A stretch of 64,000 nucleotides of DNA from Acidovorax sp. NB1 (GTDB lineage Bacteria > Pseudomonadota > Gammaproteobacteria > Burkholderiales > Burkholderiaceae_C). A program made the translations under genes and the position numbers. The notes under the pieces were generated by a model. It searched no databases, was not told the DNA's origin, and was given only the letters and a program-made list of their open reading frames with translations. The stretch spans positions 433-64,432 of the forward strand of contig NZ_BJHU01000059.1 of assembly GCF_005405905.1 (NCBI RefSeq), written 5' to 3'. This document shows, in pieces, positions 1 through 64,000 of this stretch (position 1 is its first letter; every line of letters begins with the position of its first letter).

Positions 1-315
1 CGCGAGATCTATAACAACCAGCGGCCTCACGAAGCCCTCGCGATGCAGACACCGGCGCAGCGCTACCGCATGAGCCTCAGGCCCATGCCAACGAGCCTGG
101 CGCCCATCGAGTACTCCGAGCGTGACCATGTGATCACAGTGGGCTGGAATGGCTTTGTGAAGTTTCAGGGGCACAAGTTGCGGCTATCCAGCGCCCTGCA
201 CAGGCTGCCAGTGGCCTTGCGCCCGGATGACCTGCACGACGGGTGCTTTGACCTGTACTTCTGTCACCAGCGATTCATGCGCCTGGACATGAACGCTTTG
301 ACGGCTTCCAATTGA
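1..315 (+). CDS. IS481-family transposase, C-terminal fragment
   Basis: The reading frame is already open at base 1 and stops at 313-315, so this is the 3' end of a gene that begins outside the window. The visible start reads YNNQRPHEAL followed by TPAQRY, the tail of the DDE integrase domain typical of IS481 (and related IS3) transposases, which catalyse cut-and-join of IS ends. The last 70 residues form the small C-terminal domain seen in IS481 proteins. An internal ATG at 43 is not a real start. Probably the right-hand end of a complete IS; whether the IS is intact cannot be judged here. Confidence 0.8.
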   Translation, partial: REIYNNQRPHEALAMQTPAQRYRMSLRPMPTSLAPIEYSERDHVITVGWNGFVKFQGHKLRLSSALHRLPVALRPDDLHDGCFDLYFCHQRFMRLDMNALTASN

Positions 316-317
316 CG

Positions 318-369
318 AGGTGTTCCCTATGTCCCCGCACACCTGTTACCCATGTGTCCGGTCTGAACA
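318..369. repeat. putative right terminal region of the IS481-type element
   Basis: Just after the transposase stop, read on the minus strand, are two related motifs: GGACACATGGGTAACAG near the outer end and GGGACATAGGGAACA further in. Repeated transposase-binding motifs in the terminal repeat are usual for IS481 ends, which start TGT and finish ACA. The outer end would be the ACA at 367-369. The left end lies outside the window, so the inverted repeat cannot be confirmed. Confidence 0.45.
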
Positions 370-940
370 GCTTAGCCAAAAGAAAGTCACCAAAGAAAAG
401 GCGACCCTACAGGCTGCGTCCCTTCGCTTCGCTGCGGGCAACCTGCGGTGCTCGCGTCCAGCGGGGTCTCGCTCGAACTCGCTTCGTTTCACTGCGCTCA
501 GACAATCGCGAGCCCTGATCCGCTGGCCGCTGCGCTCCTCGGCGCATCCTGAAGGGAACCCGGGGTGCGGACATCCACACGGGCCATTGCTTCGCTGCGC
601 TCGGCCCCGCCTGCGCAGCGCGAGGCGATGGCCCGTAGGGCTGTTCGGCTGTTTGGATGTTCGGCTGCCCAACCCCCTGCTGGCTGCGCCTGCGGCGGGG
701 CGGTTGTGGGGTGGCACGCGCGTCGGAGCGCGCGTGCTTCGTGAACTGACTCGCCGTGGCTGTCCGAGCGGCGCGCGCAGCGCAGAGCGAGTTCCACGGC
801 GCACCCCGCAAGCGACCCGACGCAGGTTTGCCCCGTAGCGAAGCGCAGGGGTCGCAGGCTGGGGGTCGCCTTTCTTTTGGGTACTTTTCTTTGGCGAAGC
901 AAAGAACAAGTACCTCGGCCGCCGGGCCGAGACCCGGCCT
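370..940. repeat. large imperfect inverted-repeat (hairpin) element
   Basis: The 670 bases between the IS end and the DUF427 gene hold no convincing gene. Arms of about 78 bp at 370-447 and 821-900 are inverted copies: the left has GCCAAAAGAAAGTCACC and AAAAGGCGACC, and the right, reverse-complemented, has GCCAAAGAAAAGTACCC and AAAGGCGACC, then both continue with a CTTCGCT and a CAACCTGCG or CAAACCTGCG stretch. A second nested inverted repeat lies at 581-636 (GGGCCATTGCTTCGCTGCG against GCGCGAGGCGATGGCCC). From memory, similar sequences are dispersed in Comamonadaceae and Xanthomonas genomes. Long reading frames across it on both strands follow from the palindromic, GC-rich sequence and are not genes. 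Confidence 0.7.
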
Positions 941-1038
941 CCGCACTCAACACAAGCACGCGGCCAGCCAACCCCCCACTCCACAAACCAATCGGGTAAG
1001 GTACCCCCCGCCAACAAACACCCAGAAAAAGGACACCC

Positions 1039-1320
1039 ATGAAAGCAACTTGGAACGGCGTTGTCATCGCCGAAAGCGACGACACCGTAGTGGTCGAAGG
1101 CAACCACTACTTCCCCGAAAGCGCCCTCAAGCGCGAATACTTCACCTTCAGCAACCACAAGACCATGTGCGCCTGGAAGGGCCAGGCCAGCTACCTGTCG
1201 CTGCTGATCAACGGCGAAATGCACGCCGATGCCGCCTGGTTCTACGCCGACCCCAAGCCCGAGGCCGAAGAAATCCGGGGCCGCGTGGCGTTCTGGAAAG
1301 GCGTCAAGGTCACGGCCTGA
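1039..1320 (+). CDS. DUF427 domain protein
   Basis: A 93-residue protein that is essentially one DUF427 domain: KATWNG at the N-terminus, then an EGNHYFP segment, a core around CAWKGQASY (about residues 48-56), and a C-terminal AFWKGVKV. DUF427 proteins are small cytoplasmic beta-rich proteins of unknown biochemical role, common in proteobacteria and actinobacteria. The ATG at 1039 matches the usual family N-terminus. The gene stands alone between the hairpin element and the DnaA-box repeats. Family assignment is secure; function is unknown. Confidence 0.85.
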   Translation: MKATWNGVVIAESDDTVVVEGNHYFPESALKREYFTFSNHKTMCAWKGQASYLSLLINGEMHADAAWFYADPKPEAEEIRGRVAFWKGVKVTA

Positions 1321-1333
1321 ACCACGGCCTGTG

Positions 1334-1756
1334 GGTTATCCCTGCGGGCGCTGGACAATCATGTGGATAAGTTTTGGCAAGTCCTGTATGACAACTCCAA
1401 GTGCTTGATTTGTAAGGGCAAGCCCTGCATTGCATCTTTTTTAGGCAACACTTCAAAACGCAGCCGCGGTTATCCCGATCCTCACTGGACAATCTTGTGG
1501 ATAACCATGGACAAGCCTTGTATGAAGAACCTAAGTGATTGATTAACAAGGAATATCCTTGCATTGATTAAATAACAGGCAACCAGCAAGCAGCTTGCAA
1601 ACCCTGGCAAACCACCCACCACCAGGGCCCGGCCAGCCCCGGTTATCCCGCCCGCCACTGGACAATCTTGTGGATAACTGTGGACAAGCCTTGTATGACA
1701 GGCTTAAGTGCTTGATTTGCAAGGAATAAGCTTGCAGCGCCTAAAAAACAGGCAAT
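1334..1756 (+). repeat. three 116-bp direct repeats carrying DnaA boxes
   Basis: The 546-base gap between the DUF427 and methyltransferase genes contains three degenerate direct repeats of equal length: 1334-1449, 1468-1583 and 1641-1756. Each begins GGTTATCCC, continues with CTGGACAAT and TGTGGATAA, then TGTATGA, a TTGATT-AAGG stretch, a CTTGCA or CTGCA element, and ends AGGCAA. TGTGGATAA at 1362, 1496 and 1669 is the reverse complement of the perfect DnaA box TTATCCACA. Unit C adds TGTGGACAA (TTGTCCACA, an R5-like box) at about 1679. No dnaA, dnaN or parAB gene is nearby, so this is not obviously oriC; a DnaA-titrating or regulatory repeat is plausible. Confidence 0.75.
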
Positions 1757-1807
1757 CCAGCGGGGCATCCCATCTGCGGTACATTGCACACCGGCGCACC
1801 CCTTGAC

Positions 1808-1866
1808 GCTCCTTATTTCATAGCTGCTAGCGCTTGACAGATGCGCGCAAACGGCCAAAAAAGCCC
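1808..1866 (-). repeat. copy of the TAGCAGCTAT dispersed repeat
   Basis: Read on the minus strand this stretch gives TTTTTTGGCCGTTTGCGC, then a short TGTC, then GCGCTAGCAGCTATGAAATAAG. The same order is found at 9300-9360, 19213-19286 and 55933-55990 on the plus strand and, more loosely, at 45979-46066 on the minus strand. It forms the leader of the following methyltransferase gene. Confidence 0.6.
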
Positions 1867-2502
1867 ATGTCCAACGCCCTCCTCCAGCACAGTCCTGCCG
1901 CAGAACGCAACCAGGGCCCCATCTTGGCGCAGCTGCTGGCCTTGCTGGCGCCCACAGGGGCGGCGCTGGAGATTGCCAGCGGCACCGGACAACACGCCGC
2001 GCACTTTGCCGCAGCCCTGCCCGGCTGGAGCTGGCAGCCCACCGACCAGCAGGCCACCCACTTTGGATCCATCACTGGCTGGGCCGCACAGGCGCAGGCA
2101 CACAACGTGCGCGCGCCGCTGCGGCTCGATGTGTTGCACAACCCCTGGCCTGCCGACGACCCGGCCTTTGGCACTCCGTTCGACCTGATCTACTGCGCCA
2201 ACATGCTGCACATCGCCCCCTGGGCCTGCTGCACCGGGCTCATGCAGGGCGCGGCCCGCCACCTGGCGCCGGGCGGCCACCTGGTCACCTATGGCCCCTA
2301 CCTGGAAGACGGCGTGCCCACGGCCCCCGGCAACCTGGCTTTTGACGCCAGCCTGCGCGCACAAGACGCCGCCTGGGGCATTCGCCGCATCGAAGACGTG
2401 GCGGCGAATGCCGCCCAGGCCAGCCTGCAACTGGCAGCACGCCATGCAATGCCCGCCAACAACCTGCTGCTGGTGTGGACCCACGCCGCCCGCAACCTCT
2501 GA
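1867..2502 (+). CDS. DUF938 class I SAM-dependent methyltransferase-like protein
   Basis: 211 residues from the ATG at 1867. A Rossmann-fold methyltransferase core is visible: motif I EIASGTGQH at about 35-43, an acidic residue ending strand 2 at PTD (58-60), and DLIYCANMLHIAPW at about 106-119. The N-terminal HSPAAERNQGPIL is the signature start of the DUF938 family (human METTL26 belongs here), predicted to bind S-adenosylmethionine; the substrate is unknown. An in-frame ATG 11 codons upstream (1834) is less likely because family members begin just before the SPAAERN motif. The ferredoxin gene follows after 12 bases, so the two may be co-transcribed. Confidence 0.8.
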   Translation: MSNALLQHSPAAERNQGPILAQLLALLAPTGAALEIASGTGQHAAHFAAALPGWSWQPTDQQATHFGSITGWAAQAQAHNVRAPLRLDVLHNPWPADDPAFGTPFDLIYCANMLHIAPWACCTGLMQGAARHLAPGGHLVTYGPYLEDGVPTAPGNLAFDASLRAQDAAWGIRRIEDVAANAAQASLQLAARHAMPANNLLLVWTHAARNL

Positions 2503-2514
2503 ATTCACACGCCC

Positions 2515-2808
2515 ATGAACACACCCGCCGCCCCTTTCTTCATCGCCAAGGTCGAGCCCGAAGGCACCCAGTGCGACGCTTGGCCCGAACAGCCCTTGCT
2601 GCTGTCCATGGAGCAAGGCGGCATCGACTGGCCCAGCTCCTGCCGCAACGGCACCTGCCGCACCTGCCTTGGCCAGCTGATGGAAGGCACGGTGCGCTAC
2701 GCCATCGAATGGCCGGGCCTCACGGCCGAAGAAAAGGAAGAAGGCTGCGTGTTGCCCTGCGTGGCCTACCCCACATCAGACGTGGTGCTGCAGGGCAGCG
2801 CCATCTGA
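2515..2808 (+). CDS. plant-type [2Fe-2S] ferredoxin
   Basis: 97 residues, a single 2Fe-2S ferredoxin domain. Cluster ligands are Cys43, Cys48, Cys51 and Cys82 in the pattern C-x4-C-x2-C-x30-C (SSCRNGTCRTC and LPCVAYP). It should act as a one-electron carrier in the cytoplasm. It resembles stand-alone ferredoxins and the ferredoxin domain of oxygenase reductases but has no attached reductase domain, and no oxygenase or reductase gene is adjacent. Two further cysteines (20 and 78) are not expected ligands. The partner is unknown. Confidence 0.85.
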   Translation: MNTPAAPFFIAKVEPEGTQCDAWPEQPLLLSMEQGGIDWPSSCRNGTCRTCLGQLMEGTVRYAIEWPGLTAEEKEEGCVLPCVAYPTSDVVLQGSAI

Positions 2809-3194
2809 TCTGCCTCAAGCGCAACCCCGTTCAGAGACGGAACGGGCCCCGGTGCACTAAAATCCACGCCTTTGGGGGCACGGGAGCCTCTGCATGAATG
2901 ACGCGGCGTGTGCGCTGCGGATCGGGATGGGTTGCAAGGCGCAAAGCACAGCAATAGCGGGGCTATTGCGAGCATTTGCAACGCAGCAGACAGCCCGAGA
3001 CCGCAGATGCACGCGGTGCGATGATTCATATAGAGGCTCCCCAGCTCCTTTGACGTGCGGCAGCGCCGCATCGCATGTTCTTTGGGGCGGTTTCTTGGGG
3101 GCACAGCAGTTGCCTTCGGCCACGGGAACCTGTGCTGCAGCACACCGCCAGCTGGCAAGCCGCCAGAGGCTCCCACAGAAAGCCCCAACCTTCC
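2809..3194. other. long leader upstream of ribB with a palindromic repeat; no gene
   Basis: 386 bases separate the ferredoxin stop from the ribB start. 2932-2985 is a palindromic dispersed repeat (separate entry). The last 120 bases have pairing potential: TTTGGGGC near 3080 can pair with GCCCCAA near 3183, and GTGCTGCAGCAC near 3132 is self-complementary. I looked for the FMN riboswitch core (GGGGCAGGGTGAAATTCCC with GACCGGCGGT) and did not find it. Reading frames here have no family resemblance. Confidence 0.5.
2932..2985 (+). repeat. palindromic dispersed repeat, copy 1
   Basis: The core GCAATAGCGGGGCTATTGC lies between GCGCAAAGCACA and GAGCATTTGCAACG. A second copy, inverted, lies at 17374-17425 with the same flanks and core GCCATAGCTCGGGCTATGGC. 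The stem changes are compensatory: an A-T pair here is a C-G pair there, so both copies keep the hairpin. Confidence 0.65.
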
Positions 3195-4316
3195 ATGAAC
3201 ACCCCCCTCACCCCCGTGCCGATCTCGCCCGTCGAGGACATCGTGGCCGAGATGCGCGCCGGGCGCATCGTCATCCTGGTGGATGAAGAAGACCGCGAAA
3301 ACGAAGGCGACCTCGTCCTGGCTGCCGACCATGTCACGCCCGAGGCCATCAACTTCATGGCCCGCTTTGGCAGGGGCCTGATCTGCCTGACCTTGAGCCG
3401 CGAGCGCTGCGAGTTTCTCAAGCTGCCTCCCATGGCCGCGCGCAACGGCACCGTGTACAGCACGGCCTTCACCGTCTCCATCGAAGCGGCAGAGGGCGTG
3501 ACCACCGGCATTTCGGCCGCCGACCGCGCCCGCACCGTGCAGGTGGCCGTGGACCGCAACAGCCAGCCCAGCGACCTGGTGCAGCCCGGTCACATCTTCC
3601 CGCTGCAAGCGGTGGACGGCGGCGTGCTGATGCGCGCCGGCCACACCGAAGCCGGTTGCGACCTGGCCGCCATGGCGGGCTGCAGCCCCGCATCGGTGAT
3701 CTGCGAGATCATGAAGGACGACGGCACCATGGCCCGCCTGCCCGATCTGCAGCTGTTTGCGGCCGAGCACGGCCTCAAGATCGGCACCATTGCCGACCTG
3801 ATCGAATACCGCAGCCGCAACGAATCGCTGGTCGAAAAGGTGGGCACGCGCACGCTGCAGACGGCCTACGGCGAGTTCACCGCCCACGCCTTCCGCGACA
3901 AGCCCAGCCAGGCCGTGCACCTGGCGCTGGTCAAGGGCCAGTGGAGCGCTGACGACGTGGTGCCCGTGCGCGTGCACGAGCCACTGTCGGTGTTCGACGC
4001 GCTCGAAGTCAACCGCTCCATGCACTCGTGGGGCCTGGACACCAGCCTGCAATACCTCGCCAAGCAAGGCAAGGGCGTGGCGGTGCTGCTCAACTGCGGC
4101 GAAAGCGCTGCCCAGCTGCTGGCCCAGTTTGAAGGCACGGCCCGTGCGGCCCAGGCCCCCGAGCGCGGCCGCATGGACCTGCGCACCTACGGCGTGGGCG
4201 CGCAGATCCTGCGCGAATGCGGCGTGCACAAGATGGCCCTGATGGGCCAGCCGCGCCGCATGCCCAGCATGGCGGGCTACGGCCTCGAAATCACCGGCTT
4301 CATCCCCAAGGAATAA
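3195..4316 (+). CDS. ribB: 3,4-dihydroxy-2-butanone-4-phosphate synthase with degenerate GTP cyclohydrolase II domain
   Basis: 373 residues. The N-terminal 200 are a full DHBP synthase: the acidic metal loop [11 protein letters not shown] and the RAGHTEA motif are present. It converts ribulose 5-phosphate to dihydroxybutanone phosphate for riboflavin synthesis. The C-terminal half is collinear with GTP cyclohydrolase II but lacks the zinc-binding cysteine cluster (C-x10-C-x-C) and catalytic motif; the equivalent stretch reads [13 protein letters not shown]. The protein is therefore RibBA-shaped but probably only RibB-active, as in many proteobacteria. The ATG at 3195 follows a long leader; a frame extending to 3075 lacks family support. 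ribH starts 5 bases after the stop. Confidence 0.92.
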
Positions 4317-4321
4317 AAAAT

Positions 4322-4786
4322 ATGTTTGGCGCAGAAAAAGGCACCGCAGACAAACTGGACGGCAAGAAGCTGCACATCGGCATCGTGCAGGCCCGTTTCA
4401 ACGAAAGCATCACCAACACCCTGGCTGCCGCCTGCCGCGCAGAGCTGCTGGCCCTGGGCGTGCAAGAAAAGCACATCAAGCATGTGCTGGTGCCCGGAGC
4501 GCTCGAAGTGCCCGTGGCCCTGCAGGCCATGGCCGAAAGCGATGAATACGACGCGCTGATTGCGCTGGGCTGCATCATCCGAGGCGAGACCTACCACTTC
4601 GAGCTGGTGGCCAACGAATCCGGCGCGGGCGTCACGCGCCTGTCGCTGGACTACCAGATCCCGATTGCCAACGCCATCATCACCACCGAGAACATGGAAC
4701 AGGCCATCGCCCGCCAGACCGAAAAGGGTACCGATGCGGCCCGCGTGGCGGTGGAAATGGCCAACCTGCTGGACGAACTGTCATGA
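4322..4786 (+). CDS. ribH: 6,7-dimethyl-8-ribityllumazine synthase
   Basis: 154 residues, the usual size for this subunit. Family landmarks: an N-terminal [13 protein letters not shown] segment, [12 protein letters not shown], and [19 protein letters not shown], which includes the catalytic histidine. It condenses dihydroxybutanone phosphate with the ribitylamino-uracil to give lumazine, the step just before riboflavin synthase, and normally assembles as pentamers or a 60-mer. The ATG at 4322 lies 5 bases after ribB, and the stop overlaps the nusB start in an ATGA, indicating a translationally coupled ribB-ribH-nusB operon. Confidence 0.95.
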
Positions 4787-5322
4787 GCGAAAACACCCCC
4801 ACGCCATCGTCGGCACGCCCGCCCAAGCAGAGCCGCACGGGCCTCAAGAGCACCGGCACACGCAAGGCAGCCTCCAAGTCCAACCGCAGCCGCGCGCGCG
4901 AGTTTGCGCTGCAGGCGCTGTACCAGCACCTGGTGGGCGGCAACGACGCCCATGCCATCGACGCTTTCACGCGCGACCTGGCGGGCTTTCACAAGGCGGA
5001 CTCGGTGCACTACGACGCGCTGCTGCACGGCTGCATCGCCAACGCGGCCGAGATGGACGCACTCATTACCCCGCTGCTGGACCGCAAGATGGCCGAGATC
5101 TCGCCCATCGAGCACGCCACCATGTGGATCGGCGTGTACGAGTTCCAGAACTGCCTGGATGTGCCCTGGCGCGTGGTGCTGAACGAGTGCATCGAACTCG
5201 CCAAGGAGTTCGGCGGCACGGACGGCCACAAATACGTGAACGCCGTGCTCAACGGCCTGGCCCCGAAGCTGCGCGCAGTGGAAGTGGCGGCCGACAAGGC
5301 CCCAGGCACAGGCGCCGCCTGA
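4783..5322 (+). CDS. nusB: transcription antitermination factor NusB
   Basis: 179 residues. The NusB all-helical domain begins after a basic, disordered N-terminus of about 40 residues ([11 protein letters not shown] then [11 protein letters not shown]) at [12 protein letters not shown], and includes the conserved WIGVYEF and [25 protein letters not shown]-type C-terminal segments. With NusE (S10) it binds boxA RNA and supports rRNA antitermination. Coupling to ribH by an ATGA overlap is the common bacterial arrangement. The N-terminal extension is longer than in E. coli NusB (139 residues). Confidence 0.95.
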
Positions 5323-5431
5323 CCCAGCCCGCCGCCGTCCTGCCTTTTGAACCGGGGCGGCTTCGTTTTTTCCCTCTTAGCCCCCACGCCCGAAAGGCCC
5401 ACAAGGCTCGGTCTGGGCAGGATGCCATTCC

Positions 5432-6616
5432 ATGAAGTTTTCCACGCGCGCCGAGCGCATTGAACCGTTTTATGTGATGGAGGTCGCCAAGGCCGCGCAG
5501 GCCCTGGCCCGCGAGGTGGCGGGCACGCGTGAGCCGATGATCTTCTTGAACATCGGCGAGCCCGACTTCACCGCCCCACCCCTGGTGCAGGAAGCCGCAG
5601 CCCGCGCTGTGCACAACGGCGCCACGCAGTACACCAACGCGCTGGGGCTGGATGCCCTGCGCGAGCGCATTAGCGGCTGGTACCAGAGCCGCTTTGGCGT
5701 CGATGTGCCTGCGCGCCGCATCGTGGTCACAGCGGGTGCATCGGCTGCGCTGCAGCTGGCCTGCCTGGCGCTCATCGAGTCGGGCGACGAAATTTTGATG
5801 CCCGACCCGAGCTACCCCTGCAACCGCCACTTCGTGAGCGCCGCAGAAGGCAAGGCCGTGCTGCTGCCCACCACGGCGGCCGAGCGCTACCAGCTGAGCG
5901 CCGACAAGGTGCGTGCGGCGTGGAATGAAAAAACGCGCGGCGTGCTGCTGGCCTCGCCGTCCAACCCCACAGGCACCTCGATTGCGCCCGATGAGCTGCG
6001 CCGCATCCATGACGTGGTGCGATCGCACGACGGCATCACGATGATCGACGAGATCTACCTGGGCCTGTCGTACGAGGAAGAGTTTGGCCACACTGCACTC
6101 GCCATCGACGACAAAATCGTCAGCATCAACAGCTTCAGCAAATACTTCAACATGACAGGCTGGCGCCTGGGCTGGATGGTGGTGCCTGAGGCCATGGTGC
6201 CCGTGGTAGAACGCCTTGCGCAGAACCTGTTCATCTGCGCCAGCACCGTGTCACAGCATGCGGCGCTGGCCTGCTTTGAAGCCGAGAGCATTGCCGAATA
6301 CGAACGCCGCCGCGCCGAATTCAAGGCGCGGCGCGACTTCTTCATCCCCGCGCTGCAATCTTTGGGCCTGAATGTGCCCGTGATGCCCGATGGCGCCTTC
6401 TACGCGTGGGCCGACTGCACGCAGGCTGCGCAGCGCCTGGGTGTGACTGGCAGCTGGGACTTTGCGTTTGAGCTGATGCGCCGCGCGCACATTGCCGTGA
6501 CACCGGGTCGCGACTTTGGCACGGCCGAGCCCGAGCGCTTCATCCGCTTCTCCACCGCCAATTCGATGGCGCAGCTGGAAGAGTCTGTGGCGCGGTTGCG
6601 CACGCTGCTCGGCTGA
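5432..6616 (+). CDS. PLP-dependent class I/II aminotransferase
   Basis: 394 residues, fold-type I aminotransferase. Visible landmarks: NIGEPDF at 40-46, SNPTG at 177-181, DEIYLGLSY at 206-214 and the PLP lysine in SFSKYFNMTGWRLG (Lys237), with the phosphate-binding arginine six residues later. The family contains aspartate, alanine and aromatic aminotransferases; the substrate cannot be fixed from sequence alone. The gene sits 109 bases after nusB and 4 bases before the ybgC start, and may be co-transcribed with ybgC-tol. Confidence 0.85.
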   Translation: MKFSTRAERIEPFYVMEVAKAAQALAREVAGTREPMIFLNIGEPDFTAPPLVQEAAARAVHNGATQYTNALGLDALRERISGWYQSRFGVDVPARRIVVTAGASAALQLACLALIESGDEILMPDPSYPCNRHFVSAAEGKAVLLPTTAAERYQLSADKVRAAWNEKTRGVLLASPSNPTGTSIAPDELRRIHDVVRSHDGITMIDEIYLGLSYEEEFGHTALAIDDKIVSINSFSKYFNMTGWRLGWMVVPEAMVPVVERLAQNLFICASTVSQHAALACFEAESIAEYERRRAEFKARRDFFIPALQSLGLNVPVMPDGAFYAWADCTQAAQRLGVTGSWDFAFELMRRAHIAVTPGRDFGTAEPERFIRFSTANSMAQLEESVARLRTLLG

Positions 6617-6620
6617 ACCC

Positions 6621-7040
6621 ATGGCGTTCGAGTTCCCCGTCCGCATCTACTGGGAAGACACCGATGCCGGTGGCATCGTGTTCTATGCCAACTACCTCAA
6701 GTTCTTCGAGCGCGCGCGCACCGAGTGGCTGCGCTCGCTGGGCGTGGGTCAACAGCTTCTTCGGGAACATACCGGCGGCATGTTTGTCGTAACCGACGCG
6801 CAGCTGCGCTACCACCGCCCCGCGCGGCTGGACGATGAACTGATTGTTACTGCCGCCCTGCAGGACGCAGGCCGGGCATCGTTGACAATAGTGCAGCAGG
6901 CGCTCCTGAAACCAGAGCAAATGACCGACCAGCCCCCCACCTTGCTGACCGAAGGCACCATCCGCATCGGATGGGTCGATGCCGCCACGATGCGCCCCGC
7001 AAGAATCCCGAGCCCCCTTCTGGAACAACTCACACCATGA
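6621..7040 (+). CDS. ybgC: YbgC-type acyl-CoA thioesterase of the Tol-Pal system
   Basis: 139 residues, a single hotdog-fold thioesterase. The active-site segment WEDTDAGGIVFYANY (about 11-25) contains the catalytic aspartate (Asp15). YbgC proteins hydrolyse acyl-CoA thioesters and are almost always encoded at the head of tolQRA, as here. The ATG at 6621 follows the aminotransferase stop by 4 bases, and its stop overlaps the tolQ start in an ATGA, so coupling is expected. The frame extends upstream into the aminotransferase, but this start fits the family. Confidence 0.93.
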   Translation: MAFEFPVRIYWEDTDAGGIVFYANYLKFFERARTEWLRSLGVGQQLLREHTGGMFVVTDAQLRYHRPARLDDELIVTAALQDAGRASLTIVQQALLKPEQMTDQPPTLLTEGTIRIGWVDAATMRPARIPSPLLEQLTP

Positions 7041-7750
7041 ACTCCCAAAACATGTCCATCATCTCCCTGGTGCTGCACGCCAGCTGGGTGGTGCAACTCG
7101 TGATGCTGCTGCTGCTGGGCGTGTCGGTGGCGAGCTGGGCGGCCATCTTCCGCAAGCTGTTTGCACTCAAGCGCGTGAAGACCCTGAACGAGGACTTCGA
7201 GCGCGAATTCTGGTCGGGCACCAGCCTGAACGATCTGTATGCCGCTGCCGCCCAGAACGCCAAGCAGGCAGGCCCCATGGAACGCATTTTTGCCAGCGGC
7301 ATGCGCGAGTACCAGAAGCTGCGTGAGCGCCGAATCGCGGACCCCGGCACGCTGCTCGATGGCGCCCGCCGTGCGATGCGCGCGAGCTTCCAGCGCGAGA
7401 TGGATGTGGTGGAGTCCAGCCTGTCCTTCCTGGCCTCGGTCGGCTCGGTATCCCCATATGTGGGCCTCTTCGGCACGGTGTGGGGCATCATGCATGCCTT
7501 CACCGGCTTTGCCGGCATGGAACAGGTCACGCTGGCCACTGTGGCACCTGGCATTGCCGAAGCCCTGGTGGCCACGGCGATTGGCCTGTTTGCCGCCATC
7601 CCTGCCGTGATCGCCTACAACCGCTTTGCGCGTGACATCGACCGCGTGGCCACGCACCAGGAGACCTTCATCGAGGAGTTCTCCAACATCCTGCAGCGCA
7701 ACCTGGGGGCGCAGCCCGCGTCCACAGGCCACACGGCCTCGGGCCACTGA
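7037..7750 (+). CDS. tolQ: Tol-Pal system proton channel subunit TolQ
   Basis: 237 residues with the three-helix MotA/TolQ/ExbB topology: a first transmembrane segment near 15-37 (LMLLLLGVSVASWAAIF) and two more in the last half, with the conserved GTVWGIMHAF and the LVATAIGLFAAIPAVIAYN helix. With TolR it forms the inner-membrane motor that uses the proton gradient to energise TolA, needed for outer-membrane invagination during division. Overlaps ybgC by 4 bases; tolR starts 15 bases after the stop behind a GGGAGG ribosome-binding site. Confidence 0.96.
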   Translation: MNSQNMSIISLVLHASWVVQLVMLLLLGVSVASWAAIFRKLFALKRVKTLNEDFEREFWSGTSLNDLYAAAAQNAKQAGPMERIFASGMREYQKLRERRIADPGTLLDGARRAMRASFQREMDVVESSLSFLASVGSVSPYVGLFGTVWGIMHAFTGFAGMEQVTLATVAPGIAEALVATAIGLFAAIPAVIAYNRFARDIDRVATHQETFIEEFSNILQRNLGAQPASTGHTASGH

Positions 7751-7765
7751 TCTGGGAGGCGCCCC

Positions 7766-8194
7766 ATGCCCGCCATGGCATCCCGCGGCCGAGGCCGCCG
7801 CACCATCAACGAGATCAACATGGTCCCGTTCATCGACGTCATGCTGGTGCTGCTCATCATCTTCATGGTGACGGCGCCCATGCTCACGCCCGGCGTGGTC
7901 GATGTGCCCAGCGTCGGCAAGGGCAAGAACATGCCCAAGGTGGTGGCCCAGGTCATCGTCAACAAAGACGGCACGCTGCAGTTCAAGACGCCTGAAGCCA
8001 CCCGCAGCCTGAACCAGCGCGAGATCGGCGATGCCGCCAGCCGCTGGCAAAAGGCCCAGGGCGCCGACAGCGCGAGCGCGGTGGTCATCAGCGCTGACAA
8101 GGGCGTGCAATACGAAACCGTGGTGAAAGCCATGGATGCCTTGCAAAAGGCGGGCGTGCAGCGTGTGGGCCTCTCCGTCAAACAAGGCGGTTGA
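7766..8194 (+). CDS. tolR: Tol-Pal system protein TolR
   Basis: 142 residues, ExbD/TolR family. After a basic cytoplasmic N-terminus, one transmembrane helix begins NMVPFIDVMLVLLIIFMV and carries the essential proton-conducting aspartate. The remainder is the periplasmic peptidoglycan-binding domain. It works with TolQ as stator and motor for TolA. Start chosen at 7766 because GGGAGG lies just upstream at 7754-7759. Followed by tolA after 30 bases. Confidence 0.96.
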   Translation: MPAMASRGRGRRTINEINMVPFIDVMLVLLIIFMVTAPMLTPGVVDVPSVGKGKNMPKVVAQVIVNKDGTLQFKTPEATRSLNQREIGDAASRWQKAQGADSASAVVISADKGVQYETVVKAMDALQKAGVQRVGLSVKQGG

Positions 8195-8224
8195 ACCGAA
8201 TTCCCCCGCGCCGCTCTCACGCCC

Positions 8225-9184
8225 ATGCAAGCCCACACCGACCGCGACCAGTTTGCCCCGCCCCGCCCCCCGGCTCGCCTGCGCGCCATCACGCTGGCGG
8301 TGCTGGTGCATGCGGTGCTGATTGGCGCACTCACCTGGGGCGTGAACTGGAAGAGCACGGCCGACCAGCCCGCCGTAGAGGCCGAGCTGTGGGCTGCCGT
8401 GCCCACCCAGGCAGCGCCGCGCGCCGTGGAGCCGCCACCGCCTCCACCACCGCCGCCGGTGCAGCAGGTCACCCCGCCCCCTCCGCCCCCCGTGCGGGCC
8501 GCAGAGCCGCCTGACACCCGCGAGGCGGACATCGCCATCGAGCGCGAGAAAAAGCGCCTGGAGCAGGAGAAGAAAGCCCGCGAGCAACAGGATCTGCGCG
8601 AGAAGCGAGAACGCGAACGCAAGGAAGAAGAACGCCGCGACCGCCTGGAGCAGGAGAAAAAAGAGCGCCTGCAAAAGGAAAAAGACAAGGAACAGCGCGA
8701 AAAGCAACTGGCCGAGCAGAAGAAGGCCGAGCAGGACAAGCAGAAGAAGCTGGCTGAAGACAAACGCAAGGCCGATGAGGCCGCCAAGCGCAAGGCAGAC
8801 GCCGAGGCCAAGCAACTGGCCGAACAGCGCGAGGCCAACATGCGCCGCATCCAGGGCATGGCGGGGGCCACGGGGGGCGAGAACGCCACCGGCACCGCAC
8901 AGCGCAGCGCCGGCCCGTCAGGCAGCTACGGCGGCAAGGTGGCAGCCAAGGTCAAGCCCAACATCGTGTACCCCGATGCAATCTCGGGCAACCCGCGTGC
9001 GGAGGTCGAAGTGCGCCTGTCGCCCGACGGCACCATTGTGGGCAAGCGCCTGGTGCAGCCCAGCGGCAACAAGGCCTGGGACGACGCCGTGCTGCGTGCG
9101 CTGGACAAGACAGAGACTCTGCCGCGCGATGTGGACGGGCGGGTGCCGTCTTCGCTGACCATTGGCTTCAGGCCCCAGGACTGA
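8225..9184 (+). CDS. tolA: Tol-Pal system protein TolA (TonB-like)
   Basis: 319 residues with the three TolA domains in order: an inner-membrane anchor at about 20-40 (ITLAVLVHAVLIGALTWGV), a proline-rich stretch (PPPPPPPPVQQV, about 79-90), a long charged coiled coil rich in Glu, Lys and Arg (about 100-200), and a C-terminal TonB/TolA domain beginning near GSYGGKVAAKVKPNIVYPD. It spans the periplasm to contact Pal and TolB. The helical domain is shorter than in E. coli TolA (421 residues). A strong terminator follows at 9266; tolB and pal are not adjacent. Confidence 0.93.
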   Translation: MQAHTDRDQFAPPRPPARLRAITLAVLVHAVLIGALTWGVNWKSTADQPAVEAELWAAVPTQAAPRAVEPPPPPPPPPVQQVTPPPPPPVRAAEPPDTREADIAIEREKKRLEQEKKAREQQDLREKRERERKEEERRDRLEQEKKERLQKEKDKEQREKQLAEQKKAEQDKQKKLAEDKRKADEAAKRKADAEAKQLAEQREANMRRIQGMAGATGGENATGTAQRSAGPSGSYGGKVAAKVKPNIVYPDAISGNPRAEVEVRLSPDGTIVGKRLVQPSGNKAWDDAVLRALDKTETLPRDVDGRVPSSLTIGFRPQD

Positions 9185-9265
9185 CACGGGATCGCACTCT
9201 ATCCCGGCCGTTCAGACGGCGGTTCTGGCGAAGCCCGGTACAGCGCTCTGACTTGCCCAGAAAAC

Positions 9266-9296
9266 AAAAACGCCCGGCGTCTACCGGGCGTTTTTT
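9266..9296. terminator. bidirectional intrinsic terminator after tolA
   Basis: Stem AAAACGCCCGG / CCGGGCGTTTT with loop CGTCTA, followed by T6 on the plus strand; on the minus strand the A-rich left flank gives a T run too. It closes the tol operon and could also stop convergent transcription from the MFS gene. Confidence 0.85.
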
Positions 9297-9299
9297 CTA

Positions 9300-9360
9300 T
9301 GCCTTTTTTGGCCTCTACCGCCTGCTGGTCATGCCCAAGCAGCTATCAATACAGTAGCAA
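9300..9360 (+). repeat. copy of the TAGCAGCTAT dispersed repeat
   Basis: Reads TTTTTTGGCCTCTACCGC, CTGCTGGTCATGC and AAGCAGCTATCAATACAGTAGC. It closely matches 55933-55990, which has GGCTGCTACCGCCTGATGG, TCATGCGC and TAGCAGCTATGATTTTTATA. It lies between the tolA terminator and the convergent MFS gene. Confidence 0.7.
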
Positions 9361-9387
9361 ATCACCTGGGCACCCGCTATCAGGCAG

Positions 9388-10728
9388 TTACCGATCCCGC
9401 CGCTCCATGCGGCGGTTCAGGTTCAGCGCGCCCAGCGTGCAGGCCACGCCCGACAGCAGGTACACCGTCACCGCCAGCAGGCCAAACTGGGCCGAGAGGT
9501 ACAGGGCCACCAGGGGGGCAAACGCCGCGCCGATGATCCAGGCCAGGTCGGCCGACAGGGCGGCGCCGGTGTAGCGGTACTGGGGCGAGAAGTTGGCCGT
9601 CACAGTGCCCGATGCCTGGCCATACGACAGGCCCAGCAGCACAAAGCCCAGCAGCAGGAACATGGTGCTGCCCACCTCGCCGGAGTTGAGCAGCACGGGT
9701 GCCATGAAGCTGAACACACCAATCAGCACCGCCATGCCGCCCAGCAGCTTGCGGCGGCCCAGGTGGTCTGACAGCCAGCCGGACACCATGATGGCACCAG
9801 CGGCCAGGAAGGCGCCCACGATCTGCACGCCCAGGATCTGGGTGACGGGCTGCTCGGAATACAGCGTGATCCACGACAGCGGGAACACGGTGACCAGGTG
9901 GAACAGCGCAAAGCTGGCCAGTGCCGCAAACGCGCCCAGCAGCACGTTGCTGCCTTCGTCGCGCATCACGCGGCTCACGGGCACGGGTTGGAGTTCCCGG
10001 TCCTTGAGCAGCTCAGAGTACGACTGCCCCACCACCAGGCGCAGGCGCGCAAACAGGGCCACCACGTTCACGGCAAAGGCCACAAAGAAGGGATAACGCC
10101 ATCCCCAGGCCAGGAACTCCTGCACGGAGAGGCTGCTGTACAGGTAGGCAAACAGGCCCGCCGCCAGCACAAACCCCAGCGGGGCGCCCAGCTGGCCGAT
10201 CATGGCGTACCAGCCCCGGCGCTCCTTGGGGGCCGACATGGCCAGCAGCGATGGCAGGCCGTCCCACGATCCGCCCAGCGCCAGCCCCTGGCCAACGCGC
10301 AGGATCAGCAGCGCCACCACGGCCGTCAGACCCACATCCTTGTAACCGGGCAAAAACGCCATGCCCACCGTGCACACGCCCAGCAGGAAGAGCGCAACGG
10401 TCAGCTTGGTGCCCCGACCCCAGCGCCGCTGAATGGCCATGGAGATGGCCGTGCCCACCGGACGCACGACAAAAGCGACCGCCAGCAGCGCAAAGCCCAT
10501 CAGCGTGCCGTCCAGACGCGACAGGAAGGGAAACAGGAAGGATGGGAAGACGAGAACGCAGGCGATCCCGAAAACGAAGAAGTCGAAATACTCGGACGAG
10601 CGTCCGATGATCACGCCCACAGCGATTTCGCTGGGGGTGACGTCTTCATGCGTATCAGCCCGCGAGAGAGAGGCGGGGCTTTCTTGAAAACCGGCCGCAG
10701 GGTAGGTGGCAGAGGCGGGGCTGCTCAT
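9388..10728 (-). CDS. MFS transporter of the metabolite:proton symporter type
   Basis: 446 residues from the ATG at 10728. Twelve hydrophobic segments are apparent. After the first helix comes EYFDFFVFG, characteristic of the metabolite-H+ symporter branch (shikimate, alpha-ketoglutarate, proline/betaine transporters), and the second half has SGWLSDHLGRRKLLGG, the MFS loop motif between helices 8 and 9. It should import an organic acid or compatible solute with protons across the inner membrane; the substrate cannot be assigned. Single-gene unit convergent with tolA. The frame extends two codons upstream to a TTG, but the ATG is preferred. Confidence 0.82.
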   Translation of the reverse strand: MSSPASATYPAAGFQESPASLSRADTHEDVTPSEIAVGVIIGRSSEYFDFFVFGIACVLVFPSFLFPFLSRLDGTLMGFALLAVAFVVRPVGTAISMAIQRRWGRGTKLTVALFLLGVCTVGMAFLPGYKDVGLTAVVALLILRVGQGLALGGSWDGLPSLLAMSAPKERRGWYAMIGQLGAPLGFVLAAGLFAYLYSSLSVQEFLAWGWRYPFFVAFAVNVVALFARLRLVVGQSYSELLKDRELQPVPVSRVMRDEGSNVLLGAFAALASFALFHLVTVFPLSWITLYSEQPVTQILGVQIVGAFLAAGAIMVSGWLSDHLGRRKLLGGMAVLIGVFSFMAPVLLNSGEVGSTMFLLLGFVLLGLSYGQASGTVTANFSPQYRYTGAALSADLAWIIGAAFAPLVALYLSAQFGLLAVTVYLLSGVACTLGALNLNRRMERRDR

Positions 10729-10861
10729 GAACAAGACTCCTTGTCGTTGTGTGAATAAGACAACACCGTTCTACACGCAAGTCGAACCGCCCACAAGTGC
10801 GGTTTTACTGATCTGACTGCAGGACAACGCACCTCCATGCACCAAAACGGGGCGAGCCTCG

Positions 10862-10890
10862 TTGACCTTGGACAAAATGTCCAATGTACA
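10862..10890 (+). promoter_or_regulatory. candidate cyo promoter with a perfect palindromic spacer
   Basis: TTGACC at 10862-10867 could be a -35 box. The next 17 bases, 10868-10884, are the perfect palindrome TTGGACAAAATGTCCAA (7-bp arms, AAA spacer), and TGTACA at 10885 is a weak -10 candidate. The palindrome therefore fills the spacer exactly, where a dimeric repressor would block RNA polymerase. It ends 86 bases before the cyoA start. Binding protein unknown. Confidence 0.5.
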
Positions 10891-10970
10891 AATTCGCTAG
10901 GGCTATTACATTCGGCGGCACTACGTTATCCGCGTTTACCCGTAATTGAACGCCCCGATTGCGCTTCCAC

Positions 10971-12035
10971 ATGCCCAAACTATCACTCCCCCGCGTGCCC
11001 GCCTGGCTGGCCGCCATGGCTGCCCTCGGCAGCCTGGCAGGCTGCAGCAAGGCGGTCGTCCTCAACCCCGCTGGCGACATCGCTGCGCAGCAAGGCCACA
11101 TGGTCATCCAGGCCACGCTGCTGATGCTGATCATCATCGTGCCGGTGATCGCCCTGACCCTGTGGTTTGCCTGGAAGTACCGCCAGAACAACGCCGCCAA
11201 CACCGAAGACGACTACGACCCTGACTGGCACCACTCGACCTCGCTGGAGCTGGTGATCTGGACGGTACCCCTCTTGATCATCATTGCCCTGGGCGCGCTG
11301 ACCTGGATCGGCACCCACAAGCTCGACCCCTACCGCCCGCTGGACCGCATCTCGGCCACCAAGCCGCTGGATGCGCAATCCACCCCCCTGGAAGTGCAGG
11401 TGGTGGCCATGGACTGGAAGTGGCTGTTCTTCTACCCCGAACTGGGCATTGCCACGGTGAACGAGCTGGCCGCGCCAGTGGACCGCCCCATTTTGTTCAA
11501 GCTCACCGCCACGTCCACGATGAACGCGTTCTACGTGCCCGACCTGGCCGGCATGATCTACGCCATGCCCGGCATGCAGACCGAGCTGAACGCCGTGATC
11601 AACCAACCCGGCGTGTACAAGGGCATGTCCTCGCACTACAGCGGCTCGGGCTTCTCGGGCATGACTTTCAAGTTCCATGGCCTGAGCCAGGGTGACTTCG
11701 ACCAGTGGGTTGCCAAGAACAAGTCCGAAGGCAAGCCCCTCACGCGCCAGGTCTACATGGATCTGGTCAAGCCCAGCGAGCGCGACCCCGTGCAGCGCTT
11801 TGCCAGCGTGGAAGACGGCCTGTACGACAAGGTGCTCAACCGCTGCGTCGAAGACGGCAAGATGTGCATGCACCACATGATGTCCATCGACGAGCGCGGT
11901 GGCGAGGCCTTCATGAAGGCCCAGGGCCTGAACCTGCCCCAGGACGTGTGCACCGTGGACAACGCCGCCCAGGTGGTGGCCGCCCTCGAAGCGCGCCACG
12001 CCACGGTCTACGACCGCACCCTCTCCCGCCAATGA
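10971..12035 (+). CDS. cyoA: cytochrome bo3-type ubiquinol oxidase subunit II
   Basis: 354 residues. Lipoprotein signal: hydrophobic N-terminus with lipobox LAGC at Cys25. Two transmembrane helices follow (about 44-64 and 86-107), then a periplasmic cupredoxin domain with VVAMDWKWLFFYP. The CuA ligands of cytochrome c oxidases are absent; the corresponding loop reads YSGSGFSGMTF, which marks a quinol oxidase. A C-terminal region of about 100 residues including CMHHMMSIDERGG is longer than in cytochrome oxidases. First gene of cyoABCD. Start taken at ATG 10971; an in-frame TTG at 10959 is less likely. Confidence 0.93.
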   Translation: MPKLSLPRVPAWLAAMAALGSLAGCSKAVVLNPAGDIAAQQGHMVIQATLLMLIIIVPVIALTLWFAWKYRQNNAANTEDDYDPDWHHSTSLELVIWTVPLLIIIALGALTWIGTHKLDPYRPLDRISATKPLDAQSTPLEVQVVAMDWKWLFFYPELGIATVNELAAPVDRPILFKLTATSTMNAFYVPDLAGMIYAMPGMQTELNAVINQPGVYKGMSSHYSGSGFSGMTFKFHGLSQGDFDQWVAKNKSEGKPLTRQVYMDLVKPSERDPVQRFASVEDGLYDKVLNRCVEDGKMCMHHMMSIDERGGEAFMKAQGLNLPQDVCTVDNAAQVVAALEARHATVYDRTLSRQ

Positions 12036-12059
12036 TCCGCGCATAAGAGACTGACGAAC

Positions 12060-14069
12060 ATGTCCACCTCACCCGTTGTAACCGAACCGCATTGGGCCCT
12101 GGGCCGAATCACCTGGGACTCCATACCGATGGCGCACGAGCCCATCGTGCTGTGGACCTTCATCGCCACCCTGCTGGGTGGCCTGGCCGTGATGGCCGCC
12201 ATCACCAAATTCCGGCTCTGGGGCCCGCTGTGGCGCGACTGGATCTGCAGCATCGACCACAAGCGCATCGGCATCATGTACATGATCCTGGGCCTGGTGA
12301 TGCTGCTGCGCGGCTTTGCCGACGCCGTGATGATGCGCCTGCAACAGGCCATGGCCTTTGGCGACAACATGGGCTACCTGCCGCCGCACCACTATGACCA
12401 GATCTTCACCGCCCACGGCGTGATCATGATCTTCTTCGTGGCGATGCCGCTGGTCACGGGCCTGATGAACTACCTCGTGCCGCTGCAGATTGGTGCGCGC
12501 GACGTGTCCTTCCCCTTCCTGAACAACTTCAGCTTCTGGATGACCACGGCGGGTGCCGTGCTGGTGATGGTGTCGCTGTTCCTGGGCGAGTTCTCCACCG
12601 CGGGCTGGCTGGCATTGTCCAACCTGGGGGCGCAGAACCCGGGGGTGGGGCTGGACTACTACATCTGGGCACTGCAGATTGCCGGGGTGGGCACCACACT
12701 CTCGGGCATCAACCTGATCGTCACCATCATCAAGATGCGTGCGCCCGGCATGAACCTGATGCGCATGCCCGTATTCACCTGGACGGCCCTGTGCACCAAC
12801 GCGCTGATCGTGGCGTCCTTCCCCGTGCTCACGGCAGCCCTGGTGCTGATGTCGCTGGACCGCTACGCAGGCACCAACTTCTTCACGAACGACCTGGGCG
12901 GCAACCCCATGCTCTACGTGAACCTGATCTGGATCTGGGGCCACCCCGAGGTCTACATCCTGATCCTGCCTTGCTTCGGCATCTTCTCCGAAGTGGTGGC
13001 CACGTTCTGCCGCAAGCGCCTGTTCGGCTACACCTCCATGGTCTACGCCACGGTGGTGATCACCATCCTGTCGTACCTGGTGTGGCTGCACCACTTCTTC
13101 ACCATGGGCTCCGGCGCCAGCGTGAACACCTTCTTCGGCATCACGACGATGATCATCTCGATCCCCACGGGCGCGAAGATCTTCAACTGGCTGTTCACCA
13201 TGTACAAGGGCCGCATCCGCTTCGAGCTGCCCATGATGTGGACCGTGGCCTTCATGGTGACCTTCGCCATCGGCGGCATGACCGGCGTGCTGCTGGCCGT
13301 GCCCCCGGCCGACTTCGTGCTGCACAACAGCCTGTTCCTGATCGCCCACTTCCACAACGTGATCATTGGCGGCGTGCTGTTCGGCCTGTTTGCCGGCATC
13401 AACTACTGGTATCCCAAGGCCTTTGGCTACAAGCTCGACCGCACCTGGGGCCTGCGCTCCTTCTGGCTGTGGGTGGTGGGCTTCTGGGTGGCGTTTGGCC
13501 CGCTGTATGTGCTGGGCCTGATGGGCGTCACGCGCCGTGCCAACCACTTTGAAGACCCGTCGCTGCAGATCTGGTTCGTGATCGCCGCCATCGGCGCCGC
13601 GATGATTGCGGCAGGCATTGGCTGCTTCCTGATCCAGATCGTGGTGAGCTACCTCAAGCGCGACCAGCTGCGCGACCACACGGGCGACCCGTGGGATGCA
13701 CGCACGCTGGAATGGGCCACCTCGTCGCCCCCGCCCAACTACAACTTCGCCTTCACCCCCGTGGTGCATGAGATCGATGCCTGGTGGGACATGAAGAAAC
13801 ATGGCTACCAGCGTCCTTTGAGTGGCTATGCGCCCATCCACATGCCCGCCAACACCGGCTCGGGTGCGGTGATCTCGGCGCTGTCGCTGGTGCTGGGCTT
13901 TGCGCTGATCTGGCACATGTGGCTGCTGGCCGGTGTGTCGTTCGCTGGCGTGATCCTGGCGGCCATCATCCACACCTTCAACTACAAGCGCGACTTCTAC
14001 ATTCCCGCCTCTGAAGTGACAGAGACGGAAAACCTCCGCACCCAACAACTGCGTGCCAGCCATGTCTGA
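12060..14069 (+). CDS. cyoB: cytochrome bo3-type ubiquinol oxidase subunit I
   Basis: 669 residues, the haem-copper catalytic subunit with about 15 membrane helices. Oxygen-site landmarks are intact: WGHPEVY (His295, Glu297, Tyr299) and the CuB histidine pair in [18 protein letters not shown] holds haem ligands. The quinone-site residues of E. coli CyoB (Arg71, Asp75, His98, Gln101) are matched by Arg84, Asp88, His111 and Gln114, supporting ubiquinol as donor. It reduces O2 to water and pumps protons. It starts 24 bases after cyoA and overlaps cyoC by 8 bases. Confidence 0.96.
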
Positions 14070-14706
14070 TATCCGTTACACCCCTGGCGCGGCAGGCGCC
14101 GCGAGCGCAGCCCTGCCGCTGCGCCAATACCATCCCGCGCACGAGCCGCACCCCGAGAACGGCACGGCCCTGGGCTTCTGGCTCTACCTGATGAGCGACT
14201 GCCTCATCTTTGCCGCCCTGTTTGCCACCTATGGCGTGCTGGGCCGCAGCTATGCGGCGGGCCCCACGGGCGCGCAGCTGTTCGACCTGACGCTGGTGGC
14301 CATCAACACGGCCTTCCTGCTGCTGTCGTCCATCACCTTCGGCTTTGCCATGCTGCGCAAGCAGCAGAACGACGTGAAGGGCACGCTGGTGTGGCTGGCT
14401 GTGACGGGCTTCTTCGGCCTGTGCTTCCTGGGCCTCGAACTCTATGAATTTGCCCACCTGATCCACCAGGGCGCCACGCCCCAGCGCAGCGCCTTCCTGT
14501 CGGCCTTCTTCACGCTGGTGGGCACGCACGGCCTGCACGTGACCTTCGGCCTGATCTGGCTGGTGGTGCTGGTGGTGCAGATCGGCAAACACGGCTTGAT
14601 CCACGAGAACAAGCGCCGCCTGATGTGCCTGTCGATGTTCTGGCACTTTCTGGACGTGGTCTGGATCGGCGTCTTCACCTTTGTGTACCTGATGGGGGTG
14701 CTGTAA
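14062..14706 (+). CDS. cyoC: cytochrome bo3-type ubiquinol oxidase subunit III
   Basis: 214 residues with five predicted membrane helices and the subunit III features [26 protein letters not shown]-like [12 protein letters not shown], and the ending [22 protein letters not shown]. Subunit III stabilises the catalytic core. The ATG at 14062 overlaps the cyoB stop; an in-frame GTG at 14053 gives a slightly longer version. cyoD follows after 2 bases. Confidence 0.95.
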
Positions 14707-14708
14707 CT

Positions 14709-15152
14709 ATGAGCGCACAACACACAACACACGCACACGATGCCCACGGCCATGGCGGCCACGATGACCACCACGGCGACCACCATGGCGATGTGGGCCC
14801 GCACAGCAGCCTGCGCGACTACACCATCGGCTTCGTGCTGTCGGTCATCCTCACGGCCATCCCGTTCTGGCTGGTCATGGCCAAGGTGATCGCCGACCGC
14901 AACACCGCCGTGCTGGTGCTGGGGGCTTTTGCCGTGGTGCAGATCCTGGTGCACATGGTGTATTTCCTGCACATGAACGGCAAGGTGGAAGGCGGTTGGA
15001 CCATGCTGTCCACCATCTTCACCGTGGTGTTCGTGGCCATCGCCATTGCCGGCACGCTGTGGGTGATGTTCCACATGAACGCGAACATGATGCCCGAGCA
15101 CCCCACCCCCACACCACCGACGCACGAGGCGCCGGGCCACTCGACGCCTTGA
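14709..15152 (+). CDS. cyoD: cytochrome bo3-type ubiquinol oxidase subunit IV with histidine-rich N-terminus
   Basis: 147 residues. Residues about 36-125 are the usual CyoD domain with three membrane helices (DYTIGFVLSVILTAIPFWLV, then VQILVHMVYFLHM, then AIAGTLWVMFHMN). The first 32 residues are unusual: 11 histidines mixed with Asp and Gly (HAHDAHGHGG, HDDHHGDHHGD), a likely metal-binding tail facing the cytoplasm. E. coli CyoD has 109 residues and no comparable tail. The C-terminus is also extended with Pro and Thr. Its stop overlaps the next start in TGATG. Confidence 0.92.
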   Translation: MSAQHTTHAHDAHGHGGHDDHHGDHHGDVGPHSSLRDYTIGFVLSVILTAIPFWLVMAKVIADRNTAVLVLGAFAVVQILVHMVYFLHMNGKVEGGWTMLSTIFTVVFVAIAIAGTLWVMFHMNANMMPEHPTPTPPTHEAPGHSTP

Positions 15153-15970
15153 TGCCGCCCCACCCCACAGCCCCGGGCTCCCAGGCCCGGCGGCTCCGTC
15201 AGGCGGTGCTCGCGGTAGTGGGCATCGCCTTGTTTTTGGGCTTTATCGCGCTGGGCACCTGGCAGGTGCAGCGCCGTGCCTGGAAGCTCGCGCTGATCGA
15301 GCGCGTGGAGCAGCGCGTGCATGCGGCCCCCGTGGCCCTGCCCCTGCGCCCGGAGTGGCCCCAGGTCAGCGCTGCCAGCCACGAATACCTGCCCGTCACC
15401 GTGCAAGGCCAGTGGCTGGCCGATAAAACCGTGCTCGCCCAGGCGCTGACCGAGCTGGGCTCGGGTTTCTGGGTGATGACGCCCCTGCAGCTGGCCGATG
15501 GCTCCCAGGTGCTGGTGAATCGGGGTTTTGTGCCGCAGGAGCAGCGCGCCCAGTGGCTGGCTACGCCCCTGCCCGCCCCGGCCCCCACCACCGCAACGGT
15601 GCAAGGCCTGCTGCGCATGAGCGAGCCGGACGGCGGATTCCTGCGCACCAATGCGCCAGCGGAGCAGCGCTGGTACTCGCGCGACATCGCTGCCATGGGC
15701 CGCGCGCTGCAGCTGCCCCAGACCGCCCCTTTCTTCATCGATGCGGGGTTGCCACCAGCCCCGGGTAGCTCAGCTACCTCGGCCACCGATACCCGCTGGC
15801 CACGCGCGGGCATGACAGTGGTCCGCTTCTCCAACAGCCACCTGGTCTACGCACTGACCTGGTATGGCCTGGCCCTCATGGTTGCGGGTGCAGGCTGGTA
15901 TGTGGCACGCTACGAGCGCCACCTGCGCGATGCGCGCAGCGCCCAACCGGCCGCCAGCCCCCACCCATGA
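15152..15970 (+). CDS. SURF1-family oxidase assembly protein
   Basis: 272 residues with SURF1 topology: one transmembrane helix near the N-terminus (AVLAVVGIALFLGFIALGTWQVQRR), a large periplasmic domain with VLVNRGFVP, and a second helix near the C-terminus (YALTWYGLALMVAGAGWYVARY). SURF1 proteins assist haem insertion into subunit I. Encoded directly behind cyoABCD (start overlaps the cyoD stop), so it likely serves the quinol oxidase, like the Surf1q variant described in Paracoccus, not an aa3 cytochrome c oxidase. The downstream sensor kinase gene overlaps its end by 4 bases. Confidence 0.88.
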   Translation: MPPHPTAPGSQARRLRQAVLAVVGIALFLGFIALGTWQVQRRAWKLALIERVEQRVHAAPVALPLRPEWPQVSAASHEYLPVTVQGQWLADKTVLAQALTELGSGFWVMTPLQLADGSQVLVNRGFVPQEQRAQWLATPLPAPAPTTATVQGLLRMSEPDGGFLRTNAPAEQRWYSRDIAAMGRALQLPQTAPFFIDAGLPPAPGSSATSATDTRWPRAGMTVVRFSNSHLVYALTWYGLALMVAGAGWYVARYERHLRDARSAQPAASPHP

Positions 15971-17313
15971 CCTCCACCCCGCGCGCAGAACCCACCGCCA
16001 CGCCTCAGCAGCAACAACAGCAACAGCGCAGCCCGCGTGCGGCCGATGCGGCGGCGGGCATCAAGAACCTGCAGCAGCTGATCGAGCTGCGCTGGATCGC
16101 CGTGGTGGGCCAGGTGTTCACCATCGAGATGGCGCACTACAGCCTGAACCTGAGCTTGCCGCTGCGCGAGATGCTGCTGGTGGTGGGCTGCCTGGCCGTG
16201 TTCAACGTGGTGAGCCTGCTGCGGCTGCGCACGGGGGTCATGGTGCGCACCATCGAGCTGTTCCTGGCCCTGCTGATTGACGTGGCCGTGCTCACCGTGC
16301 AGCTGTATTTGAGCGGCGGCACAACCAACCCGTTTGTCTTCCTGTACCTGCTGCAGATCACGATCGGCGCCGTGCTGCTGCGTGGTGCCTACATCTGGTC
16401 CATCGTCGTCATCACGCTGCTGTGCTTTGGCGTGCTGGCCACGCACCACCTGCCGCTGGAGCTGCCGCAGGACCTGCACCAGGGGCTCTCCAGCCTGTAT
16501 GTGCTGGGCCTGCTGGTGTGTTTTGTGCTCAACGCCACGCTGGTGGTGGTGTTCATCACCCGCATCAACCTGAACCTGCGCGAGCGCGACGCGCGCCTGG
16601 CCGCAGCCCGCCGCCGCAGGGTGGAAGAAGAACACATCGTGCGCATGGGTCTGCTGGCCTCGGGCGCGGCGCACGAGCTGGGCACGCCGCTGTCCACCCT
16701 GGCCGTGATCCTGGGCGACTGGCAGCACGACAAGCGCCTGGCAGACAACACCCCGCTGCAAGAAGACATCCGCGAGATGCAGGCCCAGGTGCAGCGCTGC
16801 AAAAGCATCGTGAGCGGCATCCTGCTGTCGGCGGGCGAGGCACGTGGCGAGGAGTCAGTGCAGACCACCGTGTGTACCTTTGTCGATGCCCTGGCCCACG
16901 AATGGCGCGGCACGCGGTCGATGCCCACGTTCGAATACGACAACCAGTTCGGCACCGACACGCCCATGGTGTCGGACACCACACTGCAGCAGATGGTTTT
17001 CAACGTGCTGGACAATGCCCGTGACGCCTCGCCCGACTGGGTGCGCCTGGCCGTCACGCGCAATGCCGACGTGCTGAACATCACCGTGACGGACCGGGGC
17101 CCCGGTTTTGCCCCCGACATGCTGTCCAAACTGGGAACCCCGTACCAGTCCACCAAGAACCGCCCCGGCCACGGGCTGGGCCTGTACCTGGTGCTCAATG
17201 TGGCCCGCACCCTGGGTGGCAGCGTGGCGGCACGCAACCTGCCCGAGGGCGGGGCACAAGTGACCATCGAGCTGCCCCTGGCCGCCATCGCCCTGCCCGG
17301 CACCAAGACCTGA
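15967..17313 (+). CDS. regB: RegB/PrrB-type redox sensor histidine kinase
   Basis: 448 residues. A polar N-terminus with seven consecutive glutamines (14-20) precedes six membrane helices (about 45-200). The RegB quinone motif GGTTNPF is intact at 117-123. The H-box GAAHELGTPLSTL carries His236, and a cysteine in QRCKSIV (Cys278) sits where the redox-active Cys265 of Rhodobacter RegB lies. The C-terminal ATPase domain has an N-box (NVLDNARDASP) and G-boxes (DRGPGF, GHGLGLYL). It should phosphorylate the downstream RegA according to quinone redox state. It overlaps the SURF1 gene by 4 bases, joining redox sensing to the oxidase operon. Confidence 0.9.
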   Translation: MTSTPRAEPTATPQQQQQQQRSPRAADAAAGIKNLQQLIELRWIAVVGQVFTIEMAHYSLNLSLPLREMLLVVGCLAVFNVVSLLRLRTGVMVRTIELFLALLIDVAVLTVQLYLSGGTTNPFVFLYLLQITIGAVLLRGAYIWSIVVITLLCFGVLATHHLPLELPQDLHQGLSSLYVLGLLVCFVLNATLVVVFITRINLNLRERDARLAAARRRRVEEEHIVRMGLLASGAAHELGTPLSTLAVILGDWQHDKRLADNTPLQEDIREMQAQVQRCKSIVSGILLSAGEARGEESVQTTVCTFVDALAHEWRGTRSMPTFEYDNQFGTDTPMVSDTTLQQMVFNVLDNARDASPDWVRLAVTRNADVLNITVTDRGPGFAPDMLSKLGTPYQSTKNRPGHGLGLYLVLNVARTLGGSVAARNLPEGGAQVTIELPLAAIALPGTKT

Positions 17314-17475
17314 GAGGCTGAGAATCTTTTGTCCCAACCCGCCATGCACGCCAAAACACTCCAGCTCGTCGTTGCAAATGCTCGCCATAGCCCGAGCTAT
17401 GGCTGTGCTTTACGCCTAGATCCGAAGCATTTTCGCGCGCCTTTCGGGCTCGGCCAAAAAACTCTCAGCCTCTGA
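17311..17475. repeat. 165-bp insert with terminal inverted repeats between regB and regA
   Basis: The space between the kinase and regulator genes is bounded by inverted repeats: TGAGAGGCTGAGAATCTTTT at 17311-17330 and AAAAAACTCTCAGCCTCTGA at 17456-17475, sharing an 11-bp perfect core AGAGGCTGAGA. The left repeat begins within the kinase stop codon, and the right one ends three bases before the regA start. The interior includes copy 2 of the palindromic repeat (17374-17425). It could be a small non-autonomous element, or a long-range stem that shapes regA expression. Confidence 0.6.
17374..17425 (-). repeat. palindromic dispersed repeat, copy 2
   Basis: On the minus strand: GCGTAAAGCACA, core GCCATAGCTCGGGCTATGGC, then GAGCATTTGCAACG. 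The flanks are nearly identical to 2932-2985, and the core differs by paired changes that keep the stem. Confidence 0.65.
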
Positions 17476-17478
17476 GCC

Positions 17479-18045
17479 ATGCACACCGAAGACAACGCAC
17501 ACGATGACGACGACGGGCAGCGCCTGCTGCTGATCGTGGAAGACGACGAGGCCTTTGCGCGCACGCTCACGCGCTCGTTCGAGCGGCGCGGCTACCGCGT
17601 GCTGCAGGCCGCCAGCCTGCCCGAGGTGGAAGCCCTGCTGGCCGACCACACGCCGGGCTATGCCGTGGTGGACCTGAAACTCAAGGGCGATGCCTCAGGC
17701 CTGGCCTGCGTGCAGCGCCTGCATGCGGCCGATGCCGACATGCTCATTGTGGTGCTCACGGGGTTTGCCAGCATCGCCACGGCGGTAGAGGCCGTGAAGC
17801 TGGGTGCCTGCCACTACCTGGCCAAACCCTCCAACACCGACGACATCGAGGTGGCCTTCGGGCTCAAGGAAGGCAACACCGAGGTGGAGCTGACCAACCG
17901 CTCCAGCTCCATCAAGACGCTGGAGTGGGAACGCATCAACGAGGTGCTGGCCGAGACCGGATTCAACCTCTCGGAAGCCGCCCGGCGCCTGGGCATGCAC
18001 AGGCGCACGCTCATGCGCAAGCTCGAAAAGAAGCAGGTGCGCTAA
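17479..18045 (+). CDS. regA: RegA/PrrA/ActR-type redox response regulator
   Basis: 188 residues. Receiver domain at about 15-130 with the acidic pocket Glu21-Asp22-Asp23, phospho-acceptor Asp65 (VVDLKLKGD), Thr94 and Lys116. A short linker leads to a Fis-type helix-turn-helix at about 158-184 (ETGFNLSEAARRLGMHRRTL), the strongly conserved DNA-binding end of RegA/PrrA/ActR/RoxR proteins. It controls respiratory and energy genes in response to redox state; the cyo operon just upstream is an obvious candidate target. Separated from its kinase gene by the inverted-repeat insert. Confidence 0.93.
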   Translation: MHTEDNAHDDDDGQRLLLIVEDDEAFARTLTRSFERRGYRVLQAASLPEVEALLADHTPGYAVVDLKLKGDASGLACVQRLHAADADMLIVVLTGFASIATAVEAVKLGACHYLAKPSNTDDIEVAFGLKEGNTEVELTNRSSSIKTLEWERINEVLAETGFNLSEAARRLGMHRRTLMRKLEKKQVR

Positions 18046-18076
18046 GCACCTGTTCCAAGCGACGCCCGCTGCCGAC

Positions 18077-19066
18077 TCAGGCAGAGGCCGGCGCGACCTC
18101 CAGCATCTGCCGCTCAAACGCCCGCAGGCGCTTGTAGATCGAAATCTGCTCCACCACCGTGCTCCAGTTGAGCACCAGGAACTGGAACGACTCCAGCACC
18201 TTGTCGAACGCCCGCGCAATCTGCTGCATCACGCCCAGCGTGATGGCACCAGCAATCAGCGTGGGGCCGAGTGCGATCAATGGCACCAGCACACTCACCT
18301 GCAGGTAGGACCACTTCACCACGTCGAAATACAGGTAGTGGAAGAACAGCCGAAAGTAGTTGCGCCGCACGGCAGCAAACAGCTCTGCCGCCGTGGGGGG
18401 CGCGGCGCGGGCGGGATCGTCCTCGCCCAGCACCAGTTCCTTGCGGTAGGCCGCTTCCACGCGCTGGTTGTGAAACTCCAGCCCCGGCAGCTTCACCCCC
18501 ACGCATGCCAGCAGCAAGGTGCCGCCTAGCGACCAGGCCAGCGCCACCCACACCAGCGCGTGGGGCACGGCGCCGATCAGCGGCAGCTCGGTGATCTTGT
18601 CCGACAGCGTCCAGAGTACGGGCAAAAAGGCCGCCAGCGTCATGAGGCTGCGCATGAAGCTCAGGCCCAGGTCTTCCATGGTGCGGGCAAAGCGCATGGT
18701 GTCTTCCTGCACGCGCTGGGCGGCGCCTTCGATGTGCCGCAAACGCGGCCAGGCGGCCATGTAGTGCTCGTTCATCGCCTGCCGCCATCTGAAGATGTAA
18801 TGCTTGCTGAAAAAATCCACCAGCACTGCCGTCGTCACATAGATCATGGCGATGCGCGCAAAGGTGGAAAGCTGGCCCCAGAACTGATCGGCGGTGATGC
18901 TGCCGGGCTTGCCCAGCGCCTCCTGGATCAGGTCGTAGAAGCTGCCAAACCATTCGTTGATCTGCACATCGAGCTGCACCCGGTAGGCCGTGGCCAGCAG
19001 GATCACGGCAGAACCCAGAACAGACCAGGCCCACCAGCGGCGGGCAAAAAAGAAGGACTTGAACAT
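18077..19066 (-). CDS. SbmA/BacA-like peptide transporter
   Basis: 329 residues from the ATG at 19066, whose product starts MFKSFFF, like E. coli SbmA. The protein has about six to seven hydrophobic helices and the family segments DVQINEWFGSFYDLIQ, FFSKHYIFRWRQAMNEHY and RVQEDTMRFA. SbmA/BacA proteins are inner-membrane, proton-driven importers of proline-rich peptides, microcins and other antibiotics; they share the ABC membrane domain but have no ATPase. About 75 residues shorter than E. coli SbmA. Transcribed convergently with regA. An in-frame upstream extension lacks family similarity. Confidence 0.85.
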   Translation of the reverse strand: MFKSFFFARRWWAWSVLGSAVILLATAYRVQLDVQINEWFGSFYDLIQEALGKPGSITADQFWGQLSTFARIAMIYVTTAVLVDFFSKHYIFRWRQAMNEHYMAAWPRLRHIEGAAQRVQEDTMRFARTMEDLGLSFMRSLMTLAAFLPVLWTLSDKITELPLIGAVPHALVWVALAWSLGGTLLLACVGVKLPGLEFHNQRVEAAYRKELVLGEDDPARAAPPTAAELFAAVRRNYFRLFFHYLYFDVVKWSYLQVSVLVPLIALGPTLIAGAITLGVMQQIARAFDKVLESFQFLVLNWSTVVEQISIYKRLRAFERQMLEVAPASA

Positions 19067-19445
19067 CGTGGACGGGGTGTTGTTGTGATGAAGGGACTCG
19101 CCCGGCTCTGACAGCGGCCGGGCCTGAACGTTCCGCTGCGGCTGCTGGCTCCGCAAGTTGGCCCCGCGACACGGGGCGCTCGCGTGGTGAGCAGATTCTG
19201 CACGGTATACCCCATCAAAAATAGGGCAAAAATGGCCGTTACCGCGCGATGGGTCTCAAATATTGCTTCAAAAATGATAGCAATACTATCGGCAAACGCC
19301 TGTGGCCGCCCTCGGACCTTCCCGCAGCAACCCGCAGGCGCCCTGTGGCCGGTATGACCGGGTGCGACTCAGCACGACCCGGGGCAGGTGCGGCGGCACA
19401 CACCTGCCCACCTGCCCATGCACCGGGAGCGCCCCATCAGGGCCC
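19067..19445. other. intergenic stretch with a dispersed repeat; no gene
   Basis: 379 bases between two minus-strand genes. 19213-19286 carries a copy of the TAGCAGCTAT repeat. Near 19400-19420 is a short tandem CCTGCCCA. No convincing terminator for a plus-strand gene and no family-like reading frame is seen. The sbmA-like promoter should lie near 19080-19200. Confidence 0.5.
19213..19286 (+). repeat. copy of the TAGCAGCTAT dispersed repeat (diverged)
   Basis: Reads GGCAAAAATGGCCGTTACCGC, then GCTTCAAAAATGATAGCAATA. It matches the minus strand of 45979-46066, which has CAATAAAAATGGCCGCTTCCG then a TAGCTATT element. Part of the family seen at 1808, 9300 and 55933. Confidence 0.5.
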
Positions 19446-21992
19446 CTACTGCCGGGGCCCCAGGTGCTCTGCCAGCCAGCGCTCGGCATCTGCCTGCCCG
19501 CGCCACCGCGCCCAGTCCTGCGCACTCTTGCCGTGCTGGTCCTGCCGGGCCAGGTCCAGGCCACGCGCCTGCATCCACTGCAGGACCTCTATCTGGCCCT
19601 TGGCCGCCGCCAGCATGGCCGGGGTTTCGCCCCGGCTCGCGGGCGCGGGCTCGTCCAGGGCCTGCCCCTGTTCGACCAGCCACTGCAGGCAGGGCACACA
19701 GCCGCTTTGCGCTGCCATGTGCACAGGCCCCCAGTCCCAGCGGTTGCGGGCCTGCAGGCTGGCCCCGGCCTGCACCAGCCGCTGCGCCACGGCCAGGTGG
19801 CCGCCGTACATCGCCCGCAGCAGCGCGGTGTCGCCCCGCTCGCTGTCCTTCTGGGTCTGGCGCAGGTCGGGCGCAGCGCCCGCTTGCAGCAGCAGTTCCA
19901 CATGCGCCATCTGCCCCCGGTGCGCCGCCAGCATGAGCACGGACGATCCGTTGTCGGCCAGCAGGTTGGGATCGGCTCCTGCACGCAGCGCCTGCTCCAG
20001 CGCGGTGGCGTCGCCCGCATTCTGTGCATCCATCAGCTGTGCATCCGCTGGCGACCAGACCCGCGCGGGTGCTGCAGCGGTTCGGGCCCCTCCGGGTGGC
20101 AGCCTCTCCGGCAGACCCCAAAATGTGGCCGCCAGCACCACGCCCGTAGCCAGCCACCCGCCCCAGGCGGGGCGTGAGTGGTCTGGCTCTGAAGAGCGCT
20201 GCCCTCCGGCTGCGAAACGCCCACGCCGATCCCGCCAGGCCTGCGCCACGGCTTGCCCCACGGCGCTGGCCACATCGGCGCCTGCCAGACCGGGCGTCAG
20301 CCGCACCAGCGCCCCGCGCACATTGCGCCCGTACACCGCGTGGTAGGGGCGCGTGTGGGCCCCGCTGCCCGTTGCCGCCAGCAGCTTGTGCACCAGCGAC
20401 TGGCTGGCCTCGCCCGGCACGGACTGCACCGACGACCACAGCCACGACCTGCGCTGCACCACCACGCCGTCGTCCTGCACCCGCAGCGTCCAGCGCCGGG
20501 TGGCGGCGTGCAATGCAAAGGCCAGCAGCACGGCCATCACCGCCATCCCGCCCAGGGAGCGAGGCAGCACCAGGCCCTGCCCGCTCCAGCGGCCATTCAC
20601 CACCCACTCCACAGCCAGCAGAACCAGCGCCGCCCCTGCGGCCCAGCGCCACCCTGGTTGGGAAAAGTGCAGCACCCAGGCATGCGGCAATTCCTGCACC
20701 ACCACTCCATGCGGCCACGGCACCGGCCCGCGCTCGGCTTCGGGCCCCGGCAGCGGCGCAATCGGTGCTTCACGCGCCCAGGCAGCGCGCCCGTCAAACC
20801 GGTCCGGGCCGTCTGCACCACCATTGGGGGGCCCGGCCTGGACATGCAGTTCGTACGACAGCTCCAGGGAGCCATCGGGCCGCAGCAGTTCCACCCGCCA
20901 GTCCACGCGCTCCCCAGACCGCTGTGCGCCATGGGTGGGCGCATCCTCTGGCAAGTCAAAGCTGGCGACCAAGCGCACGCCCCCTTGCGGAGTGGGCTGC
21001 ACCGTGGTTCTGGCCTCCACCACCTCCACCCGCCGCTCCGGCGAGCCAGAGCTGGACTCATCCACCCGGTATTGCGCTAGGTGCAGGCGCAGGGCCGGGG
21101 CATCCTGCTGCGCCGCCGCCCGGGGGGGCAGCCACAAAGTGACCTCTGCCAAGCACCCCGCCTGGGGCCGGGACGGCAGGGCCGTGAACGCCGTGCCCCG
21201 GTAGCGCCAAACCTTGCGCGTCTGGCCTGCGGCAAAGCAGAGCAGCATCAGCCCCACCACCACAAACACCCCCATGAAGGCCTTGGCCCACCCCGATGCA
21301 CCCCGGTCGGACCAAAGCACGCCCGCCATGGGGAACGCAATGCCACACCAGAACAAGGCAAAAAACCAGGCTCCGGCAGCCGTGCCCTGCAAGGAGCTGC
21401 GCGCACCGTCATCCAGGCTCGGCCCCTGCTCGGCGCCGCCCTCTGGCGGCTGCTGGGCCGCAGGCGCCCCACCGCGCCCCAGCAGCAGCCACACAAAGAC
21501 CCAGGCTGCCACCAGCCCCACCCCGGTGAAGACAAATGCAAACGGTAGCCGGGCCATCAGCAGCGGCCAGCGAATGTGTGGGTCAATCAAGGAGCGGGAA
21601 GGCTGGGCAGGGTCCACCCAGACGGTGACGGTCTGGTTGCGCGATTGCGCCTCCTGCAAACGGCGGTGCCACTGCTGCTGCCAGTCGCCCAGGTTGTCGG
21701 CCCCGCCAGGCGCGTCGAGCCCCACCTGCACGCCCTCGTACCGGGCACCGCCGAATTCATAGCGGTAACGTGCCTGCAGCGCGTAGGTGATGCCCCCTTC
21801 ACTGCCCCGCCGCTGCCGCAGGTCCGCCTGGAGCACCTGCGCTGGCACAGCCACCCAGCTTCGCACCTGCCATGCCGCCTGCAGGGTCTGGGCCAAAGGC
21901 CGCAAGCCCGCCCAGTAACCGCCAAGGCCAAAACCGACCGCAAATATGGCCGTGAAAAGCAGCGCCCCTGCCCGACCCACTATGGATGCCAT
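19446..21992 (-). CDS. large membrane protein with DUF3592-like regions and C-terminal ankyrin repeats
   Basis: 848 residues. The N-terminus has a hydrophobic helix (about 8-28), then a DUF3592-like region with QARYRYEFGGARYEG (about 72-86) and VTVWVDPAQPSRSLID, the usual end of that domain. A pair of membrane helices near 150-170 and others near 215-260 follow, then soluble beta-rich sequence, two more helices around 450-490, and one near 640. The last 200 residues are about five ankyrin repeats (NLLADNGSSVLMLAAHRGQ, then GDTALLRAMYGGHLAVAQRL). Ankyrin repeats mediate protein contacts; orientation suggests they face the cytoplasm or periplasm depending on helix count. Function unknown. Single-gene unit. 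Confidence 0.75.
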   Translation of the reverse strand: MASIVGRAGALLFTAIFAVGFGLGGYWAGLRPLAQTLQAAWQVRSWVAVPAQVLQADLRQRRGSEGGITYALQARYRYEFGGARYEGVQVGLDAPGGADNLGDWQQQWHRRLQEAQSRNQTVTVWVDPAQPSRSLIDPHIRWPLLMARLPFAFVFTGVGLVAAWVFVWLLLGRGGAPAAQQPPEGGAEQGPSLDDGARSSLQGTAAGAWFFALFWCGIAFPMAGVLWSDRGASGWAKAFMGVFVVVGLMLLCFAAGQTRKVWRYRGTAFTALPSRPQAGCLAEVTLWLPPRAAAQQDAPALRLHLAQYRVDESSSGSPERRVEVVEARTTVQPTPQGGVRLVASFDLPEDAPTHGAQRSGERVDWRVELLRPDGSLELSYELHVQAGPPNGGADGPDRFDGRAAWAREAPIAPLPGPEAERGPVPWPHGVVVQELPHAWVLHFSQPGWRWAAGAALVLLAVEWVVNGRWSGQGLVLPRSLGGMAVMAVLLAFALHAATRRWTLRVQDDGVVVQRRSWLWSSVQSVPGEASQSLVHKLLAATGSGAHTRPYHAVYGRNVRGALVRLTPGLAGADVASAVGQAVAQAWRDRRGRFAAGGQRSSEPDHSRPAWGGWLATGVVLAATFWGLPERLPPGGARTAAAPARVWSPADAQLMDAQNAGDATALEQALRAGADPNLLADNGSSVLMLAAHRGQMAHVELLLQAGAAPDLRQTQKDSERGDTALLRAMYGGHLAVAQRLVQAGASLQARNRWDWGPVHMAAQSGCVPCLQWLVEQGQALDEPAPASRGETPAMLAAAKGQIEVLQWMQARGLDLARQDQHGKSAQDWARWRGQADAERWLAEHLGPRQ

Positions 21993-22111
21993 GCATGCCT
22001 CTCTTTCTTTTTATTGTTGTTGTGGCCGGAGCATAGGAACGGTTTCATGACAAAACCGTGACTGTCACATTTTTGCGATCAGGGCCAAGAAGCAAAAAAG
22101 AGGTTCCAAAA

Positions 22112-22139
22112 GCAAAAAAACGGCCCCGAAGGGCCGTTG
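22112..22139 (-). terminator. intrinsic terminator after acnB
   Basis: On the minus strand: AACGGCCC TTCG GGGCCGTT followed by a run of T. This is a perfect 8-bp stem with a UUCG tetraloop, about 50 bases after the acnB stop. Confidence 0.9.
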
Positions 22140-22188
22140 TGTCGGGTCCGGAGGCGGTCTACACCGCCGTCCGGGCATCCGCAGCGCG

Positions 22189-24792
22189 TCAGCAGGACGC
22201 GACTGCCGCACCCTTGGCGGCTTCCGCGTACTCTTCGATCTGGTCGAAGTTCATGTAGCGGTAGACGCTTGCCTTGTCGGCGTCGATCACGCCCATTTCC
22301 TTGAGGTACTCCTCCTTGGTGGGCAGATGGCCCAGGCGCGAGGCGATGGCAGCCAGCTCGGCCGAGCCCAGGAACACGTTGGTGTTCTTGCCCAGGCGGT
22401 TGGGGAAGTTGCGGGTGGAGGTGGAGATCACCGTCGCGCCTTCGCGCACCTGCGCCTGATTGCCCATGCACAGCGAGCAGCCGGGCATTTCGGTGCGCGC
22501 ACCGGCCGTGCCGAACGCGGCGTAATGGCCTTCCTTGATCAGCTCGCTCTCGTCCATCTTGGTGGGCGGTGCCACCCACAGCTTGACGGGGATGTCACGC
22601 TGGCCGCCCAGCAGCTTGGCAGCTGCGCGGAAGTGGCCGATGTTGGTCATGCACGAGCCGATGAAGGCTTCGTCGATCTTGGTGCCCGCCACTTCGGACA
22701 GGAACTTGGCGTCGTCCGGATCGTTGGGGCAGCAGACGATGGGTTCCTTGATGTCGGCCAGGTCGATCTCGATCACGGCGGCGTATTCGGCATCCTTGTC
22801 GGCTTCGAGCAGGTCGGGCTTGGCCAGCCAGGCTTCGACCTTCTCGATGCGGCGCTGCAGCGTCTTGGCGTCGGCATAACCGTCGGCGATCATGTTCTTC
22901 ATCAGAACGATGTTCGACGTCAGGTATTCCTTGATCGGCGCGGGGTTCAGCTTGATCGTGCAACCGGCGGCAGAGCGCTCGGCCGAGGCGTCGGACAGTT
23001 CAAAGGCTTGCTCGACCTTCAGGTCTGGCAGGCCTTCGATTTCGAGGATGCGGCCGGAGAAGGCGTTGATCTTGCCAGCCTTGGCCACCGTCAGCAGGCC
23101 CTGCTTGATAGCGTACAGCGGAATCGCGTGCACCAGGTCGCGCAAGGTCACGCCGGGCTGCATTTCGCCCTTGAAGCGCACCAGGATGGACTCAGGCATG
23201 TCCAGGGGCATCACACCCGTGGCGGCACCGAAGGCCACGAGGCCGGAACCTGCGGGGAAGGAGATGCCGATGGGGAAACGCGTGTGCGAATCGCCGCCGG
23301 TGCCCACGGTGTCGGGCAGCAGCAGGCGGTTGAGCCAGCTGTGGATCACGCCGTCGCCAGGACGCAGGGCCACGCCGCCGCGGTTGGAGATGAAGGCTGG
23401 CAGCTCGCGGTGGGTCTTCACGTCCACGGGCTTGGGGTAGGCGGCCGTGTGGCAGAACGACTGCATCACCAGGTCGGCCGAGAAACCAAGGCAAGCCAAG
23501 TCCTTCAGCTCGTCGCGGGTCATCGGGCCGGTGGTGTCTTGCGAGCCCACGGTGGTCATCTTGGGTTCGCAGTAGGTACCGGGGCGCACGCCCTGGCCTT
23601 CGGGCAGGCCGACAGCGCGGCCGACCATCTTCTGCGCCAGCGTGAAGCCGGCATTCGTCGCAACGGGGGCGGTGGGCAGGCGGAACACGTTGGACGCAGG
23701 CAGGCCCAGGAATTCGCGGGCTTTGCTGGTCAGCGAGCGGCCGATAATGAGGTTGATACGGCCGCCGGCACGCACTTCGTCGAACAGCACGTCGCTCTTG
23801 AGCTGGAACTCCGCCACGGTGGCGCCGTCCTTCACGATCTTGCCGTCGTAGGGCATCACGTCGATGACGTCACCCATCTCCAGCTTGGAGACGTCCACTT
23901 CGATCGGCAGCGAGCCCGAGTCTTCCTGCGTGTTGAAGAAGATGGGAGCGATCTTGCCGCCCAGCGTGACACCACCGAAGCGCTTGTTGGGCACGAACGG
24001 GATGTCCTGGCCGGTGGCCCAGACGATGGAGTTGGTGGCCGACTTGCGCGAAGAACCGGTGCCGACCACGTCACCCACGTAGGCAACCAGGTGGCCCTTC
24101 TTCTTCAGGTCATCGATGAACTGCATGGGGCCGCGCTTGCCGTCTTCTTCAGGCTTGAACGCCGCGTCAGGACGGGTGTTCTTGAGCATGGCCAGGTAAT
24201 GCAGCGGGATGTCGGGACGGCTCCAGGCATCGGGCGCGGGCGACAGGTCGTCGGTGTTGGTCTCGCCGGGCACCTTGAACACGGTGACGGTGATCTTCTT
24301 TTCGACTTCGGGGCGCGAGGTGAACCACTCGGCGTTGGCCCAGCTTTGCATCACTTCCTGCGCCTTGGCGTTACCCGCCTTGGCCTTGGTCGCTACGTCA
24401 TTGAAGAAGTCGAACATCAGGAGCGTCTTCTTGAGCGCCTCTGCGGCCACACCCGCCACTTCGGCGTCGTCCAGCAGTTCGATCAGGGGGTGCACGTTGT
24501 AGCCGCCGACCATGGTGCCCAACAGCTCGGTGGCCTTGGACTTGGAGATCAGGCCGACCTTGATGTCACCGTGCGCCACGGCAGCCAGGAAGCTGGCCTT
24601 GACCTTGGCAGCGTCGTCCACACCTGGGGGCACGCGGTGCGTGAGCAGGTCCAGCAGGAATGCGTCTTCGCCAGCGGGCGGGTTCTTGATCAGTTCGATC
24701 AGTTCAGCCACTTGCTTGGCATCCAGCGGCAGCGGTGGGATGCCCAGGGCGGCACGCTCGGCCACATGGTCACGGTAGGCTTTCAACATCAT
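22189..24792 (-). CDS. acnB: aconitate hydratase B
   Basis: 867 residues, the normal length of AcnB. It begins with the AcnB-specific helical HEAT-like domain ([18 protein letters not shown]), then the swivel domain, then the catalytic domains with [12 protein letters not shown] and the [4Fe-4S] ligand cysteines, including the GCSLCMGNQ pair near residue 770. It interconverts citrate and isocitrate in the TCA cycle and, as apoprotein, binds mRNA in E. coli. Two adjacent ATG codons (24792 and 24789) follow GGAGAAAA. Last gene of the minus-strand run mdh, lyase, exported protein, acnB. Confidence 0.96.
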
Positions 24793-24918
24793 TTTTCTCC
24801 GGTTGCGTTCTAAAGTGGGGCGGCGCGCCTGGCTGCAAGGGCCTCAAGGGCCATCACGCCGGCACACACAAGGGGGTTCGTGGATTTCTCGGACTCTGTG
24901 GGTTGGATGCCTGGCGGT

Positions 24919-25575
24919 TTACTTGGCTGCAGGCAGGGGTTCCAGAACACTCACGGGTGGGTTCTTCTTGATGGCTTCGGCCACCACCACCTGCTCGGCG
25001 CTCATGCACTCGTCGGCCAGGCGCTGGCCCAGCTTCTGGTTCATCAGCATGGACTTGTTGGCGATCTGCAGCCAGACGGCGCCGCCCTTCTGGTCTTCCA
25101 GGCGCACCGTGCCAGTGGTCGTGGCCACGGGAGCCATGTAGTACTTGAAGCCCTTGCCTTCCACATGGAAGTGGCCGGGCGTGGCGGGGTCGGCGGTCAC
25201 CGTGACAAATGCCCCCAGCTCGCAGGGCATGCGGCCGGTGTGCACGCGCTCGGCAATGGCCAGCTCGGCGGGCGACAGGGCAGCTTCTGCAGCGATGATG
25301 CCAGCTGCCACCTGGTTGGTCGCACTCTTGAGCTGCGTGCGGCTGCTGGTGGGCTCGGCCTTGGCCACGGCGGCCTTCTTGGCGACAGGTTCCTTGGCGG
25401 CGGTCTTGGTGGACTTGGCGTCGGGCTTGGCCGCCGTCTTGGGTGCGGGTTTGGCAGCAGGCTTGGCTGCGGCAGCCTTGGTCTCGGACTTGGCAGCAGG
25501 CTGGGCAGGCGTTGTTTGCGCCAGGGCAAGGGCCGGAGCCAGCAGCAAGAGAGCGGAGGCGAAGATGGATTTCAT
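24919..25575 (-). CDS. exported protein with Lys/Ala-rich repeat region, function unknown
   Basis: 218 residues from the ATG at 25575. The N-terminus is a clear Sec signal peptide (KSIFASALLLLAPALALAQ, likely cut after ALA). Residues about 22-80 are low-complexity, dominated by Lys, Ala and Pro in histone H1-like AKPAAKPAPKTAAKP patterns. The C-terminal 120 residues (from about TNQVAAGIIAAE) form a conserved-looking domain with PCELGAFVTVTADPATPGHF and KGGAVWLQIANKSML. I do not recognise a named family. Its place between the CitE-like lyase and acnB, in the same orientation, suggests co-transcription with TCA genes. An upstream in-frame start would disrupt the signal peptide. Confidence 0.75.
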   Translation of the reverse strand: MKSIFASALLLLAPALALAQTTPAQPAAKSETKAAAAKPAAKPAPKTAAKPDAKSTKTAAKEPVAKKAAVAKAEPTSSRTQLKSATNQVAAGIIAAEAALSPAELAIAERVHTGRMPCELGAFVTVTADPATPGHFHVEGKGFKYYMAPVATTTGTVRLEDQKGGAVWLQIANKSMLMNQKLGQRLADECMSAEQVVVAEAIKKNPPVSVLEPLPAAK

Positions 25576-25610
25576 GGAAAGTCCTGCGTAGGGGTGTTCA
25601 GGAAGAAGGT

Positions 25611-26702
25611 TCACGATGGAACCACCGCCGATGCGCCAAACCAGTGGCGCACAGACGAGGGAAGTGCACGCCCGGTGTGGTGGGCGCGCTCAAGGATCTG
25701 CCAGTAAAAGCGGTAACTGGCACGGTCATGCAGCACGCCTTCAAAACTGATCGGAGCCCAATCAGCCTGAGCGGCAGCCGCTATTATTTTTGAGGCATTC
25801 TCGATATCGTCCTGCTGCGGCGCAAAGGCCTGCAGGATGGGGCGGATCTGCGCAGGGTGGATGCTCCACATGCGGGTGTAACCCAGCTCCTGGGCCGCAC
25901 GGCGGGCCGCGCCCTGCATGGCCACGGTGTCAGTGAACTCGGTCACCACACAATGCGAGGGCACCTTGCCGTGGGCATGGCAGGCGGCGGCGATCTCCAA
26001 CTTGGTGCGCACCACCAGCGGGTGGGCAAACTGCCCGGCCGACGTCATCCCCTGGGCCGGGATCGCCCCGCCATGGGCCGACACAAAGTCCATGAGACCA
26101 AAGCTCAGGCTCTGCACCCGGGGATGGGCGGCGATCTCGAAGGCCCGGTGCACGGCAGCGGGGGATTCGATCAGCACATGGATGGGAAGCTGGGGGGCGG
26201 AGGCGCGCTCCAGCGCACGCTCCACCTGCAGCACGTCGTCCACAGACTCGACCTTGGGCACCATGATGTGGCAGAGCCGGTGGCCTGCCTCGCCCACGAT
26301 CGTGGCGACATCATTGGCAAAGGCCGGGTGGTCTACCGCGTGCACGCGGGCAGCGACCCGGGCCGTGGGCTCGGCGCCCAGTGCCAGGCTGGCGACCAGC
26401 CGCGCGTGGTCGGACTCGAAGCCGACCGGAGCGCCGTCTTCGCAATCCAGAGTGACATCAAAGACGCAGGTGCCCAGCTCCTGCGCCATCTCGGCCTGCA
26501 ACTGCAGGCTTTTGCGCATGCGTGCTTCCACGCCACTGTAGTGGTCGCACACAGGCAGGAATCCTGACTGCGCCTGCGCACCCAGCAGCACATCCCGTGG
26601 ATGCACGCTGCCAGCAGGCAGGGCAGAAGAAAGCGCAGCGCCCTGCCCCTGCGCGGGGACCGGGGCGGCCCGAAGGCCCGATGCCAGGGGCGTCGGCTGC
26701 AT
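25611..26702 (-). CDS. HpcH/HpaI aldolase / citrate lyase beta-like protein
   Basis: 363 residues from the ATG at 26702 (a GTG three codons upstream is in frame). TIM-barrel CitE-like fold: FDVTLDCEDGAPVG (metal and CoA ester region), HIMVPKVESVDDV, VLIESPAAV with the metal-binding glutamate, and MWSIHPAQI near the C-terminus. Relatives cleave or form C-C bonds in malyl-CoA, citramalyl-CoA or citryl-CoA; the true substrate is unknown. Located 18 bases after mdh and 35 before the exported protein gene, implying one operon with malate dehydrogenase and aconitase. Near its C-terminus, codons become unusually AT-rich (see finding). Confidence 0.82.
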   Translation of the reverse strand: MQPTPLASGLRAAPVPAQGQGAALSSALPAGSVHPRDVLLGAQAQSGFLPVCDHYSGVEARMRKSLQLQAEMAQELGTCVFDVTLDCEDGAPVGFESDHARLVASLALGAEPTARVAARVHAVDHPAFANDVATIVGEAGHRLCHIMVPKVESVDDVLQVERALERASAPQLPIHVLIESPAAVHRAFEIAAHPRVQSLSFGLMDFVSAHGGAIPAQGMTSAGQFAHPLVVRTKLEIAAACHAHGKVPSHCVVTEFTDTVAMQGAARRAAQELGYTRMWSIHPAQIRPILQAFAPQQDDIENASKIIAAAAQADWAPISFEGVLHDRASYRFYWQILERAHHTGRALPSSVRHWFGASAVVPS

Positions 26703-26720
26703 TGCGTTCACCGGGCTTGT

Positions 26721-27707
26721 TTACAGCAGGTGCTTGACGCCGTCTTGCTCGCCTTGCAGTTCGGCCAGCGTCTTGTTGATGCACTCTTGCGAGAAGGCAT
26801 CGATCTCCAGGCCTTCGACGATCTTGTATTCGCCGTTTTCCGTGGTGACTGGGAAGCCGAACACGATGCCGGCGGGGATGCCGTATTCGCCGTTCGATGG
26901 CACGCCCATCGTGACCCATTCGCCGTTAGAGCCCAGGGCCCAGTCACGGATGTGGTCGATGGCCGCGTTGGCGGCGGAAGCTGCCGACGACAGGCCACGG
27001 GCGGCGATGATGGCCGCACCACGCTTGCCCACGGTGGGCAGGAAGGTTTCAGCGTTCCAGACCTGGTCGTTGATCATGGTCTTGATGGACTGGCCGTTTG
27101 TGGTGGCGAAACGGTAGTCGGCGTACATCGTGGGTGAGTGGTTGCCCCACACCGTCAGCTTGCGGATATCACCCACCTTGGTGCCGGTCTTGGCAGCCAG
27201 CTGCGAGGCAGCGCGGTTGTGGTCCAGGCGCAGCATGGCGGTGAAGTTCTTGGCCGGCAGGTCAGGCGCCGACTTCATGGCGATGTAGGCGTTGGTGTTG
27301 GCAGGGTTGCCGACCACCAGCACCTTCACATTGCGCGAAGCCACGGCGTTCAGGGCCTTGCCCTGGGCGGTGAAGATCTGGGCGTTGGCGGCCAGCAGGT
27401 CGGCACGCTCCATGCCAGGGCCGCGAGGACGTGCACCCACCAGCAGGGCGTAGTCGGTGTCCTTGAAGGCTTGCAGCGGGTCGCTGTGGGCTTCAATACC
27501 GGCCAGCAGCGGGAAGGCGCAGTCTTCCAGCTCCATGATCACGCCCTTGAGCGCGTTCTGGGCCTTTTCGTCGGGGATTTCGAGCAGCTGAAGAATGACC
27601 GGCTGGTCCTTGCCCAGCATTTCGCCGGAGGCGATACGGAACAGCAGGGCGTAACCGATTTGACCAGCGGCACCGGTGACGGCTACGCGAACAGGCTTCT
27701 TGCTCAT
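26721..27707 (-). CDS. mdh: malate dehydrogenase
   Basis: 328 residues. NAD-binding [21 protein letters not shown] at the N-terminus, the substrate-binding [26 protein letters not shown], and the catalytic histidine in [10 protein letters not shown] identify the cytosolic-type enzyme common in betaproteobacteria. It oxidises malate to oxaloacetate with NAD+. The ATG at 27707 is the natural start ([10 protein letters not shown]); the frame extends to 27755 without similarity. Divergent from gntR, with a 227-base shared regulatory region. Confidence 0.96.
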
Positions 27708-27840
27708 GATGAAAACTCCAGGGAAGTAAGGAAAACAGGTGTGTGTGCAACGCAAGCACCAGCGCCTGTTACCAGCAGCCCGTGCCCCGCAAAACAGCCT
27801 TGGAGTTTACCCCCGATTGGGCACCCCGGTCAATTTGTCT

Positions 27841-27860
27841 TATGTCTTATATAAGATATG
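27841..27860. promoter_or_regulatory. palindromic operator candidate between mdh and gntR
   Basis: TCTTATATAAGA at 27845-27856 is a perfect 12-bp palindrome, with partial symmetry extending to ATGTCTTATATAAGATAT. GTCTTAT also occurs once more just upstream, at 27837. AT-rich palindromes of this size are typical GntR-family operators. Its position, 75 bases before gntR and 134 from mdh, suits autoregulation and control of mdh. Confidence 0.6.
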
Positions 27861-27934
27861 ATTGCAACCCGTTTGTCGTTCGGTTGTCATGGGGCAACCG
27901 CTGCGCCACACACCAAACCCAGCGCCCACCCGCC

Positions 27935-28723
27935 ATGTCCTCCCTGCCGTTCGCCGCCGACAACACCGCCACGCCCTCCGGCGCAGCGGGTGCCACCACG
28001 CCGGCGTTCAGCCCGCTGTACCAGCAGATCAAGGGGCTGATCCTGCAGAGCCTGCAGCAGGGCGAGTGGAAACCCGGCGAGGCCATCCCCAGTGAGATGG
28101 AACTGGCCGCACGTTTTCGGGTGAGCCAGGGCACAGTACGCAAGGCCATCGACGAGCTGGCGGCGGAGAACCTGGTCATGCGCCGCCAGGGCAAAGGCAC
28201 GTTTGTTGCCACCCACGCCGAGCAGCATGTGCAGTACCGCTTTCTGAAGCTGCTGCCCGACACCGGCGACGCCCGGGTCGAAGGCCCCGCCCAGCGCCGC
28301 GTGATCGAGTGCCGCCGCGTGCGCGCCAGCGCCGACGTGGCACGCGCCCTGGCCCTGCGCAGCGGCGACGCCGTCATGCAGGCCAAGCGCATCCTGTCGT
28401 TTGGCGGGGTGCCCACGATTCTGGAAGACATCTGGCTGCCCGGCCAGGCCTTCAAAGGACTCACGGCCGAGCAGCTGGCCAACTACCAGGGCCCCACCTA
28501 CGCCATGTTCGAGCTGGATTTCGGTGTGCGCATGGTGCGCGCCGAAGAAAAGATTCGCGCCGTGCTGCCCGACGAGGAGCAGGCCCAGTTGCTGCAGATC
28601 ACCCCCGCCACGCCGCTTTTGAGCGTGGAGCGAATTGCCTACACCTACAACGATGTTCCCATGGAGTTACGCCGGGGTCTCTACCTCACAGATACCCACC
28701 ATTACCGTAATGAATTGAGCTGA
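27935..28723 (+). CDS. GntR-family (HutC-type) transcriptional regulator
   Basis: 262 residues from the ATG at 27935. The winged helix-turn-helix follows a Ser/Thr/Ala-rich tail: LYQQIKGLILQSLQQGEWKPGEAIPSE, then LAARFRVSQGTVRKAIDEL and MRRQGKGTFVA (about 29-95). The rest is a UTRA effector-binding domain (ECRRVRASADVARALAL to the end). Its position, divergent from mdh and directly upstream of sdhCDAB-gltA, indicates a local regulator of TCA genes; the effector is probably an organic acid, but that is inference. A TCTTATATAAGA palindrome sits upstream. Confidence 0.9.
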   Translation: MSSLPFAADNTATPSGAAGATTPAFSPLYQQIKGLILQSLQQGEWKPGEAIPSEMELAARFRVSQGTVRKAIDELAAENLVMRRQGKGTFVATHAEQHVQYRFLKLLPDTGDARVEGPAQRRVIECRRVRASADVARALALRSGDAVMQAKRILSFGGVPTILEDIWLPGQAFKGLTAEQLANYQGPTYAMFELDFGVRMVRAEEKIRAVLPDEEQAQLLQITPATPLLSVERIAYTYNDVPMELRRGLYLTDTHHYRNELS

Positions 28724-28857
28724 CAGCAGGCTGGCACCCGAGCAAAGACGTCGAAAATTCCGACGTTGCCAGATGCCCCATTGTTGCGTTGCAATAGAAT
28801 TTTGCGTTCTTTGCATCTCCGAATTACAAAGAAGTTACATCCACGAAAGCACTCAAC

Positions 28858-29292
28858 ATGACCGAGCTTGCCAAAAAACGGCCTGAATTCCGCAACATCA
28901 ATGCCTTCAAGGACCTCACCACCTACCGCATGACCCCTGCGGCGTGGGTCTCGATCCTGCACCGCGCCAGCGGGCTGATCATGTTCCTGCTGTTGCCTTT
29001 CATCATCTGGATGTTCGACACCTCGGTGTCGTCCGAAATTTCGTTCGCCCGCTTCACGGCGGCGTTCGGCATCGGCATCGGCTTCGTGCCCGGCTGGTTC
29101 GTAAAGCTGGCGACCCTGGCCCTGATCTGGTCGTACCTGCACCACTTCACTGCCGGCCTGCGCCACCTGTGGATGGATGTGAGCCACAGCGCCGTGAACA
29201 AGCAATTCGGCAAGACCTCGTCCCTGGCGGTGCTGGCCATCAGCATCCCGCTGACGCTGGTGCTGGGTGCCAAGCTGTTCGGCCTGTACTGA
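28858..29292 (+). CDS. sdhC: succinate dehydrogenase cytochrome b556 subunit
   Basis: 144 residues, three membrane helices. Conserved features: RPEFRNINAF at the N-terminus, SILHRASGLIMFLLLPF with the quinone-site Ser and Arg, and the haem-ligand region LHHFTAGLRHLWMD. It anchors SdhAB and, with SdhD, binds haem b and ubiquinone. First gene of sdhCDAB-sdhE-gltA. Upstream, at 28765-28783, is a small palindrome (ACGTCG-N7-CGACGT) that might be regulatory. Confidence 0.95.
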   Translation: MTELAKKRPEFRNINAFKDLTTYRMTPAAWVSILHRASGLIMFLLLPFIIWMFDTSVSSEISFARFTAAFGIGIGFVPGWFVKLATLALIWSYLHHFTAGLRHLWMDVSHSAVNKQFGKTSSLAVLAISIPLTLVLGAKLFGLY

Positions 29293-29376
29293 CCCACCGA
29301 CTGTCCCCACAGAAAACGGCAGCGGCCGCTGCCCCAAGTGCCCCCCCCCGCAGAACAAGACAAAAGGAAAACATCC

Positions 29377-29742
29377 ATGTCCGTCAATTACGGTTCCAAG
29401 CGCGTCGTCGTCGGCGCCCACTATGGCCTGCGCGACTGGCTCAGCCAGCGCGTCACGGCCATCCTGATGGCCCTGTTCACGCTGGCCCTGCTGGCCCAGG
29501 TGATCTTCAACAAGGGCCCCATGGGCTACGACAAATGGGCGGGCATCTTCTCGGCCCAGTGGATGAAGGTGCTGACCTTCACCGTGATCATCTCGCTCGC
29601 CTGGCACGCCTGGGTCGGCGTGCGCGAAGTCCTGATGGACTACATCAAGCCCGTGGTCCTGCGCCTGGCGCTGCAGGTTTTCACCATCGTCTGGCTGGTC
29701 GGCTGTGCCGGCTGGGGCATCCAGGTTCTGTGGCGTCTCTGA
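29377..29742 (+). CDS. sdhD: succinate dehydrogenase membrane anchor subunit
   Basis: 121 residues with three hydrophobic helices. HYGLRDWLSQRVTAILMALF at the N-terminus and LAWHAWVGVREVLMDYIK (the haem-ligand histidine region) are typical of betaproteobacterial SdhD. Start at ATG 29377, preceded by AAAGGAAAA; an earlier in-frame GTG at 29338 overlaps low-complexity C-rich sequence. Forms the quinone and haem site with SdhC. Confidence 0.94.
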   Translation: MSVNYGSKRVVVGAHYGLRDWLSQRVTAILMALFTLALLAQVIFNKGPMGYDKWAGIFSAQWMKVLTFTVIISLAWHAWVGVREVLMDYIKPVVLRLALQVFTIVWLVGCAGWGIQVLWRL

Positions 29743-29773
29743 TTGATCACCCCGCGACTGAAGGCAAACAACA

Positions 29774-31579
29774 ATGAGCTACACAAAAGCTAACATCACC
29801 AAGCGCAAGTTCGACGTTGTCATCGTCGGCGCCGGCGGCTCCGGCATGCGTGCCTCGCTGGAACTCTCCCGTGCAGGCCTGAACGTGGCCTGCCTGTCCA
29901 AGGTGTTCCCCACCCGCTCGCACACGGTGGCGGCGCAGGGCGGCGTGTCCGCCTCGCTGGGCAACATGAGCGAGGACAACTGGCACTACCACTTCTACGA
30001 CACCATCAAGGGCTCGGACTGGCTGGGCGACCAGGACGCCATCGAGTTCATGTGCCGCGAAGCACCCAACGTGGTGATCGAGCTGGAACACTTCGGCATG
30101 CCGTTCGACCGCAACCCTGACGGCACCATCTACCAGCGCCCCTTCGGCGGCCACACCGCCAACTACGGCGAAAAGCCCGTGCAGCGCGCCTGCGCTGCGG
30201 CCGACCGCACCGGCCACGCCATGCTGCACACGCTGTACCAGCAGAACGTGAAGTCCAAGACCAACTTCTTCGTGGAGTGGATGGCGCTGGACTTGATCCG
30301 CAACGAACAAGGCGACGTGGTCGGCGTGACAGCCCTGGAGCTGGAAACCGGCGACCTGTACGAGCTGCACGCCAAGGCCGTGCTGCTGGCCACCGGCGGC
30401 GCTGGCCGCATCTTTGCGGCATCGACCAACGCCTTCATCAACACCGGCGACGGCCTGGGCATGGCGGCGCGTGCCGGCATCCCGCTGCAGGACATGGAGT
30501 TCTGGCAGTTCCACCCCACCGGCGTGGCTGGCGCGGGCGTGCTGCTGACCGAAGGCTGCCGCGGTGAAGGCGCCATCCTGCTCAACAGCAATGGCGAACG
30601 CTTCATGGAGCGCTATGCGCCCACGCTGAAGGACCTGGCTCCGCGCGACTTCGTGTCGCGTTCGATGGACCAGGAAATCAAGGAAGGCCGTGGCTGCGGT
30701 CCGAACAAGGACTATATCCTGATGAAACTGGACCACCTGGGCGCGGACACCATCCGCAAGCGCCTGCCATCGGTGGAAGAGATCGGCCACAACTTCGCCA
30801 ACGTGGACATCACCAAGGAACCGATCCCTGTGGTGCCCACCATCCACTACCAGATGGGTGGCATCCCCACCAACATCAACGGCCAGGTGGTCGTGCACGA
30901 CGGCCAGCAGAACAACATCGTCAACGGCCTCTATGCCGTGGGCGAATGCTCCTGCGTGTCGGTGCACGGCGCCAACCGCCTGGGCACGAACTCGCTGCTG
31001 GACCTGCTGGTCTTCGGCAAGTCGGCCGGCAAGCACATCGTCAACTTCGTCAAGGAATCGGGCGAACACAAGCCTGTGCCCGCCGACGGCGCTGACCGCA
31101 CCCTGGCCCGCCTGAACCAGCTGCAGGACTCGAAGGAAGGCATCTACGCGCAAGACATCGCCAACGACATCCGCTCCAGCATGCAGCAACACGCCGGCGT
31201 GTTCCGTACGCAGGCCAGCATGGACGAAGGCGTGGTCAAGATCAACGCCATCCGCGACCGCGTGAGCGGCGTGACGCTGAAGGACAAGTCCAAGGTCTGG
31301 AACACGGCCCGCATGGAAGCGCTGGAAGTGGACAACCTGATCGAAGTGGCCCAGGCCACGATGACCTCGGCCGCTGCCCGCAAGGAATGCCGTGGCGCAC
31401 ACACCGTGTACGACTACGAACACCCTGCCGACCACGCCGAGTTCCCGCTGGGCCGCAACGACAAGGAGTGGATGAAGCACACCCTGTGGCACAGCGCAAA
31501 CAACAGCCTGACCTACAAGCCCGTCAACCTCAAGCCCCTGACGGTGGACAGCGTGCCTCCCAAGGTCCGTACGTTCTGA
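29774..31579 (+). CDS. sdhA: succinate dehydrogenase flavoprotein subunit
   Basis: 601 residues. FAD dinucleotide fold VVIVGAGGSGMRASLELS at the N-terminus; the covalent FAD histidine in TRSHTVAAQGG; substrate-site motifs FHPTG and HGANRLGTNSLLDLLVFG; the C-terminal domain with KDKSKVWNTAR. Oxidises succinate to fumarate and passes electrons to SdhB. Its FAD is attached with help from SdhE, encoded two genes downstream. Spacing of 31 bases from sdhD and 28 to sdhB. Confidence 0.97.
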   Translation: MSYTKANITKRKFDVVIVGAGGSGMRASLELSRAGLNVACLSKVFPTRSHTVAAQGGVSASLGNMSEDNWHYHFYDTIKGSDWLGDQDAIEFMCREAPNVVIELEHFGMPFDRNPDGTIYQRPFGGHTANYGEKPVQRACAAADRTGHAMLHTLYQQNVKSKTNFFVEWMALDLIRNEQGDVVGVTALELETGDLYELHAKAVLLATGGAGRIFAASTNAFINTGDGLGMAARAGIPLQDMEFWQFHPTGVAGAGVLLTEGCRGEGAILLNSNGERFMERYAPTLKDLAPRDFVSRSMDQEIKEGRGCGPNKDYILMKLDHLGADTIRKRLPSVEEIGHNFANVDITKEPIPVVPTIHYQMGGIPTNINGQVVVHDGQQNNIVNGLYAVGECSCVSVHGANRLGTNSLLDLLVFGKSAGKHIVNFVKESGEHKPVPADGADRTLARLNQLQDSKEGIYAQDIANDIRSSMQQHAGVFRTQASMDEGVVKINAIRDRVSGVTLKDKSKVWNTARMEALEVDNLIEVAQATMTSAAARKECRGAHTVYDYEHPADHAEFPLGRNDKEWMKHTLWHSANNSLTYKPVNLKPLTVDSVPPKVRTF

Positions 31580-31607
31580 AGATCCAGCAGCCTCACGAAA
31601 GAACAAC

Positions 31608-32309
31608 ATGAAGCGCACCTTTCAAATCTACCGCTACGACCCGGACAAGGACGCCAAGCCCTACATGCAGACCATCGAGATCGAACTCGATGGCCACGAG
31701 CGCATGCTGCTGGACGCCCTGGTCAAGCTCAAGGAGCAAGACCCCAGCCTGTCGTTCCGCCGTTCGTGCCGCGAAGGCGTATGCGGCTCGGACGCCATGA
31801 ACATCAACGGCAAGAACGGCCTGGCCTGCCTCACGAACATGAACACCCTCAAGGGCACCATCGTTCTGAAGCCCCTGCCCGGCCTGCCGGTGATCCGCGA
31901 CCTGATCGTGGACATGACGCAGTTTTTCAAGCAGTACAACTCGATCAAGCCCTACCTCATCACCGAGGACCTGGCCCCCGAGAAGGAACGCCTGCAAAGC
32001 CCCGAAGAGCGCGAAGAGCTCAACGGCCTGTACGAGTGCATTCTGTGCGCCAGCTGCTCCACGAGCTGCCCCAGCTTCTGGTGGAACCCCGACAAGTTCG
32101 TGGGCCCTGCCGGCCTGCTGCAGGCCTACCGCTTCATCGCCGACAGCCGCGACGAAGCCACGGGTGCGCGCCTGGATAACCTGGAAGACCCGTACCGCCT
32201 GTTCCGCTGCCACACCATCATGAACTGCGTGGACGTGTGCCCCAAGGGCCTGAACCCCACGATGGCGATTGGCAAGATCAAGGAACTGATGGTGCGCCGC
32301 GCCGTTTGA
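31608..32309 (+). CDS. sdhB: succinate dehydrogenase iron-sulfur subunit
   Basis: 233 residues. The N-terminal ferredoxin domain binds [2Fe-2S] through CREGVCGSDAMNINGKNGLAC-type spacing (about residues 55-75). The C-terminal domain has CILCASCSTSCP and CVDVCPKGLNP for [4Fe-4S] and [3Fe-4S]. It relays electrons from FAD in SdhA to ubiquinone at SdhCD. The start at 31608 follows GAAAGAAC. Confidence 0.97.
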   Translation: MKRTFQIYRYDPDKDAKPYMQTIEIELDGHERMLLDALVKLKEQDPSLSFRRSCREGVCGSDAMNINGKNGLACLTNMNTLKGTIVLKPLPGLPVIRDLIVDMTQFFKQYNSIKPYLITEDLAPEKERLQSPEEREELNGLYECILCASCSTSCPSFWWNPDKFVGPAGLLQAYRFIADSRDEATGARLDNLEDPYRLFRCHTIMNCVDVCPKGLNPTMAIGKIKELMVRRAV

Positions 32310-32332
32310 CCTTTTTCGCAAGCACCACCGCC

Positions 32333-32653
32333 ATGTCCGAAGCCCTCACCCCTGCCCTGCCATCGGCCAGCGACCTGCTGGACGACCGCGAACGCGCAAA
32401 GCTGCACTGGCGCTGCCGGCGCGGCCTGCTGGAGAACGATCTCTACATCGAGAACTTCTTCGCCAAGCATGGGGCGGGCCTGACCTGGCGCCAGGCCCAC
32501 GGCATGAACCAGCTGATGGACCTGGCGGACAACGACCTCCTGGATCTGGTGCTTGCGCGCCGCGAACCCGAAGGCGAACTGGATACAGAAGAAGTGCGTG
32601 AGGTGCTCGGCATGTTGCGGCTCAGCGGTGGCGCAGCACGACCAAGGCCCTGA
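32333..32653 (+). CDS. sdhE: FAD assembly factor SdhE
   Basis: 106 residues, DUF339/YgfY family. The key RGLLEND motif (the family RGxxE, about residues 29-35) follows an HWRCR segment. SdhE promotes covalent flavinylation of SdhA. Location directly between sdhB and gltA supports the assignment. The C-terminal 15 residues (GGAARPRP) extend past the usual domain. The frame opens far upstream inside sdhB; the ATG at 32333 gives the family length. Confidence 0.92.
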
Positions 32654-32718
32654 ACGAGACCCGAGACAAACAAGGCCCGACCCCCGGAATCCCGGCAACC
32701 TACCCAAGGAAAGTAACA

Positions 32719-34029
32719 ATGAAGCTAGCTGACAACAAAGCCACCCTGTCATTCAGCAATGGCAGCCCCAGCGTGGACCTGCCGGTCTACCAGGGCAGCA
32801 TTGGCCCGGATGTCATCGACATCCGCAAGCTGTATGCACAAACGGGCATGTTCACCTATGACCCCGGCTTCCTGTCCACGGCAGCCACCCAGTCCGCCAT
32901 CACCTACATCGATGGCGACAAGGGCGAGCTGCTGTACCGTGGCTACCCCATTGAGCAGTTGGCTGAAAACTGCGACTTCCTGGAAACCTGCCACCTGCTG
33001 CTGTACGGCGATCTGCCGAACGTGGCGCAAAAGACCGACTTCACCAGCCGCGTGACCAACCACACCATGGTCAACGAGCAGATGCAGTTCTTCCTGCGCG
33101 GCTTCCGCCGTGACGCACACCCCATGGCTGTGCTGACCGGCCTGGTGGGCGCCCTGTCGGCCTTCTACCACGACAGCACGGACATCAACAATCCGCAGCA
33201 CCGTGAGATCGCCGCGATCCGCCTGATCGCCAAGATGCCTACGCTGGTCGCCATGGCCTACAAGTACGGCATGGGCCAGCCCTACATGTACCCGCAGAAC
33301 AACCTGTCCTACGCAGGCAACTTCCTGCGCATGATGTTCGGCACCCCCTGCGAAGAGTACAAGGTCAACCCCGTGCTGGAACGCGCGCTGGACCGCATCT
33401 TCATCCTGCACGCTGACCACGAGCAGAACGCTTCGACCTCCACCGTGCGCCTGTGCGGTTCGTCGGGCACCAACCCGTTCGCAGCCATCGCCGCTGGCGT
33501 GGCCTGCCTCTGGGGCCCTGCCCACGGTGGCGCCAACGAAGCAGCTCTCAACATGCTGTACGACATCCAGGCCCAAGGCGGCGTGGAAAAGATCGGCGAC
33601 TTCATCAAGCAGGTCAAGGACAAGAACTCCGGCGTCAAGCTCATGGGCTTTGGCCACCGCGTGTACAAGAACTACGACCCCCGCGCCAAGCTCATGCAAG
33701 AGACTTGCAATGAAGTGCTGGCCGAGCTGGGCCTGGAAAACGACCCGCTGTTCAAGCTGGCCAAGGAACTGGAAAAGATCGCCCTGGAAGACGACTACTT
33801 CGTGCAGCGCAAGCTCTACCCGAACGTGGACTTCTACTCCGGCATCGTGCAGCGCGCCATCGGCATCCCGGTGAACCTGTTCACCGGCATCTTCAGCCTG
33901 GCCCGCACCGTGGGCTGGATCGCCCAGCTGAACGAAATGATCGGCGACCCCGAGTACAAGATCGGCCGCCCCCGCCAGCTGTTCACCGGCTCCGTGCGCC
34001 GCGACGTGCCCCCGCTGGCCAGCCGCTGA
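32719..34029 (+). CDS. gltA: citrate synthase (type II)
   Basis: 436 residues, typical of the hexameric, NADH-sensitive enzyme of Gram-negative bacteria. Conserved segments: [23 protein letters not shown] split around the N-terminal domain, [14 protein letters not shown] with a catalytic histidine, [12 protein letters not shown] with a second, and [14 protein letters not shown]; the catalytic aspartate lies in NVDFYSG. It condenses acetyl-CoA and oxaloacetate. AAGGAAAG just upstream is the ribosome-binding site. Last gene of the sdh operon, closed by a strong terminator. Confidence 0.97.
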
Positions 34030-34066
34030 CGCTGGCACGGCGCCCAGCGCGCCGTCAGCCCCTCCC

Positions 34067-34100
34067 AAAGCCCGCAGGCCTTGTGCCTGCGGGCTTTTTT
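34067..34100 (+). terminator. intrinsic terminator after gltA
   Basis: AAAGCCCGCAGGC, loop CTTGT, GCCTGCGGGCTTTTTT: an 11-bp perfect GC-rich stem followed by six T, 38 bases after the gltA stop. Confidence 0.95.
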
Positions 34101-34139
34101 CATGGGCGCGACACAATGCCAAACCCCGAAGGATGCACA

Positions 34140-34154
34140 TACTCCCCCCTAGTT
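34140..34154. promoter_or_regulatory. FrmR/RcnR-type operator candidate
   Basis: TACT-CCCCCC-T-AGTT at 34140-34154 matches the RcnR/FrmR half-site form (TACT, six C or G, one base, AGTA) except for the final base. It lies 122 bases before frmR. TTTTTTATAC at 34161 and CTTTTATACTACC around 34199 may contain -10 elements. Confidence 0.6.
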
Positions 34155-34275
34155 AAAAGGTTTTTTATACGGCTACCGCGCGACCAGCAATGGCTCATCT
34201 TTTATACTACCACCCAGTACACAGACCACACCCACAGCACGCAGCCCTACGGCCCCAGCCCGCCACTGCCCCACC

Positions 34276-34542
34276 ATGCCCCACACCCCCGAAGACAAGC
34301 AACGCGCCATCACCCGCCTGCGCCGCATCAAAGGCCAGGCCGAGGCGCTGGAGCGCGCGGTGGAGGCGGGCAGCGACTGCGCCCCCATCCTGCAGCAGCT
34401 GGCCGCCATGCGCGGCGCAGTGCACGGGCTGATGGCCGACCTGCTCGACAGCCATGTGCGCGAGACGCTGGCAGAGAAGCCCGCCCCCTCGCAGCAGGCG
34501 ATCGACGAAACCCTGGCCTTGCTGCGGTCGTACCTCAAATAG
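34276..34542 (+). CDS. frmR: formaldehyde-responsive repressor of the FrmR/RcnR family
   Basis: 88 residues, all-helical. The formaldehyde-sensing pair of E. coli FrmR is conserved: Pro2 and Cys35 (EAGSDCAPIL), plus His60 (DSHVRE). Helix 1 carries RAITRLRRIKGQ, which contacts DNA in this family. On reaction with formaldehyde such proteins release the operator. The C-terminus ends QAIDETLALLRSYLK. Directly upstream of frmA and fghA, and preceded by a TACT-C6-T-AGTT operator, so the assignment to formaldehyde rather than nickel or copper is well supported. Confidence 0.9.
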   Translation: MPHTPEDKQRAITRLRRIKGQAEALERAVEAGSDCAPILQQLAAMRGAVHGLMADLLDSHVRETLAEKPAPSQQAIDETLALLRSYLK

Positions 34543-34546
34543 ATAG

Positions 34547-35716
<1,170 letters not shown>

Positions 35717-35729
35717 GGCCCGGAGCGCC

Positions 35730-36614
35730 ATGTCCACGCCATTTGAACTGCTCAGCGCCCACGCCTGCTTTGGCGGCGAACAGCGCTTCTACCAGCACGC
35801 CTCCACCACCATCGGCCTGCCGATGAAGTTTGCGGTGTACCTGCCGCCCCAGGCGCAGCAGGGCCCCGTGCCCGCCGTGGTCTATCTGGCGGGCCTCACC
35901 TGCACAGAAGAAACCTTCATGGTCAAGGCGGGCGCCCAGCGCCTGGCTGCCGAGCTGGGCCTGGCCCTCATCGCGCCCGACACCAGCCCGCGCGGCGCCA
36001 ATGTGCCGGGCGAGGCCGAGAGCTGGGACTTTGGCGTGGGTGCAGGCTTCTACCTCGACGCCACCCAGGCGCCCTGGCGCACCCACTGGCGCATGGAAAG
36101 CTATCTGCTGGACGAGCTGCTGCCCCTGGTGACCGCCCAGCTGCCCATTGACGGCGGCCGCCTGGGCATCACTGGCCACTCGATGGGCGGGCACGGCGCA
36201 CTCACGCTGGCGCTGCGCCACCCGGGCCGGTTCCAGTCGCTGTCGGCTTTTGCGCCCATCTGCGCCCCCACCCAGTGCCCCTGGGGCGACAAGGCCTTCA
36301 CCGGCTACCTGGGCCCAGACCGCAGCACCTGGATCGAACACGACGCCACGGTGCTCATGCAGCACCAGCCCGTCGCCCCCTACCCAGCAGGCATCCTCAT
36401 CGACCAGGGCCTGGCCGACAAATTCCTGGCCGAGCAGCTGCACCCGCACCTGTTCGAAGCCGCCTGCACCGCCATCGGCCAGCCACTCGCGCTGCGCCGC
36501 CATGCGGGCTACGACCACGGCTACTACTTTGTGCAGAGCTTCATGGCCGACCACCTGCAGCACCACGCGCGGCAGCTCGTGGCGGCACCTTCCGCAGGGG
36601 CTTCCGCACGTTAA
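35730..36614 (+). CDS. fghA: S-formylglutathione hydrolase
   Basis: 294 residues, esterase-D type alpha/beta hydrolase. The nucleophile Ser151 is in GHSMGGHGA; LSGLTCTEE-like AGLTCTEETF forms the oxyanion region, and the C-terminal DHGYYFVQSFM contains the catalytic histidine. It splits S-formylglutathione to glutathione and formate, finishing the pathway started by FrmA. Also known as frmB in the E. coli operon. The next gene starts 35 bases after the stop. Confidence 0.94.
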   Translation: MSTPFELLSAHACFGGEQRFYQHASTTIGLPMKFAVYLPPQAQQGPVPAVVYLAGLTCTEETFMVKAGAQRLAAELGLALIAPDTSPRGANVPGEAESWDFGVGAGFYLDATQAPWRTHWRMESYLLDELLPLVTAQLPIDGGRLGITGHSMGGHGALTLALRHPGRFQSLSAFAPICAPTQCPWGDKAFTGYLGPDRSTWIEHDATVLMQHQPVAPYPAGILIDQGLADKFLAEQLHPHLFEAACTAIGQPLALRRHAGYDHGYYFVQSFMADHLQHHARQLVAAPSAGASAR

Positions 36615-36649
36615 TGCGCCCTTAAGTCTGGGGCGCCACAGTGCACCCC

Positions 36650-38383
36650 ATGCCTCTGATCCTGCAGCGCCTGCTGCACCCCCACCTGGCTGCAGGCGTC
36701 GCGCCGCACGCCCCGCCCACCGCCACCCAACCCGCGCCACCCGTGCCCCTGCACCCCGCCTGGGTGGTGGTGCTGGTCAGCACCTGGCTGGCCACGGCCT
36801 GCAACGTGCCGCTGTGGCGCGAGGTGGCCCAACTGCCCGGCCAGGGCAGCCTGCGTGGCTGGGGTTTTGCGCTGGCGTTTGCGCTCATCGTGGCAGCGGG
36901 CAATGCGGCGCTGCTGAGCCTGCTGGCCTGGCGCTGGACGCTCAAACCCGCCGTGCTGGTGCTGGTGCTGATGGCCGCATTTGGCGCGTACTTCATGCTG
37001 GCCTACGGCATCGCCATCGACGCCAGCATGCTGGTCAATGTGATGCAGACCGACGTGAAGGAAGCTGGCGACCTGCTCAACCTGCGCATGCTGGGCACAG
37101 TGCTCATCCTGGCTGCGCCGCCGTTGCTGTGGCTGTACCGCCGCCCCGTGCAGCGCCTCACGGCCCTGCGCCATGTGGCGCACAACGGGCTGCTGCTGGC
37201 GGGCGCCATTGCCGTCATCGTGGTGTGCCTGCTGCTGGTGTTTCAGGACTTTGCATCGACCATGCGCAACCACACCAAGCTGCGCTACCTGATCAACCCG
37301 CTCAACAGCGTGTACGCGCTGGGCAATATCGCCTCCAAGCCCCTGCGCATGGACACCAGCAAAATCCTGCCCCTGGGGCGCGACGCCCAGCTGGGCGTGA
37401 GCTACGCCAGCCAGGCCAAGCCTCCTCTGCTGGTGCTGGTGCTGGGCGAGACAGGCCGCAGCGGCAACTTTGGCCTGAACGGCTATGAGCGCGACACCAC
37501 GCCCCGCCTGTCGGCCCGCAAGGACCTGGTGAGCGCACGCAATGCCTGGTCCTGCGGCACCAGCACCGCCGCGTCGGTACCCTGCATGTATTCGCACCTG
37601 GGCCGCACAGGCTACGAGGTCCGCTCGGCCAACTACGAAAGCCTGATCGACGTGCTGCACCACGCCGGCCTGGCCGTGCTGTGGGTGGACAACCAGGCAG
37701 GCTGCAAGGGCGTGTGCGACCGCGTTGGCGAGACCATCACCAGCACCCTGAAGGACCCCGCGCTGTGCGCTGGCGGCGAGTGCCTGGACCGCGTGATGCT
37801 CAAGGACCTGGACGCCCAGATTGCCGCCCTGCCCGCAGAGCAACGCCAGCGCGGCACCGTGGTGGTCATGCACCAGATGGGCAGCCACGGCCCCGCGTAC
37901 TACAAGCGCTCCGCCCCCGAGAACAAGAAGTTCGGCCCCGAGTGCACCTCTACCGCGCTGCAGGAATGCCAGCGCGAGCAGGTGGTCAACGCTTACGACA
38001 ACAGCATCGTCGAGACCGACCATTTCCTCGATTCAGTGCTCCAATGGCTGGGAGCGCAGGAACAACATGCCCAGACAGCTATGATTTACGTAGCAGACCA
38101 TGGCGAGTCGCTGGGGGAGAACAACATCTACCTGCACGGCCTGCCCTACTCCATTGCGCCCGACGTGCAAAAACACGTGCCCTGGATCACCTGGCTGTCA
38201 CCCGCCATGCAAGCCCGCACCCACCTCACCACGGGCTGCCTGCAGCAAGACCTGGGCGAGCGTCGCATCACGCACGACCACTACTTCCACTCGGTGCTGG
38301 GCCTGATGGATGTGAAGACCGAGGCGTACAACACCGAGCTGGACATGTTTGCCGCGTGCCGCAAGCCGGCCGCAGCAGACTGA
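36650..38383 (+). CDS. eptA: EptA-type lipid A phosphoethanolamine transferase
   Basis: 577 residues from the ATG at 36650 (an in-frame GTG lies at 36641). Five membrane helices in the first 200 residues are followed by a periplasmic sulfatase-like domain with VLVLGETGRSGNFGLNGY, holding the threonine that receives phosphoethanolamine, MYSHLGR, and the zinc site IYVADHGESLGENNIYLHG. The family modifies lipid A and lowers susceptibility to cationic peptides; mobile MCR enzymes are relatives. A leading cytosolic proline-rich stretch precedes the first helix. Nothing indicates mobility here. It follows the frm genes on the same strand, but no functional link is evident. Confidence 0.9.
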   Translation: MPLILQRLLHPHLAAGVAPHAPPTATQPAPPVPLHPAWVVVLVSTWLATACNVPLWREVAQLPGQGSLRGWGFALAFALIVAAGNAALLSLLAWRWTLKPAVLVLVLMAAFGAYFMLAYGIAIDASMLVNVMQTDVKEAGDLLNLRMLGTVLILAAPPLLWLYRRPVQRLTALRHVAHNGLLLAGAIAVIVVCLLLVFQDFASTMRNHTKLRYLINPLNSVYALGNIASKPLRMDTSKILPLGRDAQLGVSYASQAKPPLLVLVLGETGRSGNFGLNGYERDTTPRLSARKDLVSARNAWSCGTSTAASVPCMYSHLGRTGYEVRSANYESLIDVLHHAGLAVLWVDNQAGCKGVCDRVGETITSTLKDPALCAGGECLDRVMLKDLDAQIAALPAEQRQRGTVVVMHQMGSHGPAYYKRSAPENKKFGPECTSTALQECQREQVVNAYDNSIVETDHFLDSVLQWLGAQEQHAQTAMIYVADHGESLGENNIYLHGLPYSIAPDVQKHVPWITWLSPAMQARTHLTTGCLQQDLGERRITHDHYFHSVLGLMDVKTEAYNTELDMFAACRKPAAAD

Positions 38384-38432
38384 GGTGGGCCTAAAGCTGG
38401 GTACTGGGCGATGGGCGCTACGCACTGCCCGC

Positions 38433-39482
38433 TCAGCGCGCCTCGGGCAGCAACAGGATCTTGCCGATGCTGGCGCCAGACTCCATGCGCCGATGGGCCT
38501 GTGCGGCATCGGCCAGTGCAAACGTGCTGTCGATCACCGGCCGGATCACTCCGGCGGCCAAGGCCGGCAGCCACTGCCGCGCAAACCGCTGCACCATGGC
38601 CTGCTTGACCTCGGGCGGGCGGGACTTCATCACGGTGCCAAAAATCTGCAGGTGGCGATACAGCACCACATCCATGGGTAGCTCCGCACCCTGCGCACCG
38701 CCCAGCAGCCCCACCGACACCAGGCGCCCGCCGTCGGCCAGCGACCGCACGTTGCGCTGCAGGTACGGAGCCCCGATGAAGTCGATCACCACATCCACGC
38801 CCCGGCCCTGCGTGGCCTGCGCCACCACCGCCTGAAAGTCTTCGCTGCGGTAGTCGATGAACACATCAGCCCCGCAGCCCAGCACGGCGCCACGCTTGTC
38901 GCCCCCGGCCGTGGCGAACACGCGCGCTCCCGCCGCATGGGCCAGTTGCACGGCGGCTGACCCCACGCCGCCCGCTGCGGCATGGATCAGCACCGACTCG
39001 CCCGCGTGCAGGCGCGCCAGGTGGAACATCGCCTCGTGCGCCGTCACAAACACCTCGGCCACGGCGCCAGCGGCCACCAAGTCCATGCCCGCAGGCACCG
39101 GCATGGCCATGCGGTGGTCGATGCGCGACAGCTCGGCGTACGCCCCGCCGCCCACGATGCCCATCACACGGTCGCCCACGGCAAAGCCCTGCACCTCGCG
39201 CCCCATGGCGACGACGGTGCCCGCAATCTCCAGCCCCATGGTGTCGGCATCGCCAAAGTAGGCACGGCCGTAGGCCCCCTTGCGATGCAACAGGTCGGCC
39301 CGGTTGACGCCGATGGAGGCGTTGCGCACCAGCAGGTCGTGCGGGCGCACCGCGGGGACGGGGATCTCGCGCGCCACCAGCACCTCGGGGCCGCCGAAGT
39401 CATCGAACACGACAGCTTGCATGGTGCGTGGGGTGGTTGCGGGCTGTTCGGTAATGGGCGGTGCGGTCATAGGTATCGACAT
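38433..39482 (-). CDS. NAD(P)H:quinone oxidoreductase, MDR family
   Basis: 349 residues. Zinc-free medium-chain dehydrogenase of the quinone reductase (QOR/PIG3) type: VNRADLLHRKGAY near 60, VLIHAAAGGVGSAAVQLA (NADPH motif) near 165-182, and a C-terminal helix with HRRMESGASIGKILL. No zinc-ligand cysteine set is present. Predicted to reduce quinones with NADPH. AGGAG lies 8 bases before the ATG at 39482, supporting that start although similarity begins around residue 21. Divergent from a LysR gene, with an operator-like dyad between them. Confidence 0.85.
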   Translation of the reverse strand: MSIPMTAPPITEQPATTPRTMQAVVFDDFGGPEVLVAREIPVPAVRPHDLLVRNASIGVNRADLLHRKGAYGRAYFGDADTMGLEIAGTVVAMGREVQGFAVGDRVMGIVGGGAYAELSRIDHRMAMPVPAGMDLVAAGAVAEVFVTAHEAMFHLARLHAGESVLIHAAAGGVGSAAVQLAHAAGARVFATAGGDKRGAVLGCGADVFIDYRSEDFQAVVAQATQGRGVDVVIDFIGAPYLQRNVRSLADGGRLVSVGLLGGAQGAELPMDVVLYRHLQIFGTVMKSRPPEVKQAMVQRFARQWLPALAAGVIRPVIDSTFALADAAQAHRRMESGASIGKILLLPEAR

Positions 39483-39569
39483 AGGGTTTGCTCCTCAGGC
39501 ATTGACTTGAATGCCTTCAAGGATAGGGCTCCGTATGGTGCTTTAAACGCAGCAATTTCGCTCTACGGC

Positions 39570-39585
39570 GATGCAAATCTGCATC
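39570..39585. promoter_or_regulatory. dyad in the quinone reductase / LysR intergenic region
   Basis: GATGCA-AATC-TGCATC, perfect 6-bp arms with a 4-base spacer, 35 bases before the LysR start. A candidate binding site for the divergent LysR protein. Confidence 0.4.
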
Positions 39586-39619
39586 ACACTCAGCCTTCGT
39601 CTACGACCTCCATACGACC

Positions 39620-40489
39620 ATGAACTGGGACGACACACGCATTTTTCTCGCCCTGACCCGCGCGCCCTCCTTGCGCGCCGCTGCGCGCAGCCTGGGGGTG
39701 GACCAGGCCACCGTCGGGCGGCGGCTGAATGCGCTGGAGGCCGAGCTGGGCACCAAGCTCTTCCTGCGCGCCAAGGACGGCTACCTACTCACCGCTGCGG
39801 GCGAGACAGCGCTGGCCGCCGCACGCCGCATGGAAGGCGCGGCCCTGGACCTGCGCACCCGCATCGAGGGCCAGGACACCAGCCCGGGCGGCCTGGTGCG
39901 CGTTACCAGCACTGACTCCATCGCCATCGACCTGCTGATGCCCGCCATCGAGCGCCTGCAGCAGAATTGGCCCCACATCCGAGTGGACCTGGAGGTGTCT
40001 ACCCAGTTACTCAGCCTCAGCCGCCGCCAGGTGGACATCGCATTCCGCAACGTGCGGCCAGAGGCCGCCGACCTGGTGGTGCGCCGCGTGGCATCGTGGC
40101 CCGTGGGCCTGTTCGCCAGCGCGGACTATGTCGAGCGTTTTGGCGTACCCGAGCCCGATGACGAACTGCGCGGCCACCACCTGGTGGCCTACGCGCCCTA
40201 CCTGGAGCACAAAGCGTTTCTCACCATGGCGGGCTTGCCTGCGCGCCAGGCCCGGATCGCGCTGGCCGTGCGCTCCAGCCTTCTGGTGCGCAAGGGCGTG
40301 GCGGCGGGCATTGGCCTGGGTGAAATGCCGGTGTGGATGGGGGAGCGCGAAGGCCTGGTGCGCATCTGGCCCGAGCGCCGCCGGGCGACCGACTACGAGG
40401 TCTGGCAAGTCATGCACCCCGACCTGCAACGCACGGCACGGGTGCGCGCCACGGCAGAGTTTCTGTCGGAGGCATTCCAAGTCCAGTAG
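39620..40489 (+). CDS. LysR-family transcriptional regulator
   Basis: 289 residues. N-terminal winged helix (TRIFLALTRAPSLRAAARSLGVDQATVGRRLNALEAELGTKLF) and a C-terminal periplasmic-binding-like effector domain. The HTH variant with DQATVGRR and short LysR length resemble regulators that act on one divergent neighbour, here the quinone oxidoreductase gene. Effector unknown. Confidence 0.88.
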   Translation: MNWDDTRIFLALTRAPSLRAAARSLGVDQATVGRRLNALEAELGTKLFLRAKDGYLLTAAGETALAAARRMEGAALDLRTRIEGQDTSPGGLVRVTSTDSIAIDLLMPAIERLQQNWPHIRVDLEVSTQLLSLSRRQVDIAFRNVRPEAADLVVRRVASWPVGLFASADYVERFGVPEPDDELRGHHLVAYAPYLEHKAFLTMAGLPARQARIALAVRSSLLVRKGVAAGIGLGEMPVWMGEREGLVRIWPERRRATDYEVWQVMHPDLQRTARVRATAEFLSEAFQVQ

Positions 40490-40589
40490 GCGCCCCAGGC
40501 CGATGGAGCACGCCCCGCCAGGCAAGGCCGGGCCGCCGCTGATGCACCTGATGCACCATACTCTGACGCAGACCCCTTTGCGCCCCACC

Positions 40590-40877
40590 ATGCCACACAC
40601 CATTCACCACCAGGAACAGGACGCCAAAGGTGCGTTCTACATCGAGCACAACGGCCAACGCCTGGCCGAGATGACCTATAGCCGCACCAACGCCACGATG
40701 GTCATCGTGGACCACACCGAGGTGGATGCATCGTTCAGTGGCCAGGGTGTCGGACGCGCGCTGCTCGACGCACTGGTCCAATGGGCCAGGGCCACAAGCA
40801 CCAAGGTGGTCCCGCTGTGCCCGTTTGCCAAGGCGCAGTTTGACAAGGACGTGGCTGTTCGGGATGTGCTGGTTTAG
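40590..40877 (+). CDS. small GNAT-like acetyltransferase (YjdJ type)
   Basis: 95 residues. A compact GCN5-related domain: KGAFYIEHNGQRLAEMTY, then the acetyl-CoA loop FSGQGVGRALLDALVQWAR (about 50-70) and VVPLCPFAKAQFDKD near the end, characteristic of the short YjdJ/Acetyltransf_CG family. Substrate unknown. The frame extends upstream with other ATGs (for example 40503), but this length matches the family. No clear ribosome-binding site. Confidence 0.8.
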   Translation: MPHTIHHQEQDAKGAFYIEHNGQRLAEMTYSRTNATMVIVDHTEVDASFSGQGVGRALLDALVQWARATSTKVVPLCPFAKAQFDKDVAVRDVLV

Positions 40878-41084
40878 GCAGGCCCTATGAGGGGGATGCA
40901 GCAGCCTCAGCCCACCGATTGGATCCGCTCGCTGCGGCTTTTTGCTTCTTGGTATCAGAGGTCGATTGGGCAAAAATGGCAGCACCATGCGCCAGCACTC
41001 CAATCCGTCACGCGAGCCGACTCAGGTCGGTCAGCCGCCACCTGCTACTCAGATCAACGCTCAGCATCACAAGGAGTGTCGCAC

Positions 41085-41597
41085 TTGATTCGTCTCACCA
41101 TCGCCGTTGCATCCGTGGTTCTGCTCATCGGATGCGCGGGGCCCCGTTTTGATGCCGGACGGACAGAAACGGTACTTCCGCTGCACCGTGCCTGGGTTGA
41201 CGGGCGACAGGTGGAGTACATCACGACAGACATCTCGGACGGCGCCATGGCAGAGGCCGCCGGTGTGAACCACGTCCCTCGCCTGCGCGACGCCATCGCC
41301 GCGCGCCCCTCAGTGCTGGAGCGGGTGTACAAATTTCCTCAGGGCGAACAGATCAGCATCTTTCAATCTGCGCCACGTCCCGTGGGCGCGGCGAACACGG
41401 ACCGAAGCTACAGCCCGCTGTGGCGCCTCGTCCTGGTGACGAGAACGGCACCCCATCCCGGGCCCGAGCTGACATCGGAGGAGGAGCTATTGGCAGCCGA
41501 GGAAAAAGGCCTGGTCTCGCTCGAAGTCACCGATATCGTCATCAACTGCCCCATAACGCGGGCTGTCGGCGGCGGGGGCCTGGCAGGAGTGCGGTAA
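41085..41597 (+). CDS. putative lipoprotein, function unknown, TTG start
   Basis: 170 residues from the TTG at 41085. The N-terminus IRLTIAVASVVLLIGCAG is a lipoprotein signal with lipobox LIGC (Cys17). The mature part has no domain I recognise; it includes DGAMAEAAGVNHVPRLRDAI and a C-terminal LEVTDIVINCPI. The TTG is chosen because AAGGAG at 41071-41076 sits 8 bases upstream and because translation from there gives a clean signal peptide; an in-frame GTG at 41076 overlaps that site. Isolated gene between the acetyltransferase and a convergent SDR gene. Confidence 0.65.
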   Translation: MIRLTIAVASVVLLIGCAGPRFDAGRTETVLPLHRAWVDGRQVEYITTDISDGAMAEAAGVNHVPRLRDAIAARPSVLERVYKFPQGEQISIFQSAPRPVGAANTDRSYSPLWRLVLVTRTAPHPGPELTSEEELLAAEEKGLVSLEVTDIVINCPITRAVGGGGLAGVR

Positions 41598-41674
41598 GAC
41601 GGACCGCAGCTCAACCGGGTGTCAGTTCGCGGCGTTCCACGAGGGCTCATGTGAAAAGCCGCATTGCTGTGCCT

Positions 41675-42457
41675 CTAAACCGTCGGTACCGTGCCACCAT
41701 CAATCACATGCTCCGAGCCCGATATCGCGCCCGCACGCGGTGACACCAAAAACGTGATCAGGTCGGCCACCTCTTGCGGTCTGGCAGGGCGGCCCAGCGG
41801 GATGCCGCCCAGCGACTGCATGATGATCTGCTTGCCGCCTTCGTAGTCCGTGCCCGCCTGCGTGGCCACACGCTCGGCCAGGGCGACGGAGGCTTCGGTT
41901 TCGACCCAGCCGGGCGAGACGCTCAGCACGCGAACGCCTTGTGGCGTGACCTCTTTCGACAACGCCTTGCTGTAAGTGGACAGGGCCGCCTTGGCCGCAG
42001 CGTAGGCGGTGGTGGACTCGGGCAGCGGCAGCACGCGCTGGATGGAGCTGACGTGGACGATGACGCCCGCGCCCTGGGCCAGCATGGCGGGCAACAAAGC
42101 GCGGTCCAGGCGCACGGCGGGCATGAGGTTCTGGTTCAGTTCGTTGAACCACTGCGCATCGTCCAGCGCTGCAAAGCCCCCGCCGGGCGCGCTGGAGCCG
42201 CCCACCACGTTGACCAGAATGTCCACCCCGCCCCAGTGTGCAAACACGGTCTGCGCGACCTGTGCAGCGCCCTCGGCGGTTGAGACGTCGGCGGGCACGT
42301 ACAACACGCCGCCAATCGGGTGCGCTGGGGCGGAGCGCGCGGTGGCCATCACCTGCACACCAGCGTCCACCAAAGCCTGCACCACTGCAGCGCCCACGCC
42401 TTTGGTGCCGCCCGTGACGAGTGCGCGCTGGCCGCGCAGTTGAAGGTCGAAGCTCAT
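41675..42457 (-). CDS. SDR-family oxidoreductase
   Basis: 260 residues, classical short-chain dehydrogenase. Cofactor motif TGGTKGVGAAVVQAL at about 15-29, NVVGGSS near 85, catalytic Ser (VHVSSIQRV) and YAAAKAALSTYSKAL with the Tyr-x3-Lys pair. Substrate unknown. Its start overlaps the stop of the SnoaL-like gene (ATGA), so the two form an operon divergent from the LysR gene at 42901. Confidence 0.88.
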   Translation of the reverse strand: MSFDLQLRGQRALVTGGTKGVGAAVVQALVDAGVQVMATARSAPAHPIGGVLYVPADVSTAEGAAQVAQTVFAHWGGVDILVNVVGGSSAPGGGFAALDDAQWFNELNQNLMPAVRLDRALLPAMLAQGAGVIVHVSSIQRVLPLPESTTAYAAAKAALSTYSKALSKEVTPQGVRVLSVSPGWVETEASVALAERVATQAGTDYEGGKQIIMQSLGGIPLGRPARPQEVADLITFLVSPRAGAISGSEHVIDGGTVPTV

Positions 42458-42786
42458 ACGGTGATCTCCAGCGACGCAATCAGGCCGCGTTCCAAGCGAA
42501 AGCGGTAGCGCAGATCGACTGGGCTGCCGGGGAAGTTGCCCTCAACCTGGCTGGTGACGACCTGGTGGCCGTCGTCCTGCTGCAGCGCAAAGGGTTCGGT
42601 GGTGTACGTGTACTTCGTCGATGCGGCGGCCTTCCACGCCTTGATGGCGTCGGTGCCGGAATGGGTGTGCCCCTCGTCCTTGACGACGGCGTGCGCCGTG
42701 AAGCACCGGGCAACGGCTTCGGCGTTCTTTTGTCGGTCCGCTGCAAAGTAGGCGGCAATGGGTTCGGGAAGGTTCAAAGGGGTCAT
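42454..42786 (-). CDS. SnoaL-like / NTF2-fold protein
   Basis: 110 residues, a small cone-shaped NTF2-fold domain: LPEPIAAYFAADRQKNAEAVARCFTAHAVVKDEGHTHSGTDAIKAW is typical of the SnoaL-like group, which includes ketosteroid isomerase-like enzymes and uncharacterised stress proteins. Start at 42786, behind AAGGAGAT. Translationally coupled to the downstream SDR gene; the divergent LysR protein probably controls both. Confidence 0.82.
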   Translation of the reverse strand: MTPLNLPEPIAAYFAADRQKNAEAVARCFTAHAVVKDEGHTHSGTDAIKAWKAAASTKYTYTTEPFALQQDDGHQVVTSQVEGNFPGSPVDLRYRFRLERGLIASLEITV

Positions 42787-42861
42787 GGTGACGATCTCCT
42801 TGGATGGGTCAATCTGTTGGTGGAGCCGTCAGGATGCGCCCGCATCACCAATAAGTGAATG

Positions 42862-42880
42862 GCCTAGAATTTGAATAGGC
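42862..42880. promoter_or_regulatory. LysR box between the SnoaL-like gene and lysR
   Basis: GCCTA-N9-TAGGC: perfect 5-bp arms that include the classical T-N11-A of LysR sites (T at 42865, A at 42877). It lies 20 bases upstream of the LysR start and 75 from the divergent operon. Confidence 0.55.
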
Positions 42881-42900
42881 TATGTAGAAAGCAATACACA

Positions 42901-43869
42901 ATGCGCGGATCGGACTTTGCGGAGCTGAAGGCGTTTGCCGCCGTGGTTGAACGTGCAAGCTTTGCGCGTGCGGCAGAGCACTTGGGGCTGTCGCCGTCGG
43001 CGCTGAGCCAGACGATCCGCCAGCTGGAGGCCCGCCTGGGCGCGCGGCTGCTCAACCGCACCACGCGCAGCGTGGCGCCCACGGCCACGGGCGCGCAGCT
43101 GTATGCACGCATCGCGCCGCTGTTCAGGGACATGGCCGATGCAGTGGCCGAGGCCAGTGCGGCGGCGGGCCAGATGGGGGGCACGCTGCGCATCAACACG
43201 CTGGGCATGGCGGCCACACAGGTCATTGCGCCACGGCTTGGGCGGTTCCACCAGGCCCACCCGGGTGTGGTGCTGGACATCGTGGTGGACGACGGGCTGA
43301 GCGACATCGTGGCGGGCCGCTTTGATGCGGGCATTCGCGTGGGCGGGCGGCTGGAAAAAGACATGATCGCCGTGCGCCTGACGCCGGACGTGAAGATGAT
43401 TGCCGTGGCCTCGCCCGCCTACCTGGCGCAGCGCGGCACGCCCAAGGCGCCCGCCGACCTGCACGGCCACGCGTGCATCAACTGGCGGCTGCAGGTGGAT
43501 GGCCGAACCTACCGCTGGGAGTTTGAGAAAAAAGGCAAGCGGGTGGAGATTGCCGCCGAAGGACCGCTGGTAACCAACCACTCAGACATCGGCGTGGCTG
43601 CGGCACTGCAAGGGCTGGGCATCGCCTATGCGTTTGACCGGGAGCATGTGGACGAGCACATCGGCCAGGGGCGGCTGGTGCCGGTGCTGGCCGACTGGAC
43701 GGTGGCAAAGCCGGGGCTGTTTTTGTACTACTCCAACCGCCGCCATCCGTCACCGGCATTGACGGCTTTTATCAACTGCCTGCTGGACCGCGATCTGCCA
43801 GAACCCAAGCCTGGCTCGCAACGCCTTTCGGTGAAAGCGGCAGCAGCTCTGAGGGCACCACGTCGGTGA
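42901..43869 (+). CDS. LysR-family transcriptional regulator
   Basis: 322 residues from the ATG at 42901 (a TTG ten codons upstream is in frame). The HTH FAAVVERASFARAAEHLGLSPSALSQTIRQLEARLG-type N-terminus is canonical, followed by an effector domain with RVGGRLEKDMIAVRL and the conserved LGIAYAFD. It belongs to the DsdA/PA-like group that commonly controls a divergent oxidoreductase, here the SnoaL-like/SDR pair. The C-terminal 25 residues are basic and low in similarity. Confidence 0.87.
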   Translation: MRGSDFAELKAFAAVVERASFARAAEHLGLSPSALSQTIRQLEARLGARLLNRTTRSVAPTATGAQLYARIAPLFRDMADAVAEASAAAGQMGGTLRINTLGMAATQVIAPRLGRFHQAHPGVVLDIVVDDGLSDIVAGRFDAGIRVGGRLEKDMIAVRLTPDVKMIAVASPAYLAQRGTPKAPADLHGHACINWRLQVDGRTYRWEFEKKGKRVEIAAEGPLVTNHSDIGVAAALQGLGIAYAFDREHVDEHIGQGRLVPVLADWTVAKPGLFLYYSNRRHPSPALTAFINCLLDRDLPEPKPGSQRLSVKAAAALRAPRR

Positions 43870-43887
43870 TGCAGCCGCGCAGCCCCG

Positions 43888-44787
43888 TCACCGCCCTTCC
43901 ATCCACCTCTCTACCTCCCCCATCAAATGCCCGCGAAACACCTCCGCAATCGGTGACAGCTGCTTGCCCTTGGGCCACACCAGGTGCCATTGCGACTGGA
44001 TGGGGAAACCCACCACGTTGAGCACCGCCAGGCCTTCGTGGTGCGCGCCCAGCGCGTGGCGCGAGACGATGGACACGCCCAGCTGGCCTTCCACCGATTC
44101 CTTGATGGCCTCGTTGCTGCCCAGCTCCAGCACAGCGGCGGGGGCAAAACCGAGCTGGTGCAGGTGCGCGTCGGTGGCCATGCGGGTGCCAGAGCCTTTT
44201 TCGCGCAGGATGAAACGCTCGGCCTGCAATTGCGTGAGCTTGACGCGCTTTTTGGGGGCGAGTGGGTGGCCTGCGGCGGCGATGACGACCAGCGGGTTGG
44301 GCATGAGGATGTGGTCCTCCAGCGGCAAATCGGCGGGCGGCATGGACATGACGTAGAGGTCGTCCAGGTTGCTGCGCAGCCGGCTGATGACGTGGTCGCG
44401 GTTGAGCACCTCCAGCGAGATGTCGATCTGCGGGTGCAGCTTGCAAAAGCTGCCCAGCAGGCGCGGCACAAAGTACTTGGCGGTGCTGACCACAGCCACC
44501 TTGAGGCGCCCGCTGGTGAGTCCCTTGGCGCCCGACACGCGCTGCTCAAAGGCATCCCATTCGCCCGCAATGGCGCGCGCGGTGCGGGCCAGTGCATGCC
44601 CCGCCTCGGTGAGGTGCACGCGGCGCGAGATGACTTCGTACAGCGGCAGGCCCACGGCCTGGGTCACCTCGCGCAGCTGCATGGAGGCAGTGGGCTGGGT
44701 GACGTGCATGACGCGGGCGGCGGCGCTGACGCTGCCGGTTTCGGCCAGCGCCAGAAAAAGCCGCAGCTGGCGGAAGGTGATGTTCAT
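43888..44787 (-). CDS. CbbR/CmpR-like LysR regulator
   Basis: 299 residues. HTH TFRQLRLFLALAETGSVSAAARVMHVTQPTASMQLREV at the N-terminus and an effector domain with PRLLGSFCKLHPQI and ILREKGSGTR resemble the CbbR/CmpR/CysB-like group that regulate carbon-fixation or inorganic-carbon genes. It is divergent from an SbtA-type bicarbonate transporter, which it probably controls; the 82-base gap carries a palindrome. It converges with the LysR gene at 42901 (18-base gap). Confidence 0.87.
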   Translation of the reverse strand: MNITFRQLRLFLALAETGSVSAAARVMHVTQPTASMQLREVTQAVGLPLYEVISRRVHLTEAGHALARTARAIAGEWDAFEQRVSGAKGLTSGRLKVAVVSTAKYFVPRLLGSFCKLHPQIDISLEVLNRDHVISRLRSNLDDLYVMSMPPADLPLEDHILMPNPLVVIAAAGHPLAPKKRVKLTQLQAERFILREKGSGTRMATDAHLHQLGFAPAAVLELGSNEAIKESVEGQLGVSIVSRHALGAHHEGLAVLNVVGFPIQSQWHLVWPKGKQLSPIAEVFRGHLMGEVERWMEGR

Positions 44788-44793
44788 AGAGTT

Positions 44794-44806
44794 TTATCTA
44801 TAGATA
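44794..44806. promoter_or_regulatory. palindromic LysR box between the regulator and sbtA
   Basis: TATCTATAGATA at 44795-44806 is a perfect 12-bp palindrome; with the preceding T it includes T-N11-A. It is 8 bases from the LysR start codon and 64 bases before sbtA. Confidence 0.55.
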
Positions 44807-44869
44807 GCCACATTCGAATCGATTTTACTTTGCACCCTGCGCTGCCTACCATCGCCGCAAAAGGAGTAA

Positions 44870-45928
44870 ATGATGCAAAGCCTGTTGGACCCTGCGATCT
44901 TGTTTTTTGCCCTGGGGGTGTTTGCGGGCCTGGTCCGTTCCAACCTGGAGATGCCTGCGGCGATATCGAAGTTTTTGTCGATTTACCTGTTGATGGCGCT
45001 GGGCCTCAAGGGCGGGTTTGCGCTGGCGGCGTCGGGCTTCACGCCCAGCGTGGCCACCAGCCTGGGGCTGGCGGTGCTGCTGGCCATCGTGGTGCCGCTG
45101 GTGGGCTATGCGCTGCTGCGACGGGTGCTGTCGGGTTTCAATGCGGCGGCGGTGGCAGCCACCTATGGATCGGTGAGCGCGGTGACGTTCGTGACGGCCA
45201 CGCAGTATCTGGAGTCGCAACACATCGCCTACGGCGGCCACATGGCGGCGGCGATGGCGCTGATGGAGTCGCCCGCCATCATCCTGGCGGTGCTGCTGGC
45301 CAATGCGCTGCGGCAAAAGCAGCAAGCCCTGGCCGCCACCAGCACCCCGCCCGTGGTGGGGATGACCAGCGCAGGCGCCGCCACCCTGGGTGGGCATGGG
45401 CTGAGCCCTGTGAGTGGCAAGGGCGGCCCGCACCTGTCGGTGGGCAAGATCCTGCACGAGTCGTTCACCGATGGCACGCAGTTGCTGCTGCTGGGCGCGA
45501 TGCTGATCGGCCTGCTGACGGGCGATGCGGGCAAGGCGGCCATGCAGCCTTTTTCGGGCGACCTCTTCAAGGGCATGTTGTGCCTGTTCTTGCTGGACAT
45601 GGGCCTCTCGACAGCACGCAACCTGCCTGCGGTGCGCCAGCAGTCGCCCTGGCTGCTGGCCTATGCGGTGCTGGGCCCCATCACCCACGCCGCGCTGGCG
45701 CTGGGGCTGGCCTGGCTGGCGGCAGTGCCTGCTGGCGATGCGGTGCTGCTGATGGTGCTGGCGGCCAGTGCCTCGTACATCGCCGTGCCCGCCGTGGTGC
45801 GCTATGCCATCCCCGAGGCCGACCCGTCGCTGTATGTGAGCCTGTCGCTGGGGCTGACGTTTCCGCTCAACATCGTGCTGGGCATTCCGCTGTACACGCA
45901 GGTGGTGCAAAGCCTGTGGGCGGTGTGA
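44870..45928 (+). CDS. SbtA-type sodium-dependent bicarbonate transporter
   Basis: 352 residues, about ten membrane helices. The family hallmarks are visible: FFALGVFAGLVRSNLEMP at the N-terminus, the GLKGG-type first half (YLLMALGLKGGFAL), and MALMESPAI in the middle of the inverted-repeat fold. A cytoplasmic loop of about 45 residues rich in Ala, Thr and Gly separates the halves, then LLGAMLIGLLTG and the C-terminal half with ASASYIAVPAVVRYAIPEADPSLY. SbtA imports bicarbonate with Na+ in cyanobacteria; heterotroph members likely supply carboxylases. No SbtB regulator gene follows. AAGGAG at 44861 is just before two ATG codons (44870 and 44873). Confidence 0.88.
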   Translation: MMQSLLDPAILFFALGVFAGLVRSNLEMPAAISKFLSIYLLMALGLKGGFALAASGFTPSVATSLGLAVLLAIVVPLVGYALLRRVLSGFNAAAVAATYGSVSAVTFVTATQYLESQHIAYGGHMAAAMALMESPAIILAVLLANALRQKQQALAATSTPPVVGMTSAGAATLGGHGLSPVSGKGGPHLSVGKILHESFTDGTQLLLLGAMLIGLLTGDAGKAAMQPFSGDLFKGMLCLFLLDMGLSTARNLPAVRQQSPWLLAYAVLGPITHAALALGLAWLAAVPAGDAVLLMVLAASASYIAVPAVVRYAIPEADPSLYVSLSLGLTFPLNIVLGIPLYTQVVQSLWAV

Positions 45929-45978
45929 GGGCGCGCAGCACGCAGGCCGCGTGCCGCCCCCGGCATGCGCTTGCAGCG

Positions 45979-46066
45979 CCTTGCACCATTGCTACTATTT
46001 GAATAGCTAAAAAGGCATACTGGACGCGCGGAAGCGGCCATTTTTATTGATATTTTTGCCCCTCAA
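45979..46066 (-). repeat. diverged copy of the TAGCAGCTAT dispersed repeat
   Basis: On the minus strand: GCAAAAATATCAATAAAAATGG, CCGCTTCCGCGCG, then TTTTTAGCTATTCAAATAGTAGC. The order and several blocks match 19213-19286. It fills most of the gap between sbtA and the convergent radical SAM gene. Confidence 0.45.
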
Positions 46067-46081
46067 CACCATACAACCGGA

Positions 46082-47260
46082 TCAGAACAGGCTGCTTTGC
46101 CCTTGCAGCAGACCGGGGCGGAATTGGCCCAGGTCCAGCTCCACCCGTTCGCGGTTCAGGCCCAGCCTGCGGCAGGTGGTGGCAAAACGCTGGCGAACCA
46201 GGTCGGCCCACAGGCCGGTGCCTTTCATGCGGGTGGCGAAGTCGCTGTTGTAGGTTTTGCCTGCGCGGCGCTCGGCGTCGCTGAGGTGGTGCAGGTCTTG
46301 CACCCGGGCCATCACGCGCGCGGCGCGCTGGGGGTAGTGCACCTGCAGCCATTCGCGGAATAGCGCGTCCAGCTCCCACGGCAGACGCAGCACGGTGTAG
46401 AAGGCACTGCGCGCACCCGCGTCGCGTGCGGCCTCCAGCACCTGCTCCATGTCTTCGGTGATGAAGGGGATCTGCGGCGCCACGCTCACGCCCACGGGCA
46501 CACCCGCCTCGGCCAGCGCGCGGATGGTGCGCAGGCGCCGGTGGGGCGCGGCGGCGCGGGGTTCCATGCGGCGGGCCAGCGCGGCATCGAGCGTGGTGAT
46601 GGTGACGTACACAGCAGCCAGGCGCTGCGCGGCCAGCGGGGCGAGCAGGTCCAGGTCACGCTCTACGCCGCCGGACTTGGTGATGAGCGAAAACGGGTGG
46701 CGCGCGTCGCGCATCACCTCGATCACGCTGCGGGTGAGCTTGAGCTCGCGCTCCACGGGCTGGTAGCAGTCGGTGGCGGAGCCGATGTTCAAGAGGCGCG
46801 GCACATAGCGCGGCTGGGCCAGTTCGGCCCGCAACACGCTGGCGATGTTGTGTTTGGCGACGATCTGCGTTTCAAAGTCCAGCCCGGGCGAGAAGTTGAG
46901 GTAGCTGTGCGTGGGCCGGGCGTAGCAGTAGATGCAGCCGTGCTCGCAACCCCGGTAGGGGTTGACCGAGAGTTCGAAAAAGATGTCGGGTGAATCGTTG
47001 GCGCAGATGGCGCTGCGCGCGGTTTCGAGGTGCACGCGGGTGGCAGCATGGGTCGCGGCGGGGTTGGCTGGGGCATAGCCTGCCCCATCATCGTCTCCAG
47101 GCGGTGGGCCCCAGCCGTCGTCGGCCACCTCACGCGTGTCGCGCGCAAACCGGTGCGCCATGGCCGTGGCCGCACCCCGGCCGCGAATGGCCTGCAAGGG
47201 AATGCGGACCTCTTCGGGCGGCGCGGGGATGTCGGAGGAGTCCGTGAAGGTGCGCGGCAT
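46082..47260 (-). CDS. PA0069-family radical SAM protein (SPL-like)
   Basis: 392 residues. The [4Fe-4S]/SAM motif is C-x3-C-x2-C in YRGCEHGCIYCYARPTH (about residues 107-123), preceded by the family LSVNPYRG. The N-terminal conserved AIRGRGAATA lies about 25 residues in. The family is often annotated as DNA repair photolyase or spore photoproduct lyase-like, but its activity is unproven. Start at ATG 47260 puts a perfect LexA-type box one base upstream, which supports a DNA damage role and leaves no room for a normal ribosome-binding site. Confidence 0.85.
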   Translation of the reverse strand: MPRTFTDSSDIPAPPEEVRIPLQAIRGRGAATAMAHRFARDTREVADDGWGPPPGDDDGAGYAPANPAATHAATRVHLETARSAICANDSPDIFFELSVNPYRGCEHGCIYCYARPTHSYLNFSPGLDFETQIVAKHNIASVLRAELAQPRYVPRLLNIGSATDCYQPVERELKLTRSVIEVMRDARHPFSLITKSGGVERDLDLLAPLAAQRLAAVYVTITTLDAALARRMEPRAAAPHRRLRTIRALAEAGVPVGVSVAPQIPFITEDMEQVLEAARDAGARSAFYTVLRLPWELDALFREWLQVHYPQRAARVMARVQDLHHLSDAERRAGKTYNSDFATRMKGTGLWADLVRQRFATTCRRLGLNRERVELDLGQFRPGLLQGQSSLF

Positions 47261-47280
47261 AACTGTATAAATATACAGTT
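47261..47280. promoter_or_regulatory. LexA (SOS) box
   Basis: AACTGTATAAATATACAGTT: CTGT-N8-ACAG, a 20-base near-perfect dyad matching the E. coli-type SOS box used by LexA in beta- and gammaproteobacteria. On the minus strand it contains TATATT and is directly followed by the ATG of the radical SAM gene. Confidence 0.75.
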
Positions 47281-47316
47281 TTTTGACGACGCGCGCATCG
47301 TTTGCTCAGCCCGCGC

Positions 47317-47343
47317 TCAGCGCACCCAGCGCACCCAGCGCAC
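47317..47343 (+). repeat. short tandem repeat, three units of CCAGCGCAC
   Basis: TCAGCGCAC, CCAGCGCAC, CCAGCGCAC: three near-identical 9-base units between the radical SAM and LysR genes, just after the LysR stop on the minus strand. Possibly variable in copy number. Confidence 0.6.
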
Positions 47344-47361
47344 GCAAGCCAGCGGGTCATT

Positions 47362-48261
47362 TCACTCCTTGAACAACTGCTCGATCAGGCCGCGCATCCA
47401 CTGGTTGCCGGGGTCGCTTTCAAACCGGCGGCTCCAGTGCAGCGACACAGTGAAGTCGCGCAGCGGCAGCGCGGGCTCGATCAGGGTGTAGCCGCCATCG
47501 GCGGCAAAGGTGCGCGCAATGTTGCGGGGCATGACCACGGCCAGGTCTGTGGCGCGCACGATGGCGGGCAGCACCATGAAGTGTTCGGTGGTCAGGCGGA
47601 TGCGGTCCTGCAGCTGCTGCATCTCCAGGATGCGCAAGGTGTCGGAGTGGGCGCGCACGGCCACAAACTCCAGTTGCCGCAGGGCACCCAGCAGCACCGG
47701 GCCGCTGCGCCGGGTGGCGGCAAAGGGGTGGCCTGCGCGCAGCAGCACCACGTAGCGGTCGTGGAGGAGCTGCACGCGCTGCGTGTCCTTCACCGTGGGC
47801 AAAAAGCCGAAAGCGAAGTCGATGGCGCCGCTGTCCAGCCGCTGTGGGATCTCGTGGCGCGGCACGGGCAGCGTCTCCAGCCGCACGCCGGGCGCCTGGT
47901 GCTGCAGCGCCACCATCAGGTCGGGCAGAAAACGGCCCTCGCCAATGTCGCTCATGTGGATGCGAAAGACCTTGTGCGACTGCAGCGGCTCGAACTGGGC
48001 GGATTCGTTGAGTGCCTCTTCCAGCAGGCCCAGGGCGCTGCGCACGGCGTTGGCCAGCCGGTCGGCCTTGGGCGTGGGCTGCACGCCGCCGCCTGCGCGC
48101 ACAAACAGCGGGTCTTTGATGAGCAGGCGCAGGCGCGTGAGTGCCTGGCTGGCGGCAGGCTGCGTCAGGTCCAGCAGGTCAGCGGCGCGGCTCACGCTGC
48201 GCGTGCGGTAGACGGCATCAAACAGGCGCAGCAGGTTGAGGTCAATGTCCTTGATATGCAT
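47362..48261 (-). CDS. LysR-family transcriptional regulator (NodD/NahR-like)
   Basis: 299 residues. The N-terminal IDLNLLRLFDAVYRTRSVSRAADLLDLTQPAASQALTRLR-type HTH, with DLNLL at the very start and PLFVRAGGG after the helix, is typical of the NahR/NodD/LinR branch that often controls aromatic degradation genes. It is divergent from the benzoylformate decarboxylase gene (66 bases apart), its likely target. Effector unknown, perhaps an aromatic acid. Confidence 0.87.
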   Translation of the reverse strand: MHIKDIDLNLLRLFDAVYRTRSVSRAADLLDLTQPAASQALTRLRLLIKDPLFVRAGGGVQPTPKADRLANAVRSALGLLEEALNESAQFEPLQSHKVFRIHMSDIGEGRFLPDLMVALQHQAPGVRLETLPVPRHEIPQRLDSGAIDFAFGFLPTVKDTQRVQLLHDRYVVLLRAGHPFAATRRSGPVLLGALRQLEFVAVRAHSDTLRILEMQQLQDRIRLTTEHFMVLPAIVRATDLAVVMPRNIARTFAADGGYTLIEPALPLRDFTVSLHWSRRFESDPGNQWMRGLIEQLFKE

Positions 48262-48327
48262 TGGATGAATACCGCTTAGTCATTTCATTGTATTGATGGA
48301 TGACTGGCGTGCCCCGAAGATGGCGCA

Positions 48328-49926
48328 ATGCCTTCACAAGACCCCCATCTGCCCACCGTGCGCGAGGCCGTGCTCGACCTGCTGCGCGGCTTTCACATAG
48401 ACACCATCTTCGGCAACCCCGGCTCCACCGAGCTGCCGCTGTTCCTCGACTTCCCCCCGGACTTCCGCTACATCCTCGGCCTGCAGGAATCGGTGGTGGT
48501 GGGCATGGCCGATGGCTATGCCCAGGCCACGCATAACGCGGCCTTTGTGAACCTGCACTCGGCTGCAGGCGTGGGCCATGCCATGGGCAACATCTTCACG
48601 GCGCACAAAAACCGCACGCCCATGGTCATCACCGCCGGGCAGCAGGCGCGGTCCATCCTGCCGTTCGACCCGTTCCTTTTCTCGGGCCAGGCCACCGAGC
48701 TGCCCAAGCCTTATGTGAAATGGAGCATCGAGCCCGCCCGCGCCGAAGACGTGCCCCTGGCCATCGCGCGCGCCTACTACATCGCCATGCAACAGCCGCG
48801 TGGGCCGGTGCTGGTCTCTATCCCCGCCGACGACTGGGACAAGCCCTGCGAGCCCGTGCAGGCCCGCACCGTGAGCACCGAGTCGCGGCCCGAGCCCCGC
48901 GTGCTTCAGGCCATTGGCGATGCGCTGGATGCCGCGCAGCGCCCCGCCTTCGTGGTGGGCGCCGCGGTGGACCGCGACCGCGCCTGGGACGATGTGCTGG
49001 CCCTGGCCGAGCGGCACAACGCCGCCGTGTGGATTGCACCCATGTCCGGCCGCTGTGGCTTTCCACAGGACCACCGCTTGTTTGCAGGCGTGCTGCCCGC
49101 CATGCGCGAGAAGATCGTGGCGCTGCTCGGCGGGCACGACCTGGTGTTTGCGCTGGGCGCCGCCGCCTTCACGTACCACGTGGAAGGCTTTGGCCCCCAC
49201 GTGCCGCCGGGCGCGCAGCTGGCGCAGCTGATCGACGACCCGGGCACAGCAGCCTGGACGCCCGAGGGCACCTCGGCCGTGGGCAGCGTGCGCCTGGGCG
49301 TGCAGGACCTGCTGGCACGCCACGCGCCTGCGGCGCGCGCCCTGCCCCCACCCCGTGCCGCGCGGTCTCGCGTCGAACCCTCAGAGCCCGGCGCCCTGAT
49401 GAGCGTGCCCTATGTGATGCAGACCTTGGCCGAGGTGCGCGATGCGGCCTCCATCGTGGTGGAAGAGGCGCCCAGCTCGCGCGCGGCCATGCATGCCTAT
49501 CTGCCCATTCTGCAGAGCGAGACCTTCTACACCATGTGCAGCGGCGGCCTGGGCTACGGCCTGCCTGCTGCGGTGGGCGTGGCGCTGGCCAAGCCCGACC
49601 GCAAGGTCATCGGGCTGATTGGCGACGGCTCGGCGATGTACTCCATCCAGGCGCTGTGGAGTGCAGCGCAGCTGCAACTGCCCATCACCTTCATCATCCT
49701 CAAGAACCGCCGCTACGCAGCCCTGCAGGAGTTCGCGCCCACCTTCGGTTTTCATGAAGGCGACAAGCTGGAAGGCACCGACCTGCCCGATCTCGACTTT
49801 CTGGCCCTTGCGCGCGGCCAGGGCTGCGAGGCTGTGCGCGTGAGCGATGCCCGCCAGTTGGCGCCGGTGCTGCGCAACGCGCTGGCGCATCCGCGCGCCT
49901 TGCTGGTGGAGGTGGATGTGGCCTGA
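48328..49926 (+). CDS. mdlC: benzoylformate decarboxylase
   Basis: 532 residues, ThDP-dependent decarboxylase. The active-site set of Pseudomonas BFD (Ser26, Glu47, His70, His281) is matched by Ser33 (NPGSTELP), Glu54 (LQE), His77 (NLHSAAG) and His284 (TYHVEGF). The cofactor motif GDGSAMYSIQALW with the following ILKN is at about 432-461. It decarboxylates benzoylformate to benzaldehyde in mandelate degradation; other mdl genes are not seen here. Followed by a Bug-type receptor gene (98-base gap) and preceded by a divergent LysR gene. Confidence 0.85.
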   Translation: MPSQDPHLPTVREAVLDLLRGFHIDTIFGNPGSTELPLFLDFPPDFRYILGLQESVVVGMADGYAQATHNAAFVNLHSAAGVGHAMGNIFTAHKNRTPMVITAGQQARSILPFDPFLFSGQATELPKPYVKWSIEPARAEDVPLAIARAYYIAMQQPRGPVLVSIPADDWDKPCEPVQARTVSTESRPEPRVLQAIGDALDAAQRPAFVVGAAVDRDRAWDDVLALAERHNAAVWIAPMSGRCGFPQDHRLFAGVLPAMREKIVALLGGHDLVFALGAAAFTYHVEGFGPHVPPGAQLAQLIDDPGTAAWTPEGTSAVGSVRLGVQDLLARHAPAARALPPPRAARSRVEPSEPGALMSVPYVMQTLAEVRDAASIVVEEAPSSRAAMHAYLPILQSETFYTMCSGGLGYGLPAAVGVALAKPDRKVIGLIGDGSAMYSIQALWSAAQLQLPITFIILKNRRYAALQEFAPTFGFHEGDKLEGTDLPDLDFLALARGQGCEAVRVSDARQLAPVLRNALAHPRALLVEVDVA

Positions 49927-50024
49927 GAGGCGGAGCCTGCACACTGGCGCGGCACCTGTCGCCCGCCTGCTTTTTTGATTCATTGCACAAGACCCGGCAC
50001 ACCCGGGCCCTAACGGAGACACAC

Positions 50025-51035
50025 ATGCATTCTTCCTATCCCCTTCGCACCCAACGCCGCCTCCTGGGCGCGCTGGCCCTGGCGGGCGCGGCCTTCGGCC
50101 TGTTGCTGCACTTGCAACCCGCGCAGGCCCAGACCGAAGCCTGGCCCGGCAAGCCCATCAAGGTGATCGTGAACTTCCCCGCGGGCGGCGCGGCCGACCA
50201 GATCGCGCGGGCCGTGACAGTGCCGCTGCAGACGGCGCTGGGCCAGCCCGTGGTGGTCGAGAACCGGGGTGGCGCAGGCGGCAACATCGGCGGCGAGGCA
50301 GTGGCCAAGTCGCCCGCCGATGGCTACACGCTGCTCATGAGCTCGGGCGGCATGGTGTCGGTCAACCCGCACCTGTATCCCAAGATGCCGTTCGACCCCG
50401 CCAAGGACCTGGTGCCTGTGGCTGCGGCTGCGCGTGTGCTGGTGTTCCTGGAGGTCCGGCCCACGCTGCCGGTCAACACCATCCAGGAGTTCATGCAGTA
50501 CCTCAAGGCCCATCCCGGCAAGCTGAGTTTTGGCACGCCAGGCAACGGCAGCTCGCCGCACCTGGCGGCCGAGATGCTCAAGGCCCAGGCCCATGTGTTC
50601 GCCGTGCACGTGCCCTACCGGGGCGCGGCCCCCGCCATGCAGGACCTGCTGGGCGGGCAGGTGGACTTCATGTTCGATCCCGGCATCGGCCTGCAGCACG
50701 TGAAGGCGGGCAAGCTGCGCCTGCTGGCCGTGGGCAGCGCCAAGCGCTCGCCCCTGTTCCCCGATGTGCCCACTCTCGACGAGGTGGGCCTCAAGGGGTT
50801 CGATGCCGACACGTGGTTTGGCTTTTACGCTCCTGCCGGCACGCCGCCCGAGGTGGTGGCGCGCCTGAACCGCGAGATCAACAAGGTGCTGGCCACCCCG
50901 GCCGTGAAGGAACGCATCACAGCGCTGGGCGGCGTGCCCGCGCCGATGTCACCGGCCGACTTCCATGCGCGCGCCTCTATCGACAGCACGCGGTTTGGTG
51001 CGCTGATCAAGGCGCGCAACATCACGGGGGATTAA
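50025..51035 (+). CDS. Bug-family tripartite tricarboxylate transporter receptor
   Basis: 336 residues from the ATG at 50025, behind ACGGAGA. A signal peptide (residues 1-36, ending PAQAQ) leads to a periplasmic binding protein with the Bug signatures WPGKPIKVIVNFPAGGAADQIAR and VENRGGAGGNIG, and PYRGAAPAMQDLLGGQVDFMFD. These capture organic acids or aromatic acids for TTT permeases, which may be encoded elsewhere; Bug genes are greatly expanded in Comamonadaceae and Bordetella. Position behind mdlC suggests an aromatic acid ligand, as inference. Confidence 0.88.
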   Translation: MHSSYPLRTQRRLLGALALAGAAFGLLLHLQPAQAQTEAWPGKPIKVIVNFPAGGAADQIARAVTVPLQTALGQPVVVENRGGAGGNIGGEAVAKSPADGYTLLMSSGGMVSVNPHLYPKMPFDPAKDLVPVAAAARVLVFLEVRPTLPVNTIQEFMQYLKAHPGKLSFGTPGNGSSPHLAAEMLKAQAHVFAVHVPYRGAAPAMQDLLGGQVDFMFDPGIGLQHVKAGKLRLLAVGSAKRSPLFPDVPTLDEVGLKGFDADTWFGFYAPAGTPPEVVARLNREINKVLATPAVKERITALGGVPAPMSPADFHARASIDSTRFGALIKARNITGD

Positions 51036-51134
51036 GGGCGGCGCGGGGCGCTGTGAATGCCCGCGCACGGCAGTGCGAGATTCGCGATGGTCTACAGTCC
51101 CGCGCTTTGTCACAACCATCCCAGAGGTACTGCC

Positions 51135-51548
51135 ATGGCGCGCAAGCCCCAGATCATCCTGTCGTCACTCGACGTTGACCGCATCGAAGCCCTGCTGGCC
51201 GCGATCCCGGCCAGCGTCTTTCCTGGCAAGGCGGATCTGCAGGCAGAGCTCGACCGGGCGGACGTGGTGCCGCCCGAAGAGATTCCACCCAACGTGGTGA
51301 CCATGAACTCCACCGTGCAGTTCTCCATCCTGGAGACGGGCAAGGAGTTCTGCCTCACGCTGGTCTACCCCCGCGACGCCGATGGCACCGCCGACCGCAT
51401 CTCGATCTTTGCGCCCGTGGGCAGCGCCCTGCTGGGCCTGGCGGTGGGCGACGAACTGGCCTGGCCCGGGCCGGGTGGCAAGTCGATGACGGTGCGGGTG
51501 AAGGACATCCTGTACCAGCCTGAAAGCGCGGGCGAGCTGCACCGCTGA
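51135..51548 (+). CDS. rnk: nucleoside diphosphate kinase regulator (Rnk/GreA C-terminal family)
   Basis: 137 residues. N-terminal short coiled coil (ILSSLDVDRIEALLAAI) followed by a GreA/GreB-type FKBP-like domain: VVTMNSTVQF, LTLVYPRDADG, ISIFAPVGSALLGLAVGDELAWP, the consensus of Rnk. In E. coli, Rnk binds RNA polymerase and influences Ndk and nucleotide pools. Start at 51135; upstream in-frame sequence is not family-like. Isolated, followed by a dispersed repeat. Confidence 0.88.
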   Translation: MARKPQIILSSLDVDRIEALLAAIPASVFPGKADLQAELDRADVVPPEEIPPNVVTMNSTVQFSILETGKEFCLTLVYPRDADGTADRISIFAPVGSALLGLAVGDELAWPGPGGKSMTVRVKDILYQPESAGELHR

Positions 51549-51557
51549 ATTCGGAAC

Positions 51558-51665
51558 ACCCCCCTGAGCGGCTGCGCCGCTTCCCCCCGCTCTCGCAGCG
51601 CTGCGCGCTGCGGGCAGGGGGACGCAGCCCTCGCTGCGGGGCGGCCCTTGCTTGGCTGCCCTGGC
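51558..51665 (+). repeat. dispersed GC-rich repeat, copy 1
   Basis: CCCCCTGAGCGGCTGCGCCGCTTCCCCC at the start contains a small perfect stem (GAGCGGC/GCCGCTT type), then AGGGGGACGC and GGGGCGGCCCTTGC. The same blocks in the same order occur inverted at 61978-62093. From memory, this family is frequent in Acidovorax-like genomes. Confidence 0.75.
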
Positions 51666-51804
51666 CTTTGGGCGCGTCAGTTTCTGAGGTTATGGGGTAG
51701 CAGGAGCCTCCTGGAGCGCTGAGCGCCGTCTGTTCCTATTGACCCCGTCTGGATGGCGTGGGGGCCATGGATCGGGGTGGTGCAAAGCGCCATGAGCCGC
51801 GACA

Positions 51805-52209
51805 ATGGCAGCCGCCATGACCACACCGCCCCCGCCGCACGCGCAAGACCTGCCACCGTCCATCGACCAGTTCGACCCGGACTCCACCATCGCCTTCCAA
51901 AGCCGCATGGAGCGGGCCCCCGAGTGGTTCTGCTCGTTCCTCGCGGGCAACAGCCGCGAAAAAAGCCGCCTCAAGCGCGAGATGGCGACCATGAAGGGAT
52001 CGGTGGTATGGCTCGTGCAGCAGCGCCGCCAGGGCAACTGGACGGCCGATGAGCGCACCCACCTGCGCGATGTGATGCGGTCCGCATCGTCCGTCAGCCC
52101 CTACCTGTTCATCTGGGTGATTCCGGGCTCGATGCTGATCCTGCCCTTCATGGCCTGGTTTCTGGACCGGCAGCGCAAGCGGCGCGAGCGCAAGCTGCAG
52201 CGCCCTTGA
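51805..52209 (+). CDS. small membrane protein, possibly LETM1-like
   Basis: 134 residues. Polar N-terminal half with AFQSRMERAPEWFCSFLAGNSREKSRLKREM, then DERTHLRDVMRSASSVSPYLFIWVIPGSMLILPFMAWFLDRQRKRRERK. The hydrophobic segment (about 99-117), ahead of a strongly basic tail, gives one membrane helix. The arrangement, a helical region, an S-x-x-P helix with PFMAWFLDRQ and basic end, recalls LETM1-type ribosome-binding domains, but similarity is by eye only. Function unknown. An ATG four codons downstream (51817) is also possible. Confidence 0.6.
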   Translation: MAAAMTTPPPPHAQDLPPSIDQFDPDSTIAFQSRMERAPEWFCSFLAGNSREKSRLKREMATMKGSVVWLVQQRRQGNWTADERTHLRDVMRSASSVSPYLFIWVIPGSMLILPFMAWFLDRQRKRRERKLQRP

Positions 52210-52262
52210 ACCGCTCCACCGCCCGTGCCCCGCTCCAGCGACGGTGGTAATGCAGCGAGGGG

Positions 52263-53381
52263 TCAGCCCCAGTTGCTGGACACGGCCACCAGCATGCCCG
52301 CCCCCACCAGCCCCGCTTGCCAGCGCAGGGCGGTGGACCAGGTGGGCACATGCTGCTCCACCCGCAGGTACAGCAGGCGCCCGGCGGCGAGGGACAACCC
52401 AAACGCCAGCAGCATGCCCAGCGCATTGGGCAGCGGCGACGCAGGCCACAGGTGGCTGACCACGCCGTTGACCAGCAAACACACGGCAAAGTGCACAAGG
52501 AAGACCGAGTAGGACATCTGCCCCACCCGCACCAGGGGGTCAAAACCGCCCCAGGCACGCACACGCTCGGACCGCAGCGCCGCCACCAGGCACAGTGCCG
52601 TGACCAGCGCCACCAGGATGCGGCCCCGGAAGTCCAGCGCCAGGGCCACCCCGCCCAGCAGCACGATGGCACTCAGCCACCCCGCCGGGTCGGCCGAGCG
52701 CACAGCCCAGAAGGCCAGCATGCCCAGGCCATAAGCACCCAAGAAATAAATCGCCCACATATCGAGCCCGGCCATGCGGTTGAACACCCACAGCGACGCG
52801 GCCACACCAGCCACGATGGTCACCCGGGCCAGCACCACCCTGTGCCGCCGGGCCCACGCGCCTGGCAAGGCCCGAACGCCCGCCCAGACCAGCACGCTCA
52901 ATGCAAACAGCTGGAAGTCGATGGCCACGTACCAGACCCCGGCCGACAGGGCGCCTTCACCCACGATGTCCTGCAGCAGCAGGGCGTTGGCCAGCAATTG
53001 CGACAGGGTGGGTTCATCAGGCACCGAAGGGTGTTGCATCCAGGGCCGCACCAGGGCGGCCACCACCACCGTCAGCAGCAGCGCCACCGCGTAGGGCACC
53101 ACCAGCCGCACGAATCGCTTGGCCACCACATGGCCCGCATGGTCGAACCGTGCCACGCCCTGGGGCGCCAGACTGGCAGCGGCCAGGTAGCCACCCAGCA
53201 CCAGAAACACCTGCACCGCCATGCGCCCGTAGTCATACAGCCAGGGCATCAGCGCCGGGGCCAGGGGCTGGGCGATGTCGGACATCGGGCCATAAAAGGC
53301 CAGGTGGTGCCAGACGATGGTGATGCACGCCATGCCCTTGACCATGTCGATCAGGGGCGTGCGGGATGGAGAAGACGACAT
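52263..53381 (-). CDS. acyltransferase family 3 (OafA/NodX-like) membrane protein
   Basis: 372 residues from the ATG at 53381. The protein has about ten membrane helices and the acyltransferase-3 features: the N-terminal PLIDMVKGMACITIVWHHLAF with its catalytic histidine, GRMAVQVFLVLGGYLAA, and a C-terminal SYSVFLVHFAVCLLVNG. Members transfer acetyl or succinyl groups to polysaccharides, lipids or peptides; the substrate is unknown. Some upstream in-frame codons exist, but the family N-terminus starts close to this ATG. Confidence 0.85.
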   Translation of the reverse strand: MSSSPSRTPLIDMVKGMACITIVWHHLAFYGPMSDIAQPLAPALMPWLYDYGRMAVQVFLVLGGYLAAASLAPQGVARFDHAGHVVAKRFVRLVVPYAVALLLTVVVAALVRPWMQHPSVPDEPTLSQLLANALLLQDIVGEGALSAGVWYVAIDFQLFALSVLVWAGVRALPGAWARRHRVVLARVTIVAGVAASLWVFNRMAGLDMWAIYFLGAYGLGMLAFWAVRSADPAGWLSAIVLLGGVALALDFRGRILVALVTALCLVAALRSERVRAWGGFDPLVRVGQMSYSVFLVHFAVCLLVNGVVSHLWPASPLPNALGMLLAFGLSLAAGRLLYLRVEQHVPTWSTALRWQAGLVGAGMLVAVSSNWG

Positions 53382-53562
53382 GGCTGCGCGGGGTCGGTAG
53401 ATGCGCTGGTGTGGGGGCAGAGCCTGGGCCAAGCCTGTGCCCCGGGGGCCGCACCAGCGGGCAAAAACCTCTATTGTCTCCTGTCGGCAGGGTTTGGGGG
53501 TGGCCGCCCTGCGCCGGTGGCGACACCCGCTTGTGCCTCACACGGCCACGCCCCTTCCGGGC

Positions 53563-54696
53563 TCAGTACCGCAGGCTGCCTTCCGCATCCACGATCGCCA
53601 GCTCCACATAGGTGGAGCCGTTGTGGCTCTTGGGCGAATACTTCACGCTGAAACGGCCAAAAGAAATTTCGCCCGCGTCTTCCATGGTCTTGGTGAACGA
53701 TTCGGTGGTCAGGTTGCGCCCGGTGCGCCGCAGGCCCTCCACCAGCAGCCGCGCGTGCACAAAACCTTCGAACTGCGACGCAGAAGGCTGCGCATTGGGC
53801 GACTTGGCGCGCAGCAGGTTCAGGTACTCGGCCACCACCGGGATGGTGGCGTTGCGCAGGGACGGCATGATCTGCGCGAGGATGATGCCGCGCGCCTTGT
53901 CCTTGAGTTCGCGGTTGATCACATCGAGGCTGGCGACCGAGAACCCATAGTAGGCAGGCCGCGCGGCCGTGGCCTGCACGGCCTTGATGTAGTGGGTAAA
54001 GGTGGTGCCCGCTGTGGCCACGATCACGGCCTGCGGCTGCGCCTTTTCGGTGGCAGCTGCTGCGGCCGCAAAGTCAGGCTGCTTGGGGTCTACCTTGATC
54101 TCGGCCACAAAGGGCAGCTTTTCGTCGTCCGACGCTTTCTTCAGCTCGGCCGCCAGGGTCTTGCCTAGGCCGTCCTCCTGATAAAAAACTGCCACCCGGC
54201 TGATGCCCTGCTGCTGCATCTGCGAGACGATCCTGCTCGCCTCGCTGGCATAGCCTGCGCGCACATGGAATACGTGGGGATTGAAGGTCTCGCGGAACAC
54301 CGAGGCGCCCGTGACCGGCCCGAAGAGCAGCGTGCGATGCTCCTTGATCAGCGGCAGGATGGCAGCCGTCTGCGCCGTGCCCGTGCTGTTGTAGACCATG
54401 AAGACCTTGTCGGCCTCCAGCAGCTGCCGGGTGTTCTCCACGGCTTTTTGCGGGTCAAAACCATCGTCCAGCGTGGTGTAGCGGATCATGCGGCCGTGCA
54501 CGCCGCCCTGCGCGTTCACAGCGTCGAACATGAGCCGCGAGCCCTCGCCGTACTGCGCCGTCTGCGGGCCCAGCGGCCCCGACAGCACCGCCGACGCGCC
54601 CAGGCGGATCTCATCGGCCGTCACACCCTCGTTGCGGGCATGGGCCCACCCCGCAGCGCACAACGCCGCCACCAGCACCACAAAAGAACGAACCAT
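53563..54696 (-). CDS. branched-chain amino acid-type ABC transporter substrate-binding protein
   Basis: 377 residues from the ATG at 54696, preceded by AAGGTGGG. Signal peptide at 1-20 (FVVLVAALCAAGWAHA), then a type I periplasmic binding fold: GVTADEIRLGASAVLSGPLGPQTAQYGEG, a sensor-like VFYQEDGLGKTLAAELK, and an FVHARLLVEGLRRTGR hinge. Such receptors bind amino acids, amides or aromatic acids. No LivHMGF genes are adjacent, so it is an orphan receptor. Confidence 0.87.
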   Translation of the reverse strand: MVRSFVVLVAALCAAGWAHARNEGVTADEIRLGASAVLSGPLGPQTAQYGEGSRLMFDAVNAQGGVHGRMIRYTTLDDGFDPQKAVENTRQLLEADKVFMVYNSTGTAQTAAILPLIKEHRTLLFGPVTGASVFRETFNPHVFHVRAGYASEASRIVSQMQQQGISRVAVFYQEDGLGKTLAAELKKASDDEKLPFVAEIKVDPKQPDFAAAAAATEKAQPQAVIVATAGTTFTHYIKAVQATAARPAYYGFSVASLDVINRELKDKARGIILAQIMPSLRNATIPVVAEYLNLLRAKSPNAQPSASQFEGFVHARLLVEGLRRTGRNLTTESFTKTMEDAGEISFGRFSVKYSPKSHNGSTYVELAIVDAEGSLRY

Positions 54697-54733
54697 TGCG
54701 CACCCACCTTGCAAAGAATGTGCTGAACCCGTC

Positions 54734-54755
54734 ACCAAAGCAGGCTTGCTTTGGT
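54734..54755. promoter_or_regulatory. 9-bp perfect hairpin upstream of the binding-protein gene
   Basis: ACCAAAGCA-GGCT-TGCTTTGGT followed by TATTTTT. On the plus strand it looks like an intrinsic terminator, but no plus-strand gene precedes it. On the minus strand it is 38 bases before the binding protein start and could be an operator or leader stem. Confidence 0.45.
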
Positions 54756-54834
54756 TATTTTTCATCACCATTATCTGCAGCCACCCAGGCTGGCTTATGG
54801 GGGTTTGCCCTTGCGTGAGGGAGCCAGAAACGGT

Positions 54835-54871
54835 TTCGCCCACCGTGCGCGTCAGGCGCCTGGTGGGCGAA
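54835..54871 (-). terminator. 10-bp hairpin after nitronate monooxygenase
   Basis: TTCGCCCACC and GGTGGGCGAA, perfect arms around a 17-base loop, 78 bases past the stop of the nitronate monooxygenase gene. It lacks a T run, so it may stabilise the 3' end more than terminate. Confidence 0.4.
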
Positions 54872-54948
54872 GCGGATGTCTTTCGGGCCGCCGTCGCGCC
54901 ATGCAACTGGCATGGGTGGTGGCTGGAAAACAAGGAATCAGCGCAGCA

Positions 54949-55902
54949 TCACAGCTTGAGGCGCGCGCGCGCTGCTTCGTACTCACGGCGCAGCTTGGCC
55001 ACCATCTCGGCCGTGCTGGTCACTGCATTGATGGCGCCGATGCCCTGGCCGCAGCCCCAGATGTCCTTCCAGGCCTTCTTGGCGTCGCCGCCAAAGTTCA
55101 TCTTGCTCGGGTCGGACTCGGGCAGGTTGTCCGGATCCATGCCCGCCGCACGGATCGATGGGGCCAGGTAGTTGCCGTGCACGCCGGTGAACAGGTTGCT
55201 GTAAACGATGTCGTCCGAGCTGCCTTCAACGATGGCCTGCTTGTACGCATCGCTGGCGCGCGCTTCGTGCGTGGCGATGAAGGCCGAGCCGATGTAGCCG
55301 AAGTCTGCGCCCATGGCCTGCGCCGCCAGCACGGCGTCGCCGCTGGCGATGGAGCCGCTCAGGGCCACGGGGCCGTCAAACCACTGGCGGATTTCCTGGA
55401 TCAGCGCGAACGGGCTCTTCACGCCCGCATGGCCGCCCGCACCTGCGGCCACGGCGATCAGGCCGTCGGCGCCTTTTTCAATCGCCTTGCGCGCGAACTT
55501 GTTGTTGATGATGTCGTGCAGCACCACGCCGCCCCAGGCGTGCACGGCCTGATTCACATCTTCGCGCGCACCCAACGACGTGATGATGATCGGCACCTTG
55601 TACTTGGCGCAGACCTGCATGTCGTGCTCCAGCCGGTCGTTGCTCTTGTGCACGATTTGGTTGATGGCAAACGGCGCGGCGGGCTTGTCGGGGTTGGCCT
55701 TGTTGTAGGCCGCCAGGGTCTCGGTGATCTCGGCCAGCCATTCGTCGAGCAGCTCGGCAGGGCGGGCGTTGAGCGCGGGCATCGAGCCCACCACACCGGC
55801 CTTGCACTGCTCGATCACGAGCTTGGGGTTGCTGATGATGAACAGCGGCGAGCCGATGACGGGCAGCGACAGGTTGTGCAGCACGGGAGGCAGTTTGGAC
55901 AT
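54949..55902 (-). CDS. nitronate monooxygenase
   Basis: 317 residues, FMN-binding TIM barrel of the 2-nitropropane dioxygenase family. LPVIGSPLFIISNPKLV at the N-terminus, GVVGSMPALNAR, the AVAAGAGGHAG phosphate region with the catalytic-site histidine (about 153-163), and VALSGSIASGDAVLAAQAMGADFGYIGSAF. Oxidises nitronates formed from nitroalkanes or propionate-3-nitronate. A strand-mate of the acyl-CoA dehydrogenase genes, but separated from them by a dispersed repeat. Confidence 0.9.
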   Translation of the reverse strand: MSKLPPVLHNLSLPVIGSPLFIISNPKLVIEQCKAGVVGSMPALNARPAELLDEWLAEITETLAAYNKANPDKPAAPFAINQIVHKSNDRLEHDMQVCAKYKVPIIITSLGAREDVNQAVHAWGGVVLHDIINNKFARKAIEKGADGLIAVAAGAGGHAGVKSPFALIQEIRQWFDGPVALSGSIASGDAVLAAQAMGADFGYIGSAFIATHEARASDAYKQAIVEGSSDDIVYSNLFTGVHGNYLAPSIRAAGMDPDNLPESDPSKMNFGGDAKKAWKDIWGCGQGIGAINAVTSTAEMVAKLRREYEAARARLKL

Positions 55903-55932
55903 GGCAACAACTTCCAGAACAAAAGATTAGGA

Positions 55933-55990
55933 TGAAATTGGCTGCTACCGCCTGATGGTCATGCGCTAGCAGCTATGATTTTTATAGCAC
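55933..55990 (+). repeat. copy of the TAGCAGCTAT dispersed repeat (best preserved)
   Basis: Reads GAAATTGGCTGCTACCGC, CTGATGGTCATGC, GCTAGCAGCTATGATTTTTA and TAGCA. It sits between nitronate monooxygenase and the acyl-CoA dehydrogenase gene, directly upstream of the former. Confidence 0.75.
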
Positions 55991-56036
55991 TCCTGCACTG
56001 CAGGAATGCGTCTCCTCACAGCTCGCTCACCGCGCC

Positions 56037-57827
56037 TCAGAAGGCGTCGAGTGCCAGCTCGGTCACACTGGCCGCGCCGTCCACAATGCTGTCGCGCAGG
56101 CCGGGGGCCTTCACCAGGATGTGGTCGGCGTAGAACTGCGCCGTGGTGATTTTTGCGCGCATGAAGGCTTGGTCCTGTCCCTTGTGCAACAGGTCCTGCG
56201 CCACCAGCAGGCTGCGCGCCAGCTGCCAGCCCGCCACCACGTTGCCCGCGAGCATCAGGTAGGGCACGCTGCCCGCGAACACGGCATTGGGCTGGGCCTT
56301 GGTGCCGCCGGCCACGAAGTCGATCACGTCGAGCAGCGCCTCGCGCGCCGCCGTCAGGCGCTTGGCCACGGCCAGGGCTGCGGGCGTGCCGCTGGCCAGC
56401 AGGTCTGCTTCGGTCTTCTCGATCTGCGCAGCGATGCCCTTGGCCACCTGGCCGCCGTCACGCGCCGTCTTGCGGCCCACGAGGTCGTTGGCCTGGATGG
56501 CGGTGGTGCCTTCGTAGATGGTCAGGATCTTGGCGTCGCGGTAGTACTGCGCGGCGCCCGTCTCTTCGATGAAGCCCATGCCGCCATGCACCTGCACGCC
56601 CAGGCTGGTGACTTCCTGGCTCATCTCGGTGCTGTAGCCCTTGACCAGCGGCACCATGAATTCGTAGAAGGCCTGGTTCTGCTTGCGCGTGTCGGCATCA
56701 GGGTGGTGGTGCGCGGCGTCGAACGCGGCGGCAGCCACGGTGGCCATGGCGCGGCAGCCTTCGGTGTAGCCGCGCATGGTCATGAGCATGCGCTTCACAT
56801 CCGGGTGGTGAATGATGGGCGCGCTGGCCGCAATGCTGCCGTCCACGGGGCGGCTTTGCACGCGGTCTTTGGCGTACTGCACGGCCTTCTGGTAGGCGCG
56901 CTCGGCAATCGCGATGCCCTGCATGCCCACGGCGTAGCGCGCGGCGTTCATCATGATGAACATGTATTCAAGGCCACGGTTTTCCTCGCCCACCAGGTAG
57001 CCCACGGCACCGCCGTGGTCGCCAAACTGGAGCACGGCCGTGGGCGATGCCTTGATGCCCAGCTTGTGTTCGATGCTCACGCAGTGCGCGTCGTTGCGCG
57101 CGCCTAGCGTGCCATCCTTGTTGACCAGGAACTTGGGCACCACAAACAGGCTGATGCCCTTCACGCCTTCGGGTGCGCCCGCCACGCGGGCCAGCACCAG
57201 GTGCACGATGTTGGCGGCCATGTCGTGCTCGCCGTAGGTGATGAAAATCTTGGTGCCAAAGACCTTGTAGCTGCCGTCGGGCTGCGGTTCGGCGCGCGTG
57301 CGCACCAGGGCCAGGTCGGAGCCCGCCTGGGGTTCGGTCAGGTTCATGGTGCCGGTCCACTCGCCGGTCACCAGCTTTTCGAGGTAGGTGGCCTTGAGCT
57401 CGTCGCTGCCCGCCGTGAGCAGCGCCTCGATGGCACCGTCGGTGAGCAGCGGGCACAGCGCAAAGCTCATGTTGGCGCTGTTGGTCATCTCGATGCAGGC
57501 CGCACCGATTGTCTTGGGCAGGCCCTGGCCGCCGAAGTCGGCCGGGTGCTGCAGGCCTTGCCAGCCGCCTTCGCCGTACTGGCGGAACGCATCCTTGAAG
57601 CCGGGCGTGGTGGTGACCACGCCGTCTTTCCAGCTCGACGGGTTCTTGTCGCCTTCCCAGTTGAGCGGTGACAGCACCCCTTCATTGAACTTGGCACACT
57701 CTTCCAGCACGGCGGCGGCCGTGTCGAGGCCCGCGTCTTCAAAGCCGGGGATCTGCGCAATCTGTTCGATGTTGGCCAGGTGCTCGATGCCGAACAGCAT
57801 GTCCTTGACGGGGGCGGTGTAGCTCAT
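56037..57827 (-). CDS. acyl-CoA dehydrogenase with C-terminal extension (DmdC-like)
   Basis: 596 residues, longer than the 380-residue classical enzymes because of the C-terminal acetyl-CoA dehydrogenase-like domain. Order: an N-terminal extension (YTAPVKDMLFGIEHLANIEQI), the dehydrogenase core with MNLTEPQAGSDLALVRTRA and FVVPKFLVNKDG, MGFIEETGAAQYYRDAKILTIYEGTTAIQANDLVGRK-type FAD and catalytic region, and the final domain. Members act on straight-chain or methylthio-acyl-CoAs; the substrate is unknown. Electrons should go to the ETF encoded just upstream on the same strand (84-base gap with terminator). Confidence 0.88.
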   Translation of the reverse strand: MSYTAPVKDMLFGIEHLANIEQIAQIPGFEDAGLDTAAAVLEECAKFNEGVLSPLNWEGDKNPSSWKDGVVTTTPGFKDAFRQYGEGGWQGLQHPADFGGQGLPKTIGAACIEMTNSANMSFALCPLLTDGAIEALLTAGSDELKATYLEKLVTGEWTGTMNLTEPQAGSDLALVRTRAEPQPDGSYKVFGTKIFITYGEHDMAANIVHLVLARVAGAPEGVKGISLFVVPKFLVNKDGTLGARNDAHCVSIEHKLGIKASPTAVLQFGDHGGAVGYLVGEENRGLEYMFIMMNAARYAVGMQGIAIAERAYQKAVQYAKDRVQSRPVDGSIAASAPIIHHPDVKRMLMTMRGYTEGCRAMATVAAAAFDAAHHHPDADTRKQNQAFYEFMVPLVKGYSTEMSQEVTSLGVQVHGGMGFIEETGAAQYYRDAKILTIYEGTTAIQANDLVGRKTARDGGQVAKGIAAQIEKTEADLLASGTPAALAVAKRLTAAREALLDVIDFVAGGTKAQPNAVFAGSVPYLMLAGNVVAGWQLARSLLVAQDLLHKGQDQAFMRAKITTAQFYADHILVKAPGLRDSIVDGAASVTELALDAF

Positions 57828-57857
57828 TGAAGTCTCCGAGAAAGCAAAAATCGTCAA

Positions 57858-57887
57858 AAAAAAGGCATCGCAAGCGATGCCTTTTGT
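57858..57887 (-). terminator. intrinsic terminator after etfA
   Basis: On the minus strand: AAAAGGCATCGC, TT, GCGATGCCTTTTTTTT. A strong stem with a run of eight T, between etfA and the acyl-CoA dehydrogenase gene, indicating the dehydrogenase has its own promoter or relies on readthrough. Confidence 0.85.
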
Positions 57888-57910
57888 GGCGGCTGGTGGG
57901 CCAGAGCGCC

Positions 57911-58843
57911 TTACAGCGCCTTCACCAGTTCCGGCACGGCCGTGAACAGGTCGGCTTCCAGGCCGTAGTCGGCCACGCTGAAGATCGGGGCTTCGGGGTC
58001 CTTGTTGATCGCCACGATCACCTTGGAGTCCTTCATGCCAGCCAGATGCTGGATGGCGCCCGAGATACCGGCCGCGATGTACAGCTGCGGTGCCACGATC
58101 TTGCCGGTCTGGCCCACTTGCAGGTCGTTCGGCGCGTAGCCCGCGTCCACTGCGGCACGCGATGCGCCGATGGCTGCGCCCAGCTTGTCGGCCAGGGGGG
58201 TGATGACTTCGTCGAACTTTTCCTTGCTGCCCAGCGCACGGCCACCGGAGACGATGATCTTGGCGGCGGTGAGTTCGGGGCGGTCGCTCTTGGCGATCTC
58301 GCTGCCCACGTAGCTGCTCTTGCCAGCATCGGCAGCGGCAGCAGCGGTTTCAACGGCGGCGCTGCCACCGGTGGCGGCTGCGGCGTCAAAGCCCGTGGTG
58401 CGCACGGTAATGACCTTCACAGCGTCAGCGCTTTGCACGGTGGCGATGGCGTTGCCCGCGTAGATGGGTCGCTCGAAGGTGTCGGCGCTCACCACCTTGG
58501 TGATGTCGCTGATCTGGGCCACGTCCAGTTTGGCGGCCACGCGGGGGGCAATGTTCTTGCCGCTGGCGGTGGCGGGGAACAGGATGTGGCTGTAGTTGCT
58601 GGCAATACTCAGCACTTGGGCAGCCACGTTTTCGGCCAGGCCGTGGGCCAGGCCCGCAGCGTCCGCGTGGATGACCTTGCTCACACCAGCGATCTGGCCA
58701 GCAGCGGCGGCGGCAGCGCCTGCGTTGTGGCCAGCCACCAGCACATGCACGTCGCCACCGCAGGCCACAGCGGCCGTGACGGTGTTCAGGGTCGCGCCCT
58801 TGATGGACGCGTTGTCGTGTTCAGCAATAACGAGTACCGACAT
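57911..58843 (-). CDS. etfA: electron transfer flavoprotein alpha subunit
   Basis: 310 residues. N-terminal domain with [20 protein letters not shown], then the FAD-binding C-terminal domain: [17 protein letters not shown], the [27 protein letters not shown] signature and [22 protein letters not shown]. With EtfB it carries electrons from acyl-CoA dehydrogenases to ETF:quinone oxidoreductase. The start codon directly abuts the etfB stop, so the two are co-translated. Confidence 0.96.
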
Positions 58844-59593
58844 TTAGATCACCTTCGCTTCGTTCTTGAGTTTCTCGACCAGGGCGGCCACGTCGGCCAC
58901 CTTCACGCCCGCGCCGCGCTTGGCGGGTTCGTTCACGGACAAGGTCTTCAGACGGGGTGTCACATCGACGCCGAGGTCTTCAGGCTTGACGGTGTCCAGC
59001 TGCTTCTTCTTGGCCTTCATGATGTTGGGCAAGGTGACGTAGCGGGGCTCGTTCAGGCGCAGGTCGGTGGTGATGACGGCGGGCAGCGACAGGGCCAGGG
59101 TTTCCAGGCCGCCGTCGATTTCACGGGTCACGTTGACCTTGTCGGCAGCCAGGTCCACCTTGCTGGCGTTGGTGGCCTGGGGCAGGTCAGCCAGGGCGGC
59201 CAGCATCTGGCCGGTCTGGTTGGCGTCGTCGTCAATGGCCTGCTTGCCCAGGATCACGAGCTGGGGCTGTTCCTTGTCCACCAGGGCCTTCAAGAGCTTG
59301 GCCACGGCCAGGGGCTGCAGTTCGACGTCGGTCTCGACCAGGATGGCGCGGTCGGCGCCAATGGCCATGGCGGTGCGCAGGGTTTCCTGGCATTGGGCGA
59401 CGCCGCAGGAGACTGCGATGACTTCGGTCACCAGGCCTTTTTCTTTCAGGCGCACGGCCTCTTCGACGGCGATTTCGTCAAAGGGGTTCATGCTCATCTT
59501 CACGTTGGCGATGTCCACACCCGTGTTGTCCGACTTTACGCGGACCTTCACGTTGTAGTCCACCACGCGCTTGACAGGGACCAAGACCTTCAT
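58844..59593 (-). CDS. etfB: electron transfer flavoprotein beta subunit
   Basis: 249 residues. [21 protein letters not shown] at the N-terminus, the AMP-binding region with [20 protein letters not shown], and the C-terminal recognition loop region [15 protein letters not shown]. Upstream gene of the etfBA pair. A GTTTACGTAAAC palindrome lies 34 bases before the start. Confidence 0.96.
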
Positions 59594-59623
59594 TGCTGCG
59601 GCTCCTAGAGAGTTGGTTGAATT

Positions 59624-59638
59624 GACGTTTACGTAAAC
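59624..59638. promoter_or_regulatory. palindromic operator candidate upstream of etfBA
   Basis: GTTTACGTAAAC at 59627-59638, a perfect 12-bp palindrome; the minus strand reads GTTTACGTAAACGTCAA. This resembles, from memory, the sites of LiuR (MerR-family) that control branched-chain amino acid and fatty acid degradation in proteobacteria. It lies 34-45 bases before etfB. Confidence 0.55.
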
Positions 59639-59809
59639 TGGAACATTCTATGCCGCACTGCAACGAAAGTGCTACAGGACAGGGACAGAGACTTCACGAT
59701 CAGAAAAAAGAACGATCGTGCTTTTTGTCGATTATAGGCGAGTGCGCCGGGCGGCTGTCCAGTGTTTGTTGTCGCCTGCGGTACCTTGCACCGGGACCAC
59801 AGGCAAACC

Positions 59810-61123
59810 TCACTTCGCAGGAGCCGATGCGGGAGGCGACATCGCCGCCGCCAACCCTCCATCGACCTGCACATGCATGACCCGCTGGGGGTACGGGATT
59901 TCGATCTGGTGGGCGCGCAAGGCGCTCAGGATGGCGCGGTTGATCTCCGAGCGCAGGCCCAGAGCGCCATTCTCGGGGTCCGCAATCCAGAAGCCCACGG
60001 TGAACTCCAGCCCGTCGGCGCCAAACGCCGACAAGGCCACACTGGGCGCGGGATCGCGCAGCACCCGGCTGCTGGCCAGGGCCGCCTCGCCCAGCAGGCG
60101 GGTGACCAGGTCCACATCGCTTTCATATGCCACGCTCACCACGGTGGAAAGCCACACGCGGGGGTCGGCCAGCGAGAGGTTCTCCACCCGCTGGGTGATC
60201 AGCATCTCGTTGGGTACGATGGATTCGCGGCCCGTGGACGAGCGCACCACGGTGTAGCGGGCATTGATGTTGGTGATGCGGCCTTCGAAGTTGTCCACGC
60301 GCACGTTGTCTCCAATGCGCATGCTGCGCTCGGCCAAGATGACAAAGCCGCTCACATAGTTGGAGGCAAGCTTCTGCAGGCCAAAACCAATGCCCACACC
60401 CACAGCACCGCCCAGCACGGACAGCGCCGTCAGGTCGATGCCCACGGCTGACAAGGCCATCATCAGCCCGACAAACACCAGCAGCGCCCGCAAGGCATTG
60501 CTCACAGCCTTGCGCAGCGACAACTCGGCCCCGGTGGCCGAACGCAGCAGGCGCGACTCGATGGCGGCGGAAATCCACAAGGCAATGAGCAGCACGGCGC
60601 CCGCCGTCACGGCCCCTTCGATCATGGTGCGCACCGACAGCGTGGCGCCCCCCACCTTCCAGTGGATCTGGTCCAGCTCCTCCAGCACCAGCGGCAGGAG
60701 CCCCGTGACCCAGAGCACCATGCCCAGCCACGCCAGCCAGGAAATCGACCGCTCGATGGGCCGCACCCAGGCGGCATCGGGATACGCCACCTGCAGCACC
60801 TTCACGCCGATCCGTATCACCACCAGCGCCACCAGCACCGGGATCGCCACCTTGAAGGCTGCCAGCGGCACCCAGTGGTGCAGCACGGTGCGCGCCACAT
60901 AGGCCAGGCCCAGCAGCAGCAGCGGGAACAGCGCTCCATCCACGATCCGAACGCCAAACAGGATGGAGCGCGGGTCGCCCCGTTGCAGCCCCCGCTGCAG
61001 CAGCGCCACCAGCGCCCAGGCCAGCGCCACGCAGCCCGCCAGGGCCGCCAGCTCCACCAGCACCGTCGGGCTCAAAAAGGCCTGCGCCCACAGGCCCACA
61101 TCGTCCAGCATCGGTTTGTCCAT
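59810..61123 (-). CDS. MscS-family mechanosensitive ion channel
   Basis: 437 residues. Five or more N-terminal membrane helices (about 15-230) lead to the pore helix ALSVLGGAVGVGIGFGLQKLASNYVSGFVIL and the beta domain with ERSMRIGDNVRVDNFEGRITNINARYTVVRSSTGRESIVPN. The C-terminal alpha/beta domain ends EIPYPQRVMHVQ. MscS-like channels open on membrane tension and release solutes on hypo-osmotic shock. Single-gene unit; the C-terminal PP-rich tail is short. Confidence 0.9.
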   Translation of the reverse strand: MDKPMLDDVGLWAQAFLSPTVLVELAALAGCVALAWALVALLQRGLQRGDPRSILFGVRIVDGALFPLLLLGLAYVARTVLHHWVPLAAFKVAIPVLVALVVIRIGVKVLQVAYPDAAWVRPIERSISWLAWLGMVLWVTGLLPLVLEELDQIHWKVGGATLSVRTMIEGAVTAGAVLLIALWISAAIESRLLRSATGAELSLRKAVSNALRALLVFVGLMMALSAVGIDLTALSVLGGAVGVGIGFGLQKLASNYVSGFVILAERSMRIGDNVRVDNFEGRITNINARYTVVRSSTGRESIVPNEMLITQRVENLSLADPRVWLSTVVSVAYESDVDLVTRLLGEAALASSRVLRDPAPSVALSAFGADGLEFTVGFWIADPENGALGLRSEINRAILSALRAHQIEIPYPQRVMHVQVDGGLAAAMSPPASAPAK

Positions 61124-61134
61124 CGCCCCGGCCC

Positions 61135-61926
61135 TCAGCGCTTCCAGCCGGGCTGGCGTTTTTCGGCAAAGGCGCGTGCGCCTTCCTGCGCGGCCTCATC
61201 CATCATGTTGGTGGCCATGGCCTGGCCTGCCAGCTGGTAGGCGGCATCGATGCCCAGCTCGCGCTGCTGGTACACCAGCGCCTTGCCCATGGCCACGGCC
61301 ACGCGCGGCTTTTGCAGGATGGACAGCACCAGCTTTTCAACCTCGGCATCCAGCGCATCGGCGGGCACCACCCGGTTCACCAGCCCCTGCGCCAGCGCCG
61401 TGGGGGCGTCGATGAAGTCACCCGTCAGCAGCATCTCCATCGCCCGCTTGGCAGGCACGTTGCGCACCAACGGCACGCTGGGCGTGGCGCAGAACAGGCC
61501 GTAGTGGATGCCGCTGGTGGCAAAGCTGGCCGCGTCGGCCGCCACGGCCAAGTCGCACTGCGCCACCAGCTGGCACCCTGCCGCCGTGGCCATGCCCTGC
61601 ACACGCGCGATCACGGGCACGCTGAGCTTGTGGATGGTCAGCATCATGCGGCTGCACTGGGCAAACAGCTTTTGGTAGTACGCCAGATCGGGATGGGCCG
61701 CCATGTCCTTGAGGTTGTGGCCCGCACAAAACGCCTTGCCCGCAGCCGCCAGCACCACCACCCGCACCGATTCGTCACGCCCCGCCCCGTCCAGCGCCTG
61801 CTGCAGCGCCGCGAGCATCTCGCTGCCCAGCGCGTTGAAGCGGGTGGGGTCGTTCAGGGTCAGGGTGACCACGCCACGGGCGTCGCGGGTGGTCTGCAGC
61901 ACATCATCAAAATTCGTTGTCGTCAT
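61135..61926 (-). CDS. enoyl-CoA hydratase/isomerase family protein
   Basis: 263 residues, crotonase fold. GVVTLTLNDPTRFNALGSEMLAAL near the N-terminus, the oxyanion-hole AGKAFCAGHNLKDMAAHPD (about 64-83) and VARVQGMATAAGCQLVAQCDLAVAAD (about 100-125) with the second glycine. The expected catalytic glutamate positions differ from E. coli FadB (Gln at GCQLV, not Glu), so it may be an isomerase or another crotonase. Located after the MscS gene start on the same strand (11-base gap). Confidence 0.85.
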   Translation of the reverse strand: MTTTNFDDVLQTTRDARGVVTLTLNDPTRFNALGSEMLAALQQALDGAGRDESVRVVVLAAAGKAFCAGHNLKDMAAHPDLAYYQKLFAQCSRMMLTIHKLSVPVIARVQGMATAAGCQLVAQCDLAVAADAASFATSGIHYGLFCATPSVPLVRNVPAKRAMEMLLTGDFIDAPTALAQGLVNRVVPADALDAEVEKLVLSILQKPRVAVAMGKALVYQQRELGIDAAYQLAGQAMATNMMDEAAQEGARAFAEKRQPGWKR

Positions 61927-61977
61927 ATCTTGCTCCTGTCAGCCATTCACACGCCGGCTGAAACTGGCACTGTCCAG

Positions 61978-62093
61978 GCGGGGGCCACCGTGCAAGGGCC
62001 GCCCCGCCGCACGGGTGGCGTCCCCCTTCCGCATCGCGCAGTGATGCCAGAGAAGGGGGAAGCGGCGAAGCCGCTCAGGGGGATAGTCACAAA
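61978..62093 (-). repeat. dispersed GC-rich repeat, copy 2 (inverted relative to copy 1)
   Basis: On the minus strand: CCCCCTGAGCGGCTTCGCCGCTTCCCCC, then GAAGGGGGACGCC and GGGGCGGCCCTTGC. It follows copy 1 (51558-51665) block by block; the stem loop is TTC here and TGC there. The copy sits between the HDAC-like gene stop and the enoyl-CoA hydratase gene. Confidence 0.75.
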
Positions 62094-63040
62094 TCCGCGA
62101 GGACGCGCAGGTGGCTCTCCACACTGCGCGCCAGCGGCCCCATCACGTAGCCGCCTTCCAGGCAGGACACGATACGGCCCTTGGCATAGCGGCGGGCCAC
62201 ATCCTTCACGCGCTGGGTGATCCAGGCGTAGTCCTGCTCGGTCAGGCCCAACTGGCCCATGTCGTCCTCGCGGTGGCCGTCAAAGCCTGCGCTCACAAAA
62301 ATCATCTCGGGTTTGAAGGCCTCCAGCCGGGGCATCCACATCATTTCGATGATCTCCCGGATATCCATGCCGCGCGTGTAAGCAGGCACGGGCACGTTGA
62401 CCATGTTGGGTGCCGGGTCCTGGTCGCCACTGTAGGGGTAGAACGGGTGCTGGAAGATGCTGACCATCAGCGCACGCGGGTCGCCCGCCAGGATGTCTTC
62501 GGTGCCGTTGCCGTGGTGCACATCAAAGTCCACGACGGCCACACGCTGCAGGTTGTAGCGCTGCAGCGCATATTTGGCGGCCACGGCCACGTTATTGAAA
62601 AAGCAGAACCCCATGGCCTTGTCGCGGCAGGCGTGGTGGCCCGGGGGCCGCACCGAGCAGAACGCGTTTTCGACCTCGCCCGCCATCACGGCGTCGGTGG
62701 CGGCCAGGGCTGCACCGGCAGCGCGCAGCGAGGCCTTCCAGGTGTGGGCGTTGATGGAGGTATCGGTGTCGATCTGCGCGTAGTTCGGGCCACCGGCCAT
62801 CAGCTCTTCATTGAGCCGGTCGGACAGGCCCCGCAGCGCCGCAACGTGCATGCGGCCGTGGGCCAGCTCGATGTCGGCCAGCGAGGCTTCGGGCGCCTCG
62901 TAGCGCTCCAGTGCATCGGCCACGCCGGTGATCAGCAAACGGTCTTCGATGGCATCGAGCCGTTCAGGACATTCGGGGTGCCCCGGGCCCATCTCGTGCT
63001 TCCAACAATCCCGGTGGGTGAAATAGCCCGTCTTGCTCAC
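62087..63040 (-). CDS. histone deacetylase-like (AcuC/APAH type) amidohydrolase
   Basis: 317 residues from a GTG at 63040 (an in-frame TTG lies at 63046). The arginase/deacetylase fold has intact zinc and charge-relay motifs: RPPGHHACRDKAMGFCFFNNVAVAA, DFDVHHGNGTEDI, and SAGFDGHREDDMGQL. Bacterial members deacetylate acetylpolyamines, acetoin-pathway proteins or small amides; the substrate is unknown. The N-terminus TGYFTHRDCWKHEMGPGHPECPERL fits the family. Divergent from moxR, with only 42 bases between start codons. Confidence 0.88.
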   Translation of the reverse strand: MSKTGYFTHRDCWKHEMGPGHPECPERLDAIEDRLLITGVADALERYEAPEASLADIELAHGRMHVAALRGLSDRLNEELMAGGPNYAQIDTDTSINAHTWKASLRAAGAALAATDAVMAGEVENAFCSVRPPGHHACRDKAMGFCFFNNVAVAAKYALQRYNLQRVAVVDFDVHHGNGTEDILAGDPRALMVSIFQHPFYPYSGDQDPAPNMVNVPVPAYTRGMDIREIIEMMWMPRLEAFKPEMIFVSAGFDGHREDDMGQLGLTEQDYAWITQRVKDVARRYAKGRIVSCLEGGYVMGPLARSVESHLRVLADL

Positions 63041-63082
63041 AGTCAATCCCCGTGTCTCAATTTTTTAGGATAACGTCGCGCC

Positions 63083-64000
<918 letters not shown>

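Follow-up and report, generated by a model that had tools for sequence, protein, structure and literature searches.

A near-consensus LexA operator abuts the start codon of a PA0069-family radical SAM gene in Acidovorax sp. NB1: predicted SOS control and a putative near-leaderless message

Can a repressor operator that touches a start codon set the points at which both transcription and translation begin? This question was raised by one locus in a 64,000-nucleotide stretch of DNA from Acidovorax sp. NB1, which was analysed as a whole and is referred to here as the window. A gene on its minus strand (46082..47260) encodes a radical SAM protein (PF04055) of 392 aa that belongs to the PA0069 family (NF033668, 425 bits against a cut-off of 360). 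We propose, with a probability of about 0.7 and on the basis of sequence comparison, that this gene is a LexA-repressed SOS gene for a radical SAM enzyme probably engaged in DNA repair, and that its operator, which contains a -10 element, ends at the start codon and leaves a leader of 0–3 nt. Bound there, LexA would mask the core promoter as well as the beginning of the gene. Upon DNA damage, LexA would be cleaved and RNA polymerase would start 0–3 nt before the AUG; the resulting mRNA would be leaderless or nearly so and would lack a Shine–Dalgarno site.

The minus strand of the window reads AACTGTATATTTATACAGTT at 47280-47261, and the ATG (47260-47258) stands directly next to it. This palindromic 20-mer (47261..47280), which is kept in relatives, agrees with the E. 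coli LexA consensus at 17 of 20 positions and contains a 16-bp core of the form CTGT-N8-ACAG, CTGTATAAATATACAG, at 47263-47278. The gap to the ATG is 0 nt for the 20-mer, 1 nt for the 18-mer and 2 nt for the core. The preliminary description had placed an SOS box one base before the ATG, which is correct for the 18-mer because that form leaves 1 nt. With up to three mismatches allowed, the 18-mer was the sole site in the 64-kb window (seen on both strands) and had no match in 100 dinucleotide shuffles of the window. The looser pattern CTGK-N8-MCAG occurred nine times in the window against 8.0 expected and was not above chance. The agreement with the consensus, the uniqueness in the window and the empty shuffles bear out the description of the palindrome as a near-consensus SOS box. 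Both the box and its placement are real and appear to be under selection.

Across the whole genome, CTGT-N8-ACAG was found at 32 places, compared with 14 for the reversed control, and the exact 16-mer core occurred twice. The other copy (L049 1565-1580; C25:25064-25079) is flanked by a DUF72 gene (ATG at a distance of 47 nt) and by a short, divergently oriented ORF without a known family; therefore, the DUF72 gene may be SOS-controlled as well. Additional LexA-like boxes precede a gene of the 2'-5' RNA ligase superfamily (PF13563; L118 1501-1518, C16:83021) and, at a distance of about 31 nt, imuA (NF033429; L127 1501-1518, C5:332876). Finally, CTGTAAATTCATACAG (L046 1437-1452; C35:195436) is separated by 5 nt from the ATG of an ORF of 99 aa that has no family match and lies upstream of an ORF that looks Cas2-like by eye.

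We read the regions upstream of PA0069-family genes in four kinship sets (genus, family, order and class) using a simple box score, with scores >=19 taken as strong. All 31 genus loci, our own included, carried a strong box (shuffles, 1.0%); these were 31 of 32 fetched loci, L228 having been dropped because the KGRG pattern failed. The box was likewise strong in 113 of 118 family loci (shuffles, 0.4%), which were read from 140 non-genus family genomes with a match and were in part picked by best score. The order and class loci were also picked by best score and, like that part of the family loci, are therefore not random samples; among them, a strong box was present in 4/9 order loci and in only 1/26 class loci (shuffles about 0.6% in each). 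Wide conservation across the GTDB class was thus rejected on class loci that comprised the best 30 of 73 genomes with a match, less four dropped because the KGRG pattern failed. This comparison makes SOS control of the PA0069-family gene very likely, and the box in 31/31 genus and 113/118 family loci gives good support to the link with DNA damage that had been drawn from the single sequence. At one genus locus (L034), two copies of the distal LexA-like box, 250 bp apart, precede the PA0069 gene.

Spacing between box and start codon was counted from the last G of the core. Among 113 family loci, 46 had a gap of exactly 1 nt and five had one of 2 nt, so that core and ATG were this close in 51/113. 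In the genus, a 2-nt gap was seen at 18 of 31 loci, and at the other 13 the nearest ATG lay 13-85 nt from the box. As a control, lexA loci from the same bacterial family were scored (30 of 31; L342 was dropped). None of these 30 loci had an ATG 1 or 2 nt downstream of the best box. When any box scoring >=17 was counted, 1/30 had one (L328, 1 nt), and a second ATG lies there at 34 nt. Two boxes 19 nt apart were seen in 29 of the 30 scored lexA loci (L116, L313-L341). Among 80 named PA0069 loci, 13 were of the 1-nt type, 3 were of the 2-nt type, 2 had an ATG inside the box, 39 had the box elsewhere, 20 had none and 3 were unscored. A survey for the fused pattern returned 51 places in 44 of 150 genomes, compared with none for the reversed control. 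By coordinates, 30 of the 51 places were at PA0069 genes. In 30 loci that were read, 18 of 31 sites were PA0069 starts, nine of the other 13 belonged to ORFs of <70 codons, and one more belonged to a frame that looks UmuD-like by eye. A looser pattern applied to our own genome gave far too many GC-rich places among the matches listed and was set aside. In one family genome (L379, about 1503-1520), a box fused to an ATG precedes a frame read by eye as UmuD-like.

The ATG at 47258..47260 (minus strand) was taken as the start codon on the basis of the ORF, its conservation and a conserved motif downstream. This R/K-G-R-G motif (residues 26-29; 47174..47185, minus strand), in which G27 and G29 are invariant in 36 sequences, is conserved, indicating that the start is to be expected upstream of it. 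In the window, the open frame upstream of the ATG contains no ATG, GTG or TTG, and one TTG lies downstream. The abutting ATG is the only ATG, GTG or TTG between box and KGRG motif in 26 family loci (22 + 4) and five genus loci. When the whole open frame before KGRG is considered, no second start exists in 22 of the 71 abutting loci, whereas 20 of the 71 carry another in-frame start that lies upstream of the box or within it. By codon position, GC content in the 1-nt type was periodic downstream of the ATG (0.77/0.58/0.78), compared with a non-periodic 0.64/0.68/0.67 before the box. Six family loci (L056, L057, L058, L155, L172 and L198) have an in-frame ATG inside the LexA box. It is the sole start codon from box to KGRG in three of the six, and L056 has an ATG at 1 nt in addition to the one inside the box.

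A putative -10 element, TATATT, occupies core positions 3-8 of the operator (47270..47275, minus strand). Judged from the usual -10 spacing, transcription is predicted to start between the G at 47263, 6 nt after the -10, and the A of the ATG at 47260 (47260..47263, minus strand). Of the 23 loci of the 2-nt type, the window's gene among them, 78% have TA...T at core position 3; +1 would then be expected at core position 15, with a leader of <=3 nt. A -35 in the 18 genus loci of this type was not significant (510 of 1000 permutations were as high). At the window locus, a consensus scan gave no sigma-70 promoter and no -35 was recognisable 16-18 nt from the -10; therefore, the leader of 0–3 nt is a prediction only.

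The 1-nt type gave a clearer phase. In 48 such loci, matches to TTGACA peaked at position -18, counted from the box's first C (mean, 2.71 matches), a value reached by 0 of 1000 permutations when the loci are treated as unrelated. TA...T was present at core position 5 in 60% and at position 3 in 2% of these loci; it also fits position 11 in 40%, and plain TATAAT match counts were alike at positions 3 and 5 (4.29 and 4.19). Position 5, which the joint -35/-10 score favoured in 30/48 loci, was chosen as the -10 because of its last T and the -35. The resulting geometry has a spacer of 17 nt and 6 nt from the -10 to the ATG, such that +1 would be expected on the A of the ATG. Leaderless initiation at all boxes was considered and rejected: in the 77 PA0069 loci with the box elsewhere, TA...T is found at position 3 or 5 in just 6% or 4%, respectively, and the best joint -10 lies most often at the upstream edge of the box (27/77). 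The preliminary description had read TATATT as implying a leaderless mRNA. The -10-like hexamer, the strict spacing and phased promoters in two gene families favour this claim, and the missing promoter and -35 at the locus itself weaken it; near-leaderless transcription is the best reading of these sequences, and it is strongest in the relatives. Leaderless mRNAs account for 4.67% of primary starts in Cupriavidus metallidurans, with enrichment for transcription and replication/repair (PMC7563307), and they are also reported for Burkholderia cenocepacia (PMC4603805), indicating that such mRNAs exist in the same bacterial family.

The second gene family is TIGR03916 (rSAM_link_UDG, a putative DNA modification/repair radical SAM family), which is unrelated to the PA0069 family yet converges on the fused arrangement. 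It was found in 28 of 150 genomes. In our own genome, the GTG start of the TIGR03916 gene on C57 takes the last G of the box CTGTAAATTTATCCAG (L232 868-886; box at C57 109367-109384). A box was present in 27 of the 29 TIGR03916 loci read, and the GTG falls on its last G in 16/29. All 16 GTG-fused loci have TA...T at core position 3, and as a group they show a -35 at -20 that 0 of 1000 permutations equalled with the loci treated as unrelated; as before, the spacer measures 17 nt and 6 nt separate the -10 from the start codon. Compared with the 1-nt PA0069 type, the start lies at core position 15 instead of 17, and the promoter has moved 2 nt along with it. This joint shift would be difficult to account for if +1 were not tied to the start codon. 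We therefore raise, as a tentative idea on which we are nearly evenly divided but lean to doubt, that operator, -10 and start codon of one class of SOS radical SAM repair genes in Burkholderiales are fused within about 20 bp, that this state was reached separately in two families and several lineages, and that the promoter was shifted base for base so as to keep +1 on the start codon (ATG at position 17, GTG at 15).

The distribution of the fused types was viewed on a tree of 132 proteins, built by a quick method after identical proteins had been removed. Thirty of the 33 rows of the 1-nt type fell on one well-supported branch along with one box-less row, indicating that these loci are not independent; the other three were L016/L282 and L303. 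Seven of the 10 named rows on this branch are Sphaerotilaceae (Azohydromonas, Rhizobacter, Rubrivivax, Paucibacter and Roseateles). The 1-nt label requires four changes on the tree, and starred branches force at least two of these. The 12 rows of the 2-nt type comprise Acidovorax relatives and one Comamonadaceae MAG (L255); this label needs eight changes, of which at least three are forced. In four genus loci (L028, L033, L034 and L036), the outer half-site at the ATG has decayed and the AT-rich part is kept; a site resembling the box lies some 51 nt away from the ATG in these loci.

Several other explanations of the locus were weighed. That the palindrome is inherited or fortuitous and not a working LexA site is highly improbable: by eye, the DNA upstream of the box has diverged while box and ATG were kept, shuffled upstream regions seldom reach a strong score, and the genome has its own lexA gene with two similar boxes upstream. 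Slightly less remote, yet still improbable, is translation from the downstream in-frame TTG at residue 22 (47195..47197, minus strand) on an mRNA with an ordinary leader. A Shine–Dalgarno-like AAGAGG lies 11 nt upstream of this TTG, the NCBIfam model aligns only from residue 26 on, and L230 and L231 have a GTG at the same codon. However, a TTG at this codon is absent from all 17 other 2-nt genus loci, 15 of which have no start codon of any kind at that position, the residues immediately preceding it (VRIP and similar) are found repeatedly in these loci, and the abutting ATG is without a competitor before KGRG in the 22 loci described above. We judged that this TTG is not the start. A stronger alternative, albeit an unlikely one, accepts LexA control but assumes an ordinary leader from an upstream promoter, for instance by read-through from a LysR-type regulator gene, with LexA acting as a roadblock at the ATG. 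The LysR gene (47362..48261, minus strand; ORF and family match) lies 101 bp upstream on the same strand, no terminator-like site was found between the two genes, and the box has no consensus promoter. Against this, -35 and -10 are phased in the 1-nt relatives and in TIGR03916, and a Shine–Dalgarno match of >=4 nt was found in 0 of 71 abutting loci, a count largely forced because the box itself occupies that space. Such a match was present in 6% of loci with a box–ATG gap of 3-11 nt (n=17), 31% at 12-25 nt (n=26) and 32% farther away (n=25), compared with 16% in shuffles. Between the LysR and radical SAM genes, a short tandem repeat of CAGCGCACC in about three copies was observed at 47318-47344; on the other side, an Sbt_1 family transporter gene converges on the radical SAM gene.

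The remaining alternative concerns the enzyme, which had been called SPL-like with unproven function. Its model (mean pLDDT, 77; pTM, 0.77; residues 1-71 and 111-129 mostly below 50) has spore photoproduct lyase as the closest solved fold (Z 17.4, rmsd 3.3, 252 aligned, 12% identity; also first by Foldseek), and the next other family was NifB (Z 14.3). Likeness to the lyase therefore holds for the predicted fold. It did not extend to sequence searches: a single-protein search reached no PDB match, and a profile search of PDB sequences at E <= 1 returned SkfB (E 0.0007) and weak NifB matches, with spore photoproduct lyase absent. Nor did it extend to the catalytic cysteine. In spore photoproduct lyase, C140 is the H-donor cysteine, and this residue is mutated in several of the lyase's PDB entries. 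The cluster cysteines C105, C109 and C112 of the CEHGCIYC motif (46925..46948, minus strand) are invariant in 36 PA0069-family sequences, and no invariant or nearly invariant fourth cysteine was found in them; therefore, the cysteine H-donor chemistry of the lyase is probably not shared. A true spore photoproduct lyase acting on thymine photoproducts is accordingly unlikely, to nearly the same degree as the leader from an upstream promoter. It would fit the closest fold and a 2012 paper that reads SOS-regulated splB of Beta- and Alphaproteobacteria as photoreactivation (PMC3323433), but it conflicts with the 12% identity, the profile search and the missing cysteine. What the solved lyases (PDB 4FHC-4FHG, 4K9R) and the PA0069 family have in common is the radical SAM fold. 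An SOS-controlled radical SAM enzyme with a probable role in repair is the reading that we prefer.

PA0069 itself probably belongs to the SOS regulon of Pseudomonas aeruginosa. Literature searches, from which subscription papers were mostly absent, found nothing on PA0069 with LexA or on Rv2578c with LexA, and no description of a LexA operator fused to a start codon in the portions of papers available. SOS regulation of splB in Alpha- and Betaproteobacteria was predicted by Sanchez-Alberola et al. 2012 (PMC3323433); as here, an SPL-like radical SAM gene of Betaproteobacteria has a LexA box in front of it, whereas operator position, leaderless transcripts and a fused start are not mentioned in the accessible part of that paper, and its splB is a possible ortholog of the NF033668 gene. 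Two further papers link SplB-like proteins to SOS gene neighbourhoods (PMC3765255) and name SplB as SOS-regulated in several species, along with a COG1573-COG4277 operon (PMC8565304). This operon is also controlled by a LexA box and tied to repair. In the bacterial family studied here, the GTG of TIGR03916, which we take to be the radical SAM part of the operon, often overlaps the box; it represents another radical SAM family, with its GTG at core position 15 in contrast to an ATG at 17 or 18. The lexA gene of Mycobacterium tuberculosis is leaderless (PMC2897130) and is likewise an SOS gene translated from its transcription start, but it is a different gene in another phylum, and the part of the report available does not describe its operator as fused to the start codon. 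Thus, SOS regulation was foreseen in print in 2012, and the fused, phased operator and start codon appear to be new as far as the literature searches show.

These loci provide a conserved and testable collection of leaderless proteobacterial messages, probably induced by damage, and they tie two radical SAM families of unproven repair chemistry to the SOS response. They suggest that a palindromic operator can fix both a promoter and a translation start. Start-codon annotation is affected as well, in that a GTG overlapping an operator is easily missed. If the fused arrangement works as proposed, repression would act on promoter and start codon at once, and the leaderless message made after damage could be translated by undissociated ribosomes, independent of Shine–Dalgarno initiation.
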